DNA of 48,591 bases, from NCBI RefSeq assembly GCF_009695655.1, contig NZ_VUNM01000016.1, forward strand, positions 1-48,591, in the 5' to 3' direction. Within the stretch, counting starts at the first letter, position 1, and each line of letters opens with the position of its first letter. Positions 1 through 48,591 of this stretch are shown one piece after another. The notes below the pieces were generated by a model, which was given only the letters and a program-made list of their open reading frames with translations, was not told the origin of the DNA and did not search any database. The stretch is from Sharpea porci. Its GTDB lineage: Bacteria > Bacillota_I > Bacilli_A > Erysipelotrichales > Coprobacillaceae. The position numbers were made by a program, and so were the translations under genes.

Positions 1-301
1 TTTCTCATGCAATACCTCCAAGTCTTATAGAATAGTTAGGAGATTATTGTAACATGCTTTTTTCAGATCTATCATTCAGGACACTTTCTTTCTTGGTACA
101 TAAAGACAATATCATGTTTGACTCACATTCTTATTTGAATCAGGATATACGCTGTTGTCAATATTCCTGATTAATGATAATGTATATTTTGAAAGCTTTT
201 GGGAGCGCCACGAAAAACTAAAAGCATTTTTCATTAAAACTCAACATATAAGCATTTTGCTTATCATTGGAATATAAACATTTGTGCAAATCATCCCCAC
301 G
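1..301. other. Leading non-coding stretch
   Basis: I see no convincing gene here. The only structure is a modest inverted repeat at about 138-173, with arms AATCAGGA and TCCTGATT and a loop of roughly 20 nt. It is not followed by a clear T-run, so I do not call it a terminator. The antisense ORF at 241-468 has no ribosome site and overlaps the more plausible forward ORF. Confidence 0.4.
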
Positions 302-577
302 ATGTCTGAAAACAAAAGCGACAATAGCGCTGAACGAAAGCAGTATTTAGAATACGCAAGGAACAACATTAGAAAGTTTGATGAAATGAAATTCGAGACA
401 AAGATGCTTTTTCCCATAGATGTTATATCTATTATAATGATTGCCCTTATTTCTTTTAATGTTTTCACTGAAACTGTTATATGTTGGATTCAAGAAATAC
501 TTAATGTGGGAGTATCAATTGTTGGTGTAATTTTTGCGGTTATTAACACAAAAGAAGCTCAAAGAAAAAAGGTGTAA
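302..577 (+). CDS. Small two-helix membrane protein of unknown function
   Basis: This 91-residue protein has a charged N-terminal part (about residues 1-36, rich in Lys, Glu, Arg and Asn). Two hydrophobic segments follow (about 39-56 and 62-82), and it ends in a basic tail (EAQRKKV), which suggests a small integral membrane protein. I start it at the second Met (MSENKSD), because the first six codons of the longer frame look like non-coding sequence; neither start has a clear Shine-Dalgarno. A strong hairpin terminator overlaps its stop codon, which supports it being a real transcription unit. I do not recognise a family. It borders the decayed mobile-element relic to its right and could be cargo of that element. 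Confidence 0.5.
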   Translation: MSENKSDNSAERKQYLEYARNNIRKFDEMKFETKMLFPIDVISIIMIALISFNVFTETVICWIQEILNVGVSIVGVIFAVINTKEAQRKKV

Positions 578-605
578 CGAGATTGAATCTCGTTGCACCT
601 TTTTT
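571..605 (+). terminator. Rho-independent terminator after the small membrane protein
   Basis: Near-perfect inverted repeat: arms GGTGTAACGAGATT and AATCTCGTTGCACC with one mismatch, followed by TTTTTT. The stop codon of the upstream ORF lies inside the left arm. The preceding A-run on the other strand would let it also act leftward. Confidence 0.8.
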
Positions 606-609
606 GACA

Positions 610-980
610 TTATAGAGACAGGTTATTAATTACAATTTCTGTGGCTCTGCTGCGGATGTTATTCATCCGAGCAACACACTCCATTTGATTGACTGCTTTG
701 AGTTGTTCAGTCACGCCTTCACGCTCTGCCATCTGTTTTACGAGCCAAAAAAAATATACTCGGCCTGCTTGTCAATGTCAGAAAGGTAGCCGTTTAACTT
801 ACCGCTTGTCAGAAGATTAGTGTATCGCACCTTGTGGTGTTGCTTGATGTACCGTAAATGTCGTTGTCCCCATACACCAATAGGATGTTCTTATTATTCA
901 GCAGGCAAAGGATTAGGCAAGTAATAATCGCCAACCTTCGTGTATGTACCGCCCATTTGCTCAAATATAGTCTTTTTCAT
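610..980 (-). pseudogene. TnpV-type transposon protein, decayed
   Basis: Reading leftward from the ATG at 980, the translation begins MKKTIFEQMGGTY and continues with WGQRHLRYIK, LLTSGKLNGYLSDIDKQAE, then REGVTEQLK and ARMNNIRSRA. These are the hallmark segments, in order, of the roughly 120-residue TnpV proteins carried by Tn4451-like and other Firmicute integrative elements. The frame is broken twice: two adjacent stop codons after NPLPAE, and a frameshift at a run of eight A/T bases near 747-754. TnpV is an accessory protein of unknown biochemical role. The two neighbours upstream, also disrupted, show that this is the tail of a degraded element. The match rests on recalled family motifs. 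Confidence 0.75.
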
Positions 981-984
981 AATC

Positions 985-1170
985 TTAGTCTTCCGTATAT
1001 CTAATCTTAAATCTCTTTTGTTTTGCGTTAATGACTTTCAGCAGGACTTCGTCAACTGCATCGGTATATCGCCCCTCTTTAATGAGATCGTTCCGTTTGT
1101 CATTAAGAGCGTCGATGATAATGCCTCTTTCGTATTCGTCAAATACTATGTAATACTTTTTATTATCATC
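985..1170 (-). pseudogene. Small conserved mobile-element protein, start lost
   Basis: The frame reads YYIVFDEYERG, then IIIDALNDKRNDLIKEG, RYTDAVDEVLLKVI and KRFKIRYTED before a stop 4 nt upstream of the TnpV start. This matches the small (about 60 residue) hypothetical proteins commonly encoded between DUF6809-type and TnpV-type genes in Firmicute integrative elements. The good ribosome site GGAGTG-ATG precedes it, but that ATG is one base out of frame and hits TAG after seven codons; the correct frame has an upstream TGA and no start. A one-base indel at the 5' end therefore seems to have inactivated it. Confidence 0.5.
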
Positions 1171-1467
1171 ACTCCTTCAAGAGATCCTTGAGTGGATCAT
1201 CCGTTCCGATAAAGGTGTCGTATGTAAATTTCGCACCCAACCGAAACCTATTATTAAACTGTCTAATGTTGATTCGCCGTTTACAACACTCCAAGCGTTT
1301 GCAAAATCAAGAAATAGCTTCTTGTTTTCTTCATCCAATGCCGCCGTCAGCTTTTCCTCGTTGTTCATCAAAATTTCCATCTGCTTCTGAACAGCCTTGT
1401 TTTGCCTTGTTCTGCGTGCCTGTGGATCAAGATTTCCGTAGAAAAATTCTTCAATAAAGTTTGCCAT
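1169..1467 (-). pseudogene. DUF6809-type mobile-element protein with a 3' frameshift
   Basis: Start ATG at 1467 (MANFIEEFFYGN) is preceded by AGGAGG. The open frame runs through NLDPQARRTRQNKAVQKQ and ALDEENKKLFLDFANAW to LIIGF, features of the DUF6809 proteins (about 100 residues) found beside TnpV-like genes. Near 1250 the frame slips. The neighbouring frame continues with the expected tail RLGAKFTYDTF and DDPLKDLLKE and a stop at 1169-1171, while the original frame ends in an unrelated tail at 1177. One missing T in the stretch GGTTTCGG accounts for this. Function unknown. Confidence 0.65.
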
Positions 1468-1537
1468 TGTGTAATCCTCCGTTATGAATTGAATCATCCT
1501 TACAATACAATCATTCTGGCTAATTACAAAAGTCAAA

Positions 1538-1567
1538 GGGAGACAACTTCGTTACGAAGTTTCTCCC
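1538..1567 (-). terminator. Terminator of the pst-pho unit
   Basis: Inverted repeat GGGAGAAACTTCG / CGAAGTTGTCTCCC (leftward reading) with a TAA loop, followed by TTT. It begins directly after the stop codon of the histidine kinase gene and would end the phoB-phoR transcript. Confidence 0.75.
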
Positions 1568-3256
1568 TTAGGATGCTTTCTTCATTGGTAAGGAAATTGT
1601 AATTTGTGTGCCAACATCTAGCTGTGAGCGTAACTGAATTGTGCCATCATAATAGGAAACAATATGTTTAACAATCGCAAGTCCTAGTCCTGTCCCACCA
1701 AGTGCTCTTGAACGTCCTTTATCAACACGATAGAAGCGTTCAAAGACACGTGATTGATCACCACTTGGAATACCAATACCAGTATCTGCAACAACAATAA
1801 TCATATGATCATTTGCTTCATGGAGACTGATATTGAGATCACCATTTTCTTTATTATATTTCACAGCATTGCTGACAAGATTGGAGATGAGGGTCTGAAT
1901 TTGTTGGTCATTACCAATATAGATAACATCCTCCAAATCCGTATGCACATGAATATTCTTTTTGATTATACTTGCATCATAGTTTTCTAGGACATTTTCC
2001 ACTGTTGTTTTAATATGGAGTGGTACTTCTTCTACAAGTAAATCACGGCTATCAAGTCTTGAAAGCATGAGAATATCATTGATGAGATTGCTCATGTTTC
2101 TTACTTGGTCTAGGATTTTGGTGAGAACTTCTTTTTGTTTTACTTCATCCGTAATTACGCCTGCTGACAAGAGTTCAGTATAGCCTCTAATAGATGTAAT
2201 AGGCGTCTTAAGCTCATGTGATACAGAAGAAAAGAAGTCTTCTCGCATCTTTGTGGCATTATGTGCCATTGTGATATCGACAAAGAAGAGCGCTTCCCCA
2301 AATGGTAAGTTTGAAATATAACAACGATAATAATAATCACCTATTGGCATTTCAATATGAAGATGCTTTTCTTCGCTCCTTAAAGCCTCTAAGAGTTCAG
2401 GATGAGTAACATGTTCAATAAAGGACTGCTTTTCTTCTAGATTGCCCAATATTTTACGTGCTGCCTTATTAATTGTCAGAATACAGCCATTCTCATCAAG
2501 AAGAATAAAACCTTCACGCATCTGACTAATAATTTCATCCTGTTTATCACGTTCGAATGCCGTTTCACGCATGGACTTACGTAAGCGGTGTGTTAAGTTT
2601 TCAAGAGTACTTGTGATTGTTTCTACTTCTTCATAGTCATATTCTTTTAATTCAAAACGGAAATCATCGGTCATATTATTTAATGCATCAACAAGTTCAT
2701 CCAATGGTTTAGTAACATGTCTCGCAAGCTTACGTGACATGATGAATGAGATGGCAAAGGATATGATTGCTGAGAAGAGTATTGCCGGGGCAATAACGGA
2801 TGCATATTCAAAGATGGAGTGATAAGGCATTGAAAGCCTAATAATCCGAGTTCCATTAAAATAAGCAACATAGAGCATTCTTTCTCTTGTTGTATCACTC
2901 TTTCTAATAGCATAACCATAATGATCTTTTTGATGAAGTGCTTCCTGTACTTCTTCACGATGCAAATGGTTTTCAGAAATAATACTCTTGTAAGTGTCAG
3001 CTAAAACCGTTCCATTCTTGTCAATAATGGATATACGTGTCTGATCTGAATAAGCAAATGGCGCAAGTTCTTCAATCTGACTTATCAAATTTCCCTTATA
3101 ATCAATTGAATGAGAAATCAAACGTACTGAATAGCCCATTTCCTTTTCCGTATTGCTGAGCATTGAGTTTGAAATAAGCGCAAAGCTTAAGCCAAGCGTA
3201 ATGACCATACTGATAAGTGTAACCGTAATGAAATAACGCAATATGCTTTTATACAT
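1568..3256 (-). CDS. phoR: Phosphate-regulon sensor histidine kinase PhoR/PnpS
   Basis: This 562-residue membrane kinase would sense phosphate status through the Pst transporter and PhoU and phosphorylate PhoB. It has an N-terminal TM (about 8-30), an extracellular sensor segment (about 31-150), a second TM (about 153-173), a HAMP linker (about 174-228) and a PAS-like domain (about 236-330). The HisKA dimerisation helix carries SHELKTP (phospho-acceptor His347), and the ATPase domain has NLVSNAVKYN (459-468), DTGIGI (491-496) and GGTGLGL (520-526). Length and order fit Gram-positive PhoR. Its start overlaps the end of the response-regulator gene by 8 nt, so the two are translationally coupled. 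It is the last gene of the phosphate cluster. Confidence 0.93.
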   Translation of the reverse strand: MYKSILRYFITVTLISMVITLGLSFALISNSMLSNTEKEMGYSVRLISHSIDYKGNLISQIEELAPFAYSDQTRISIIDKNGTVLADTYKSIISENHLHREEVQEALHQKDHYGYAIRKSDTTRERMLYVAYFNGTRIIRLSMPYHSIFEYASVIAPAILFSAIISFAISFIMSRKLARHVTKPLDELVDALNNMTDDFRFELKEYDYEEVETITSTLENLTHRLRKSMRETAFERDKQDEIISQMREGFILLDENGCILTINKAARKILGNLEEKQSFIEHVTHPELLEALRSEEKHLHIEMPIGDYYYRCYISNLPFGEALFFVDITMAHNATKMREDFFSSVSHELKTPITSIRGYTELLSAGVITDEVKQKEVLTKILDQVRNMSNLINDILMLSRLDSRDLLVEEVPLHIKTTVENVLENYDASIIKKNIHVHTDLEDVIYIGNDQQIQTLISNLVSNAVKYNKENGDLNISLHEANDHMIIVVADTGIGIPSGDQSRVFERFYRVDKGRSRALGGTGLGLAIVKHIVSYYDGTIQLRSQLDVGTQITISLPMKKAS

Positions 3257-3929
3257 TTTGGTCCCCTACAAAACGATAGCCAACAGAACGAATCGTCTTA
3301 ATATAATGACTGCCATCATCACCAAGCTTACTTCTTAATGAACGAATATGGACATCCAACGCCCTACTCTCGCCCATAAAATCATAGCCCCAGATACTAT
3401 TGAGAAGTTCTTCTCTTTCCACAACTCTTTCTCTGTTATCAATTAAATAGACAAGTAATTGATATTCTTTATGTGTTAATTCAAGCTGTTCATCATTCTT
3501 TTTAATAATATGTTTTGATTTATCAACTGAAAGATCAGCTGTTTTAATCAGCTTTTCTTCTTTCTTCGTACGTCTTAGCAGTGAACGTACTCTTGCTGAG
3601 AGTTCAAGAACCCCGAAAGGTTTTGTCATATAGTCATCACAACCACTATCTAGGCCTTTGACTTTATCGATTTCACGATCTTTAGCTGATAAGACCATAA
3701 TAGGTAGGGTTGTATTTGTTTCTCTAATCTTCTTAATGGCAGAAATGCCATCAAGTTCTGGTAACATTATGTCGAAAATAGCCATGTCAGGCGTGTCATC
3801 ATGAATAGCCACAATGGCATCAATCGCATTATCAAACTGTCTTATTTCATAGCCATTGCTTTCTAAAGCTAATTTGATAATTTCCTGGATATTCTCATCA
3901 TCTTCTACCACATATATACGTTCATTCAT
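3249..3929 (-). CDS. phoB: Phosphate-regulon response regulator PhoB/PhoP
   Basis: A 226-residue OmpR-class regulator. The receiver domain (1-115) shows the acidic pocket (ED at 9-10), phospho-acceptor Asp53 in IFDIMLPELDG, the switch Ser81 and Lys103 in TKPFG. A C-terminal winged helix (about 130-225) carries the typical recognition region (ALDVHIRSLRSKLG) and ends VGYRFVG. AGGAGG lies 8 nt before the ATG. It should bind TTAACA-type Pho boxes, two of which sit 50-65 nt upstream of its own start, implying autoregulation. It forms a coupled pair with the adjacent kinase and controls the pst genes. The name phoB is by function; Bacillus calls the orthologue phoP. Confidence 0.93.
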   Translation of the reverse strand: MNERIYVVEDDENIQEIIKLALESNGYEIRQFDNAIDAIVAIHDDTPDMAIFDIMLPELDGISAIKKIRETNTTLPIMVLSAKDREIDKVKGLDSGCDDYMTKPFGVLELSARVRSLLRRTKKEEKLIKTADLSVDKSKHIIKKNDEQLELTHKEYQLLVYLIDNRERVVEREELLNSIWGYDFMGESRALDVHIRSLRSKLGDDGSHYIKTIRSVGYRFVGDQNV

Positions 3930-3977
3930 AATTACTGCCTCCTTGAGGACTATTTTAGCACTAATGTTGAGGATATA

Positions 3978-3994
3978 TGTTAAGAACAGGTTAA
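3978..3994 (-). promoter_or_regulatory. Pho box upstream of phoB
   Basis: Leftward reading gives TTAACC and TTAACA with exactly 11 bp between their starts, matching the direct-repeat spacing bound by PhoP/PhoB dimers. A TAAAAT element about 25 nt further downstream could serve as a -10. This would give phoBR its own phosphate-controlled promoter inside the larger cluster. Confidence 0.6.
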
Positions 3995-4012
3995 GAAATT
4001 AACAATTCTTTC

Positions 4013-4663
4013 CTACTGTGTATCCTCAATTTCACCTGTCATTAAGAATTCTAACCATTCGTAAATATTTGTCGCATGATCACCAATACGTTCTAAGTAT
4101 TTCGCAATAATTAAATAATTCAGGCAATCATCAATATTCTCTTTACCTTCTTTTAATATTGCAACAATCTCAGCCTTCACTTCACTAAAGAGAACATCAA
4201 CCTGATCATCCATTGCATCAGCTCGCTTGCCTCTTTCAAGATCTTTTGTAACATAGGCACGGATTGCTTCATGAACCATTTCACGACATACTTTCATCAT
4301 TGTTGGGATATGTTCAACTGTCTTATAAGGATATTTGCCATTAAAAGATAAAGACATTTCACTAATATCAGCTGCCTGATCACCAATTCTCTCTAGATCA
4401 GTTACAACCTTTAATGCTGTCGCAATGACTCTCAAGTCAGTAGCTACAGGCTGTTGTCTTAACATCAGCTTAAAACATAATGCTTCAATATCATGTTCAA
4501 GATTGTTGATGCTTTGATCGCCTCTGACAATATCTTCAGCCAATGTCTTATCCTGCTCTTTGAAGGCCTTCTTGCTTTTTTCAAGAGAGATTTCTACAAG
4601 ATTACCCATATCTACAAGCATATCATTTAATTTCTTTAAATCTTCATTATATTGTACACGCAT
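4013..4663 (-). CDS. phoU: Phosphate transport regulator PhoU
   Basis: A 216-residue all-helical protein made of two PhoU repeats. Each carries the family signature: DLERIGDQAADI (about 89-100) and YLERIGDHATNI (about 189-200), the acidic metal-cluster motifs. PhoU connects the Pst transporter to the PhoR kinase and shuts the regulon off when phosphate is plentiful. It begins 3 nt after the pstB stop, with AAGGTTCGG as a modest ribosome site, and lies between pstB and phoB as in many Firmicutes. The 83-nt gap after it holds the Pho box of phoB. Normal length, no lesion seen. Confidence 0.93.
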   Translation of the reverse strand: MRVQYNEDLKKLNDMLVDMGNLVEISLEKSKKAFKEQDKTLAEDIVRGDQSINNLEHDIEALCFKLMLRQQPVATDLRVIATALKVVTDLERIGDQAADISEMSLSFNGKYPYKTVEHIPTMMKVCREMVHEAIRAYVTKDLERGKRADAMDDQVDVLFSEVKAEIVAILKEGKENIDDCLNYLIIAKYLERIGDHATNIYEWLEFLMTGEIEDTQ

Positions 4664-4666
4664 AGT

Positions 4667-5419
4667 TTATCCGAACCTTCCTGTAATATAGTCTTCCGTA
4701 CGTTTATCTTCTGGGAATGAGAAGATCTTTTCTGTATCACCATATTCAATAATTTCCCCATGTAAGAAGAATGCTGTCTTATCAGCAATACGACTTGCCT
4801 GCTGCATATTGTGTGTAACAATAACAATCGTATACTTATTCTTTAATTCCATAAGCAGGTCTTCAATCTTGCTTGTTGAAATTGGATCAAGAGCACTTGT
4901 TGGTTCATCAAGAAGAATAACTTCTGGTTCAACGGCAAGCGTACGGGCAATACAAAGACGTTGCTGCTGTCCTCCGGATAAGCCAAGAGCTGATGAATGA
5001 AGACGGTCTTTGATTTCATCATAGAGTGCTGCACTCTTTAAGCTTTTTTCGACAATCTCATCAAGCTTCTTTTTATTCTTAATGCCATGAATTCTTGGTC
5101 CATAGGCTACATTGTCATAGACACTCATAGGGAATGGGTTAGGCTGCTGGAAAACCATTCCAACCTTTTTTCTTAATAGTGTTGGATCAACACCCTTGCC
5201 AAAGATATCTTCACCATCAAGTGAAACAAGTCCTTCAATTCTTACCCCTTTGACATAATCCTGCATTCTATTGAGGGTCTTTAAGAATGTTGACTTACCA
5301 CAACCTGAAGGACCAATGAAGGCTGTTATTTTGTTTTCTTCTATTTCCAGGTTGGTATCTTTTAAAGCATGCTTCTCTCCATACCAGAGATTCAAATGCT
5401 GTATTGATATTTTACTCAT
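4667..5419 (-). CDS. pstB: Phosphate ABC transporter ATPase PstB
   Basis: A 250-residue ABC ATPase that powers phosphate import. Walker [10 protein letters not shown] (36-44), Q-loop [11 protein letters not shown] signature LSGGQQQRL (147-155), Walker [13 protein letters not shown] (168-179) and switch His in VTHNMQQ are all present; the [10 protein letters not shown] stretch is typical of PstB. I choose the Met of MSKISIQHL (5419), because AAGGAG lies 10 nt upstream of it. A longer start at 5446 would run into pstA with no ribosome site. The gap to pstA is 7 nt and to phoU 3 nt. Confidence 0.95.
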
Positions 5420-5426
5420 ATTAAAA

Positions 5427-6287
5427 CTACTCCTTTGTATTGACATCGAAATGCTTAGTAATCCATTTCGCTAAAGCATTCATCAGGAAGATTAAAATAA
5501 TCAAGATCATCCCAATGACGAAAGCCTGGCCATATTGGGCATTTGTCATAGCGATATAGAGCTGAATTGTTAATGTGCCACCACTTTCTAAGAAATGCGA
5601 GAAGAAATCTCTTGGCATTAAATAGGCAGAACCGGCAGTAAAGAGCAATGCAGCTGATTCGGCAATAATACGTCCCATTGCCAGAATGACACCAGTTAAG
5701 ATACCTGGTAAACAGCTTGGGAGAATAACCGTATGAATCATATACCACTTTGTTGCCCCAAGTCCTCTTGCCGCTTCACGATAGCTTTCAGGTACTGAAG
5801 CCAATGCTGTCTGTGTGCTTCTAATAATAATAGGAAGTATCAACAATGTCAGTGTAAAACAACCTGTTAAAATGGAATACTTGAAGCCAAGTAATTCACC
5901 AAAGAAGATCATCCCAAACAAACCAAAGATAATCGATGGAATACCGGATAAGACTTCCGTCGCAAAGCTAACAGCTTCAACGAACTTCTTATTCTTAGCA
6001 TACTCATTCAAATAAATAGCTCCACCAATACCAATTGGACAAGCAAGAAGCAATGTACCTAAGATAATATAGAGCGTATTGATAATATTCCCTAATAAGC
6101 CATTTGGATTCGTAAGTGCTGATTGAGGGGAAATGAGATCTTTAAATTTGAAGAAAGGAATACCTTTAGAGAAGACATAGACAATAATGACAACAATCAA
6201 GGCTGCTGAGAAGAATGTACATATGCCAATAAGAGCAAGCAAGATATTGTCTGAAATACGTGTCTTTTTTGCAGTAATACTAGTCAT
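5427..6287 (-). CDS. pstA: Phosphate ABC transporter permease PstA
   Basis: A 286-residue integral membrane protein with six predicted TM segments. The binding-protein-dependent transport motif [11 protein letters not shown] (coupling helix contacting PstB) falls about two thirds along, and [12 protein letters not shown] is a PstA hallmark. It pairs with PstC to form the phosphate channel. Its start overlaps the end of pstC by 8 nt, indicating translational coupling. The length matches the family. Confidence 0.93.
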
Positions 6288-7197
6288 CTTCTTCTCCTTT
6301 CTTCAATATACGTGACAAGATAATATTGATAACCATAATAAATACAAAGAGTACTAAGCCAATCGTAAAGAGTACTTGTCGATGCAAGCCTTGTGAATAG
6401 CCCATTTCACTGACGATTGCGGTTGTTAAGAAACGAACAGAGTTGAATGGCCAAGGGGCTTTAACGGCATTACCAGCAACAAGCAAGATCGCCATTGCTT
6501 CACCAATTGCACGACCAACACCTAAAACGATAGCTGAGAAGATCCCATTCTTAGCAGCGGGAATGACAACTTTGAAAATTGTCTGAATTTTTGTTGCCCC
6601 AAGTGCTAAGGAAGATAAGCGTAAATGCTGAGGTACTGTTTCTAGCGCTGTTTCTGAGACATTGACTAGTGTTGGTAAAATCATAATCACCAGGACGAGA
6701 ATGGCAGCAATAAGATTGGCGCCACCTGTCATCTGATGATGTGGATTGCCGGCATAGATGGATTTCTCCAAAGCATACATCGCGGGGTTGATAATAAGGA
6801 TACCAAGCAGTCCATAGACAACGGATGGAATACCTGCTAGCATCTCAATAGCGCTCTTAAGCACTTTCTTGAGTTTTTCATTGACAAGTTCACTTAAGGC
6901 AACAGCTGTCAGCAGGCCAATAGGCACGGCTAATAAAACTGCAAACAATGTACCAATAATAGATGTAAGAATAATATAGAGTATCCCGAACTTACCAGCA
7001 GTTGGCTGCCAGGTAGTTGAAAAAAGAATATCAACTAAACCAACCTTAAAGATAGCTGGTGTACCGGAGATAATCATATAAGCAGTAATGGAAACAACAG
7101 CAATGATAGAAAGAGCGGCACACGCAATGAAGATGTATGCCGCTGCTTTCTCTTCCCTTGTCGTTGTTTTATTACTACCGACAATTGAATATTTCAT
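6280..7197 (-). CDS. pstC: Phosphate ABC transporter permease PstC
   Basis: A 305-residue permease. An N-terminal TM (about 22-44) is followed by an extracellular loop (GKFGILYIILT region) and five further TM segments. It has the PstC motif AGIPSVVYGLLG and the coupling-helix motif LRLSSLALGATK. It partners PstA and accepts phosphate from PstS. It lies 2 nt after the pstS stop and overlaps pstA, so the four transporter genes behave as one operon. Confidence 0.93.
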   Translation of the reverse strand: MKYSIVGSNKTTTREEKAAAYIFIACAALSIIAVVSITAYMIISGTPAIFKVGLVDILFSTTWQPTAGKFGILYIILTSIIGTLFAVLLAVPIGLLTAVALSELVNEKLKKVLKSAIEMLAGIPSVVYGLLGILIINPAMYALEKSIYAGNPHHQMTGGANLIAAILVLVIMILPTLVNVSETALETVPQHLRLSSLALGATKIQTIFKVVIPAAKNGIFSAIVLGVGRAIGEAMAILLVAGNAVKAPWPFNSVRFLTTAIVSEMGYSQGLHRQVLFTIGLVLFVFIMVINIILSRILKKGEEDD

Positions 7198-7199
7198 AT

Positions 7200-8036
7200 T
7201 TATTTTGCTGAGATTAAACCAACTTTTTTAATGATGGCCTGGCCTGCATCACTATTAATGTAATCGAATAATGCCTGAACTTTTTTATTCTGTTTTGAGA
7301 TTTTACCTTTAGTAGCCATAACGAATGGACGCTGTAATGGGTATTTACCTGCTTTGATATTTGCTACTGTAGCTTTAACGCCATCAAGTTCCATTGTATT
7401 AATAGAGTTATCTACTGCATCAAGTGAGACATAACCGATTGCTCCTGTTGTAGCTGCACATTTAGCAACAACAGCACCTGTGTTATCAAGTTCCTGAGCA
7501 TATTTACATTGGTTTTCAATCTTTAATAATTCTTCGAAGGCACTACGTGTACCTGAAGCAGCTTCACGACCAATAACAACGATCTGTTCATCAGCACCAC
7601 CAACATCTTTCCAGTTTGTGATCTTGCCTGTATAGATATCAGCTAATTGCTGTTTTGTAAGAGATTTAACTTTGTTCGCTTTGTTAATAGAAACTGCAAT
7701 ACCATCAATAGCAACAACATTTTCAATTAAGCCACTATTCTTTTCATCATCAGATAAAGCTCTTGAACTATCAGCGATATCACAAGTACCTTTTTGAAGA
7801 GCGGCAATACCAGCTGAAGAACCAGTGAACTGTGCTTCTACATTGACATTTGGATATTTTTCCTTGAAGCTTTCACCAAGTGCTGTTACAAACTTCTGCA
7901 TAGAAGTAGATCCATTTAATGAGATCTTACCACTTAAATCACCTTCATTAGATTTTGTAGATGTGCTTCCTCCACCACATCCTGCAAGCGTGAATGCCAT
8001 AAGCATTGCCACAAATATAGAGACGACCTTTTTCAT
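7200..8036 (-). CDS. pstS: Phosphate-binding lipoprotein PstS
   Basis: A 278-residue exported solute-binding protein. The lipoprotein signal (MKKVVSIFVAMLMAFTLAGC) puts the lipidated Cys at residue 20, followed by a Gly/Ser/Thr linker. Phosphate-ligand motifs GSTSMQKF and GREAASGTRSAFE are in the positions expected for class PBP-like PstS. I start at this Met, not the upstream one (8066), because AGGAGG lies 8 nt before it and the signal peptide begins there. It is the first gene of the unit and sits behind a Pho-box array. Confidence 0.95.
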   Translation of the reverse strand: MKKVVSIFVAMLMAFTLAGCGGGSTSTKSNEGDLSGKISLNGSTSMQKFVTALGESFKEKYPNVNVEAQFTGSSAGIAALQKGTCDIADSSRALSDDEKNSGLIENVVAIDGIAVSINKANKVKSLTKQQLADIYTGKITNWKDVGGADEQIVVIGREAASGTRSAFEELLKIENQCKYAQELDNTGAVVAKCAATTGAIGYVSLDAVDNSINTMELDGVKATVANIKAGKYPLQRPFVMATKGKISKQNKKVQALFDYINSDAGQAIIKKVGLISAK

Positions 8037-8139
8037 TGAATATTCCTCCTTGTCTCTTTTAGACACGTATATCTTAGGATATGAACAATTATGGAAAAAT
8101 CCTATTTATGTATTGATTCAATAAAGGTTCTCTAAAGAT

Positions 8140-8176
8140 TGTTAAGAAGAAAGAATGAATGTAAAGTAAGTGTTAA
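8140..8176 (-). promoter_or_regulatory. Pho-box array upstream of pstS
   Basis: Leftward reading shows TTAACA, TTTACA and a weaker TCTTTC at exact 11-bp steps, then another TTAACA 9 bp later. These are the hexamers and spacing recognised by PhoP-type regulators in Gram-positives. The array lies about 105-140 nt upstream of the pstS start. The exact -10 element is not clear to me. Confidence 0.65.
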
Positions 8177-8327
8177 ATATGGGAAGAAGAGTGAGAATCA
8201 TCACTTTCAACTGCATGAAATAAGCAAAATACACTTTTACTTATAAATTTTGAGTAAAATAAAAACAGGATTACATCCATCACAAACATAATCCCGTCCT
8301 ATAAATTATCGTGTTTGATTCACATAT

Positions 8328-8638
8328 TTAGCCCTTCAATTTGTTTTTAAAATCAGAAGCACTATATAAAACATCTGTTACAATAACTTGATTCTCTTAA
8401 ATAATAAAGAATACAGAATAATGATCTACTAAAAATCTTCTTATCTTTTTGCTATGTTCAGGTTCTGATTCCATAACATGAATTCTCTCTGCCATTCTAT
8501 CCAAAGTCAAAATAGCATTTGCGATACGGTTATACTGGTTCATTGCTTTTTCAGATTCTTGAAGAACATAAGCAATAAAATTGTATAGTTTCTCCATATC
8601 ATCGCTTCATTTGTAATCTCTACCGCATAGTGTTTCAT
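8328..8638 (-). pseudogene. RelE/ParE-family toxin, inactivated
   Basis: The ATG at 8638, 1 nt after the antitoxin stop, begins MKHYAVEITNEAM, the usual N-terminus of a RelE/ParE toxin. The frame then slips; the neighbouring frame continues MEKLYNFIAYVLQ, QYNRIANAILTLD, MESEPEHSKKIRRFLVD and YSVFFII. That frame hits TAA at about 8397-8399, after which the expected tail (ENQVIVTDVLYSASDFKNK) follows in frame to a stop at 8328. So there is one indel near codon 14 and one nonsense codon. The ribosome-dependent mRNase or gyrase-type activity of the family should be absent, and the antitoxin should have no intact partner here. Confidence 0.8.
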
Positions 8639-8639
8639 A

Positions 8640-8942
8640 TTAATGATTTTCCCTAAATTTAGTAAATGCTTCCGCTGCATTCTGTACTCTTCCTGCAGCT
8701 ATATCGTCATAACCTTTTTCCAATTTTTGGTGTAATTCTTCTGATGTCATAAGATCAGCATTAATAGGTGCTGGTGCATTTGGTAAAGAAATAGGAAACG
8801 GAATTCCACCAGTAAGAGATATCTGATTTAAATATATATTGATAGCTGTTGACATAGGAATACCTAATTGTGATAAAACTTTTTCTGCTTGTTCCTTAAC
8901 CTTTGGATTAACTCTTAAATTTAATGTTGCTGTTTTTTCCAT
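8640..8942 (-). CDS. relB: RelB/DinJ-family antitoxin
   Basis: A 100-residue protein. The N-terminal ribbon-helix-helix DNA-binding part (about 1-50: ATLNLRVNPKVKEQAEKVL, then GIPMSTAINIYLNQI) is typical of RelB/DinJ, and the C-terminal half would wrap the toxin. GAGGTG precedes the ATG. The promoter just upstream overlaps an inverted repeat, consistent with autoregulation. The toxin gene that follows at once is broken, so this antitoxin may now serve only as a repressor or act against a related toxin elsewhere. Confidence 0.85.
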   Translation of the reverse strand: MEKTATLNLRVNPKVKEQAEKVLSQLGIPMSTAINIYLNQISLTGGIPFPISLPNAPAPINADLMTSEELHQKLEKGYDDIAAGRVQNAAEAFTKFRENH

Positions 8943-8967
8943 ATTTTCGCACCTCTTCTTTTATTAA

Positions 8968-8996
8968 ATTGTAACGCATTTGTCATTACATCTCAA
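8968..8996 (-). promoter_or_regulatory. Promoter and operator of the RelB antitoxin
   Basis: Leftward reading gives -35 TTGAGA (8991-8996), a 17-bp spacer and -10 TACAAT (8968-8973). An inverted repeat with arms TGTAATG and CGTTACA (8970-8990) fills the spacer, so a bound RelB dimer would block RNA polymerase. Confidence 0.55.
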
Positions 8997-9100
8997 TGAG
9001 TTTTTTCGTTTTCTCTTCATTGTTTGGAATTCTATAGATTCACATACATAATTATAAGAGACTACCAGTATTTAAATGACTTTTCAAAAAAACTCTCCAG

Positions 9101-9174
9101 CATTCTGCACTTTCTGCAACTATATCGTCATAACCTTTTTCCAATTTTCTAATGAAGTTCTTCTCGTACATAAG
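9101..9174 (-). pseudogene. Scar of a second RelB-like antitoxin gene
   Basis: This 74-bp stretch aligns with 8678-8752 in the intact antitoxin gene (shared blocks include TATATCGTCATAACCTTTT), differing at scattered positions and small gaps. It is not open in the matching frame. The rest of the intergenic stretch 8997-9556 holds nothing I can recognise. Confidence 0.6.
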
Positions 9175-9604
9175 ATTTTCATGCATAGATACTAGTATTT
9201 CTAGTCATGTCGTTGGTTTCAGGGCTGCACTTTCCTGTATCTTGATGTCCTTTTTATGACGGTGAACTTCTCTCGGTTATATGCTTATTAGATCTTGATA
9301 AATGAGGGCTTTTCAATATTCTTGAAACTTGTTTCTTATCAAAATGTTTTTATTGTGACAATCCTACTAGTTTCTTCCATATATCAATAAAACTCACTTA
9401 TAGCTTGAAGGAATTAGTTAAAGAAAAATGAAAGTAAACATACTCTAGGATTATACATTTTTTCATGTTAATATCTTAGTAGAGAAGGAGAAAGTGGCTT
9501 TTTAACGTGAATATTCAGTAAATATTCATTTTTCGTATAAAAAGAGAAAAAAAGAATTGTATTTTCTTTTGTACAATAGTAGAATGCTCATTTGGGTGGT
9601 TTAT

Positions 9605-10498
9605 ATGCGTGACAACATCTTAAAAACAATCGATCAATCCACTAATAAAAAAGTAAAAACCATACGTACAATTGTTTTAGTAACGATAGCTTCCCTAATC
9701 ATGTCTATCAATATTAAGACCTTTGTACATTCAGGAGGATTACTTCCTGGTGGTATTACTGGACTATCATTACTGGTACAACGTATCTTTATTCGTTTCT
9801 TTAATTTAACTTTACCCTATTCTTTAATTAATATTATCTTGAATGCAATACCTGCAATAATTGGGTTCAAGATGATATCAAAACGTTTTACGTTCTATTC
9901 AGTACTTATGATTGTTATGAACTCTCTCTTAGTCGATGTTATCCCGGCATATACAATCACCAGTGACCCCTTATTGGTTGCTTTATTTGGTGGCTTGTTG
10001 AATGGTATTGCGATTGTCATAGCGCTATATGGAAATGCAAGCAGTGGTGGTACAGATTTCATAGCCGTGTACCTTAATCGCCGTTTTAATATTTCTTCCT
10101 GGAATATTATTCTCATTTTCAATTCCGCAATCCTGCTCACAAGTGGAATGTTATTTGGCTTTAAAGCTTCTCTCTATTCTATTATATTCCAGTTTGTCTC
10201 TACCCAGACAATCTCTACGTTCCATAAAAGCAATCAGAAAGTTACAATGTTGATCATTACAAACCACGCTGATGCCATTGAAGACGATATCCTGAACACT
10301 ACCCATCATGGCATTACGAAGTTTGTAGGCGAAGGTGTTTATGACAAAGCACCACGCGCTATGCTTTACACTGTTGTCTCAGCCGATGAAGTCAACACTG
10401 TTGCTGACATTGTGCATATGCATGACCCCCATGCCTTTATCAATGTCCTTAGATCAACATCTGTCAAAGGCAAATTCTATCAAAAGCCTTTAGACTAA
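9605..10498 (+). CDS. YitT-family (DUF2179) membrane protein
   Basis: A 297-residue protein with about five or six TM segments in its first 200 residues, including the family motifs GGLLPGGITGLSLL and NASSGGTDFIAVYLN. A soluble C-terminal DUF2179 domain follows (about 205-290, with QKVTMLIITN and DPHAFINVLRS). YitT proteins are widespread in Firmicutes; transport roles are suspected but unproven. I choose the ATG at 9605 because GGGTGG lies just upstream, while the longer frame starts in non-coding sequence. It is monocistronic, with its own terminator. Confidence 0.85.
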   Translation: MRDNILKTIDQSTNKKVKTIRTIVLVTIASLIMSINIKTFVHSGGLLPGGITGLSLLVQRIFIRFFNLTLPYSLINIILNAIPAIIGFKMISKRFTFYSVLMIVMNSLLVDVIPAYTITSDPLLVALFGGLLNGIAIVIALYGNASSGGTDFIAVYLNRRFNISSWNIILIFNSAILLTSGMLFGFKASLYSIIFQFVSTQTISTFHKSNQKVTMLIITNHADAIEDDILNTTHHGITKFVGEGVYDKAPRAMLYTVVSADEVNTVADIVHMHDPHAFINVLRSTSVKGKFYQKPLD

Positions 10499-10504
10499 AA
10501 ATAT

Positions 10505-10537
10505 CCCTCAGCACAAATAATAGCTGAGGGATTTTTT
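10505..10537. terminator. Terminator between yitT-like gene and convergent small gene
   Basis: Perfect arms CCCTCAGC and GCTGAGGG around a 10-nt loop, followed by ATTTTTT. It serves the rightward yitT-like gene; the convergent gene ends at the same place. Confidence 0.85.
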
Positions 10538-10868
10538 ATTTTGGTGTATGTGTCATAGAAACTTTAACATTCAAATTTTCAGCATGTTTCACAGTCGTTG
10601 TTGTGACAGTATAAGAACAGTCATGTCCTTCTTCTTTAGTCAAAACATACATTTTTTCATAAACCATTTTAGCAACTTCTTCTGGGAAAATAGCTTTACG
10701 GTCAATCGTTTTCTTGATCCATTGATCAAGTAATGAATAAGAGAACTGTATAGGATCAAAATCTTCGAATACAACAGTAATCAACAACTTGTATTTCTTA
10801 TTCTTGGCATCAAAGCATTCAACTTCCTTATTGAGTGTAGTGACTAATTTCGCATGATCATTCAACAT
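10536..10868 (-). CDS. Conserved-looking small protein of unknown function
   Basis: A 110-residue soluble protein, probably alpha/beta, with no signal or TM segment. Notable stretches are KYKLLITVVFEDFDPIQFSYSL (near residues 30-50), a helix containing AIFPEEVAKMVYEKMY, and an end with TVTTTTVKHAENLNVKVSM, suggesting beta strands. I do not recognise a family. I choose the Met of MLNDHAK because GAAGGG lies 6 nt before it; the ATG six codons upstream (MKEGLL) is a weaker alternative. It is flanked by hairpin terminators on both sides, so it is a single-gene unit. The antisense frame 10548-10733 is a shadow. Confidence 0.6.
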   Translation of the reverse strand: MLNDHAKLVTTLNKEVECFDAKNKKYKLLITVVFEDFDPIQFSYSLLDQWIKKTIDRKAIFPEEVAKMVYEKMYVLTKEEGHDCSYTVTTTTVKHAENLNVKVSMTHTPK

Positions 10869-10921
10869 AAGCAACCCTTCTTTCATGTTATTTCTAGTGT
10901 TATTATAACACACTTATAATG

Positions 10922-10958
10922 AAAAAAGCTCCCTTTACCGCTATGTGGGAACTTTTTT
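10922..10958. terminator. Terminator downstream of serA
   Basis: Imperfect hairpin: AAGCTCCC and GGGAACTT arms with an A-run on one side and a TTTTTT run on the other. It would end the leftward serC-serA transcript at the T-run on the minus strand; the opposite T-run could also stop rightward reading. Confidence 0.6.
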
Positions 10959-10985
10959 CAAAGGATTTTGGGAAGTTTTCGGAAA

Positions 10986-12152
10986 TTAGAAAACCGCTTT
11001 GGCAATGACGCGTGCACGAATAACACCATCATGCTTTTCAATAACTTTCGTGATATCTTCACTTAAATCATCTGTATCAATAATTGTATAAGCAATATCA
11101 TCACGAGCCTTATTGACCATATTTTCAATGTTCATACCTTTTTTCGCAAAGGCATTCGCGAACACTGCCAGCATATTAGGAATATTCTTGTGGATAATGC
11201 AGACACGATAATTTGTTGCACGGGCTTCCACAACAGTAGGCATATTAACAGAATTCTGAATATTACCATTCTCTAAGAAATCTTTTAATTCAGCTACTGC
11301 CATTCTTGCACAATTCTCTTCTGATTCTGGTGTTGAGGCACCTAAGTGTGGGATGACAATGACATTTGGTGTATTCACCAAATCCTTGTTACCAAAATCA
11401 GTAACATATTTCGCTACTTGTTCTTTCTTAAGAGCAGCAATCATATCTTCTGTATTAACTAAAGCATCTCTTGCGAAATTCAATATACGTACATCACGTT
11501 TCATTAACGCAATGGTTTTCTTGTTGATCATATTCTTTGTTTCTTCGTTGGCAGGAACATGAATTGTCAGATAATCTGCTTCACGATAGACTTCTTCAGG
11601 TGTTGTGGCATGTTTGACCCACTTTGATAAGCCCCAAGCAGCCTTTACAGAAATATAGGGATCATAGCCAACAACATGCATACCAAGCTTAATAGCTGCA
11701 TTGGCTACAGCGACACCTATTGCGCCTAAGCCAATAACCCCTAATGTCTTGCCATCAATTTCTGGCCCAACAAACTGTTTCTTGCCAGCTTCAACAGCCT
11801 TACCAAAGTCATCATCATTGATTGTCTTAGCCCATTCAATACCTTCAACAACCTTTCTTGAAGACAAGAAGAGTCCACATAATACTAACTCTTTCACGGC
11901 ATTGGCATTAGCCCCTGGTGTATTGAATACAACAATACCCTTCTGTGTGCATGCATCAACAGGAATATTGTTGACGCCAGCACCTGCTCTAGCGATAGCC
12001 TTTAAATTATGTGGTGGATCATAGTCATGAAGCTTTGCACTTCTGACAATAATCGCATCCTCATCTTCAAACTGATCATCGACTTTATAAAGATCTCCAA
12101 AAAGCTTCAAACCTTCATTAGAAATCTTATTCATTGTTTTTATTTTATACAT
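10986..12152 (-). CDS. serA: D-3-phosphoglycerate dehydrogenase with ACT domain
   Basis: A 388-residue enzyme that oxidises 3-phosphoglycerate to 3-phosphohydroxypyruvate with NAD, the first step of serine synthesis. The substrate domain contains RAGAGVNNI (55-63), the Rossmann NAD motif is GLGAIG (141-146), and the catalytic residues lie in NFARDALVN and PHLGAST (His). The last 80 residues form an ACT domain, the site of serine feedback in many homologues. This is the short form lacking the extra intervening domain of long SerA enzymes. It lies 2 nt after serC in one operon. I see no T-box in front of the pair. Confidence 0.95.
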   Translation of the reverse strand: MYKIKTMNKISNEGLKLFGDLYKVDDQFEDEDAIIVRSAKLHDYDPPHNLKAIARAGAGVNNIPVDACTQKGIVVFNTPGANANAVKELVLCGLFLSSRKVVEGIEWAKTINDDDFGKAVEAGKKQFVGPEIDGKTLGVIGLGAIGVAVANAAIKLGMHVVGYDPYISVKAAWGLSKWVKHATTPEEVYREADYLTIHVPANEETKNMINKKTIALMKRDVRILNFARDALVNTEDMIAALKKEQVAKYVTDFGNKDLVNTPNVIVIPHLGASTPESEENCARMAVAELKDFLENGNIQNSVNMPTVVEARATNYRVCIIHKNIPNMLAVFANAFAKKGMNIENMVNKARDDIAYTIIDTDDLSEDITKVIEKHDGVIRARVIAKAVF

Positions 12153-12154
12153 GA

Positions 12155-13243
12155 CTACTTATTCTCCTCTTCGAATTTCTTCATAAAGTTCACCAAGTAT
12201 TCCACACCTTCATAAGTCATCGCATTATAGATAGAAGCACGAATACCTCCCACTAAACGATGTCCTTTAAGATTTGTCATACCAGCTGCAATACTTTCTT
12301 TCACAAATTTCGCATCTAATTCTTTAGATGGTGTTGTGAAAGCAACATTCATTCTTGAACGACTTCCTACTTCTGTAGGATAGTTATAGAAATCCGATTG
12401 ATCCAAATAATCCTGTAAGAGTTTCGCTTTCTTTTCATTACGTCTTGCCATTTCTTCAAGACCGCCCTGATCTTCAACCCACTTAGCGACTAAGCCAGCC
12501 ATATAGATGGCATAAGCAGGTGGTGTATTGTACATAGAATCTTTGGCAGCCATAGTATCATATTCGGCTAAGACAGGAATATTGGCTTTATGTGGCTTGA
12601 TGAGATCTTCGCGAATAATCACAACCCCCAAACCAGCAATACCCATATTCTTCTGAGCACCGGCATAAATAACACCATATTGAGAGACATCAATAGGACG
12701 TGACAAAATATCCGAACTCATGTCCGCTACAAGTGGTGCCCCTTTCGTATCAGGAACATAATTCCATTCTGTACCATAGATTGTATTATTTTCACATAAG
12801 TGAACATAATCCACACCTTCTCTAATATCGAGTTCATCCTGTGTTGGAATATGTGTATAGTTGTTAGCTTTGCCATCATAAGCAATATGAACATCACCAA
12901 ATTTAGCTGCTTCTTTAGCCGCCTTGCCTGAGAAACTACCTGTGACAATATAATCAGCCTTTCCTGTCTGCATTAAGTTTAAGGCAATAGCACTAAATTG
13001 CTGAGTAGCACCACCATGTAAGAGTAAGATTTTATAGTTATCAGGAATCTTTAATAATCTTTTTAATGTTGCTTTTGTTTCATCAAAAATTTCCTGGTAT
13101 GTGGACGAGCGATGACTCATCTCCATTACGCTCATGCCTGAGCCTTTATAGTTCAGCATTTGTTCTTGGGCAGTCTTTAGGACTTCTAATGGAAGTGTTG
13201 AAGGACCTGCCGCAAAGTTATAAACTCTCTTTTGATCAGTCAT
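12155..13243 (-). CDS. serC: Phosphoserine aminotransferase
   Basis: A 362-residue class V PLP aminotransferase converting 3-phosphohydroxypyruvate to phosphoserine with glutamate as donor. N-terminal NFAAGPSTLP is the SerC signature. GGATQQFSA binds the cofactor phosphate, and Lys198 in AGAQKNMG is the PLP lysine. AGGAGG lies 8 nt upstream of the ATG. It precedes serA in the same transcript. serB is not in this window, so the final dephosphorylation is encoded elsewhere. Confidence 0.95.
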   Translation of the reverse strand: MTDQKRVYNFAAGPSTLPLEVLKTAQEQMLNYKGSGMSVMEMSHRSSTYQEIFDETKATLKRLLKIPDNYKILLLHGGATQQFSAIALNLMQTGKADYIVTGSFSGKAAKEAAKFGDVHIAYDGKANNYTHIPTQDELDIREGVDYVHLCENNTIYGTEWNYVPDTKGAPLVADMSSDILSRPIDVSQYGVIYAGAQKNMGIAGLGVVIIREDLIKPHKANIPVLAEYDTMAAKDSMYNTPPAYAIYMAGLVAKWVEDQGGLEEMARRNEKKAKLLQDYLDQSDFYNYPTEVGSRSRMNVAFTTPSKELDAKFVKESIAAGMTNLKGHRLVGGIRASIYNAMTYEGVEYLVNFMKKFEEENK

Positions 13244-13495
13244 TGATTGACTCCTCCTTTTATAATTTAAGTGTATACTATATGTTTTTCATAAATTTGT
13301 CTAGCTTAATTATAATTTTTCACAAATATTTTATATATTTTATTATATTGTATACAATTCTTTAGTATATTCCTTACTTATCTCATGATATTCCTAATAT
13401 AACAATCACAGTAATAAACAATTATTATTTCAATCACTGCTTATTGATAGTTATTTTATACAATTTTAGTTATAATATTGAAGTTGGAGGTCCCT

Positions 13496-14791
13496 ATGTT
13501 ATTAAAAACAATTCTCATAGCCATCATGGTTATTCATACATTCTTTGATTTCATCCTACAATATATCGCCATCAAGCATCGTGAGCTTCCTTTGCCTGAA
13601 GAAGTCGCTGATATCTATAGTCCAGAACGTTTTCAGAAATTCAAGTCTTATAAGAAAGATTATTTGATCCCAAGTATTATTCAAAATCTTCTTTCCCTGA
13701 CAATCAATATTATTATCATTGTTTCTCCTTTCTATCATCTGATGGAGATTCTAGGAAAACATAATATCTATCTCATCTTTATCGTGACATTGCTTTGTAC
13801 AACCCTTATTGAAGAAGTAATAAGTCTACCCTTTGATTATTATTCAACATTCGTCATAGAAGAAAAATATGACAAAAATAAAAAGACCCCTCTCGTCTTC
13901 TTTAAAGATGAATGCTTAGGTCTTGTTTCTAATCTTGTCATCATGTCAGTTATTATTTTACCTATTACCGCACTCGTTCTCCATCTCATCCATCATACAA
14001 CACTCACTTCCTTCACACTTACCAACAGCATCATCTTCACCCTTATTCTCGCTTTAGGGATTGGTGTTGTTATGTTGTTGGCTATGGGATTATCCTATCT
14101 TGTCCTCAACATCCAATATAAATTCACTGACTTAGAGGATGGTGAACTCAAAGATAAAATCAATTATCTCATGCGTGATTCTAAGAAGAAAGTCAAACAT
14201 ATCAAAGTCTATAATGAATCTAAGAAATCTACTGGCAAGAATGCTTTTCTTTTAAAGATGTTGTGGTATAGAGAATTTGGTATTGCCGATAACTTTATCA
14301 CAGGAAATGACGAAGATGAACTCTTAGCTGTCTTAAGTCATGAAATTGGTCATCTTAAACATAAGAAGACTGTTTATAACTATCTTAACTATCTCTTCAT
14401 CATTCTTCTTTTCATCATCTTAATTGCCATATTAACACACTTGCCTTTCTTCAACACCCTCTATCATTACATCCTAGAATCCTTCAACATCCAAACCCTC
14501 AACATCTTGCTTGTTGGCGAAGTCATCGCTATACTTCTTAAACCTATCATGCTTCTTATAAGCATCTTCACTAACTATGTCTCAAGAATAGAAGAATATG
14601 AAGCGGATGATAATACCGTTAAGGAAGGTTATGGTGAAGCACTTATTCGTACCTTTAAGACATTGAGTTCTGATGAGCTTGTTGATGTCAATCCTGCACC
14701 TATTATTGAATTCTTAGAATTTGATCATCCTGGCATGTATAACCGCATTCATCATATTCACCAAAAAATGCACAGTTTATCTCAGCAATAA
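13496..14791 (+). CDS. M48-family (Ste24/HtpX-like) membrane metalloprotease
   Basis: A 431-residue protein with about seven TM segments. The zinc motif HEIGH (about 282-286) is followed by a third ligand in EEYEADD (about 365-371), the standard M48 arrangement. The N-terminal layout, with two TM helices and the SLPFDYYSTFVIEEKY segment before the peptidase domain, matches the Ste24/CAAX-protease branch of M48. Bacterial members are thought to degrade membrane proteins or exported peptides; the substrate here is unknown. I start at the ATG behind TTGGAGGT, six codons inside the longest frame. A TATAAT at 13471-13476 is a likely -10. The 250-bp divergent region with serC holds only promoters as far as I can see. 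Confidence 0.85.
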   Translation: MLLKTILIAIMVIHTFFDFILQYIAIKHRELPLPEEVADIYSPERFQKFKSYKKDYLIPSIIQNLLSLTINIIIIVSPFYHLMEILGKHNIYLIFIVTLLCTTLIEEVISLPFDYYSTFVIEEKYDKNKKTPLVFFKDECLGLVSNLVIMSVIILPITALVLHLIHHTTLTSFTLTNSIIFTLILALGIGVVMLLAMGLSYLVLNIQYKFTDLEDGELKDKINYLMRDSKKKVKHIKVYNESKKSTGKNAFLLKMLWYREFGIADNFITGNDEDELLAVLSHEIGHLKHKKTVYNYLNYLFIILLFIILIAILTHLPFFNTLYHYILESFNIQTLNILLVGEVIAILLKPIMLLISIFTNYVSRIEEYEADDNTVKEGYGEALIRTFKTLSSDELVDVNPAPIIEFLEFDHPGMYNRIHHIHQKMHSLSQQ

Positions 14792-14804
14792 AAAGGAGAA
14801 AGAA

Positions 14805-15389
14805 ATGAAAAACACATACTTACCTATTCATACAAATGTCATCTATCATGACGATTGTATTGAAGTGATTAAAAAAGGCAAGACTGCTCCCGATGAAAAT
14901 ACTTATCTCAAGAGTACCTTATATGATTTTCATAATGGCACTATTGAAGTCGATGTAAAAAGCAAGCTGACTAAGGATGCTCCTGAGTATGCCAGAGGAT
15001 TTATAGGCATTGTCTTTCGAGCCAATGAAAATGATAGTGAATTTGAATCATTCTATATTCGACCTACAAATGGCATGCATTGTATAGATCCAGTGAGAAA
15101 GTCGCATGGCTGTCAATATTTTTCATATCCTGGCTATACTTTTGCCTATTTTCGTGAATTCGATATAAACGAGTATGAAAATGCAGTTGATACGATTGCC
15201 CTTGAAAAATGGGCCCATATTAAAGCAGAAATTGATGATGACAAAGGCACTTTCTTTGTTGATCAAAAAAAGGTTTTAGAAGTTAATGGCTTTAAGCATG
15301 GAGCTGATGCGAGAGGAGCTGTTGGACTCTATGTTGATATTGGGACAGATGGTTTTTTTAAAAATCTCAAAGTGACATGTAAGGACTAA
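14805..15389 (+). CDS. Concanavalin-like (LamG/DUF1080-type) domain protein
   Basis: A 194-residue single-domain, beta-rich protein without a signal peptide. The pattern (FHNGTIEVDVKSKL, ARGFIGIVFRANE, FESFYIRPTNG, WAHIKAEIDDDKGTFFVDQKKVL, GAVGLYVDIGTDGFFKNLKV) fits the jelly-roll fold of LamG and 3-keto-disaccharide-hydrolase-like proteins. It could bind or process a carbohydrate inside the cell, but catalytic residues are not evident to me. AGGAG lies 7 nt before the chosen ATG, 13 nt after the protease stop, so the two genes form an operon with the terminator just behind. Confidence 0.6.
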   Translation: MKNTYLPIHTNVIYHDDCIEVIKKGKTAPDENTYLKSTLYDFHNGTIEVDVKSKLTKDAPEYARGFIGIVFRANENDSEFESFYIRPTNGMHCIDPVRKSHGCQYFSYPGYTFAYFREFDINEYENAVDTIALEKWAHIKAEIDDDKGTFFVDQKKVLEVNGFKHGADARGAVGLYVDIGTDGFFKNLKVTCKD

Positions 15390-15418
15390 AAAGGGTATCC
15401 TTTAAGAATACCCTTTTT
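15389..15418 (+). terminator. Terminator of the M48/lectin-fold operon
   Basis: Arms AAGGGTAT and ATACCCTT around a 9-nt loop, then TTTTT. It also separates this operon from the duplicated LysR fragment. Confidence 0.8.
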
Positions 15419-15423
15419 CATAG

Positions 15424-15829
15424 CTTAGAACTGATCAAAATAATCAACTGCTTTAAGAGAAACAGGATTATTGAGATAAACATAATTGAATTGATGATAA
15501 ATGATATGATCTTGAATATGAAAACTACAAAGATCATGATCATGCTTTAATACGGATTTATAGGCAAAGGTAATACCTTTAAGTTCTTTAATAAGATGCA
15601 TCATCAGGCCAAAGTCACTTATTGTCGTTACTGTGCTGAATTCATTTAAATCGTGATTATATTCTTTCAGGATGTTTTCAAAGACATGTCTTGTCCCTGA
15701 GCCTTCCTCACGCAGAAACAAGTGCTCTTTAAACACATCTTTAGGAAGTACTGTTTTATTAGCGAAAGGGTGATCCTTAGCACACACGCCGACAAACTCC
15801 TCTTTCTTATACATCCTGCTGGCATACTT
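15424..15829 (-). pseudogene. Duplicated 3' fragment of a LysR-type regulator gene
   Basis: These 406 bp match 18069-18474 without gaps, with about 17 differences counted by eye. They encode only the last 130-odd residues (effector-binding domain) of the LysR regulator at 18070-18921. The match stops sharply at GCATACTT, followed by unrelated sequence, so the DNA-binding half is missing and no ribosome site precedes the first Met (15814). The frame is still open and the changes are mostly silent or conservative, so the duplication seems recent or still exchanging with the intact gene. Confidence 0.85.
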
Positions 15830-15944
15830 ATAACAGCACTTTATAACATCATATTATGTGTAAGCACATATATTATTAAAGAAGAAATATTTGTATGGGG
15901 AATTAGTGAAAATCTCTTTTTTAAAATAGCTAATTTAGATAAAT

Positions 15945-16026
15945 GAACGGGGATTTGCGTAGAATATAAGATTAAACGAACGGGGATTTGCGTAAGAAAA
16001 GCATTTATATGAACGGGGATTTGCGT
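15945..16026 (+). repeat. 33-bp-period direct repeats before the first DUF4143 ATPase
   Basis: The 16-bp core GAACGGGGATTTGCGT occurs three times, starting at 15945, 15978 and 16011, exactly 33 bp apart. The 17-bp spacers differ. The last core lies exactly between a weak -35 (TTTATA, 16004-16009) and a -10 (TATACT, 16027-16032) with 17-bp spacing, so the repeats merge into the promoter of the ATPase gene that starts at 16057. Confidence 0.85.
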
Positions 16027-16056
16027 TATACTTTCTATAGAAAGGTGGAATTAAGC

Positions 16057-17397
16057 ATGAAAAATCCTGTATTTAAAAGAAAAATCTATAATGAAATTCT
16101 TGAATGGAAAAAAAATAGAAGTGATAAATATGCTTTGTTGATAAGAGGAGCAAGACGAGTCGGTAAATCGACAATAGCAGAAGATTTCGCAAAAAGAGAA
16201 TTTAAATCGTTTATCATGATTGACTTTGCACACACCAGCAAAGCAATCAAAGATTTATTTGATGACACTTACGATCTAGATTTTTTCTTTTTACAGTTGC
16301 AGCAGCTAACTGGAACCAAATTATATGAGCACGAGTCAGTGATTATTTTTGATGAAGTTCAATTACTTCCTAAAGCAAGGCAAGCGATTAAATACCTTGT
16401 TGCTGATGGTAGGTATAAGTATATTGAAACAGGGTCGCTTATATCGATTAGGAAGAACACTAAAGATATTTTAATTCCAAGTGAAGAACATAAAATATCT
16501 ATGTATCCTATGGATTTCGAGGAGTTTCTGTGGGCAATTGGTGACAGGATTTCTGCTGAAACGATAAAAATGCTTATAAAAAAAAAGCAGCCAGCAGGAA
16601 ATGCAATCCACAGGAATCTTATGCGAAAGTTTAGGCTGTATATGTTGATTGGAGGAATGCCTCAGGCTATAGAAACATATTTAGAGCAGAATAATCTACA
16701 AGCTGTAGATGAGACAAAAAGAGACATAGTAGATCTTTATGAAGAGGATTTTACTAAGATTGATGCTTCTGGATTGACTGCTGAAATATATGACGCAATA
16801 CCTGCAAGTCTAAGTGGTAATGCATCAAGGTATGTATTATCAAACGCAAGAGAAGGTATGCGTTCAGAACAGATTCGGAATTTGTTACCAGAAATGCTTT
16901 CTTCCTATACGGTTAATATAGCATATCATGCCAATAATCCTGGAGTTGGAATGGCACTGGAAAAAGATATGGGCAGATATAAATTATTTACATCCGATGT
17001 CGGTTTATTTGTTACGCTAGCATTTAAGGATAAGAATTATACTGAGAACACGATATATAATAAGTTGCTTTCAGATAAACTGGAAGCCAATTTAGGTTAT
17101 GTATATGAAAATGTCGTTGCCCAGATGTTAGTTGCAAAGGGAAACAACCTATTCTATTACACAATGGCGAGTGACTCCTCTAATCATTTATATGAGATAG
17201 ACTTTCTGACATCCGTAGGAAACAAGATATGTCCTATTGAGGTGAAATCCGGAAATTACAGAGGACACAAGTCTTTGGATATTTTTTGTGAAAAATTTAG
17301 TAGCCGTATAGGTGAAAAATACGTTGTTCATACAAAAGATTACAAGCGAGAGAACGGTATTAACTATATTCCTGTATATATGGTGCCATTTTTGTGA
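16057..17397 (+). CDS. AAA-family ATPase with C-terminal DUF4143
   Basis: A 446-residue protein. The AAA domain has Walker A GARRVGKST (31-39) and Walker B IIFDEVQ (about 102-108). A sensor-like ETGS motif follows, then MYPMDFEEFLW, the hallmark of this ATPase group. A C-terminal DUF4143 region (about 270-446) contains EIDFLTSVGNKICPIEVKSG, a PD-(D/E)xK-like strand pattern (D, then ExK) that is seen in the family but of unproven activity. Function is unknown; such genes are abundant and mobile in gut bacteria. I start at the Met of MKNPVFK (AAGGTGG upstream). The longer TTG-started frame would translate the promoter repeats. It stands alone and is flanked by LysR-gene duplicates. Confidence 0.8.
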   Translation: MKNPVFKRKIYNEILEWKKNRSDKYALLIRGARRVGKSTIAEDFAKREFKSFIMIDFAHTSKAIKDLFDDTYDLDFFFLQLQQLTGTKLYEHESVIIFDEVQLLPKARQAIKYLVADGRYKYIETGSLISIRKNTKDILIPSEEHKISMYPMDFEEFLWAIGDRISAETIKMLIKKKQPAGNAIHRNLMRKFRLYMLIGGMPQAIETYLEQNNLQAVDETKRDIVDLYEEDFTKIDASGLTAEIYDAIPASLSGNASRYVLSNAREGMRSEQIRNLLPEMLSSYTVNIAYHANNPGVGMALEKDMGRYKLFTSDVGLFVTLAFKDKNYTENTIYNKLLSDKLEANLGYVYENVVAQMLVAKGNNLFYYTMASDSSNHLYEIDFLTSVGNKICPIEVKSGNYRGHKSLDIFCEKFSSRIGEKYVVHTKDYKRENGINYIPVYMVPFL

Positions 17398-17559
17398 GTT
17401 CCTCATGACTGATGTCAAAAGTGTTAAACCACATAATGATAATAACTCAATTTTATTGTAATAGCTCAAATTCAATTTTATTTTGATGAGTTGTGCGCTT
17501 ATTTCATTATCAAACTTATTAATTTTTAATTGTAGTATAAATAACTATTGTTGATCTAT

Positions 17560-17826
17560 GTGCACTCCCAATCATTACCGTTAAAAGCATTCCACCTTTT
17601 ATAATAAGTTCTCACGGTATCAGGAATTAGCTAAACGATCAAGAAACCTTTCCATCATATATATCATAGCCAGTCTTGATCTGTGCTTCAGGATTACCAG
17701 ACAGATCCTTTCATTTTCAATAAACTTGGCAATCAAACCAGGATCAGCAGTGATTTTGGTTTCGGCTAGAATCTCACCTGTTGCATCGCTAAGTGCACAT
17801 AAACTATAGGAGGTCATTTCATATTA
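17560..17826 (-). pseudogene. Probable fragment of an IS110-type transposase
   Basis: The leftward frame from 17817 (SYSLCALSDATGEILAET, then KITADPGLIAKFIEN) resembles the N-terminal RuvC-like strand region of IS110 transposases. It has no upstream DVHK segment and soon drifts. The adjacent frame further left reads PDTVRTYYKRWNAFNG, possibly a later piece. No complete domain remains. The family assignment rests on a short match and could be wrong. The preceding stretch 17398-17559 is AT-rich and holds nothing I recognise. Confidence 0.4.
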
Positions 17827-17846
17827 TCTTTTATAAAAAGATAAAT

Positions 17847-17888
17847 GAACGGGGATTTGCATTATGCTCTCTATATAAAGATAGAATA
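17847..17888 (+). repeat. Relic copy of the ATPase promoter module
   Basis: GAACGGGGATTTGC at 17847-17860 is followed by TTATGCTCTCTATA and AAAGATAGAAT. This parallels core 3 of the upstream array plus its -10 and ribosome site (TTATACTTTCTATA, AAAGGTGGAAT). The Shine-Dalgarno and the ATG have been lost, and no ATPase reading frame follows. It looks like the 5' stump of a second copy of the cassette. Confidence 0.65.
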
Positions 17889-17904
17889 CGTATAAAAGTC
17901 AGCC

Positions 17905-18042
17905 TTAATAATTTAATCTCTTATTTTCACTATTCATAAACTTAAAATAAGCATCACAGGCTGATTTCTCAATATATTTGAATCTAGAAACATCCTTACA
18001 AAGACCATTCTTATAATAATCACTGTATGAAAAAGGAGGCAC
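17905..18042 (-). CDS. Possible small ORF behind the LysR gene
   Basis: An open frame of 45 residues: VPPFSYSDYYKNG, CKDVSRFKYIEKSACDAY, FKFMNSENKRLNY. Its composition is protein-like (two Cys, many Tyr/Lys). A GTG start has AGGAGG 4 nt upstream, but both the start and this ribosome site lie inside the LysR terminator hairpin. A second frame from the ATG at 18044 is also open for 36 codons. It could be the 3' end of a lost gene. I do not recognise it. Confidence 0.25.
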   Translation of the reverse strand: MPPFSYSDYYKNGLCKDVSRFKYIEKSACDAYFKFMNSENKRLNY

Positions 18043-18052
18043 ATTGCCTCCT
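18034..18052 (-). terminator. Terminator of the LysR regulator gene
   Basis: Leftward reading: AGGAGGCA-ATG-TGCCTCCT followed by TTTTC. A perfect 8-bp GC-rich stem with a 3-nt loop, 18 nt after the lysR stop codon. Confidence 0.75.
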
Positions 18053-18069
18053 AAAACATACTATTAATC

Positions 18070-18921
18070 TTAGAATTGATCAAAATAATCAACTGCTTCA
18101 AGAGAAACAGGATTATTGAGATAAACATAATTGAATTGATGATAAATGATATGATCTTTGATATGAAAACCACAAAGATCATGATCATGCTTAAGAACAG
18201 ATTTATAGGCAAAGGTAATGCCTTTAAGTTCTTTAATAAGATGCATCATCAGGCCAAAGTCACTTATTGTCGTTACTGTGCTGAATTCATTTAAATCATG
18301 ATTATATTCTTTGAGTATGTTTTCAAAAATATGTCTTGTTCCTGAGCCTTCCTCACGCAGAAACAAGTGCTCTTTAAACATATCTTTAGGAAGTACTGTT
18401 TTATTAGCGAAAGGGTGATCCTTAGCACACACGCCGACAAACTCCTCTTTCTTATACATCCTGCTGGCATACTTGTTGCGATCAAAAGTCCCTTCTATTA
18501 ACGCAAAATCTAGTTCTCCTTTAGATAAGAGCTGTAATAAACGATCTGTATTATCCATCACAACACAAATATTATTGCCTTTTACTTTTAAATAGTTAGT
18601 TATCTTTTCATCCATCTCATACCCACCAACAGTCTTCGTCACACCTATATGTAGTGTTCTCCCTTCATGTTCTTGAAGTTTGATCTGGATTCGTTTTTCT
18701 TGATAACACATGTTTTGAGCATATGTCTGCAATATTTCTCCTTGCTTGGTAAGTGTAAGAACACGATTTTCATAGTGAAAGAGTTTGCAGTTATAGGCTC
18801 GTTCGAGATAATGAATATGTTGTGTGACGGCTGGCTGAGTCATGTGCAGTGCCTCTGCTGTCTTACGATAATTTCGTATCTCACAAAGCATAAGAAATGT
18901 TCTTAGTCGAGTGTCAATCAT
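18070..18921 (-). CDS. LysR-type transcriptional regulator (YeiE/CysB-like position)
   Basis: A 283-residue regulator. The N-terminal winged helix (1-60) contains NYRKTAEALHMTQPAVTQHI and LERAYNCKLF, the LysR signature, followed by the linker helix and a two-lobed periplasmic-binding-protein-like effector domain (about 88-283). GGAGG precedes the Met of MIDTRL. It is divergent from the YeiH-type transporter gene, the arrangement of yeiE-yeiH in enterobacteria, so it probably controls that gene. The intergenic region has a loose inverted repeat (ATCATCCCATAT / ATATTATCAT) around an ATTAATTAAT palindrome that could be its binding site. Its 3' 406 bp are duplicated at 15424-15829. Confidence 0.85.
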   Translation of the reverse strand: MIDTRLRTFLMLCEIRNYRKTAEALHMTQPAVTQHIHYLERAYNCKLFHYENRVLTLTKQGEILQTYAQNMCYQEKRIQIKLQEHEGRTLHIGVTKTVGGYEMDEKITNYLKVKGNNICVVMDNTDRLLQLLSKGELDFALIEGTFDRNKYASRMYKKEEFVGVCAKDHPFANKTVLPKDMFKEHLFLREEGSGTRHIFENILKEYNHDLNEFSTVTTISDFGLMMHLIKELKGITFAYKSVLKHDHDLCGFHIKDHIIYHQFNYVYLNNPVSLEAVDYFDQF

Positions 18922-19031
18922 GTTTCCCACCTCCATAATAGATACTTATCATCCCATATTAATTAATAATTGGATATTATCATAATACTGTTCTATACTC
19001 AACGAGAATACTAAAGGGGGATTATCATATT

Positions 19032-20045
19032 ATGGAAAAAAATATTAAAGGTATCATTCTTTGTTTGGTGATATCTATTGTTTCTTGGTTTTTGGGAAAA
19101 CAGTTTCCTATTATTGGTGGAGCTGTGATTGCGATTATTATGGGGATGATTATTACATTATTCCATCATAATGAGGAAACAAATGCCGGTGTGACATTCA
19201 CTTCAAAATATATCTTACAGCTTGCTGTTGTCTTACTTGGTTTTGGAATGAATTTAGGGGTAATTGTACAAACTGGAATGGAATCATTACCGATCATTAT
19301 TTGTACAATTTCAACTTCACTTATTATTTCAGCGATACTCGCAAAAGTAATGCATATACCAACACGCATAGCCACGCTCGTCGGCGTAGGTTCTTCTATT
19401 TGTGGTGGTTCAGCTATTGCTGCTACGGCACCTGTTATTGATGCTGATGATAATGAAGTTGCTCAGGCCATTTCCATTATCTTCTTCTTTAATGTTCTTG
19501 CCGCATTACTCTTTCCAATGTTGGGTAAACTTATTGGCATGAGTACAACATCAGGACATGCTTTTGGCTTATTTGCCGGTACAGCCGTCAATGATACATC
19601 ATCTGTTACAGCCACTGCTTCTACTTGGGATAGCATGTGGCATTTAGGTACAAGCACCCTGGATCAGGCTGTTACAGTCAAGCTCACAAGAACACTTGCG
19701 ATTATTCCTATCACACTTGTTTTAGCTTTGATGCAGATGAAAAAGAATAAAAACAAAGGGCAGTTTTCATTAAAACAAGCCTTTCCTACATTCATTCTTT
19801 ACTTTATTTTAGCTGCCATTATCAGTACTATTGCCTTACATTTTGGGATTGGTGCAAGCCTCTTTGCCTTCTTAAAAGAACTCAGTAAATTCTTTATTGT
19901 CATGGCTATGGCTGCAATTGGTCTTAAAAGCAATATTATTCAGCTTATTAAGACAGGTGGTAAGCCAATCTTACTTGGGGCATGCTGCTGGGCTGGTATT
20001 ACTACTGTCAGTCTTATTCTTCAGCATCTTTTAGCTATCTGGTAA
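19032..20045 (+). CDS. YeiH/PSE-family membrane transporter
   Basis: A 337-residue protein with about ten TM helices. It carries the family motifs LLGFGMNLG, GVGSSICGGSAIAATAPVI, GLFAGTAVNDTSSV and AMAAIGLKSN. The UPF0324/YeiH family is annotated as putative sulfate or organosulfonate exporters; the substrate is not certain. AGGGGG lies about 12 nt before the ATG. Divergent transcription from a LysR gene suggests induction by a small-molecule ligand. It has its own terminator. No truncation. Confidence 0.85.
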   Translation: MEKNIKGIILCLVISIVSWFLGKQFPIIGGAVIAIIMGMIITLFHHNEETNAGVTFTSKYILQLAVVLLGFGMNLGVIVQTGMESLPIIICTISTSLIISAILAKVMHIPTRIATLVGVGSSICGGSAIAATAPVIDADDNEVAQAISIIFFFNVLAALLFPMLGKLIGMSTTSGHAFGLFAGTAVNDTSSVTATASTWDSMWHLGTSTLDQAVTVKLTRTLAIIPITLVLALMQMKKNKNKGQFSLKQAFPTFILYFILAAIISTIALHFGIGASLFAFLKELSKFFIVMAMAAIGLKSNIIQLIKTGGKPILLGACCWAGITTVSLILQHLLAIW

Positions 20046-20073
20046 AACATCTCTTTTGGGGATGTTTTTTCTT
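20044..20073 (+). terminator. Terminator of the YeiH-type gene
   Basis: Arms AAAACATC and GATGTTTT with a 9-nt loop, extended by TTTTTCTTTT. It begins at the stop codon. Confidence 0.75.
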
Positions 20074-20116
20074 TTGTAGCAAGCAATCGAATCACGTCAT
20101 CTCGCTACAAGAAAAA

Positions 20117-20141
20117 GACTTATATTTCAAGAATATAAGTC
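20117..20141 (-). terminator. Terminator of the DUF1015 gene
   Basis: Leftward reading: GACTTATATT-CTTGA-AATATAAGTC, then TTTTTC. It lies 9 nt beyond the stop of the DUF1015 gene and is convergent with the YeiH terminator. Confidence 0.8.
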
Positions 20142-20149
20142 ACTTCATA

Positions 20150-21403
20150 TTAGCGTTCAATTTTATGAATAAATAAACCGCTTCTTAACTTAGGTTCAAA
20201 CCAAGTTGACTTAGGTGGCATAAGTAAATGTGCATCAGCTACCTCCAGCAATTCTGTAATCGATGTTGGATACATCGCAAAAGCTACACCGGTATTATTT
20301 ATCTTTTCAACATCTTTGACAAGTTCATCAATGCCTCTTATTCCTCCTACAAACTTAATACGCTGATCAGTTCTTGGGTCACCAATGCCAAGTATTGGCG
20401 CTAAGAGTTCATCTTGCAAGATAGCTACATCAAGTGAATCGACAGGAGAAGCAGCTTTGGCTTTTAAGACCTCTTTCTTAACCTTAAGCTTGTACCAGAC
20501 TTCATCTAGATACATTGTCATTTCGCCCTTTTTCTTTGGTTTATCTTTTGCAGGTAATGACTTGATTTCAAACTTCTCACCTACTTTACGTAAGAATGCT
20601 TCATCAGTCAGTCCATTTAAGTCTTTGACTACACGGTTATAATCAAGAATCGCAAGTTCATCATCAGGGAAGAGAACGGATAAGAAATAATTGAATTCTT
20701 CATCACCATGATAGTCTGGATGCTCTTCTCTTCGCTTTAAAGCAACTTTAACAGCACTTGCAGCACGATGATGACCATCGGCTATATAAGTACAAGGAAC
20801 TTGATTGAAATCATTTTCCAACATTTTTATATCTTTTTCATCACTGACAATCCATACACGATTATGAATGCCATCATCACTGACAAAGTCATAGAGCGGT
20901 GTATTTGTTTTGACTTTATTGACAACTTCTTTAATGCTCTTCTGACTACGATATGTCAAAAAAATAGGTCCTGTTTGTGCTGATGTTGTATCCACATGAT
21001 GAATACGATCAGCTTCTTTCTTCGCTACAGTTAATTCATGCTTCTTACATACATCATTCAGATAATCATCAACAGCACTTAAGGCCACAATACCCGTCTG
21101 TGTATGCTCACCCATTGTCAGTTCATAGAGATAATAATAAGGCTGATCATCCTGAACAAAGATACCTTTCTTTTCTTCTTCAATAAGCATCTCATTAGCC
21201 TTATCATAAACATCATCCCCATACATATCATGATCATCATCAAACTGTGTTTCAGGTCGATCAATATTCAAGAAGGATAAAGGCTTATCCTTTACATATG
21301 CTTTTGCCTCTTCACGATCATATACATCATAAGGGAGTGCTGCTACATCCTTTGCATACTGTACAGCCGGTCTTAATGCTTTAAATGGTTTTACTATTGC
21401 CAT
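20150..21403 (-). CDS. DUF1015-family protein
   Basis: A 417-residue soluble protein covering the full DUF1015 family. It begins VKPFKALRP and AALPYDVYD; the central YIADGHHRAASAVK is the strongest motif, and the C-terminus carries MPPKSTWFEPKLRSGLF. The family has no settled biochemical role. It is often found near serine-biosynthesis genes in Firmicutes (general knowledge, not shown here; serA-serC are 7 kb away). The invariant DGHHR suggests a metal- or nucleotide-binding catalytic site. I start at the third codon of the longest frame, where AGAAGG lies 6 nt upstream. Confidence 0.85.
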   Translation of the reverse strand: MAIVKPFKALRPAVQYAKDVAALPYDVYDREEAKAYVKDKPLSFLNIDRPETQFDDDHDMYGDDVYDKANEMLIEEEKKGIFVQDDQPYYYLYELTMGEHTQTGIVALSAVDDYLNDVCKKHELTVAKKEADRIHHVDTTSAQTGPIFLTYRSQKSIKEVVNKVKTNTPLYDFVSDDGIHNRVWIVSDEKDIKMLENDFNQVPCTYIADGHHRAASAVKVALKRREEHPDYHGDEEFNYFLSVLFPDDELAILDYNRVVKDLNGLTDEAFLRKVGEKFEIKSLPAKDKPKKKGEMTMYLDEVWYKLKVKKEVLKAKAASPVDSLDVAILQDELLAPILGIGDPRTDQRIKFVGGIRGIDELVKDVEKINNTGVAFAMYPTSITELLEVADAHLLMPPKSTWFEPKLRSGLFIHKIER

Positions 21404-21528
21404 AATCATCCTTCTTTCGTTCTTTTGACAAATATTATACTGATATTTTATGATATGTACAACATTATATTCATTATTAAAATCTTATCATTCTCATTGC
21501 CTTATCATATCATATATGATATAAATAT

Positions 21529-21617
21529 GCCCAAGGGAATGAATGTCTCCCGCGAGTAATCGAAACCGCTATTAAGCTGATGACTTCTATCTTATTGATA
21601 GGGGCATTAGCTTTTTT
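21529..21617 (+). ncRNA. Fluoride riboswitch (crcB motif) with terminator platform
   Basis: GGGAATGA and CTCCCG form the first helix. The conserved GAAACCGC and AGCTGATGACTTCTA then follow, as in crcB-motif RNAs such as the Thermotoga fluoride aptamer. The 3' part of the aptamer (AGCTGATG...CTATC) can instead pair with GATAGGGGCATTAGCT, just before TTTTTT (21613-21618), forming an intrinsic terminator (21575-21617). Fluoride binding should keep the aptamer folded and switch the downstream antiporter on. The call is by motif recognition, not by covariance model. Confidence 0.85.
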
Positions 21618-21644
21618 CTTGCCCCATGAACGGAGGAAATATTT

Positions 21645-22835
21645 ATGTTGTTGAGTTTATCTATTATTATTTTTGCCGGTCTTATTCTAGGTTATCTATC
21701 GAATAAGATCAGATTGCCGGCCATTGTTGGTATGTTGGTCGCTGGTATTGTCTTAGGGCCACATGGACTAAACGTATTGGATCAGTCCATCTTAGCTATT
21801 TCCAGTGATCTTAGAAAGATTGCTTTAATCATTATTCTAGCCAAAGCCGGTCTTTCTTTGGATATTGGTGATTTAAAACGTATAGGACGTCCGGCTGTAC
21901 TTCTTTGTTTTGTCCCTGCTTCCTTTGAGATCCTTGGTTTCTTGATTTTTGCCCCAAAACTACTAGGTTTAAGCTTAGTTGAAGCAGGTATTTTAGGTGC
22001 TGTCATGGGCGCTGTCTCGCCAGCGATTGTTGTGCCAAGATTGTCCTATCTTATTGAAGAACATTGGGGCACAAAGAAAGGTATTCCCCAAATGATTCTA
22101 GCTGGTGCGAGTGCTGATGATGTCTATAATATTGTTATCTTTACGATGCTTATAGGAATGGAGAAAGGTGGTCATATTTCCCTAATAAATTTCTTAAAAG
22201 TACCTGAATCCATTATTCTTGGAGCACTACTTGGCGCATTGATTGGACTTGTCTTAAGCTGGTATTTTAAGACTTTCCATATTCGTGATTCCTTAAAAGT
22301 AACAATTATCATGGCTATTGGTATGGCACTTTATTATTTAGAAGGTATTCTGACAGGTATGATTGCGATATCTGGTTTATTAGCCGTCATGGCTATGGGG
22401 CTTACCATCAATAATCGTAATGCAGAAGTCGCCAAAAGACTAACAGGCAAATTCTCACGCTTATGGGTAGCTGCTGAAATCTTCCTCTTCGTCCTTGTTG
22501 GTGCAAGTGTTGATATCAAGTATGCTTCACAAGCAGGTATTATGATGATTGTGATGTTATTTATTGGCTTGGCATTTAGAATGCTTGGTGTCTATATCAG
22601 TATTCTCGGCACAACACTTACAAAGAAAGAACGCTTATTCTGCTTGCTTGCCGAACTTCCAAAAGCCACTGTTCAGGCAGCCATTGGTGGTGTTCCACTT
22701 TCCATGGGCTTACCATGTGGTAAACTTGTGCTTTCTTTCTCCGTCATCGCCATTTTAATTACCGCCCCACTAGGCGCAAAGGCTATTGATGCAAGTTATA
22801 AGAAATTACTGACAAGAGATTTAGAACATGCTTAA
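21645..22835 (+). CDS. CPA-family monovalent cation/proton antiporter, fluoride-responsive
   Basis: A 396-residue membrane protein with roughly twelve TM helices and the Na+/H+ exchanger fold. Motifs include RLPAIVGMLVAGIVLGPHG near the N-terminus, AVSPAIVVPR, and GASADDVYNIVIF, whose acidic pair lies where the ion-binding Asp residues are expected. Antiporters of this superfamily are a known gene class behind fluoride riboswitches, beside crcB and the CLC-F channels. The likely role is relief of fluoride or acid stress, in the cytoplasmic membrane. GGAGG lies 8 nt before the ATG. It is a single gene controlled by the riboswitch just upstream. Confidence 0.88.
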   Translation: MLLSLSIIIFAGLILGYLSNKIRLPAIVGMLVAGIVLGPHGLNVLDQSILAISSDLRKIALIIILAKAGLSLDIGDLKRIGRPAVLLCFVPASFEILGFLIFAPKLLGLSLVEAGILGAVMGAVSPAIVVPRLSYLIEEHWGTKKGIPQMILAGASADDVYNIVIFTMLIGMEKGGHISLINFLKVPESIILGALLGALIGLVLSWYFKTFHIRDSLKVTIIMAIGMALYYLEGILTGMIAISGLLAVMAMGLTINNRNAEVAKRLTGKFSRLWVAAEIFLFVLVGASVDIKYASQAGIMMIVMLFIGLAFRMLGVYISILGTTLTKKERLFCLLAELPKATVQAAIGGVPLSMGLPCGKLVLSFSVIAILITAPLGAKAIDASYKKLLTRDLEHA

Positions 22836-22889
22836 TTGATGACTTCTTTCTTCAATAACTCATTCACATTTTACAGTTTTAAAGATCAT

Positions 22890-22932
22890 AAAGACGAAAT
22901 ATGTTGATATAATCAATACATTTCGTCTTTTT
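22890..22932 (+). terminator. Hairpin terminator after the antiporter gene
   Basis: Long AT-rich hairpin: outer arms AAAGACGAAAT and ATTTCGTCTTT, inner TGTTGAT and ATCAATA, followed by TTTTT. It is also the left half of a duplicated 70-bp block. Confidence 0.7.
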
Positions 22933-23096
22933 AAACATTATTTCTATTTCGTACTTTTTTGCATTCACGATGATTTTATATCTTATGAAAGCAAACCAAT
23001 GTATTTTACAGTTGCCAAAACAACAAGAGTGAAAAATATCGATATAATCAATATTTTTCGTATCTTCAAACATTATTTTTATTTCGTACTTTTTTG
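22892..23096. repeat. Pair of 70-bp direct repeats in the antiporter-msrAB gap
   Basis: 22892-22961 and 23027-23096 align over their full length at about 80% identity by eye (both contain GATATAATCAATA and TTTCGTACTTTTTTG), 135 bp apart. Each copy starts with a hairpin. The second copy's hairpin (AAATAT-CGATATAATCA-ATATTTTT) is weaker. The leftward ORF spanning both copies shows the same internal repetition and has no ribosome site, so I do not treat it as a gene. The rest of 22836-23240 holds nothing else recognised. Confidence 0.7.
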
Positions 23097-23204
23097 ATTT
23101 CCTACCAAAATATCAATTCATGCGCAATTTCTTTTCAACTGACACTCTATTTTAGGAAAACGGTCATTTAACCACTTTTATAAAATAGCATGAACGACTA
23201 AAAA

Positions 23205-23224
23205 AGACGGTACGGTGACCGTCT
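23205..23224 (-). terminator. Terminator of msrAB
   Basis: Leftward reading: AGACGGT-CACCGT-ACCGTCT, then TTTTTT. It lies 16 nt after the stop codon. Confidence 0.8.
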
Positions 23225-23240
23225 ATGTGTGATATTTGTT

Positions 23241-24176
23241 TTAATCTATGTATTTCTTGTATTCCCCATAACCTTCTTTTTCTAAATCATCATAGGGGAT
23301 GAAGCGAAGTGCTGCTGAATTAATGCAGTATCTAAGTCCACCTTTATCTTTTGGACCATCATTGAACACATGTCCAAGATGAGAATCTGCATGTGCACTT
23401 CTTACTTCAATGCGCTTCATGTGATGGGAATAATCCATCTTGTTTTTTAAAGCATCTTCTTTAATAGGCTTGGTAAAAGCTGGCCAGCCACAACCAGAAT
23501 CATATTTATCTAAAGATGTAAAAAGAGGTTCTCCACTTACTACATCAACATATAATCCCTTTTCAAAGAAATGATCATATTTTCCTGTAAACGCTCTTTC
23601 GGTTGCTGAATGTTGTGTGACTTCATAGGCAAGCTTGCCAATTCTTTCTTCTAATTCTTCTGGTGATTCCTTTTTAGACTTACTGTTGTTTTTTTCTAGA
23701 TTAAACATTTTTTGAGGAATATGGCAATAGCCGGATGGATTCTTTTCTAGATATTTTTGATGATATTGCTCTGCTGAATAGAAATTTCTAAGTGGTTCAA
23801 GCTCTACTTTGAGTTTTTGGCCAACCTTTTGTTCTTCTGCTGCATATGCTTTTTGCGCTTCTAAAAGCTGGTCCTCAGTCGTATAGTAGATTCCTGTACG
23901 GTATTGAACGCCTACATCATTGCCCTGCTTATTAACCGAAGTTGGATCAATGACTAAGAAATAGTATTTCAAAAGCTCAGTCAATGTAATCTTCGTTTCA
24001 TCATATTCAACCTTTACCGTCTCAGCATGTCCACTACTTTGGCATACTTCTTCATAGCTTGGAGCCTTTTCTGGACCATTCGCATAACCTACTTCAGTTG
24101 ACATAACGCCATCAAATTGAGCAAAGTATTTTTGTACGCCCCAAAAGCATCCTCCAGCAAGATAAATTGTCTTCAT
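23241..24176 (-). CDS. msrAB: Fused peptide methionine sulfoxide reductase MsrA-MsrB
   Basis: A 311-residue bifunctional repair enzyme. The MsrA domain (1-155) reduces the S-epimer of methionine sulfoxide with catalytic Cys10 in GGCFWG. After a Lys/Ser linker (about 163-172), the MsrB domain (about 175-311) reduces the R-epimer with catalytic Cys284 in [12 protein letters not shown] and His in GHVFNDGP. The CxxC pairs that bind structural zinc in many MsrB proteins are absent (only SGCGWPAF is seen), as in several Firmicute fusions. GAGGTG precedes the chosen Met. It is cytosolic, with no signal peptide. Confidence 0.95.
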
Positions 24177-24553
24177 TGTATTCACCTCTTTCAACATTGT
24201 TTGTGTCTCCTTTAGAAATCATATCACCTAAAAATAAAGAAATGAACGAAAATGCTTTCTCCAGTCACCAGAAACTTTTCCAAAATAAAGTACTATCAAA
24301 AAGAAATCGCAATCTATTACGAAAAATCCTATATGATTATTTTCACTGTTCTACTAGATATTATTCATAAATCCACTTGACCACTAAATTTATAATTACA
24401 ATACAATAAAAAGTGAACAACACTCCATGTTTCCTAATGGCCACTCTAATCTGGCTTTTTTCAAAGATATGAAAGTTCTTTAATCAACTGTTTTATTTAT
24501 TATCTTGGATTGTTATTGATAATTTAGATTTTGTCACAGGTATATCCTCATGT
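24177..24553. other. Non-coding stretch between msrAB and the restriction island
   Basis: AT-rich, with no ORF or repeat I can support. It presumably contains the msrAB promoter. The small forward ORF at 24167-24370 has no ribosome site and shows no family features. Confidence 0.4.
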
Positions 24554-24598
24554 AAAAATAGCAACATCTTTCATAATTCATCTGATGTTGCTATTTTT
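24554..24598 (-). terminator. Terminator at the end of the restriction operon
   Basis: Perfect 15-bp arms AAAAATAGCAACATC and GATGTTGCTATTTTT around a 15-nt loop. Symmetric A and T runs allow action in both directions. It is 155 nt beyond the hsdR stop codon; the stretch between, 24599-24752, holds nothing else recognised. Confidence 0.75.
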
Positions 24599-24752
24599 AA
24601 GTCTAATATTCTTTAAAACTAATTGTTATTGTATTTTTTATCAGTGCTTAATCCTAATACCATTGAGAAAAGTGAATAATGATGTTTTCATTTGACTTAT
24701 TCATAAAGATCATCTGAACACCAATATCAGTACAAAGATTTATCACATTAGC

Positions 24753-27700
24753 TTATCCTACATTTGTGCCACTGATACTTCTATTGAAATCTTTGAATGA
24801 TTCATTCGCAATTGTATTCATGATAACATTATAAAGATCCTTATTTTCATAAAGTTTCTTAAAAGCATCCATTTGACTCAAATAGCAGTCCATGGCAATT
24901 TTTTCAAAGAATTCAGGGAAGATAGAGCGTACATAGACCTGTCGATCATTCTTTCGTGCATATTCTTTGAGTTCATCTTCTGACATAGTTTTTACGACAA
25001 GTGTAGTCATCATAACTCGATCTGATTCAGTTAAGACACCGTTGAATTGATCATTGATTTCTTTTAGGATTTCATTCAGTTCTTCATAGTTATCAACACG
25101 TCTGCCCATATCTACATTTTTTGAATTTTTAAGTTCGCTATCTTTTGAAGATTCCTCCAGCTTGATTTCACCATCAAAGGTATCTTTAAGTTTAAAGTAA
25201 TCCAACTTGAGTTTGTCTTCAATATCTTTCATGTCCGGATCATGAATGCCTGGAAGTAGCTTGTCGAGGAACTGACAGAAAATATATTCTTCTTCAAGCT
25301 CTCTATCGAACATACGAGTAATAGTAGTAATATAGCTATACCATTTACAGAAGTTTCTTACAGTCTTCTTAAACATGAAGCGTTTATCGTCATTAAAATC
25401 CTCATATGCACTTATGACAGGCTTTAGTATACCAGTGATAATACCTAAATCTTTATCAGACTGCTTGGAGCTGCTCTTCTTATAAACTTCAATGAATTTC
25501 TGAACCATTTCATCATCATAAAGCATATATTTTCTAAGCTTAGCCTGAGTCTCATAAATAAGATTAACATTAACACTCTTATCAAGTGTTGTCTCTTCAT
25601 AGTAAGGCTGGAATGCATTTTTTATTTCTTCACTTGTATTAGCAAAATCAATAATCAGTGTATCATTCTTGCCAGGACATGTTCTGTTGAGGCGAGAAAG
25701 TGTCTGCACCGCCTTTACGCCTTTTAGTTTCTTATCTACGAACATTGTATGAAGTAAAGGCTCATCGAATCCAGTTTGATATTTTTCAGCCACAACAAGT
25801 ATTTGGTATTCATCACCAGCAAACTCCTTAGGTAGCTGGTTTTCCTTGATATGTGTTCCATCCTTGCGTTCATTCATGCCTGTTTCAGTATACGGTTTCT
25901 CCCCTTTGACTTCTACCTCTCCTGAAAACGCCACAAGGATATTAATATCATTGTAATTTTTATCTTCTATGTATTTCTTTATTTCCTGATAGTATCTAAC
26001 AGCATGAAGCCGTGATGCTGTGACAACCATCGCCTTAGCACGTCCATTAATCTTATGAGCAGTGATAGATCTGTATGTTTCAACGATAATAGCAACCTTT
26101 TGGGTTAACACATATGGATGAAGTGTTTCATACTTCTTGATGACTTGAACAGCCTTTGATACAGGTACTTCTGGATTTTCTGGCGTTTCATTAACAAGCT
26201 TGTAGCAGTCTTGGTATGTCATGTAATGGTCGAGGACATTTAGGATAAAGCCCTCATCAATTGCTTGTTTCATACTGTAAATATGATATGGATGGAAATG
26301 CCCTTCAGTATCCTTTTCGCCAAAAGTTTCTAACGTCTGTCGCTTAGGAGTAGCTGTAAATGCAAAGAAGCTTAAATTCTTATGCTGGCCATGAGCAAGC
26401 ATCTGTTCAACAATGATATCTTCCTCATCCTTAATTTCCTCTTCGCTTTTTGCTTCCATTTCAGCAAATTCTCGCAATGATGCTTCCTTGTCAGCCAATG
26501 CCGCCTTTAACTTTTTAGCAGAATTACCGGTCTGTGAAGAATGTGCTTCATCTACGATTACGGCAAAGTTCTTTCCTTCCGTACCTTCCACCTGATCAAA
26601 AATAACAGGGAACTTCTGAAGTGTTGTAATGATAATCTTAGAGCCAGCATTAATGGCATCACGAAGATCTTTTGAGGTTTTGTTTTTATCAATCTTAACA
26701 ACTGTTCCTTTGACATGATCAAATTGGTATATCGTATCCTGTAGCTGTGAATCAAGCACGCGACGGTCAGTAACGACAATTACACTACGGAAAATTGGCT
26801 CATCGTATCTATCAAACAGATTAGATAGACCATATGCCAACCATGCAATGGAATTTGACTTTCCTGATCCGGCTGAATGTTGAATAAGATAGTTCTTTCC
26901 TGCACCGTTTTCCTTGGCATCAGCAAGCATCTTCGATACAGCATCAAGCTGGTGATATCGTGGGAATATCATACGTTCTTTAAAACATTTCTTACCGTTC
27001 TTATCTATTGTTTCCTTGCATTCATGCAGCATGTACTTTTGAATGATTGTCATCAGCGTGTCTTTTTGAAGAACATGCTCCCAAAGATATGATGTTGCAT
27101 ATCCATTAGGATTCTCAGGATTACCAGCACCACCAACTTTTCCTGCTCCATTTGATCCTTGATTGAATGGAAGGAAGTATGTATCCTTTCCCTTCAGTTC
27201 CGTTGCCATTTTCACTTCATAAAGATCAACAGCAAAGTAGACCAAAAAGCGTGTATCACGATGGAAACAAAATTCCTTTGGATTGCGATCCTCTTCCCAC
27301 TGGCGCATCGCATTGACAACACTCTGTCCTGTCAGCTGATCCTTAAGTTCAAGTGCAACGATAGGAATGCCGTTAAGTGAAAGTACAATATCAATGGAGT
27401 TCTCATTTTCATTTGAATATCTAAACTGTCTTGTCTCAGTAAGGATGTTAGCATCATAATCAAACATGACCTTATCAGAAAGCGTGCTATTAGGCTTAAA
27501 TGCACACACCTTAAGTGAAACACCTCTATCTTTAAATCCATGTCTTAATACATATAACAAGCCATGCATTTCAACCGAATCCTGAAAACGACGATAGAGC
27601 TTTTCTTCTGAATTTTCACCATAAATTTTCTTATATCTTATCCATTGCTTAGGTTGAGTCTTTTCAATGAAAGCTACAAGCTTAGGCATGTCAATGGCTC

Positions 27701-27797
27701 TTTCACGGTTATATGTCTTCAAATCACCTTTTTCGTAACCTGACTTAAGAAGAGCAGACTCTATGTCTTCTTCAAAGCGTTTTTCTTTCTTATCCAT
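24753..27797 (-). CDS. hsdR: Type I restriction endonuclease subunit HsdR
   Basis: A 1014-residue motor-nuclease. The N-terminal PD-(D/E)xK nuclease is seen as IDIVLS (Asp136) and ALELK (Glu150, Lys152), followed by the QxxxY-like region. The SF2 translocase has Walker A SAGSGKS (308-314), DEAH (416-419), FFAFTATPKRQT (motif III) and QTLSRLNRT (motif VI). A helical C-terminus would contact the methylase complex. With HsdM and HsdS it cuts unmodified DNA away from the recognition site. Full length, no frameshift. The start is 12 nt after the membrane-protein gene. Confidence 0.95.
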   Translation of the reverse strand: MDKKEKRFEEDIESALLKSGYEKGDLKTYNRERAIDMPKLVAFIEKTQPKQWIRYKKIYGENSEEKLYRRFQDSVEMHGLLYVLRHGFKDRGVSLKVCAFKPNSTLSDKVMFDYDANILTETRQFRYSNENENSIDIVLSLNGIPIVALELKDQLTGQSVVNAMRQWEEDRNPKEFCFHRDTRFLVYFAVDLYEVKMATELKGKDTYFLPFNQGSNGAGKVGGAGNPENPNGYATSYLWEHVLQKDTLMTIIQKYMLHECKETIDKNGKKCFKERMIFPRYHQLDAVSKMLADAKENGAGKNYLIQHSAGSGKSNSIAWLAYGLSNLFDRYDEPIFRSVIVVTDRRVLDSQLQDTIYQFDHVKGTVVKIDKNKTSKDLRDAINAGSKIIITTLQKFPVIFDQVEGTEGKNFAVIVDEAHSSQTGNSAKKLKAALADKEASLREFAEMEAKSEEEIKDEEDIIVEQMLAHGQHKNLSFFAFTATPKRQTLETFGEKDTEGHFHPYHIYSMKQAIDEGFILNVLDHYMTYQDCYKLVNETPENPEVPVSKAVQVIKKYETLHPYVLTQKVAIIVETYRSITAHKINGRAKAMVVTASRLHAVRYYQEIKKYIEDKNYNDINILVAFSGEVEVKGEKPYTETGMNERKDGTHIKENQLPKEFAGDEYQILVVAEKYQTGFDEPLLHTMFVDKKLKGVKAVQTLSRLNRTCPGKNDTLIIDFANTSEEIKNAFQPYYEETTLDKSVNVNLIYETQAKLRKYMLYDDEMVQKFIEVYKKSSSKQSDKDLGIITGILKPVISAYEDFNDDKRFMFKKTVRNFCKWYSYITTITRMFDRELEEEYIFCQFLDKLLPGIHDPDMKDIEDKLKLDYFKLKDTFDGEIKLEESSKDSELKNSKNVDMGRRVDNYEELNEILKEINDQFNGVLTESDRVMMTTLVVKTMSEDELKEYARKNDRQVYVRSIFPEFFEKIAMDCYLSQMDAFKKLYENKDLYNVIMNTIANESFKDFNRSISGTNVG

Positions 27798-27809
27798 CTA
27801 CTTCACCTC

Positions 27810-28385
27810 TTACTTTATCTCAATCCATCCGTCTGGTTTATTCAAATCTTTTACCTTCCATTCAAATGGTTGTGGAACATTTACAAGATGATTTTCATGA
27901 AGTTTGTTTTTATCATCATAATAAGAAACACGAATTTCATCTATTGCTTTGCTTTCTAGCTTTTCTTGACTTGCAGAATACAACAATCTATACCTTTCCG
28001 AATTATAAGCTGATATAACAAAAGTGTATTTTTCATTGTTTCCTTTGATCCCGTTTCCATTAGTATCTGAGTTTACTCTTTGTACTTGCGTAAATTCAGT
28101 AACTAGCTTTCCTTTATAATATGCATATAAGCTTACGTTTCTAATAATTTTTGGTATTCCTTTGGTATTTATGATTTCTATCCAGAGTGGAACTCGAAAA
28201 CTAAGTGTATTGTGTTCTTCATTCTTTTGTATTCCCCATGGTTTACCATTTGCCTCAAAATATACAAATCTCATAAAAATCATTACTTTACCTTTTCTGT
28301 TAAGTAAATATGGAACAAATTGCCCCATCACTGATATTGCTGCACCCATAACAGCTCCAATTAAGCCAAATACTGCTGACATCAT
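27810..28385 (-). CDS. Membrane-anchored protein of unknown function within the restriction operon
   Basis: A 191-residue protein. One N-terminal TM helix (about 3-28, GLIGAVMGAAISVMGQ) is followed by a basic stop (NRKGK) and a soluble domain of about 155 residues that looks beta-rich: SFRVPLWIEIINTKG, IIRNVSLYAYYKGKL, YTFVISAYNSERYRLL, DEIRVSYYDDKNKL. This pattern is like immunoglobulin-like modules. I do not recognise a family. It is packed between hsdS (4 nt) and hsdR (12 nt), so it is co-transcribed with the system. It may be an accessory or a passenger of the locus. Confidence 0.65.
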   Translation of the reverse strand: MMSAVFGLIGAVMGAAISVMGQFVPYLLNRKGKVMIFMRFVYFEANGKPWGIQKNEEHNTLSFRVPLWIEIINTKGIPKIIRNVSLYAYYKGKLVTEFTQVQRVNSDTNGNGIKGNNEKYTFVISAYNSERYRLLYSASQEKLESKAIDEIRVSYYDDKNKLHENHLVNVPQPFEWKVKDLNKPDGWIEIK

Positions 28386-28389
28386 AACG

Positions 28390-29718
28390 CTAACAACGCC
28401 TCTTTCCTGTTACACATTCGTAAATAAGAGATTTTTTATAATTTTCAAGCATAAGGATTATTGATTCTTCTTTACTAATTACTTTATCAATGTAATTACA
28501 TTTATTATCTAAATATAATGCAATTTCAATTTGTTCCTTAATTGGTGGTAATGGCATTTTTATATTTTTCATCGATTCTTGAGTCAAATGTGGAACTCCC
28601 ATGCCATTTTTCAAGTGCCAAATAACATTTTGAAAAATAGTACTAAGAAAAAAGTAATACTCATATTTATAATGAACTAAGTCTATTGGTGTAATAACAG
28701 CAAGCGAACTATTAACTGTCGCCTCACCTAATGGTAAAGAATCAATAAAAGCACACTTGCCAATACCGTTTCCGTCTTTCACGAGAAGTAAATCATTTTC
28801 TTTCAATTTAATCTCTGGTGATTCATCGTATCTTTCCTTTGTTATAAAATTCAAGTTATTCCAACTTAGTTTGTCGTTTATAATATTGAAAGCGGACAGA
28901 AATGGGTACCCTTGGTCAACGTACTCATCAGCCTTAAGTCCTTTCCATCCTAGCCTTCCCCTAATATAGTTTATTTTTGTAAAATCAGCAACCGACCACG
29001 TTTTAGGAATTTTATTTATTCCTTTGACGTTTATGACATTCAACTCTGTATTAGAATCCAATCCTTTTGTCACCGCTTCAGTAATAATTGCCTGTTTATA
29101 TTTTTTATACAGCTCTATCGTTTCCTTTGTCTTTTCAATAGCATTGTCAATTTCCTTTACCTTTTCATCTAGAAAGTCGGCAATCTTCTGTTGCTCAGAA
29201 AGAGGAGGTCTAACTACAGTTGATTGTTTTAGTTTTTCTTGTTTTATGCTCTTGAATGTAGAGCCTGTAGCATCAGTCTTTAAGCTCTCATAATACGCTG
29301 GATTGGTAATTTGATAATAGAAATATTTAGCACAAAAGAATGTCTCATTTACTCTAATCGAGAAAACAGATTCATTAATATTCCAATTTTGAGGATTATT
29401 TGAAATCAGATAGGCTTGTCCTTCCTTCGAAATAGATGCAAATAAAATATCATTCTTTTTTAAATTAGATCGCTTTTGAATCAAATATAATGCATCATCA
29501 GTAATTTTGTCACAGTTGTCGTCTAAAAATAATTTACCATTTTTAAAATTACGAATTGTTACATAATAGTTTTTAGCTGAACATTCATTTAATTTAAAGT
29601 TATTTCTTGGATTCAATCCAGTTGTGATTTTTTGAGTAGCTAAAGAAAAATTCATTGTTTTCCACTTTAAAGGTATTTTATGAGCCCAAGTTCCGGTATC
29701 TTTCATTTCTCTTGCCAT
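28390..29718 (-). CDS. hsdS: Type I restriction specificity subunit HsdS
   Basis: A 442-residue two-half protein. The first target-recognition domain (about 1-170) ends at RPPLSEQQKIADFLDEK, then the first conserved coiled-coil helix (about 178-215, IDNAIEKTKETIELYKKY). The second TRD (about 230-390) ends at LPPIKEQIEIALYLDNK, then the second helix (about 395-442). Each half would read one part of a bipartite site. The ATG follows the hsdM stop with no gap, and GAGGTG lies in the hsdM end, so translation is coupled. No inverted-repeat partner hsdS was found nearby, so phase variation by inversion is not evident. Confidence 0.93.
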   Translation of the reverse strand: MAREMKDTGTWAHKIPLKWKTMNFSLATQKITTGLNPRNNFKLNECSAKNYYVTIRNFKNGKLFLDDNCDKITDDALYLIQKRSNLKKNDILFASISKEGQAYLISNNPQNWNINESVFSIRVNETFFCAKYFYYQITNPAYYESLKTDATGSTFKSIKQEKLKQSTVVRPPLSEQQKIADFLDEKVKEIDNAIEKTKETIELYKKYKQAIITEAVTKGLDSNTELNVINVKGINKIPKTWSVADFTKINYIRGRLGWKGLKADEYVDQGYPFLSAFNIINDKLSWNNLNFITKERYDESPEIKLKENDLLLVKDGNGIGKCAFIDSLPLGEATVNSSLAVITPIDLVHYKYEYYFFLSTIFQNVIWHLKNGMGVPHLTQESMKNIKMPLPPIKEQIEIALYLDNKCNYIDKVISKEESIILMLENYKKSLIYECVTGKRRC

Positions 29719-31476
29719 TTACTTCACCTCGCCAAACAGCTTATTCAGCGATTCCATGATGTCCTTTTCAGCTGCTTTGATCTCTTTTGCGATATCTTCT
29801 GTGCTTTCAGGCTCAACGAACTTATAGAAAACTCGCGTAAATGGGATCTCATACCCTACGACTGACTTCTTTTCATCAATCCAGGCGTCAGAGTTATAAG
29901 GCTTTACTTCACGATTGAAATATTCATGAATATCTTCGTTAAGAGGCACATTTTCATAATCACGTTTCTTAGAGTCAGCTTTTGGTTTACCTTTTTTATC
30001 GGTAATTATGTTTCCATCTTCATCCTTAAGTGGGGATTCAACTGTGATTCTTGTGTATCCAAAGTAATCGTTATCGAAGATCTTTGACTCGCAGTGAAGG
30101 CTGTTGCTGCTGTATTCATCCTCCTTGAAATTGCCGTACATCTTCGTGATGACATCACGCACTTCAGGAGTCAGGTCATAGCGCTTGTTGCCGATATTCT
30201 TGCGTCTTGACACCTTCATGCCTGATGCATCAATCAGCTGAACCTTTCCCCGTCTTAATTCTGACTTGTTTTTAGACATAACCCATAAATAAGTTGTGAT
30301 GCCTGTATTATAGAAGACTGATTCTGGAAGCTGGATGATTGCTTCAAGCCAGTCGTTTTCAATGATATAGCGTCTGATTTCCGATTCTCCCTGTCCAGCC
30401 GCACCAGTGAACAGCGATGATCCGTTATGTACTATGACCATGCGTCCGTCTTCCTTCAGCTTTGACAATCCGTTCAAGTCGAAGAGCATCTGTCCATCAG
30501 AAACTCTAGGTGTTCCGACTGTAAAACGTCCGTCAGATTGTTTGGCTTCCTTGTCTACGGCGTCCTTCTCTATCTTGTAGTTGACGCCAAAAGGCGGGTT
30601 CGAAATGCAGTAGTCAAACTTATATCCCTTGAACTTGTCATCAGAAAGTGTATCACCTAGCTGCATGTTGTTGGCATCTGCTCCTCTGATTAGAGCATCA
30701 GCCTTTGCGATTGCATAAGTTTGTGAGTTGAGTTCCTGACCAAATAACTTTACCTTTGCATCTTTGTCTAACATTTGAAGACGTTCTTCACAACATGTTA
30801 GCATCTGTGAAGTTCCCATTGTCTGGTCATAGACCGTCTTCACGACACCGTTGCTTTTGAGGACATCTGCATCCTCAGCCACAAGCAAATCACACATTAA
30901 ATAAACAATATCTCGGCTTGTGAAGTGTGCTCCGGCTTCCTCGTTCGTGCTTTCTGAGAACTGTCTTACAAGGTCTTCAAAAACATATCCCATATCTGCA
31001 GTTGTCACCTTGTCAGCTCCGAGATAAGCTTCAGGCTTGTTGAATTCTTTTATGACTTCATACAAGGCATTGTGATCAGCCAGTACACTAATTTCTTGCC
31101 AAAATCTGAAGTTATTGAAGATATCCTGCACATTATCTGAGAATCCATTCAAATAGTCCCTGAAATTCTGTTCAATATGGTCTGCATCTGCTAAAAGCTT
31201 ATCGAAATCAAATTTACTGACATTATAGAATGAATATCCTGATGCCTTTCTTAAGAATGCGTCATGAACCTCAAGATTCTTTACATTCTCATATGTTTCA
31301 AGCACTTTTTCCTTGGTTGGCGCAAGCACATCATTGAATCTCTTGATTACAGTCATGGGTAAAATAACATTACCGTACTCATGTCTCTTATAGATATCTC
31401 TAATAAGGTCAGCTACATTCCAGAACGTGCTAGAAAGTCTGCTGATATTTGCTGTTGTCTGCTGGTTTAAATCCAT
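29719..31476 (-). CDS. hsdM: Type I DNA adenine methyltransferase HsdM
   Basis: A 585-residue N6-adenine methylase. The N-terminal helical HsdM domain (1-140) has the FWNVADLIRDIYKRHEYG signature. Motif I is in the variant form TVYDQTMGTSQML (about 214-226), and catalytic motif IV NPPFG is at 293-297. DGQMLFDLNG, LPESVFYNTGI and a C-terminal extension (about 450-585) complete the family plan. It methylates the site read by HsdS and is required for restriction. It lies 58 nt downstream of the small uncharacterised gene, in the same direction, so probably on the same transcript. Confidence 0.95.
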   Translation of the reverse strand: MDLNQQTTANISRLSSTFWNVADLIRDIYKRHEYGNVILPMTVIKRFNDVLAPTKEKVLETYENVKNLEVHDAFLRKASGYSFYNVSKFDFDKLLADADHIEQNFRDYLNGFSDNVQDIFNNFRFWQEISVLADHNALYEVIKEFNKPEAYLGADKVTTADMGYVFEDLVRQFSESTNEEAGAHFTSRDIVYLMCDLLVAEDADVLKSNGVVKTVYDQTMGTSQMLTCCEERLQMLDKDAKVKLFGQELNSQTYAIAKADALIRGADANNMQLGDTLSDDKFKGYKFDYCISNPPFGVNYKIEKDAVDKEAKQSDGRFTVGTPRVSDGQMLFDLNGLSKLKEDGRMVIVHNGSSLFTGAAGQGESEIRRYIIENDWLEAIIQLPESVFYNTGITTYLWVMSKNKSELRRGKVQLIDASGMKVSRRKNIGNKRYDLTPEVRDVITKMYGNFKEDEYSSNSLHCESKIFDNDYFGYTRITVESPLKDEDGNIITDKKGKPKADSKKRDYENVPLNEDIHEYFNREVKPYNSDAWIDEKKSVVGYEIPFTRVFYKFVEPESTEDIAKEIKAAEKDIMESLNKLFGEVK

Positions 31477-31534
31477 ATTTTAATAATCCCCTTTGATTTA
31501 GATTGTTTATGTAAATATATAACCATCTCTTATA

Positions 31535-32065
31535 TTAAATAATCCACCCTTTAGCTAGTGCTTCCTTCAAGCTTTTCTTGATTCCATCTTTAGTTATTTT
31601 CAACTCATTGCAGCCTAGTCTGATAACACGTGGATATCCATCTTCTTTTTCCATAGCAGTAATCTTGCTGCTATATTCACCTTTGCCTTTTCCTGAATGT
31701 CCCATAGGTCCTGCAAGTACAAGGCTGTAGTCCGTATTGTACTGAAGCTTTTTCTTTATGTCATACTTCTCAGCTTCTTTGTAATCAATGCATAATTCGA
31801 TTCTTCTTTTGTCAATGCCTACTGCCTTAACAACTCCTTCAATCTCTTTTGGCTTTATAGAGGTATATCCTATAATAAGAATCTTCCCATTCTTAAACGA
31901 CTCATAGACCTTCTTACCAGGTAATAGATCACCAAGCCCAATCATATCTAGAAATTCACCTAATCTATCCATACTATTAAGTCTCGTAAGAATGTTTGTA
32001 AGATTATCATTAAATACCGATCTCAATACTGTTTCCAGATCCATTAATTCGTATTGATTAAGCAT
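31535..32065 (-). CDS. Uncharacterised small protein partnered with the methylase-like fusion
   Basis: A 176-residue protein. A helical N-terminus (1-50) is followed by an alpha/beta domain with a Rossmann-like first strand (GKILIIGY, 60-67), a second strand (RIELCIDY, 88-95), then VLAGPMGHSGKGKGEYSS (116-133). That glycine/lysine-rich loop with His123 looks like a phosphate- or nucleotide-binding site but is not a standard P-loop. The C-terminus is strand-helix (VIRLGCNELKITKDGIKKSL). I do not recognise a named family. Its start overlaps the end of the upstream methylase-like gene by 8 nt, so the two products are probably made in fixed ratio and may bind each other. Confidence 0.75.
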   Translation of the reverse strand: MLNQYELMDLETVLRSVFNDNLTNILTRLNSMDRLGEFLDMIGLGDLLPGKKVYESFKNGKILIIGYTSIKPKEIEGVVKAVGIDKRRIELCIDYKEAEKYDIKKKLQYNTDYSLVLAGPMGHSGKGKGEYSSKITAMEKEDGYPRVIRLGCNELKITKDGIKKSLKEALAKGWII

Positions 32066-33803
32066 CCTTCTTCATCTCCTCTTCGAACAAACGAACAGAT
32101 TTTTCAGTTGCTTCTTTCTTTTTCATTTCATAAATAATGGTTTCATCTAGAAGTGCTTTGTATTTTTGTCCAATTTTATCTTGTACCTTCATATCAGGCA
32201 GAGGAACCTTGATTTCTCTGAGATCTTTGAGTGAAATATTCTTAATAACTGATCCTTTTGATATTCTACCAAGAACTACCTGTCCATATCTACTTGCTAG
32301 GAAAGACTGGAGGTAATAAGGATTTGCCTTCCCATCCTTGATTTTAAGAATATAGAGATTACCATTTGCTATGACTGTTTTGCCTTTTTCTATTTCAGCA
32401 ACTGCTGTCTTAATAGGTAATCCATTCTTTGAAATGATCAAATCATGATTCTCTACTTGGCAACGCAAATCAACGGGTTCGGTATTTTTTAGATAAGCAA
32501 GTTTGTTATCAATGACTCCGTCTTTTATATCTGAAAGCATAAGGAACTGTATGTTAGTTTCTTTTTCTGTCGTAATAGCATCAAGCTTATTTGCATGCAA
32601 GTTTGCACCTCTTACGATATCTACAATTTCCGCCAGTCTGATTTCATTATCAAATACTGGGAGTTCAATTGGAGATACATATGCTGATGGGCTTAAATTA
32701 TAATCATTGTTTTTTATTTCTTCCGATGTAACTGTTTTTGCATAACCTGTTACATCTTTATGCATAAAGCTCAAAATCTTTTCTACATTTGCATCCGATA
32801 TAATATTGATTCTTCTTCCTTTTTTATAAAGAGATGTCGCATCAATCATCTTAACCTGATCACATGATTTCTTTGTGAGTATGTACATTGTAAAAGGAAT
32901 AAACGTTGTCTGATAGAGTGAACCTGGTAAATCAATAACTGCTTTCACGTTTCTTGAATCAACAATACTCATTCTTGCAGTTCTACTCATCATGTTATAT
33001 GCTGAAGCATCTTCCATAACTATAGCCATCTCTCCACTTTCGCCTAGCTTAGAAAATCCAACAAAGGCATAAAGCCAAGAAGCTAAATCAGGTCTTTTTA
33101 GCCCATAAGCACTGTATAAAGATGAATCTATATTAAGTCTTGAAATTCTCTGACCTGCTGGCGGGTCCATAAATAATCTATCGAATTTTAATGATTCTGT
33201 ATTTGAAGCAAAATCATCATCAAGTACATTTGTCAACGTCAAATTAATATCCACACTATATAGTTCATTTAATACAATAGCTTTTATCTTAGAAATGACA
33301 TAAACAGAAGCATTAAGCTCATATCCATAGTATTTATTTGATTTTGAATTTCTATTATTCAAGATATATTCTTTGAAGAAATTAATTTGTCCAGAGCAAA
33401 GATCAGCAATACAGCCATCTTTTGTCTCAAGCAACTTAGATGCAAGCTTTGCAATAGATGATGGTGTAGATGACTCAACCCTGCTTCTATCAAACTCTTC
33501 ACTTTCATTGAGTATTAAATCATTCAATACCTGATCATCTGCATCAATTTTTATAACATTATCCCAAAGCACCTGATTATAGAATTCCATAGCTTTATTT
33601 CTAATATTCTTATCAACATTATCAATCGCATCAAGAGTCTCTGTATATGAAGCCTTTTTATTACCAATTGAAATTTTATTATTCACTTTAAGCATATATG
33701 CAGTAACAATAACAAATGTCTTAATCTGTTCAGGTCTAACATTACCTCTTGATATATCTGTTATTCTCCATTCAAGCTCTATTGTTTTTTTATCAGTTAA
33801 CAT
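32058..33803 (-). CDS. HsdM-like methylase fused to an HsdS-like domain, catalytic motifs eroded
   Basis: A 581-residue protein: a helical N-terminus (1-105), an HsdM-like Rossmann methylase (about 110-345) and one HsdS-like target-recognition domain with helix (about 386-581, ending DLREIKVPLP and MKVQDKIGQKYKALLDE). The layout follows N6-adenine methylases (STPSSIAKLASKLL; GYELNASVYVISKIKA; GEMAIVMEDASAYN; VIDLPGSLYQTTFIPFTMYIL). However, motif I is ADLCSGQI in place of DPxxGxG, and motif IV is DPPA in place of (N/D)PP(F/Y), so transfer activity is doubtful. I start at MLTDKKT, 8 nt after GGAGG. It is the first gene of the island and overlaps the small partner gene. Confidence 0.8.
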   Translation of the reverse strand: MLTDKKTIELEWRITDISRGNVRPEQIKTFVIVTAYMLKVNNKISIGNKKASYTETLDAIDNVDKNIRNKAMEFYNQVLWDNVIKIDADDQVLNDLILNESEEFDRSRVESSTPSSIAKLASKLLETKDGCIADLCSGQINFFKEYILNNRNSKSNKYYGYELNASVYVISKIKAIVLNELYSVDINLTLTNVLDDDFASNTESLKFDRLFMDPPAGQRISRLNIDSSLYSAYGLKRPDLASWLYAFVGFSKLGESGEMAIVMEDASAYNMMSRTARMSIVDSRNVKAVIDLPGSLYQTTFIPFTMYILTKKSCDQVKMIDATSLYKKGRRINIISDANVEKILSFMHKDVTGYAKTVTSEEIKNNDYNLSPSAYVSPIELPVFDNEIRLAEIVDIVRGANLHANKLDAITTEKETNIQFLMLSDIKDGVIDNKLAYLKNTEPVDLRCQVENHDLIISKNGLPIKTAVAEIEKGKTVIANGNLYILKIKDGKANPYYLQSFLASRYGQVVLGRISKGSVIKNISLKDLREIKVPLPDMKVQDKIGQKYKALLDETIIYEMKKKEATEKSVRLFEEEMKKDA

Positions 33804-33825
33804 CTTTGTTACCTCCATACATTTT

Positions 33826-33909
33826 GGATTTCGATATCCGTTTCTTGCAATTTAATTATACAACTCATTCAAAGAATGTCAATAATAATATTTTTGGATA
33901 TTAATATCC
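33826..33909 (-). promoter_or_regulatory. Promoter of the restriction island bracketed by palindromic operators
   Basis: Leftward reading gives -35 TTGACA (33877-33882), a 16-bp spacer and -10 TATAAT (33855-33860), a near-ideal sigma-A promoter. The perfect palindrome GGATATTAATATCC (33896-33909) sits just upstream, and the related GGATATCGAAATCC (33826-33839, leftward reading) lies around +8 to +21. Their centres are 70 bp apart. Both are preceded by the same AAAC (AAACGGATAT). This looks like a two-site operator for a dimeric repressor; no regulator gene is adjacent. Confidence 0.75.
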
Positions 33910-33975
33910 GTTTTATTTGTATATAATTAAATTTAGAATACCAAATGCCAATTATAAGAACCTTTATATAAAATA

Positions 33976-33999
33976 ACGTCAGCTAATTATATGTGACGT
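33976..33999. repeat. Small inverted repeat upstream of the island promoter
   Basis: ACGTCA and TGACGT arms separated by 12 nt, flanked by A- and T-rich sequence. It could be a weak terminator or a regulator site. There is no gene between 33910 and 34110. Confidence 0.35.
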
Positions 34000-34058
34000 C
34001 TTTTAAAATATTCATTGATTGATCAAGAGAGAGGAAACTCAAGATCATTATTCCAATA

Positions 34059-34103
34059 AAAATATTCCTAGGTGTCATTCAGTATGATACCTAGGAATAT
34101 TTT
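34059..34103 (-). terminator. Strong terminator behind the virD4-like remnant
   Basis: Twenty-base arms beginning AAAATATTCCTAGGT and ending ACCTAGGAATATTTT, with a single G/A difference that still pairs as G-U in one direction. The loop is 5 nt and a T-run follows on the minus strand. It starts 8 nt after the stop codon and would insulate the restriction island from leftward read-through. Confidence 0.85.
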
Positions 34104-34110
34104 AATGTTT

Positions 34111-35459
34111 CTATGGGTTGCTTAGAATAACTTTTTGTTGTTTAGGAATGGTATGCATGGCAACAAGGTTACGTTCATAGGCATTCTTTTCGTCCTCATT
34201 GAACTTAGCGATACGTCTTGCTTTATGACCTTGTTGGATGAGATACATGGAAGTGCTATTCATCGATAGTACGTCAGACTGCATTACATTAGCACGTGTT
34301 GAGATGCGTAAAGAGCTATTTCGGTCTTCTCCACCGAGATAGAAATAGGCATGGCAGCACTGAATGATGGTTTCTGCTTCAGAATCACCATATGCCTGTC
34401 TTAGCTGATGTTCGGATTGACAAAGCAAGCTAAAGCCAATTCCCCTGCTTCTACAACAGCTCATATACCGTGTTAAGCTTGGAATGACATAGCTACCGCA
34501 ATCATCCATCCAAATCTGTACAGGAATGTCAAGATGACCAGTACCAGCTTCTTCAATAAGTCGATTGACAGCTTGATTAATCATTAAGGCTGCAACAGCA
34601 TGTAAGCTAGCATCATAGTCTTTGAGTTGGATGAAGAGTGCTTTCTTTTTATAGCCAAGTTCTTCAGGATGAAAATCATTTTTCTTCATGATTTTTTTAA
34701 TTCCCTCAGATCTATATGCATTCGTCGCACTCATCAATGTGACAACAATGAATGATGCTGTTCTTCCTGACATGCCTCCTCCGATTGATGAAACAATGCG
34801 CTTGTAAGGCCACCAGTTACCGCCGAATTCTTTGTTGAGGAGTTCGAATCTTTCAATGAATGTTTGATTAATGCTGTTTTCAGAATCAACAGGTGCTTCT
34901 GCAAGCATATCAAGAAGAAATCCTAAATTCAGTGTATTGTTGTTGGAAGTGCTCTTTAATACTGGAAGTAGCATACTGCGATTCGCAACAGACTTATAGC
35001 TATTTCTGTAAAGTGCATCTTCATTGTCAAGATAGATGGATTTATGGCGTTTAAAGTAAACACCATAACCTATCATACCTGTAATTAAGCTGATGGCATT
35101 CTGTTTCCAGAAAGGATCTTCACGATTTGTTGGTCGGCCAATGATTGCCATGGCTAGTTCAAGAGCATCCTCTTCACTATTGATGAATTCTAGCGGGTTA
35201 TAGTGACTACCTGTCATATGAATGAAGTCATAGATTTCAGTCTCATAGCCCATGTCCTCAAGTGACTTATGAAGTCTTGGATAGAGTGAGCCCTTGATAT
35301 CAACAATCAAATGACTACATGTATTCATTTGAAGAAGCATTGGTTCCAACAAGTATCTTGTATTGCCAGAACCTGGTGCTCCCACTATCTATGATTTACA
35401 CCACCAAAATTGTCAGGTAAACCCATATAAGCATCCTTACCAACTCTCATCTTTTCCAT
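34111..35459 (-). pseudogene. VirD4/TraG-type conjugation coupling ATPase, inactivated
   Basis: AGGAGG and ATG (35459) begin MEKMRVGKDAYMGLPDNF, typical of the coupling proteins of Firmicute conjugative elements, but the frame ends at TAG after 24 codons. The shifted frame continues VGAPGSGNTRYLLEP, LIVDIKGSLYPRL and TGSHYNPLEFI, then WMDDCGSYVIPSL (Walker B-like), through to 34111. One indel near 35390 therefore breaks the gene, and the Walker A lysine is Asn (GSGNT). A functional coupling protein would pump DNA through a type IV secretion channel. No other transfer genes are present. It follows the clpP-like gene after a 14-nt gap. Confidence 0.8.
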
Positions 35460-35473
35460 ATTCTCTTTTCCTC

Positions 35474-35545
35474 CTAGAACATGATGTCTTCTTCAAAAGA
35501 AATCGCTTCGTTTAATGCACGATGGCTAAAGAGATAATCTGCAAT
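35474..35545 (-). pseudogene. 3' end of the ClpP-like gene, cut off by the insertion sequence
   Basis: Leftward reading gives YGIADYLFSHRALNEA and ISFEEDIMF before TAG (35474-35476). This continues the ClpP-like frame that breaks off at EAIDD near 37508 (the usual ClpP ending is EAxxYGLxD). AGGAGG for the virD4-like gene follows at once, showing that clpP-like and virD4-like were one operon before insertion. Confidence 0.7.
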
Positions 35546-35552
35546 ACCGTAG

Positions 35553-35660
35553 TGAAGCCCCACACGACTAAAGTCGCGTGCTTCCTATAGCAGCCTTAAG
35601 GCTGCATCTGCTTTAAGCAGATGGACTGCATTTCTACCATACAGCTAAAACTCAGATACT
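35553..35660 (-). ncRNA. Candidate omega-RNA / right-end structured region
   Basis: Directly behind the tnpB stop, three hairpins follow each other. ATCTGCTTTAAGCAGAT (35606-35622) and GCAGCCTTAAGGCTGC (35590-35605) come first, then the terminal CACGCGACT hairpin (35561-35580). In IS605-family elements the guide RNA for TnpB derives from this region and ends at the right end of the element. This is inferred from position and structure only. Confidence 0.5.
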
Positions 35661-36985
35661 TATGCCGCTAAAGACATAAGCTCCGCATTCAAGCTAATTA
35701 AAGTAGAGAATGTGCAGGTGCTTCTCTTGGCAGACTGAGGAACTTTTGCCTCAATTGCCAACCTTGAACTCTCATCCAGGGATTTTAATATTTCACGTAT
35801 AAAATATCTTGCTCCGATATTATAGGATGCAGATAAGTCACTGTTGTAGATTTTACCGCTTTGGAACTTACAAAGTTCATAGGTATTAAATCCACCAGCC
35901 TTTCCACGAAGAACCATGCCGCTTCCATCATATGCATATTTACTTGTTCCCCATGCACAGATATGACTGATTCTCATTCCTAATCTGTGGGCTTTATTTG
36001 TAACAATGGATTGAACTTCCTGACTTCGCCACATTTTGAGCTTCTGTTTCTTGGAGCCACGGACTCTGCCATTTTTGTCCAGGTGTTCAAATACTATGGT
36101 ATCTGCATTATAGAGAACTGCTATATCCATAATATAATTAGCGGTCCTTGATGCAATGCCGTGGTTAATACCTTTTGCTTTAGCCCATAATCTCGGTGTT
36201 TTGTAGTTTCCATGCTGCTGTGCCTTTTTGATACGATTGATGCTATGCATCAGAGAGTCTGTTTCTTTAGGGAGCTTACAAAAATGTCTCCCGAGAATAG
36301 TGCCATCCGAACGCATTACAGAAATAGTAGCGGCTGTATTTATGCCTAGGTCTACGGAAACAATGGTCTTGTCATATATGGATGCTTCTTTAAGCGTAGT
36401 GCTTTCTTCAAATGGGAAATCCAAAAACCACTCCTTGCCACGTCTTTGGAGAGTAGGAGCGCACTGTCTCCTGTTTTTGCAATATCTGTATATATAATCC
36501 ATGTCTGTTTTACGAAGGTCTACAGTAATCCAGTCCCATGTATTACGGACATAGACTTTAATCTGTGCAGCATAGTCATCTGTCTGGTTGTACATTACAG
36601 TTCGGTACATTGATGGAAATACATATCCTGCTCTTGGATATGACGGCTCCTTGCCAGAAGGTTTTCCCTTCCAATTAGCCATATTGCTTTTATAAGAGGA
36701 TACTTTTCCGATGGCTTCGTTAATTGCACCACGGCGCATATAACTTGGCATTTTATAGAATCTTAAATCAAAATCGTATTCAGGACTTGGATTATCCTTC
36801 GTGGCATGAACAAGACTTTCGATATACGTAAGTCTGCTCTGTCCTTTGAAAGTAACAACGGTATCCCATTTATCAATACAGACAGCAATAAGATAATCTA
36901 CGACACGCCTGTATATAGCAACAGTATCTTTGAATATATGGCTGTAATGCTTGATCTTAACGCTGTAGGTTGTGTATATCCGCAT
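35660..36985 (-). CDS. tnpB: TnpB, RNA-guided nuclease of the IS605 element
   Basis: A 441-residue protein. RuvC-like catalytic segments are SVDLGINTAAT (Asp near 213), IVFEHLDKNG (Glu near 300) and NSDLSASYNIGARY (Asp near 390), in the correct order. The zinc finger that normally sits between the last two (two CxxC pairs) is not recognisable; only single Cys residues remain in ICAWGTSK and YELCKF. TnpB uses a guide RNA from the element's right end to cut DNA and favour transposon retention. It starts 16 nt after the tnpA stop. All three acidic residues are kept, so it may be active. Confidence 0.88.
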   Translation of the reverse strand: MRIYTTYSVKIKHYSHIFKDTVAIYRRVVDYLIAVCIDKWDTVVTFKGQSRLTYIESLVHATKDNPSPEYDFDLRFYKMPSYMRRGAINEAIGKVSSYKSNMANWKGKPSGKEPSYPRAGYVFPSMYRTVMYNQTDDYAAQIKVYVRNTWDWITVDLRKTDMDYIYRYCKNRRQCAPTLQRRGKEWFLDFPFEESTTLKEASIYDKTIVSVDLGINTAATISVMRSDGTILGRHFCKLPKETDSLMHSINRIKKAQQHGNYKTPRLWAKAKGINHGIASRTANYIMDIAVLYNADTIVFEHLDKNGRVRGSKKQKLKMWRSQEVQSIVTNKAHRLGMRISHICAWGTSKYAYDGSGMVLRGKAGGFNTYELCKFQSGKIYNSDLSASYNIGARYFIREILKSLDESSRLAIEAKVPQSAKRSTCTFSTLISLNAELMSLAA

Positions 36986-37001
36986 GCCGCAGACCTCCTT
37001 C

Positions 37002-37430
37002 CTATTTGATCTTCTGAGAATTGATGTAGTCTGTAACCTGTTTTAGACTTCTATCACTCACTGCAGCAACAAAGTATGATGGATTCCATAAATGATCGCC
37101 CCAAAGCTTTTTCTTGATTTCAGGCTGGTTTAAAAATAACCACCTTGCTGTATTGCCTTTAAGCACTTTAACGGCATCCGATAGCCGAAGTTGCGATTTA
37201 CAATCCACAAGCAGGTGTATATGGACAGGCATAATTTCAACGGCAATGATATTCATGTATAAAGACTTAAGTGTTTCGAGGAGATAATTTCTAATGTCCG
37301 TCTCTATTTCACCTATGAATATGGACTTCCTGTACTTTGTAGCCCATACGATATGATATTGCAGGGAATATGCATAACCTCTGCCATGAGTAACATCTTT
37401 AGGTATTGAAAATATAGTAACTTTATCCAT
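37002..37430 (-). CDS. tnpA: TnpA, Y1 HUH transposase of the IS605 element
   Basis: A 142-residue single-strand transposase. It has LQYHIVWATKYR near the start, the HUH metal motif in MPVHIHLLVDC and the catalytic Tyr in KQVTDYINSQ near the C-terminus. I begin at MDKVTIFSIPK, since the upstream part of the longest frame translates the left-end hairpin. The length matches IS200/IS605 TnpA. It precedes tnpB in the same direction. Apparently intact. Confidence 0.9.
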   Translation of the reverse strand: MDKVTIFSIPKDVTHGRGYAYSLQYHIVWATKYRKSIFIGEIETDIRNYLLETLKSLYMNIIAVEIMPVHIHLLVDCKSQLRLSDAVKVLKGNTARWLFLNQPEIKKKLWGDHLWNPSYFVAAVSDRSLKQVTDYINSQKIK

Positions 37431-37507
37431 ATAAATATTACAACATATGTGCACTAAAATTTCAAGGAAATGCCGCACGCTCATGACTAAAGTCACGAGC
37501 GTGCGGC

Positions 37508-38077
37508 AGCAAAATCGTCAATAGCTTCTTGTCCTTTCAACCATGTTTCTTTTTCACAGTCTTGTTCTATTTCAGTAACCGTATGCTTTGTCCATTTCGC
37601 AAGATCTTGATAAATCATACGTTCACTGTCACCTATCATCTCCGAGAGACTCTTGATGCTTGTTGAATTAATCATTGAATAAGGTGTGATAGCAGGCTGA
37701 TGAATCATAACTTTACCATGAGGCATGATGAAGCGATGACCTTCAGGTAGGGATGCAAATACAAGAGATCCTGCACTTGCACAGATTTCACTGACAACAC
37801 CAAAGAACTTCACTGGTGCTCCTTCAATGAAATCAATAAGATGATAAGCAGCATTTACACTACCACCTGGCGTATTGAAATAAAGAGTAATTGGACTACT
37901 TTCGCTTTCTTGAATAAAAAGCTCGCAAATAGTGATAAGGGATTCAATAGATTCCGATGTAATCTCATCACTCAAAGTGACTTTTCTCATCTTAGAAGTA
38001 AGATAAGCCTTTGCATCGATTGCGAATGGTCCGTTTACACTCTGTGAAACGAACACTTGATTTGTTTGTGAATTCAT
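37508..38077 (-). pseudogene. ClpP-like serine protease gene, 3' end displaced by IS605
   Basis: About 190 residues of a ClpP-fold protein. It shows the oxyanion loop NTPGGSV (about 68-74), nucleophile Ser101 in CASAGSLV, His126 in VMIHQPA, and KGQEAID just before the break. The original 3' end (YGIADYLF onward) lies at 35474-35545 on the other side of the insertion; the present frame ends in four foreign residues from the IS hairpin. Catalytic Ser and His are retained, so a product lacking the last 25 or so residues could still fold. ClpP-like genes beside virD4 occur in some gut conjugative elements; the role there is unknown. AGGAAG lies upstream of the ATG. Confidence 0.8.
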
Positions 38078-38120
38078 AATGTACTCTTCCTTTCTTTTCT
38101 ACTTACTAATAACTACTGTT

Positions 38121-38545
38121 TCATCATAACCCAAGTTCAATTCTTGCTTAACCGTGAGAAGGAAATTCTGATTTCAGACTTCTTTCTTCAAGGACAAACA
38201 CCTGAACCTTGGATATTCATCATAACCTAAGTTCGCTTCTTGCTTAACCGTCAGAAGGAAATTCTGATTTCAGACCTACTTCTTTAAGGCAAACACCTGA
38301 ACTTTGGATATTCATCATAACCCAAGTTCGCTTCTTGCTTAACCGTGAGAAGGAAATTCTAATTTCAGACCTACTTCTTCAAGGACAAACACCTGAACTT
38401 TGGATATTCATCATAACCCAAGTTCGCTTCTTGCTTAACCGTGAGAAGAAAATTCTGATTCAAACCTACTTCTTTAAGGGCAAACACATGAACCTTGGAT
38501 ATTCATCATAACCCAAGTTCGCTTCTTGCTTAACCGTCAGAAGAA
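38121..38545. repeat. 95-96-bp tandem repeats upstream of the ClpP-like gene
   Basis: Units start with TCATCATAAC at 38121, 38217, 38312, 38408 and 38503 (spacings 96, 95, 96, 95); the fifth is partial. Each contains TTCTTGCTTAACCGTGAGAA. Two more diverged copies of that motif appear at about 38622-38645 and 38725-38750. In the leftward direction, each unit encodes a short peptide (FLLTVKQE, NLGYDE) followed by stops. Only the unit nearest clpP has an ending (TVVISK, then TAG) that looks like a true C-terminus. The remaining stretch to 38890 has no gene. Confidence 0.85.
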
Positions 38546-38895
38546 AAATGCATGAGCCACCCTCCTTATTAACTGAAAACATTTAAAATTTCATGCTATC
38601 ATAACACTCAACAAATTATTGCTTAACCATGAGAAGAAAACTCTTTATCCTTATATTATATATACATGTTCACCTCATGAGACTATCTGTACGTTAATGT
38701 AACAAACTATTATAAATCTTAATCAATAATTGAGGAACCATGAGAGGAGAAAATTAGATAGGACTACTTTATAAGTGTTGGAGAGATAGTTTTTTCGTTC
38801 GGGAATTCTATTATAGCACTTCGATTTTGGTTTATAAACTTTTTACGGGGAGTAGTGAAGTGGTGGATATATTGGGCACTATTCTATTGATTAAT

Positions 38896-38912
38896 ATGCA
38901 AATCATTTGCAT
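38896..38912 (+). promoter_or_regulatory. Palindromic operator and promoter of the nitroreductase gene
   Basis: ATGCAAAT-C-ATTTGCAT is a perfect 17-bp palindrome. Its right arm contains TTGCAT, usable as a -35, with TAAAAT 16 bp further on as -10. A dimeric regulator bound here would cover the -35. Confidence 0.5.
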
Positions 38913-38957
38913 TTTTAGCTATTTCCTTTAAAATAGAAGCGTAAGTGAGGAATAGAA

Positions 38958-39452
38958 ATGGATACAATATTAAAAAGACGCAGTGTTAGAAAATGGCTTA
39001 ATCAATCTGTTGAAGAAGAGAAGATTAAAACCATTCTCAAAGCTGCGATGAATGCCCCTAGTGCTGGCAATCAAATGCCATGGGAGTTTGTTGTTGTGGA
39101 AGATCAGGCAATGCTTGAAGAGCTTTCCAACTCATCACCCTATGCCAAATGTGTTGCGCATGCACCAGTTGCTATTGTTGTAGTTTATCGAACTGATGGC
39201 TTAAGATTTCCAAGCTATGCACAAATTGATAGTGCGATAGCTGCAGAGAATATCTTGTTGGCTATTACTGATCTAGGACTAGGTGGTGTATGGCTAGGGA
39301 TTGCACCAGAAGAGGAAAGGATGGAGAAAGTTGAGAAGATCTTGCATCTAGAAAACAAGCATGCTTTCGCTATTATTCCATTTGGTTACAGTGATATGAC
39401 ACTTGATTCAAATGATAAATATGATGAAGAGAGAATCACTTGGTATAAGTAG
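38958..39452 (+). CDS. Nitroreductase-family flavoprotein
   Basis: A 164-residue enzyme of the FMN-dependent nitroreductase fold. RRSVRKW binds the FMN phosphate near the N-terminus, APSAGNQMPWEFVVV (about 35-49) is the family signature, and GLGGVWLGIAP lies in the C-terminal third. Small single-domain members reduce nitro compounds, quinones or flavins with NAD(P)H; the physiological substrate here is unknown. GAGG lies 7 nt upstream of the ATG. Monocistronic behind a palindromic promoter; the next gene starts 80 bp later with its own promoter. Confidence 0.88.
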   Translation: MDTILKRRSVRKWLNQSVEEEKIKTILKAAMNAPSAGNQMPWEFVVVEDQAMLEELSNSSPYAKCVAHAPVAIVVVYRTDGLRFPSYAQIDSAIAAENILLAITDLGLGGVWLGIAPEEERMEKVEKILHLENKHAFAIIPFGYSDMTLDSNDKYDEERITWYK

Positions 39453-39460
39453 TAGAAGAC

Positions 39461-39490
39461 TTGCATATTAATTATAAAGATTTATAATTA
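39461..39490 (+). promoter_or_regulatory. Promoter and palindromic operator of the CobW-family operon
   Basis: -35 TTGCAT (39461-39466), a 16-bp spacer and -10 TATAAT (39483-39488). A perfect palindrome, TAATTATAAA-GA-TTTATAATTA (39469-39490), covers the spacer and the -10. The AT-rich symmetry and location suit a Fur-family metal repressor such as Zur, but it is not a textbook Zur box. Confidence 0.55.
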
Positions 39491-39533
39491 GCACTGATCT
39501 ATTAAGAGTGCAAAACTTAAAGGAGTGAATTTT

Positions 39534-40685
39534 ATGGCAAAAGTAGATATTATTTCTGGTTTCTTAGGAGCTGGAAAAACAACATTAATTAAAAAGTTAG
39601 TTAAAGAATCTTTAGGTAATGAAAAAGTTGTTTTAATTGAAAATGAATTTGGTGAAATCTCTATTGATGGTGGTTTCATGAGAAATGCAGGAATTCAGGT
39701 TAATGAATTATCACAGGGATGTATTTGTTGTTCTTTGGTGGGTGATTTTGAAGCATCATTAAAGCAGGTATTGGATCAGTATAATCCTGATCGTATTGTT
39801 ATTGAACCTAGTGGGGTTGGTAAGTTATCTGATATTATTGATGCTGTGGAAAAGGTTAATGATGAAAGACTTGAATTGAATAGTTTCTTGGCTGTTGTTG
39901 ATGCTAAGAAATGTAAGATGTATCATAAGAATTTTGGTGAATTCTTTAATAACCAGATTGCTTCTGCATCTATTGTTGTATTAAGTAGAACACAGGATGT
40001 TGATGAAGCTAAATTAGCAACTGATCTTGATATCATTAGAGAATTAAATGAACATGCACCTGTTATTACTACACCATGGGATGAAATTACTGGTGATCAG
40101 ATTCTTGAAGCTGCCAACAATAAAGAAGCCCTTGAAAAAGCTTTAGTTGCAGCTGCTAAAGAACATGAACATTCAGTAGAAGGACATCATCATCATCACC
40201 ACCACCATCATGATCATGATCACGAATGTGAAGATGAACATTGTGAATGTCATCATCATGATGAACACGATCATGAACATCATCATGACCACGATGAACA
40301 TGAGCATGAACATCATCATCACCACCATCACCATGATGGCGAAGCACATCCACATACAGATGATGGCGATACAAAACTCTATTACAATGAAGAAGATGCT
40401 CATGATGCTGATGAAGTCTTCCAGTCAATCGGTGTAGAGACAGCACATACATTCACACCTGAAGAAATTAAGGAAAAGCTTGATGTACTTACAAATGATG
40501 ATTCTGTAGGTAATATTTTAAGAGCTAAGGGTATTGTCAGAGGTACTGAGAATAAGTGGTATGAATTTGACTATGTTGCTGGTGATAGTGAAATTAGAGA
40601 AACTACACCTGATGTTGGTGGTAGATTAGTAGTTATTGGTGAAAACTTAGATGCCAAGAAGCTCTATGATTTAATGAAAGGTTAG
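39534..40685 (+). CDS. CobW/COG0523 metal GTPase with long His-rich tract
   Basis: A 383-residue G3E GTPase, a likely metallochaperone for zinc or nickel/cobalt. Walker A is GFLGAGKTT (9-17), the metal motif CICC is at 63-66, and EPSGVGKL (91-98) is the switch region. The guanine-specificity motif is atypical (VVLSRTQDVD in place of NKxD). Residues 211-274 are an extreme His/Asp/Glu tract that could store or buffer metal. A CobW C-terminal domain follows (about 300-383). AGGAG lies 9 nt before the ATG. It is followed after 3 nt by a second CobW-like gene, so the pair is an operon under the palindromic promoter. Confidence 0.9.
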   Translation: MAKVDIISGFLGAGKTTLIKKLVKESLGNEKVVLIENEFGEISIDGGFMRNAGIQVNELSQGCICCSLVGDFEASLKQVLDQYNPDRIVIEPSGVGKLSDIIDAVEKVNDERLELNSFLAVVDAKKCKMYHKNFGEFFNNQIASASIVVLSRTQDVDEAKLATDLDIIRELNEHAPVITTPWDEITGDQILEAANNKEALEKALVAAAKEHEHSVEGHHHHHHHHHDHDHECEDEHCECHHHDEHDHEHHHDHDEHEHEHHHHHHHHDGEAHPHTDDGDTKLYYNEEDAHDADEVFQSIGVETAHTFTPEEIKEKLDVLTNDDSVGNILRAKGIVRGTENKWYEFDYVAGDSEIRETTPDVGGRLVVIGENLDAKKLYDLMKG

Positions 40686-40688
40686 TCT

Positions 40689-41651
40689 ATGGATAATATT
40701 GAAACAAGAATCTATTTGTTTACTGGTTTCTTAGAAAGCGGCAAAACAACATTTGCGAATGATACAATTGTCAATACTAACTTCTGTGAAGACGAAAGAA
40801 CAGTGCTTATCGTTACAGAAGAAGGTGAAGTTGAATACGACGTTAAACAGCTTAAAGAACACAATACAGACTATGTTGAAGTCGAAGATATTGAAACACT
40901 CAAAGATACAGCCTTTTGGCATGATCTTAAGACAAAATATCAGCCTACTCAGGTCTTAGTAGAATATAATGGTATGTGGGATGTTCCTACATTCATGAAT
41001 GCCCCATTCCCTAAAGGATGGGATATCGTCCAGATTCTTACAACTATTGATGCAAGTAAGTTCACATACTTTGTCAATAATACAAATATGCGTTCTTACC
41101 TCTTCCAGCACTGTTCTCAATCAGACCTCATCATCTTCAATCGTATTGAAGGCGTGAAGAAATCATTCATGAGAAACAATATCAAAGCTATGAACCAACA
41201 AGCACAGATTATCTATGAGAAGTCTGATGGTTCTATTGATAATAGTATGCAGGATGAATTACCATATGATTACAACGTAGATGAATTTGATGTAGCTGAT
41301 CATGATTTTGGTATCTTCTGCTATGATGTCATGGAACATCCAGAACGCTATGCCAATAAGAAAGTACGTATTAAAGGTAAGTTCATCGGTAAAGATAAAG
41401 TCAGAAAGAATGGCTTTATCTTAGGTCGTTATGCCATGGTATGTTGTGAACAGGATACGTCATTAATTGGTATGCTTGTAGAAAGTGAACCTGAAATCAT
41501 TGACCAGTTCATTCCTAATGAATGGCTCATTATTGAAGGTCATACAACAAGTGATTATGATCCTGAATTACAGATGCCTGTCATTACTTTACATGCAGAC
41601 AACATTGAAGTCACAAAACCACTTGATTATGAATATGTCACATTTGACTAA
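40689..41651 (+). CDS. CobW-type GTPase fused to a YcgQ/TIGR03943-like C-terminal domain
   Basis: A 320-residue protein. The N-terminal G3E domain (1-190) has Walker A GFLESGKTT (13-21) but lacks the CxCC motif, and the GTP-specificity region reads LIIFNRIEG. The C-terminal part (about 210-320), with NKKVRIKGKFIGKD, FILGRYAMVCCEQDTSLIGMLVE and WLIIEGHT, resembles the C-terminal OB-like domain of YcgQ (DUF1980/TIGR03943) proteins, which usually stand apart beside a YcgR permease and a CobW gene. Here the two activities are in one chain. It is coupled to the His-rich GTPase and ends at a strong terminator. A zinc or transition-metal role is inferred. Confidence 0.75.
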   Translation: MDNIETRIYLFTGFLESGKTTFANDTIVNTNFCEDERTVLIVTEEGEVEYDVKQLKEHNTDYVEVEDIETLKDTAFWHDLKTKYQPTQVLVEYNGMWDVPTFMNAPFPKGWDIVQILTTIDASKFTYFVNNTNMRSYLFQHCSQSDLIIFNRIEGVKKSFMRNNIKAMNQQAQIIYEKSDGSIDNSMQDELPYDYNVDEFDVADHDFGIFCYDVMEHPERYANKKVRIKGKFIGKDKVRKNGFILGRYAMVCCEQDTSLIGMLVESEPEIIDQFIPNEWLIIEGHTTSDYDPELQMPVITLHADNIEVTKPLDYEYVTFD

Positions 41652-41660
41652 TTAACATGA

Positions 41661-41682
41661 AAGGGATGCCTCGGCATCCCTT
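41661..41682 (+). terminator. Terminator of the CobW-family operon
   Basis: AAGGGATGCC and GGCATCCCTT arms with a tiny loop, then ATT. It lies 9 nt after the stop codon. Confidence 0.75.
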
Positions 41683-41765
41683 ATTAGTTATATAGTGAAA
41701 TATTTTTTGATCTTTGATGAAGTATATTCTAAGGACATCTTCGCTTTTCTATTGTATTTGATATT

Positions 41766-42680
41766 TCAAAATTTTCCGTTAACATCTCTCCAACAGCGGG
41801 TAACGTGATCCCAATATGAAGAATAATCTGTAGCATTAATTATACTGTCTACAATAGGAAGCAACAGCATTTTAATCATCTCTAAAACATCTTCTAGTTT
41901 CACATTAACCAATACTTTCTTCTTTTTTAAAAACATCTTCCATCTAGTCTGGTGAATTTCATTAACTAAAAAATCATTTGTTAATGCAAACATATCATCA
42001 AATCCAGTCCCTCTATGTGCAAATGTTCTCTTAATAGCTTCTTTTAATTCTTTTCCATCAAGATCATATTGATTGGCAAGAATATAAATATCATAGAAAT
42101 CTTTATACCTACTATTAGCATTCCCTAGAGAAACAATCGCCTCAAATTTTTCGGATATTACCGAAGGAATTGAATATGCATAGATATAAGGTTCTTCCAT
42201 ATCAAGAAGAACAGGAAATTCCATTTTTATTTTATGAGGATAAATGACATCCCCAAATCCAACATCAACCGACACTGGTATCTTTGTTCTATCTAAATAT
42301 GCTATGATAGAAACATTTACTCCGTGATACTCTTTAAATTCTGTAATTTTCATCACATCGAGAGTATCCAAATCATATTTTAAAGCATCATCACAATCTA
42401 TAGAGAATATATTTGCGAACACTTTTTTCATATAGTCTAAATTATTAGGTATATTTTTTGCTAGGAGGTCTATATCTTTAGTTGCTCTTGCAAATTCACC
42501 TTCAAAGAGCGCATACAGGAATATGCCTCCCTTAAGTGTAAATCGTTCTACATATTCTGAAACCGATAGCCTGTATATACTCCTTTCCAATCCATATGCT
42601 ATCAATATTTCTTGAAATGCTTTTCCGCTTTCTTTTGCCTGCTTCTTCAACCTATCTTTTACTGACATTGCATTAATCAT
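41766..42680 (-). CDS. abiEii: AbiEii-type nucleotidyltransferase toxin
   Basis: A 304-residue protein of the AbiEii/AbiGii family, DNA polymerase beta-like nucleotidyltransferases that act as type IV toxins (some add nucleotides to tRNA). The active-site pattern is present: GG at 51-52 in LKGGIFLYALFEGEF, then the Asp pair in ATKDIDLLAK (Asp69, Asp71). The C-terminal KDFYDIYILANQYDLDG is typical. Its start overlaps the antitoxin end by 4 nt (ATGA). AbiE systems block some phages by halting growth of the infected cell. Intact. Confidence 0.88.
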   Translation of the reverse strand: MINAMSVKDRLKKQAKESGKAFQEILIAYGLERSIYRLSVSEYVERFTLKGGIFLYALFEGEFARATKDIDLLAKNIPNNLDYMKKVFANIFSIDCDDALKYDLDTLDVMKITEFKEYHGVNVSIIAYLDRTKIPVSVDVGFGDVIYPHKIKMEFPVLLDMEEPYIYAYSIPSVISEKFEAIVSLGNANSRYKDFYDIYILANQYDLDGKELKEAIKRTFAHRGTGFDDMFALTNDFLVNEIHQTRWKMFLKKKKVLVNVKLEDVLEMIKMLLLPIVDSIINATDYSSYWDHVTRCWRDVNGKF

Positions 42681-43261
42681 ACAAGCACCTCAAGATATTG
42701 CCTCATAACTTTTTCACATTTCATTAGTTCAGCGTACTTAATCAAGCGATTCAAATTGCGATTATTCTTTCGTAGATAAGTTATAAGGATTTCTTTCGTT
42801 TCTTCTATTCCAACATTTTCTCTATAATACACTATATCTACCACAGTCTTTTCTATATTATAAATTTGAAATTCATTTTTTCCTTCTTTAACCGTAATAA
42901 CACCGATATCATGCCTATCATTTGTATAATAATGAACTTTCATTGGTGGCCAATCGGGAATAGTGGACATCTTCGCCTTTCTGGGTATTGCAATATCAAC
43001 AGCATCTGGAATATATGTCGTTAGATTATAGTATGATGCAGCACTTAGCAGACATATAACTCCCTTAGGTGCATATGCCTCCACATAATAGAAGTCAGAT
43101 TCCTCACCACAATAATTTACATTTTCAAAATAACTCTTATTCAGTTTAATCAATTTTCCCATATTAACTAACTTACTAATCTTATACTGTGATAAACCTC
43201 TTCCTTTAAGTTCTTGCATGGAAAAAATTTTTTGGTCTTCAGGAAGTACAACTGTTTCCAT
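42677..43261 (-). CDS. abiEi: AbiEi-type antitoxin and repressor
   Basis: A 194-residue protein. The N-terminal winged helix (about 8-55) contains FSMQELKGRGLSQYKISKLVNMGKL-type sequence. It is followed by the antitoxin domain with GVICLLSAASYYNLT, DIAIPRKAK, YNIEKTVVDIVYYRENVG and YLRKNNRNLNRLIKYA, as in the AbiEi family. It antagonises AbiEii without stable binding (type IV) and represses its own promoter. GAGGTG precedes the ATG. Upstream is an inverted repeat overlapping the promoter. It forms a two-gene operon with the toxin. Confidence 0.88.
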   Translation of the reverse strand: METVVLPEDQKIFSMQELKGRGLSQYKISKLVNMGKLIKLNKSYFENVNYCGEESDFYYVEAYAPKGVICLLSAASYYNLTTYIPDAVDIAIPRKAKMSTIPDWPPMKVHYYTNDRHDIGVITVKEGKNEFQIYNIEKTVVDIVYYRENVGIEETKEILITYLRKNNRNLNRLIKYAELMKCEKVMRQYLEVLV

Positions 43262-43289
43262 TAATCAACACCTCTTTTCTATTTATTTT

Positions 43290-43310
43290 CGGCATATTAT
43301 TTAATTGCCG
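43290..43310 (-). promoter_or_regulatory. AbiE promoter with inverted-repeat operator
   Basis: CGGCA and TGCCG arms separated by 11 bp. Leftward reading gives -35 TTGATT and -10 TAATAT with a 17-bp spacer. The inverted repeat covers the spacer and -10, as expected for AbiEi autorepression. Confidence 0.55.
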
Positions 43311-43504
43311 TATTTCAATCAAATTATACATAAGAACTCATTAATCGTCAATCAGAACAAAATCAATATTTCCTTCAGTTTATATTAATTAAATGCCATT
43401 CTTTATTGAAAAAGACTTGATCTTCAGCATTCTTTTTACTATATAGCTTCAATGATTGCATTTATCGTACAATTACATTACATTTACTAATAGAGGTGAT
43501 CTCA

Positions 43505-43783
43505 ATGTCTAAAACTACAAATATCAATATTCAAATTGATTCCGAATTTATGTCTGAACTTGAAAAACTTTATGGTCAATATGGCTTGTCTATTACTGAA
43601 GCTATTAATATTTTTCTACATGTATTCCTTATAGAAGGTTGTCTTCCATTTGAAGTTATTCAACAGAGATACAACACAGAAACAGAATCTGCTATGAGAG
43701 AAGCTCGTGCGATTGCCAATGGTCTTATCCCGTCAAAGAAATATTCTTCTGCTGCTGAAATGATTAATGATGCTCTTGAATAA
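43505..43783 (+). CDS. Orphan RelB/DinJ-like antitoxin
   Basis: A 92-residue protein. The ribbon-helix-helix N-terminus (MSKTTNINIQIDSEFMSELEK-type strand and helix, then LSITEAINIFLHVFLIEGCLPFEV) is typical of RelB/DinJ. A helical C-terminus (AMREARAIANGLIP) completes it. GAGGTG lies 6 nt before the chosen Met. No toxin frame follows: 43784-43867 has only short frames and then a terminator. It therefore appears to have lost its toxin or to act alone. Confidence 0.75.
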   Translation: MSKTTNINIQIDSEFMSELEKLYGQYGLSITEAINIFLHVFLIEGCLPFEVIQQRYNTETESAMREARAIANGLIPSKKYSSAAEMINDALE

Positions 43784-43867
43784 GCTTACATGTTATTATC
43801 ATGCATTAATCAGTAATCATATTAAATATGTGAATGCTGTATCTCATACAGATTTATTCTAAAGCAC

Positions 43868-43907
43868 AAAACACTATCTTCTCTTTAAAGAGTGGAGATA
43901 GTGTTTT
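43868..43907 (+). terminator. Terminator behind the orphan antitoxin
   Basis: Arms AAAACACTATCT and AGATAGTGTTTT with a loop of about 16 nt that can pair further (CTCTTTAAAGAG), then CTTTT. Confidence 0.75.
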
Positions 43908-44133
43908 CTTTTGTATTAGTAAAATCATTGATATTTATTAAATTGTTGATATCTAGGCAACCGTTTTTTTCAGTTGTAGTGAGTAGTATGACTCTGATGT
44001 ATAAAATCATTCACATGCATATTTGTCTTATTTACAAGTCTATATCATTGATGTCTAAAATAGCGAAATAGAACTAGTCAGTTAATATGATATATGTTAG
44101 TATGTGGCTACATTCAAAATAAGGGGGATATGA
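43908..44133. other. Intergenic stretch before sstT
   Basis: AT-rich, with no ORF. It should contain the sstT promoter; the only clear element is the AAGGGGG ribosome site just before the ATG. Confidence 0.4.
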
Positions 44134-45408
44134 ATGAAAATTATTAAGAAATACAATGAAACAAGTCTTGTAGCGAGAATCATTTGTGGTTTAGCTATCG
44201 GCTTACTTTTAGCACTTATTGTACCGAAGATTCTTAAGTTAGAAATTATTGGTAATATCTTTATTGGTGCATTAAGAGGTATTGCACCTATCCTTGTCTT
44301 TGCCTTAGTTACATCGGCATTAGTAAATGGCTCTGGCAAGATGGATCGTCGTTTTGGGTCCGTTATCTTCTTATATATGCTTTCAACCTTCCTAGCTGCC
44401 TTTGTAGCCGTTGCAGGAAGTTTTCTCTTTCCACAAACTATCGCCCTAGGAACAGCCTATAAGGCAGAAAGTGTCCCTAGTGGTATCTTTGAAGTCATCA
44501 GTAACCTTCTCCTCAAGCTTGTGGATAATCCTATTAATGCCCTAGCACAGGCTAACTATATTGGCATTCTCTTCTGGGCAATTATCTTTGCTTTTGCCTT
44601 AAAGTCATTTGCTTCTGAAAGTACTAAAGCATTTATTGGTAATATCTCAGATGCTCTTACGAAGATTGTAAAGTGGATTATTAATATGGCTCCTTTTGGG
44701 GTAATGGGGCTTGTTTATCAGACTGTTTCAGCTAATGGACTTGGTGTCTTTGTGAAATATGGTTCATTACTGGGATTATTAGTTGGATGTATGCTTTTAG
44801 TGGCATTAGTTGTTGATCCATTGATTGCCTTTATTGTTTTAAGACGTAATCCTTACCCATTAGTCTTTAGATGTTTAAAAGAATCAGGCGTGACAGCATT
44901 CTTTACAAGAAGTTCAGCTGCCAATATTCCTGTTAATATGGCTTTTTGTGAGAAGCTTGGTTTAGATAGAGATATGTATTCTATTTCTATTCCCTTAGGG
45001 GCAACGATTAATATGGATGGTGCGGCTATTACTATTACTGTTATGACTCTAGCTACCGCTAATACATTAGGTATTCATCCTGATTTAGTATCAGCATTGA
45101 TGCTTTCTATTCTTTCTACATTAGCGGCATGTGGTTCTTCGGGCGTAACTGGGGGATCATTGTTGTTGATTCCAATGGCATGTTCTCTCTTTAATATTCC
45201 TAATAGTATTGCGATGCAGGTTGTGGGTGTAGGTATTATCTTAGGTGTTGTCCAGGATTCTGTTGAAACAGCATTGAATTCATCTGGTGATGTTATGTTT
45301 GCAGCAACAGCAGAATTTAGAGAATGGCAAAAAAGAGGCAAACGCCTCCCAGACTTCATGTATTCTAAAAGAGAAAAAGCAAAATTCAACAATACAGACA
45401 ACGCTTAG
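44134..45408 (+). CDS. sstT: Serine/threonine:sodium symporter SstT
   Basis: A 424-residue DAACS-family transporter with eight TM helices and two re-entrant hairpins. It has FFTRSSAANIPVNM (hairpin 1 serine-rich motif), PLGATINMDGAAI (the family NMDG cation site) and LSTLAACGSSGVTGGS (hairpin 2). These match SstT more closely than glutamate or C4-dicarboxylate members. It imports serine and threonine with sodium. AAGGGGG lies 9 nt before the ATG. It has its own terminator. In this genome it would complement serA-serC in serine supply. Confidence 0.93.
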   Translation: MKIIKKYNETSLVARIICGLAIGLLLALIVPKILKLEIIGNIFIGALRGIAPILVFALVTSALVNGSGKMDRRFGSVIFLYMLSTFLAAFVAVAGSFLFPQTIALGTAYKAESVPSGIFEVISNLLLKLVDNPINALAQANYIGILFWAIIFAFALKSFASESTKAFIGNISDALTKIVKWIINMAPFGVMGLVYQTVSANGLGVFVKYGSLLGLLVGCMLLVALVVDPLIAFIVLRRNPYPLVFRCLKESGVTAFFTRSSAANIPVNMAFCEKLGLDRDMYSISIPLGATINMDGAAITITVMTLATANTLGIHPDLVSALMLSILSTLAACGSSGVTGGSLLLIPMACSLFNIPNSIAMQVVGVGIILGVVQDSVETALNSSGDVMFAATAEFREWQKRGKRLPDFMYSKREKAKFNNTDNA

Positions 45409-45436
45409 AGTGAGATCATTCTCACTCTTTTTTAGT
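45407..45436. terminator. Shared terminator between sstT and the convergent ATPase gene
   Basis: AGAGTGAGA-TCA-TTCTCACTCT followed by TTTTTT. The sstT stop codon overlaps its first bases, and the convergent ATPase ends just inside its T-run. Confidence 0.8.
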
Positions 45437-46751
45437 AGTCTGTCAGCAAGAAAGCCATATATGTAGGTAGGGTTAGAATCTTACCCTCTCTTCCTACATT
45501 ATATTGTCCTAATTTAATAGCTTGTTGGATATGATATTTCTCAGGGTGATTGAGAATAGTTTTTGTGCTTTTTGTATTACCTGTTGTTGCTTTTACTTCG
45601 ACAAGTATAGCTTCTCCATGATATCTCATGACAAAATCAATCTCCAACCCACTATCTTTATGATAATAGTAAAGCTTTCTACCCATCTTATGAAATATAT
45701 CAGCGATAAGATTTTCAAAAATAGCGCCCTTATATCCATAAAGATGACCATTTAATACATCAAACTGCGTCCCATCTTCCAACATACTAATAAATAATCC
45801 TGTATCACACATATACACCTTAAAAACATCCTGAATGGCATTACCATCCAAAGGTAATTCAGGTATTGACAAATTATAACATCTTGTAATAATACCTGCA
45901 TCTTCAATCCATTGAAGACTACCCAAATATCTTGCCGCAGTCGATCCCTTTTTTATAACAGAATATTGGAATTTTTTATTCTCTTTACTTAATTGTTTAG
46001 GAATGGACTCAAAACATTCCCTAATATGGGCTTTATCACCATTCGATGCATATTTCATCATATCATCTTTATAAGATGCAACGATATCACGTTGTATCTG
46101 TAGAACTGCATCCATTTGTTTTGTAGACACAAATGTCTGTACAGCATCAGGCATACCGCCTACTACAGTATATTGTAATAAGAGTTGTTGGAATCTATGA
46201 TGTAATGCATCAACAACTGGTGTTTCATTCTTTAAAGAAATTCTAAGCATATCAATCATATTATCCGTAATCCCATTAGCCCATAAGAACTCTTCAAAAT
46301 CCATAGGATACATTTCTATCACTGTTTCATAGCCAACAGGTATTGATGAGGGCATTTCACGATATCCTTTAATTCCCAACAAAGACCCTGTTCCAATAAC
46401 ATCATAGCGTCCATCAACCTTAAAGAATTTCAATGAAGTACGTGCTTGCGGACACTCCTGAATCTCATCAAAAATAATAATGGTTTCGCCTGGCTTAAAT
46501 ATAGCTTTATCACCAAGTAAGGCACTCATTATCATTGTAAGGTAATCAATTTCCAACGAATCTTGGAAAATGCTTTGAAAGCGAGGATTTTCAAAGAAAT
46601 TTAAATAAACAACATATTGATAATGCTTCTTTGCGAAAGCTAAAACAGAGGATGTTTTCCCACACTGTCTACATCCCTTAATAATAAGCGGTTTATGATT
46701 CTTGTCTTCCTTCCATTCCTCTAAGCATCTGTCAATCTTTCTCTTAAGCAT
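45432..46751 (-). CDS. Second AAA-family ATPase with C-terminal DUF4143
   Basis: A 439-residue paralogue-type protein of the ATPase at 16057-17397. Walker A is GCRQCGKTSS (25-34), Walker B IIIFDEIQE, then TGSLLGI and MYPMDFEEFLWANG. The C-terminal DUF4143 region has LYYYHKDSGLEIDFVMRYHG and ILVEVKATTG (a D...ExK nuclease-like pattern). Sequence identity outside the motifs is low, so it is not a recent copy. The ATG at 46751 has GGAGGG 8 nt upstream; the GTG three codons earlier is less likely. It stands alone behind a 33-bp-period repeat array. Function unknown. Confidence 0.82.
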   Translation of the reverse strand: MLKRKIDRCLEEWKEDKNHKPLIIKGCRQCGKTSSVLAFAKKHYQYVVYLNFFENPRFQSIFQDSLEIDYLTMIMSALLGDKAIFKPGETIIIFDEIQECPQARTSLKFFKVDGRYDVIGTGSLLGIKGYREMPSSIPVGYETVIEMYPMDFEEFLWANGITDNMIDMLRISLKNETPVVDALHHRFQQLLLQYTVVGGMPDAVQTFVSTKQMDAVLQIQRDIVASYKDDMMKYASNGDKAHIRECFESIPKQLSKENKKFQYSVIKKGSTAARYLGSLQWIEDAGIITRCYNLSIPELPLDGNAIQDVFKVYMCDTGLFISMLEDGTQFDVLNGHLYGYKGAIFENLIADIFHKMGRKLYYYHKDSGLEIDFVMRYHGEAILVEVKATTGNTKSTKTILNHPEKYHIQQAIKLGQYNVGREGKILTLPTYMAFLLTDY

Positions 46752-46779
46752 AGAAATCACCCTCCTCTACTTCTAGTAT

Positions 46780-46911
46780 AATGTAAGCAAAATATTTTTC
46801 AAGGGACTTTTCAATGTCACATGCAACTTTTTTAATGGACTTTTTGAGACTACATACAACTTTTTCAAGTGACTTTTTGAGATTACACGCAACTTTTTCA
46901 AGGGAGTTTTG
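46780..46911 (-). repeat. 33-bp-period tandem repeats before the second DUF4143 ATPase
   Basis: Four contiguous 33-bp units begin at 46780, 46813, 46846 and 46879; a decayed fifth may follow to 46944. Leftward, a unit reads roughly AAAAAGTCCCTTGAAAAAGT followed by TGCRTGTAATCTC. The unit nearest the gene supplies the -35 (TTGAAA, 46797-46802); a 16-bp spacer leads to the -10 TATACT (46775-46780). The other units repeat the TTGAAA element upstream at the same helical face. Confidence 0.88.
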
Positions 46912-46995
46912 TAGAACATAATATTTTTACAAGTTATGTAAAAAACATGCGTTATGCTTAAGGTTTGATAAAATAGTGTTATGGAGGCCACATAT

Positions 46996-48378
46996 ATGGA
47001 AGAGGACTATCATACTTTTAGAGAACAACTTGAAAATAAAACAATCAAAGAATTTACGAAATCGATTAATGAAAACAAACTTACATTTGAATCAAGTTAT
47101 GCTACTGGAATCATTAGCTTTAACGATTATCATATTATTGAAATGGAAGTCATCAATAAGAAAAATGCAACCTCTGAATTCTATATTCACTTCCAGTACA
47201 ACAACAATGCCCATGCATTATCACTCTATCAAGAATTCGAGGATGCGCTTATTCAGACGAAAGAGAAACATACGCTTAATGTCCTTCTTTGTTGCAGTGG
47301 AGGACTTACGACAAGTTATTTTGCGATGTTATTGAATGAGGGAGCACAGGCTATCTCTCTTGATTATCACTTTGATGCGATGAGTTTTGATCGGCTTTAT
47401 CATAAAGGTAGTGACTATGATGTTATTCTGCTTGCCCCACAAATCAGCTATAAACACAAAGAAGCAGAAAGTGCCCTGCGCCATAAACTTATTATCGACA
47501 TTCCAGCTTCTATCTTTGCCCGTTATGATGATGGTGCTATGTTCCATCACATCGCTTCAAGTCTAGAAACCTACAAGAAAAGAGACACTTCCCCTATTGA
47601 TTTACCTATAAAAAAAGATATCCACAACACAACAACAATCCTTGTCTTGGGATATATCAGACACATGGATAAAACACGTATTGTTTATCGTATTTATGAT
47701 CATAATCAAATTTTACTCACGAATGAAGTCATCAAATCCCATCTTCGTCTAGAAGATATGCGTGATATTATTACAATGATTCTAACTTTGTATGATATAA
47801 AGATGGTTGGTATTGCCATGCCTGGTATTATCAATAATGGTACACCGTATTCTGAAAGTGATACTTTTGATTATGAGAATGTGTATGAATATTTTAAGAA
47901 TCAGTTTGATATCCCTATTGTCTTAAACAACGATGTCAATGCCATGGCAGTAGGACAGTATCTTACCCAGGATGAAACTGAGAACCTCTCTTTCCTCTTC
48001 CAGCCTAGAGGAGCAATCTACTCAGGTATTGGCAATATTATCGACGGTAAACTTCATACCGGTCATGCCCATGTCTCTGGTGAATCCTTTTTAGTTATGA
48101 AACATAACAACTGTTCTCCTCAAGACTTATATACAACTGAAGAGGGAGAAATCAAGATGGTTGCTTGTGCATTAAATGCCCTGATTGCCATGGTTGCTCC
48201 TGACAAGATTATCTATTATTGCGAACAGATTCCAGATACCAAGAAACTCATTGATGCATTAACTGTTGATATACCTAAAAATGTCATGCCTGTCATTGAG
48301 AAAACGATACATATTAAGGACTATATGTTGCTTGGTGAACTCTATCTTGCTGCTCAGTACTACCATGAACATCTTTAG
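46996..48378 (+). CDS. Unusual fusion: PTS EIIB-like domain plus ROK-family domain
   Basis: A 460-residue protein in three parts. Residues 1-90 form a domain I do not recognise (possibly a strand-rich sensor: IISFNDYHIIEMEVINKKN). Residues 94-190 match the lactose/cellobiose EIIB fold, with NVLLCCSGGLTTS (candidate phospho-Cys100) and DVILLAPQISYKHKEA. Residues 214-460 are ROK-like: VGIAMPGIINNG, and the sugar-kinase Asp in LNNDVNAMAVGQY (Asp313). The ROK zinc motif (CxCGxxGC) is missing, so kinase activity is uncertain. It is probably a sugar-status sensor linking PTS phosphorylation to an effector. Its start has GGAGG upstream. No HTH was seen. Confidence 0.7.
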   Translation: MEEDYHTFREQLENKTIKEFTKSINENKLTFESSYATGIISFNDYHIIEMEVINKKNATSEFYIHFQYNNNAHALSLYQEFEDALIQTKEKHTLNVLLCCSGGLTTSYFAMLLNEGAQAISLDYHFDAMSFDRLYHKGSDYDVILLAPQISYKHKEAESALRHKLIIDIPASIFARYDDGAMFHHIASSLETYKKRDTSPIDLPIKKDIHNTTTILVLGYIRHMDKTRIVYRIYDHNQILLTNEVIKSHLRLEDMRDIITMILTLYDIKMVGIAMPGIINNGTPYSESDTFDYENVYEYFKNQFDIPIVLNNDVNAMAVGQYLTQDETENLSFLFQPRGAIYSGIGNIIDGKLHTGHAHVSGESFLVMKHNNCSPQDLYTTEEGEIKMVACALNALIAMVAPDKIIYYCEQIPDTKKLIDALTVDIPKNVMPVIEKTIHIKDYMLLGELYLAAQYYHEHL

Positions 48379-48591
48379 AAGCACTTTCTAACCACATTCT
48401 ATCCACAGTTGTTACAATAGCTTTTCATTAACTTTCATATTCCCCAATCAAAGATGGAATTTATAAATAAAAATCCCCATTTGCACAGTGGACCTATATG
48501 ATATAGAATAATTATGCATGTAATGCAATTATGCTTTGGCGGGTGACTGTGCAATTGTGATTTTGGCGATCCTCTGTACGGTCATCCACCA
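48379..48591. other. Right-hand non-coding end
   Basis: No gene seen. TTTGCACAGT (about 48481) and ACTGTGCAA (about 48547) form an inverted repeat about 55 bp apart, which could be the end of a mobile element or an operator beyond the window edge. I cannot decide. Confidence 0.3.

Follow-up and report, generated by a model that had tools for sequence, protein, structure and literature searches.

Clade-specific direct-repeat arrays at the promoters of PDC-S01 ATPase genes: candidate private operators

Plasmid iterons are direct repeats of about 20 to 23 bp which are bound by a cognate, autoregulating Rep initiator. Regulators of the MalT type employ a STAND ATPase fold that likewise acts at promoter direct repeats. 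In a restriction-modification defence island, control is exerted by RptR, a separate 9-kDa repressor dimer with three 9-bp repeats around a 6-bp palindrome (PMC12255303). Among candidate defence systems, PDC-S01 is presented in the consulted part of PMC12988326 as a single-gene phage defence candidate, an ATPase fused to a PD-(D/E)XK domain, which is not experimentally validated, as is the case for most PDCs. The same part of that source counts 29,494 bacterial and 9,986 archaeal occurrences and ranks PDC-S01 as the fourth most common system. The consulted parts of PMC12988326 and PMC13356809 describe PDC-S01 without a promoter array and no array description was found in the searchable open-access literature, which suggests that the promoter arrays characterized here are new for PDC-S01 ATPases as far as that literature shows.

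Two promoter arrays in the window

We analysed a window of 48,591 nucleotides of Sharpea porci (contig NZ_VUNM01000016.1), the whole stretch counted from its first letter, which carries two PDC-S01 genes, W1 and W2, each preceded by an array. The features are listed below.

15940..16038, plus strand: array 1, three 33-bp units (exact core match, TRF, shuffle test)
16027..16032, plus strand: TATACT, putative -10-like hexamer adjoining the last core of array 1 (from sequence)
16057..17397, plus strand: W1, 446-aa ATPase with AAA_14 and DUF4143, PADLOC PDC-S01 (Pfam, PADLOC, clade A in the tree)
17842..17887, plus strand: decayed, gene-less copy of the last unit and promoter of W1 downstream of the ATPase, 85% alike over 46 bp (unit search)
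45432..46751, minus strand: W2, 439-aa ATPase with AAA_14 and DUF4143, PADLOC PDC-S01 (Pfam, PADLOC, AF2 model)
46775..46780, minus strand: TATACT, putative -10-like hexamer, following the TTGAAA in the last unit of array 2 at a distance of about 16 bp (from sequence)
46780..46910, minus strand: array 2, four 33-bp units, the last degenerate (TRF, unit search, shuffle test)

The original prediction held that both ATPase genes sit behind repeats with an exact 33-bp period, and core matching, TRF and shuffling confirmed this at both loci, far above chance. In array 1, the core GAACGGGGATTTGCGT is identical at 15945-15960, 15978-15993 and 16011-16026, and TRF reports a period of 33 over 15940-16026. 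The cores of array 2 (about TCCCTTGAAAAAGTTGCRTG) start at 46905, 46872, 46839 and 46806 on the minus strand, with the fourth unit retaining only TCCCTTGAAAAAT, and TRF again gives a period of 33 (span 46795-46910). Direct-repeat scores of the upstream regions were 21 for W1 and 32 for W2, while the maximum among 300 dinucleotide shuffles per upstream region was 12 for both. The hexamer TATACT, said to close both arrays, is indeed present after each of them (16027-16032 and 46780-46775), and the repeat sequences of the two loci are different as described, the cores of these same-genome paralogues being distinct. The claim that both arrays share the number of units and the placement of the last one holds only approximately: array 1 has three units and array 2 three plus a degenerate fourth, and the registers differ, with the last unit adjoining the -10 in W1 and positioned at the -35 in W2, about 16 bp before the -10.

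Two further repeats were observed in the window. At 38120-38547, outside long open reading frames, a 95-bp unit is directly repeated in 4.5 copies that are 92% alike. W1 lies between two 95%-identical copies of a LysR-type gene's 3' end (15424-15834 and 18069-18480). The congener locus L313 has a single LysR copy and lacks the ATPase at this place; therefore, a unit of about 2.65 kb was gained along with its own LysR 3' end.

Spacing, core and position across the family

All four DUF4143 genes of the W1/W2 genome have upstream direct repeats, spaced at 33 bp for W1 and W2, at 23 bp for the third paralogue (C56) and present as one pair 85 bp apart for the fourth (C34). Across 43 genomes of the family, direct-repeat scores of at least 18 were reached by 28% of 78 DUF4143 upstream regions versus 1.6% of 124 control intergenic regions of the same loci (Mann-Whitney p 7e-12). 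In a protein tree, W1 and W2 belong to a clade of 37 genes (clade A) whose upstream regions match themselves most strongly at a lag of 33, in one sharp peak that is echoed at 66, so that the period is not peculiar to this pair but clade-wide. Five family genes, C56 among them, form clade B with peaks at 23, 46 and 69, and the remaining 42 have no common lag.

The generality of the clade A period was assessed with 80 loci of named organisms collected via the clade A alignment. The best self-match lag was 32 or 33 in 58 of the 79 usable loci, which span Bacillota, Bacteroidota, Spirochaetes, Desulfovibrio, Verrucomicrobia/Kiritimatiellae and Euryarchaeota, the two archaeal loci (L161 and L162) having 3 and 4 units at 32-33 bp. 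Among 93 fresh genes of the same phylum, 78% had their best lag at 32-34 and 10% at 64-67, and arrays of the 33-bp type were also found at clade A genes on viral contigs. The lag-32/33 signal is limited to about -220 to +60 relative to the ATPase start codon: two bins in this interval contain it in 43% and 27% of genes, the other 43 bins (-2600 to +3700) in about 0-3%. At the threshold used, arrays with at least three units were detected for 167 of 248 genes, some genes being without a detectable array. The period of 32 to 33 bp is thus strongly enriched upstream of the ATPases compared with other genes, in agreement with the predicted tie to this gene family, and the arrays accompany the ATPase across phyla rather than following a single mobile element; a lack of enrichment or repeats that belong to a surrounding mobile element had been named as outcomes against the original prediction, and neither was found.

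A 33-bp period for all DUF4143 genes was considered and rejected, given the 23 bp of clade B, the 39-41 bp in part of a third set and the lack of a common lag in the other 42 family genes. Among new clade B genes, the best lag was 23 or 46 in 24 of 26. Entire units are nearly identical in two clade B arrays, L282 and L057 (8 x 23 bp; alternating 46-bp double units), which look like recent array expansions. In the third DUF4143 clade, about 8 of 29 genes have a spacing of 39-41 bp and others carry repeated palindrome-like sites further apart. In the third-clade loci (L314-L323, L333, L335, L338 and L339), some of the 39-41-bp-spaced sites are palindromic (TTTCGATTATAATCGAAA), while other sites are paired palindrome-like sequences of about 36 bp, located 36 or 73-76 bp apart and ending beside the ribosome-binding site.

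We examined 87 arrays in detail, each with 3-5 units. Their 227 spacings are mostly 33 bp (143) or 32 bp (64), and the spacing that an array prefers is passed on by descent in the tree, needing 14 changes compared with at least 21 in 60 shuffles. Each unit contains a core of about 13 bp with 0.8-0.97 identity between neighbouring units, while linker identity is 0.33, the level of random sequence. A comparison of orthologues at 60-97% identity gave 0.75 for the core and 0.36 for the rest. Because core and spacing are kept while linkers drift to chance, both are under selection. The cores of 74 arrays share a degenerate motif of about TGGAAAAATGTGA, near T-G/C-G-A-A-A-A-A-T-G-T-G-A, with 7.2 bits versus 2.8-3.0 when columns were permuted. 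The last core lies a median of 36 bp before the ATG, and 61% of genes have a predicted -10 within their last unit, an uncontrolled count. Second arrays (2-3 units, same spacing) were observed in L148 (about 5147), L160 (about 4441) and L172 (about 3818), following closely on the ATPase or on a toxin-antitoxin-like pair next to it.

At 10.5 bp per turn, 33 bp correspond to 3.14 and 23 bp to 2.19 turns, a difference of about one helical turn. The original equation of 33 bp with about three turns therefore stands as an approximation, and since neither spacing is a whole number of turns, successive sites would be slightly rotated. Whether all sites occupy one DNA face, as was also suggested, depends on the twist of the bound DNA, and with the 23 bp (2.2 turns) of the sister clade a common face is no more than one possible arrangement.

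The ATPases and probable recognition of their arrays

Both proteins score well above the Pfam cut-offs for AAA_14 and DUF4143 (27/28.1 bits), with 84.9/52.6 bits for W1 and 82.5/108.5 bits for W2, and match the PADLOC PDC-S01 models over nearly their full length (E 1e-101 and 2e-156, respectively). The clade B and C34 paralogues are likewise PDC-S01 by PADLOC. An AF2 model of W2 (pLDDT 94.8) was used for structural comparison, with predicted AAA (1-158), lid (159-235), winged-helix (236-315) and PD-(D/E)XK-fold (316-439) domains. Residues 1-325 of the model match the archaeal STAND-type ATPases 2QEN (Z 15.9, rmsd 3.8 over 258 aa) and 2FNA (Z 14.9), followed by CED-4 and NLRs at Z 13-14, and the maltose-system structure 8bob is among the Foldseek matches. 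The modelled AAA core followed by a winged helix has the STAND arrangement at the level of fold only, and a sequence search of solved structures found no relative. Modelled alone, the C-terminal domain has best structural matches that are almost all PD-(D/E)XK nucleases, including EndoMS, McrC, Can2, DdmD and Hjc, at middling scores (Z up to 7.8). Of the E...D...ExK residues, E346, D372 and E385 are conserved and K387 nearly so; with this fold and these motif residues the domain is a predicted PD-(D/E)XK nuclease. No conserved partner gene recurs at a fixed place around the ATPase genes.

Recurrence of the cores elsewhere in their genome was addressed by searches for four arrays, those of W1 and W2 (genome G000) and one each from G155 and G135. 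Allowing up to two mismatches, the W1 core is found only in its own array and in the one decayed copy (core at 17847), and the W2 core only in its own array; units of the G155 and G135 arrays match nothing but their own array within the respective genome. For these four sets of units, the searches revealed no regulon beyond the array itself. The array is a series of repeated sites with a conserved core at the gene's own promoter, and for the four arrays searched these sites are absent elsewhere in the genome except for the decayed W1 copy.

Protein pairs below 40% identity have a core similarity of 0.58, and this climbs to 0.77-0.78 for pairs above 70%. Cores of same-genome paralogues have a similarity of 0.603 compared with 0.587 after permutation (p 0.15, 39 pairs only). 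Similarity of the cores tracks protein identity and not a shared genome, which speaks against a single host factor. Covariation between protein columns and cores was analysed in 216 arrays, with relatedness handled through overall protein identity alone; smaller sets of 73 and 108 genes gave a weak signal. Ten columns covary with the core at z of at least 3, all of them in the winged helix (241, 270, 274 and 293) or the PD-(D/E)XK domain (344, 365, 369, 391, 392 and 397), while none of the 171 AAA/lid columns does. The effect is modest, with a winged-helix mean z of 0.30 and a permutation fraction of 0.013 uncorrected for several domains. These observations support, albeit indirectly, recognition of the array by the ATPase itself. 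Autoregulation by the bound ATPase, raised in the original prediction, is the best-supported reading, which we infer from private cores, cores that follow the protein and covariation in the predicted DNA-binding domains.

Proposed control and alternative readings

We propose that the array is a private operator, every unit of which is bound by the ATPase as part of a pitched chain that represses its own promoter, and we consider this reading as a whole probable. The STAND-like ATPase would bind each unit via its winged helix, probably aided by the nuclease-fold domain, so that a chain of subunits would be held at a fixed pitch of 32-33 bp, or 23 bp in the sister clade. Cooperative autorepression would keep a potentially harmful ATPase-nuclease scarce, and release or depletion of the ATPase, for example in phage attack, would allow the promoter to respond. 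Autorepression is the simplest outcome because the last unit is usually in or beside the core promoter. Binding, cooperativity, repression rather than activation and a role in defence are what we infer; the sign of regulation is not readable from sequence, and MalT, for one, is a STAND protein that acts at direct repeats as an activator. A more speculative version, which we regard as unlikely, would make the array part of an immune device, with a chain of the ATPase-nuclease held on its private iterons in an inactive or primed state and phage disturbance releasing or triggering the nuclease. The clade pitches (33, 23 and perhaps 40 bp) would in that case record subunit geometry.

Somewhat less likely still, ATPase gene and array would together form a small mobile unit, with the arrays serving as its ends or as recombination sites at which the ATPase-nuclease acts to move or copy it. 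W1 is an insertion flanked by LysR 3' end copies of about 415 bp, a congener has no ATPase at the same locus, ATPase genes are multi-copy and found on plasmids and viral contigs, and W1 and the loci L148, L160 and L172 have their own unit or array repeated on the downstream side of the ATPase. Such extra copies are rare, however: 4 loci of the scanned set have a forward match beyond the array, and in one of them it is that of an adjacent DUF4143 gene. In nearly all loci, the array lies on the promoter side with its last unit fused to the promoter, and neither a terminal inverted repeat nor a shared target was found for W1. The extra downstream copies may be remnants of ATPase genes that once lay alongside, or may hint at recombination at arrays; they keep this explanation alive at low probability.

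A host regulator or nucleoid protein, rather than the ATPase, could also bind the arrays, since the A-tract and TG motif common to the family cores might reflect a shared DNA-bending protein. We rate this as quite improbable: same-genome paralogue cores differ and are no more alike than cores between genomes, spacing follows the ATPase clade (33 versus 23) inside one genome, and covariation links the cores to the predicted DNA-binding domains of the ATPase itself.

The original suggestion that the array changes copy number was not supported by our results. Slipping tandem repeats that switch expression through copy number (phase variation) would fit the variation from 3 to 5 units between genes and the near-identical whole units of L282 and L057. 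Yet linkers of most arrays differ like random sequence (0.33 between neighbours) while core and spacing are kept, and the array region is at least 99% alike and of full length in 24 Bacteroides/Parabacteroides/Phocaeicola plasmids, with unit number also unchanged in a 25th that has gaps elsewhere. The combination of near-identical units and varying copy number that marks phase-variable repeats was not found, and phase variation is very improbable. An origin by tandem duplication or slippage was rejected on the basis of linker divergence at kept spacing and the unchanged plasmids. Equally remote is an array that works as RNA, in a leader or upstream transcript: in some genes about 1-15 bp separate the last unit from the start codon, but the last core is a median of 36 bp away from the ATG, units reach well upstream of the likely transcription start and the core is an A/T-tract direct repeat.

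PDC-S01 comprises nearly 40,000 genes as counted in the consulted part of PMC12988326, and the array is a first concrete handle on its mechanism. It offers a binding substrate, an expected subunit spacing and a likely way in which the gene is controlled, and specificity can be read from hundreds of naturally occurring pairs of protein and DNA. Our results further suggest that defence screens in which PDC-S01 genes are cloned away from their native promoter would overlook part of the system.

The proposed operator differs in distinct ways from each of the known systems. MalT activates other operons through a different DNA-binding domain, whereas for the PDC-S01 units searched none was found outside the own array except for the decayed copy of W1. 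In contrast to plasmid iterons, the arrays suggest no role in replication, accompany chromosomal single genes, have a usual spacing of 32-33 bp in clade A and belong to another protein family. The RptR island is similar in being a defence locus repressed via direct repeats of its promoter, which overlap the -10 box (PMC12255303), whereas the proposed binder of the PDC-S01 arrays is the ATPase-nuclease itself, acting on 33- or 23-bp units with gene-specific cores.
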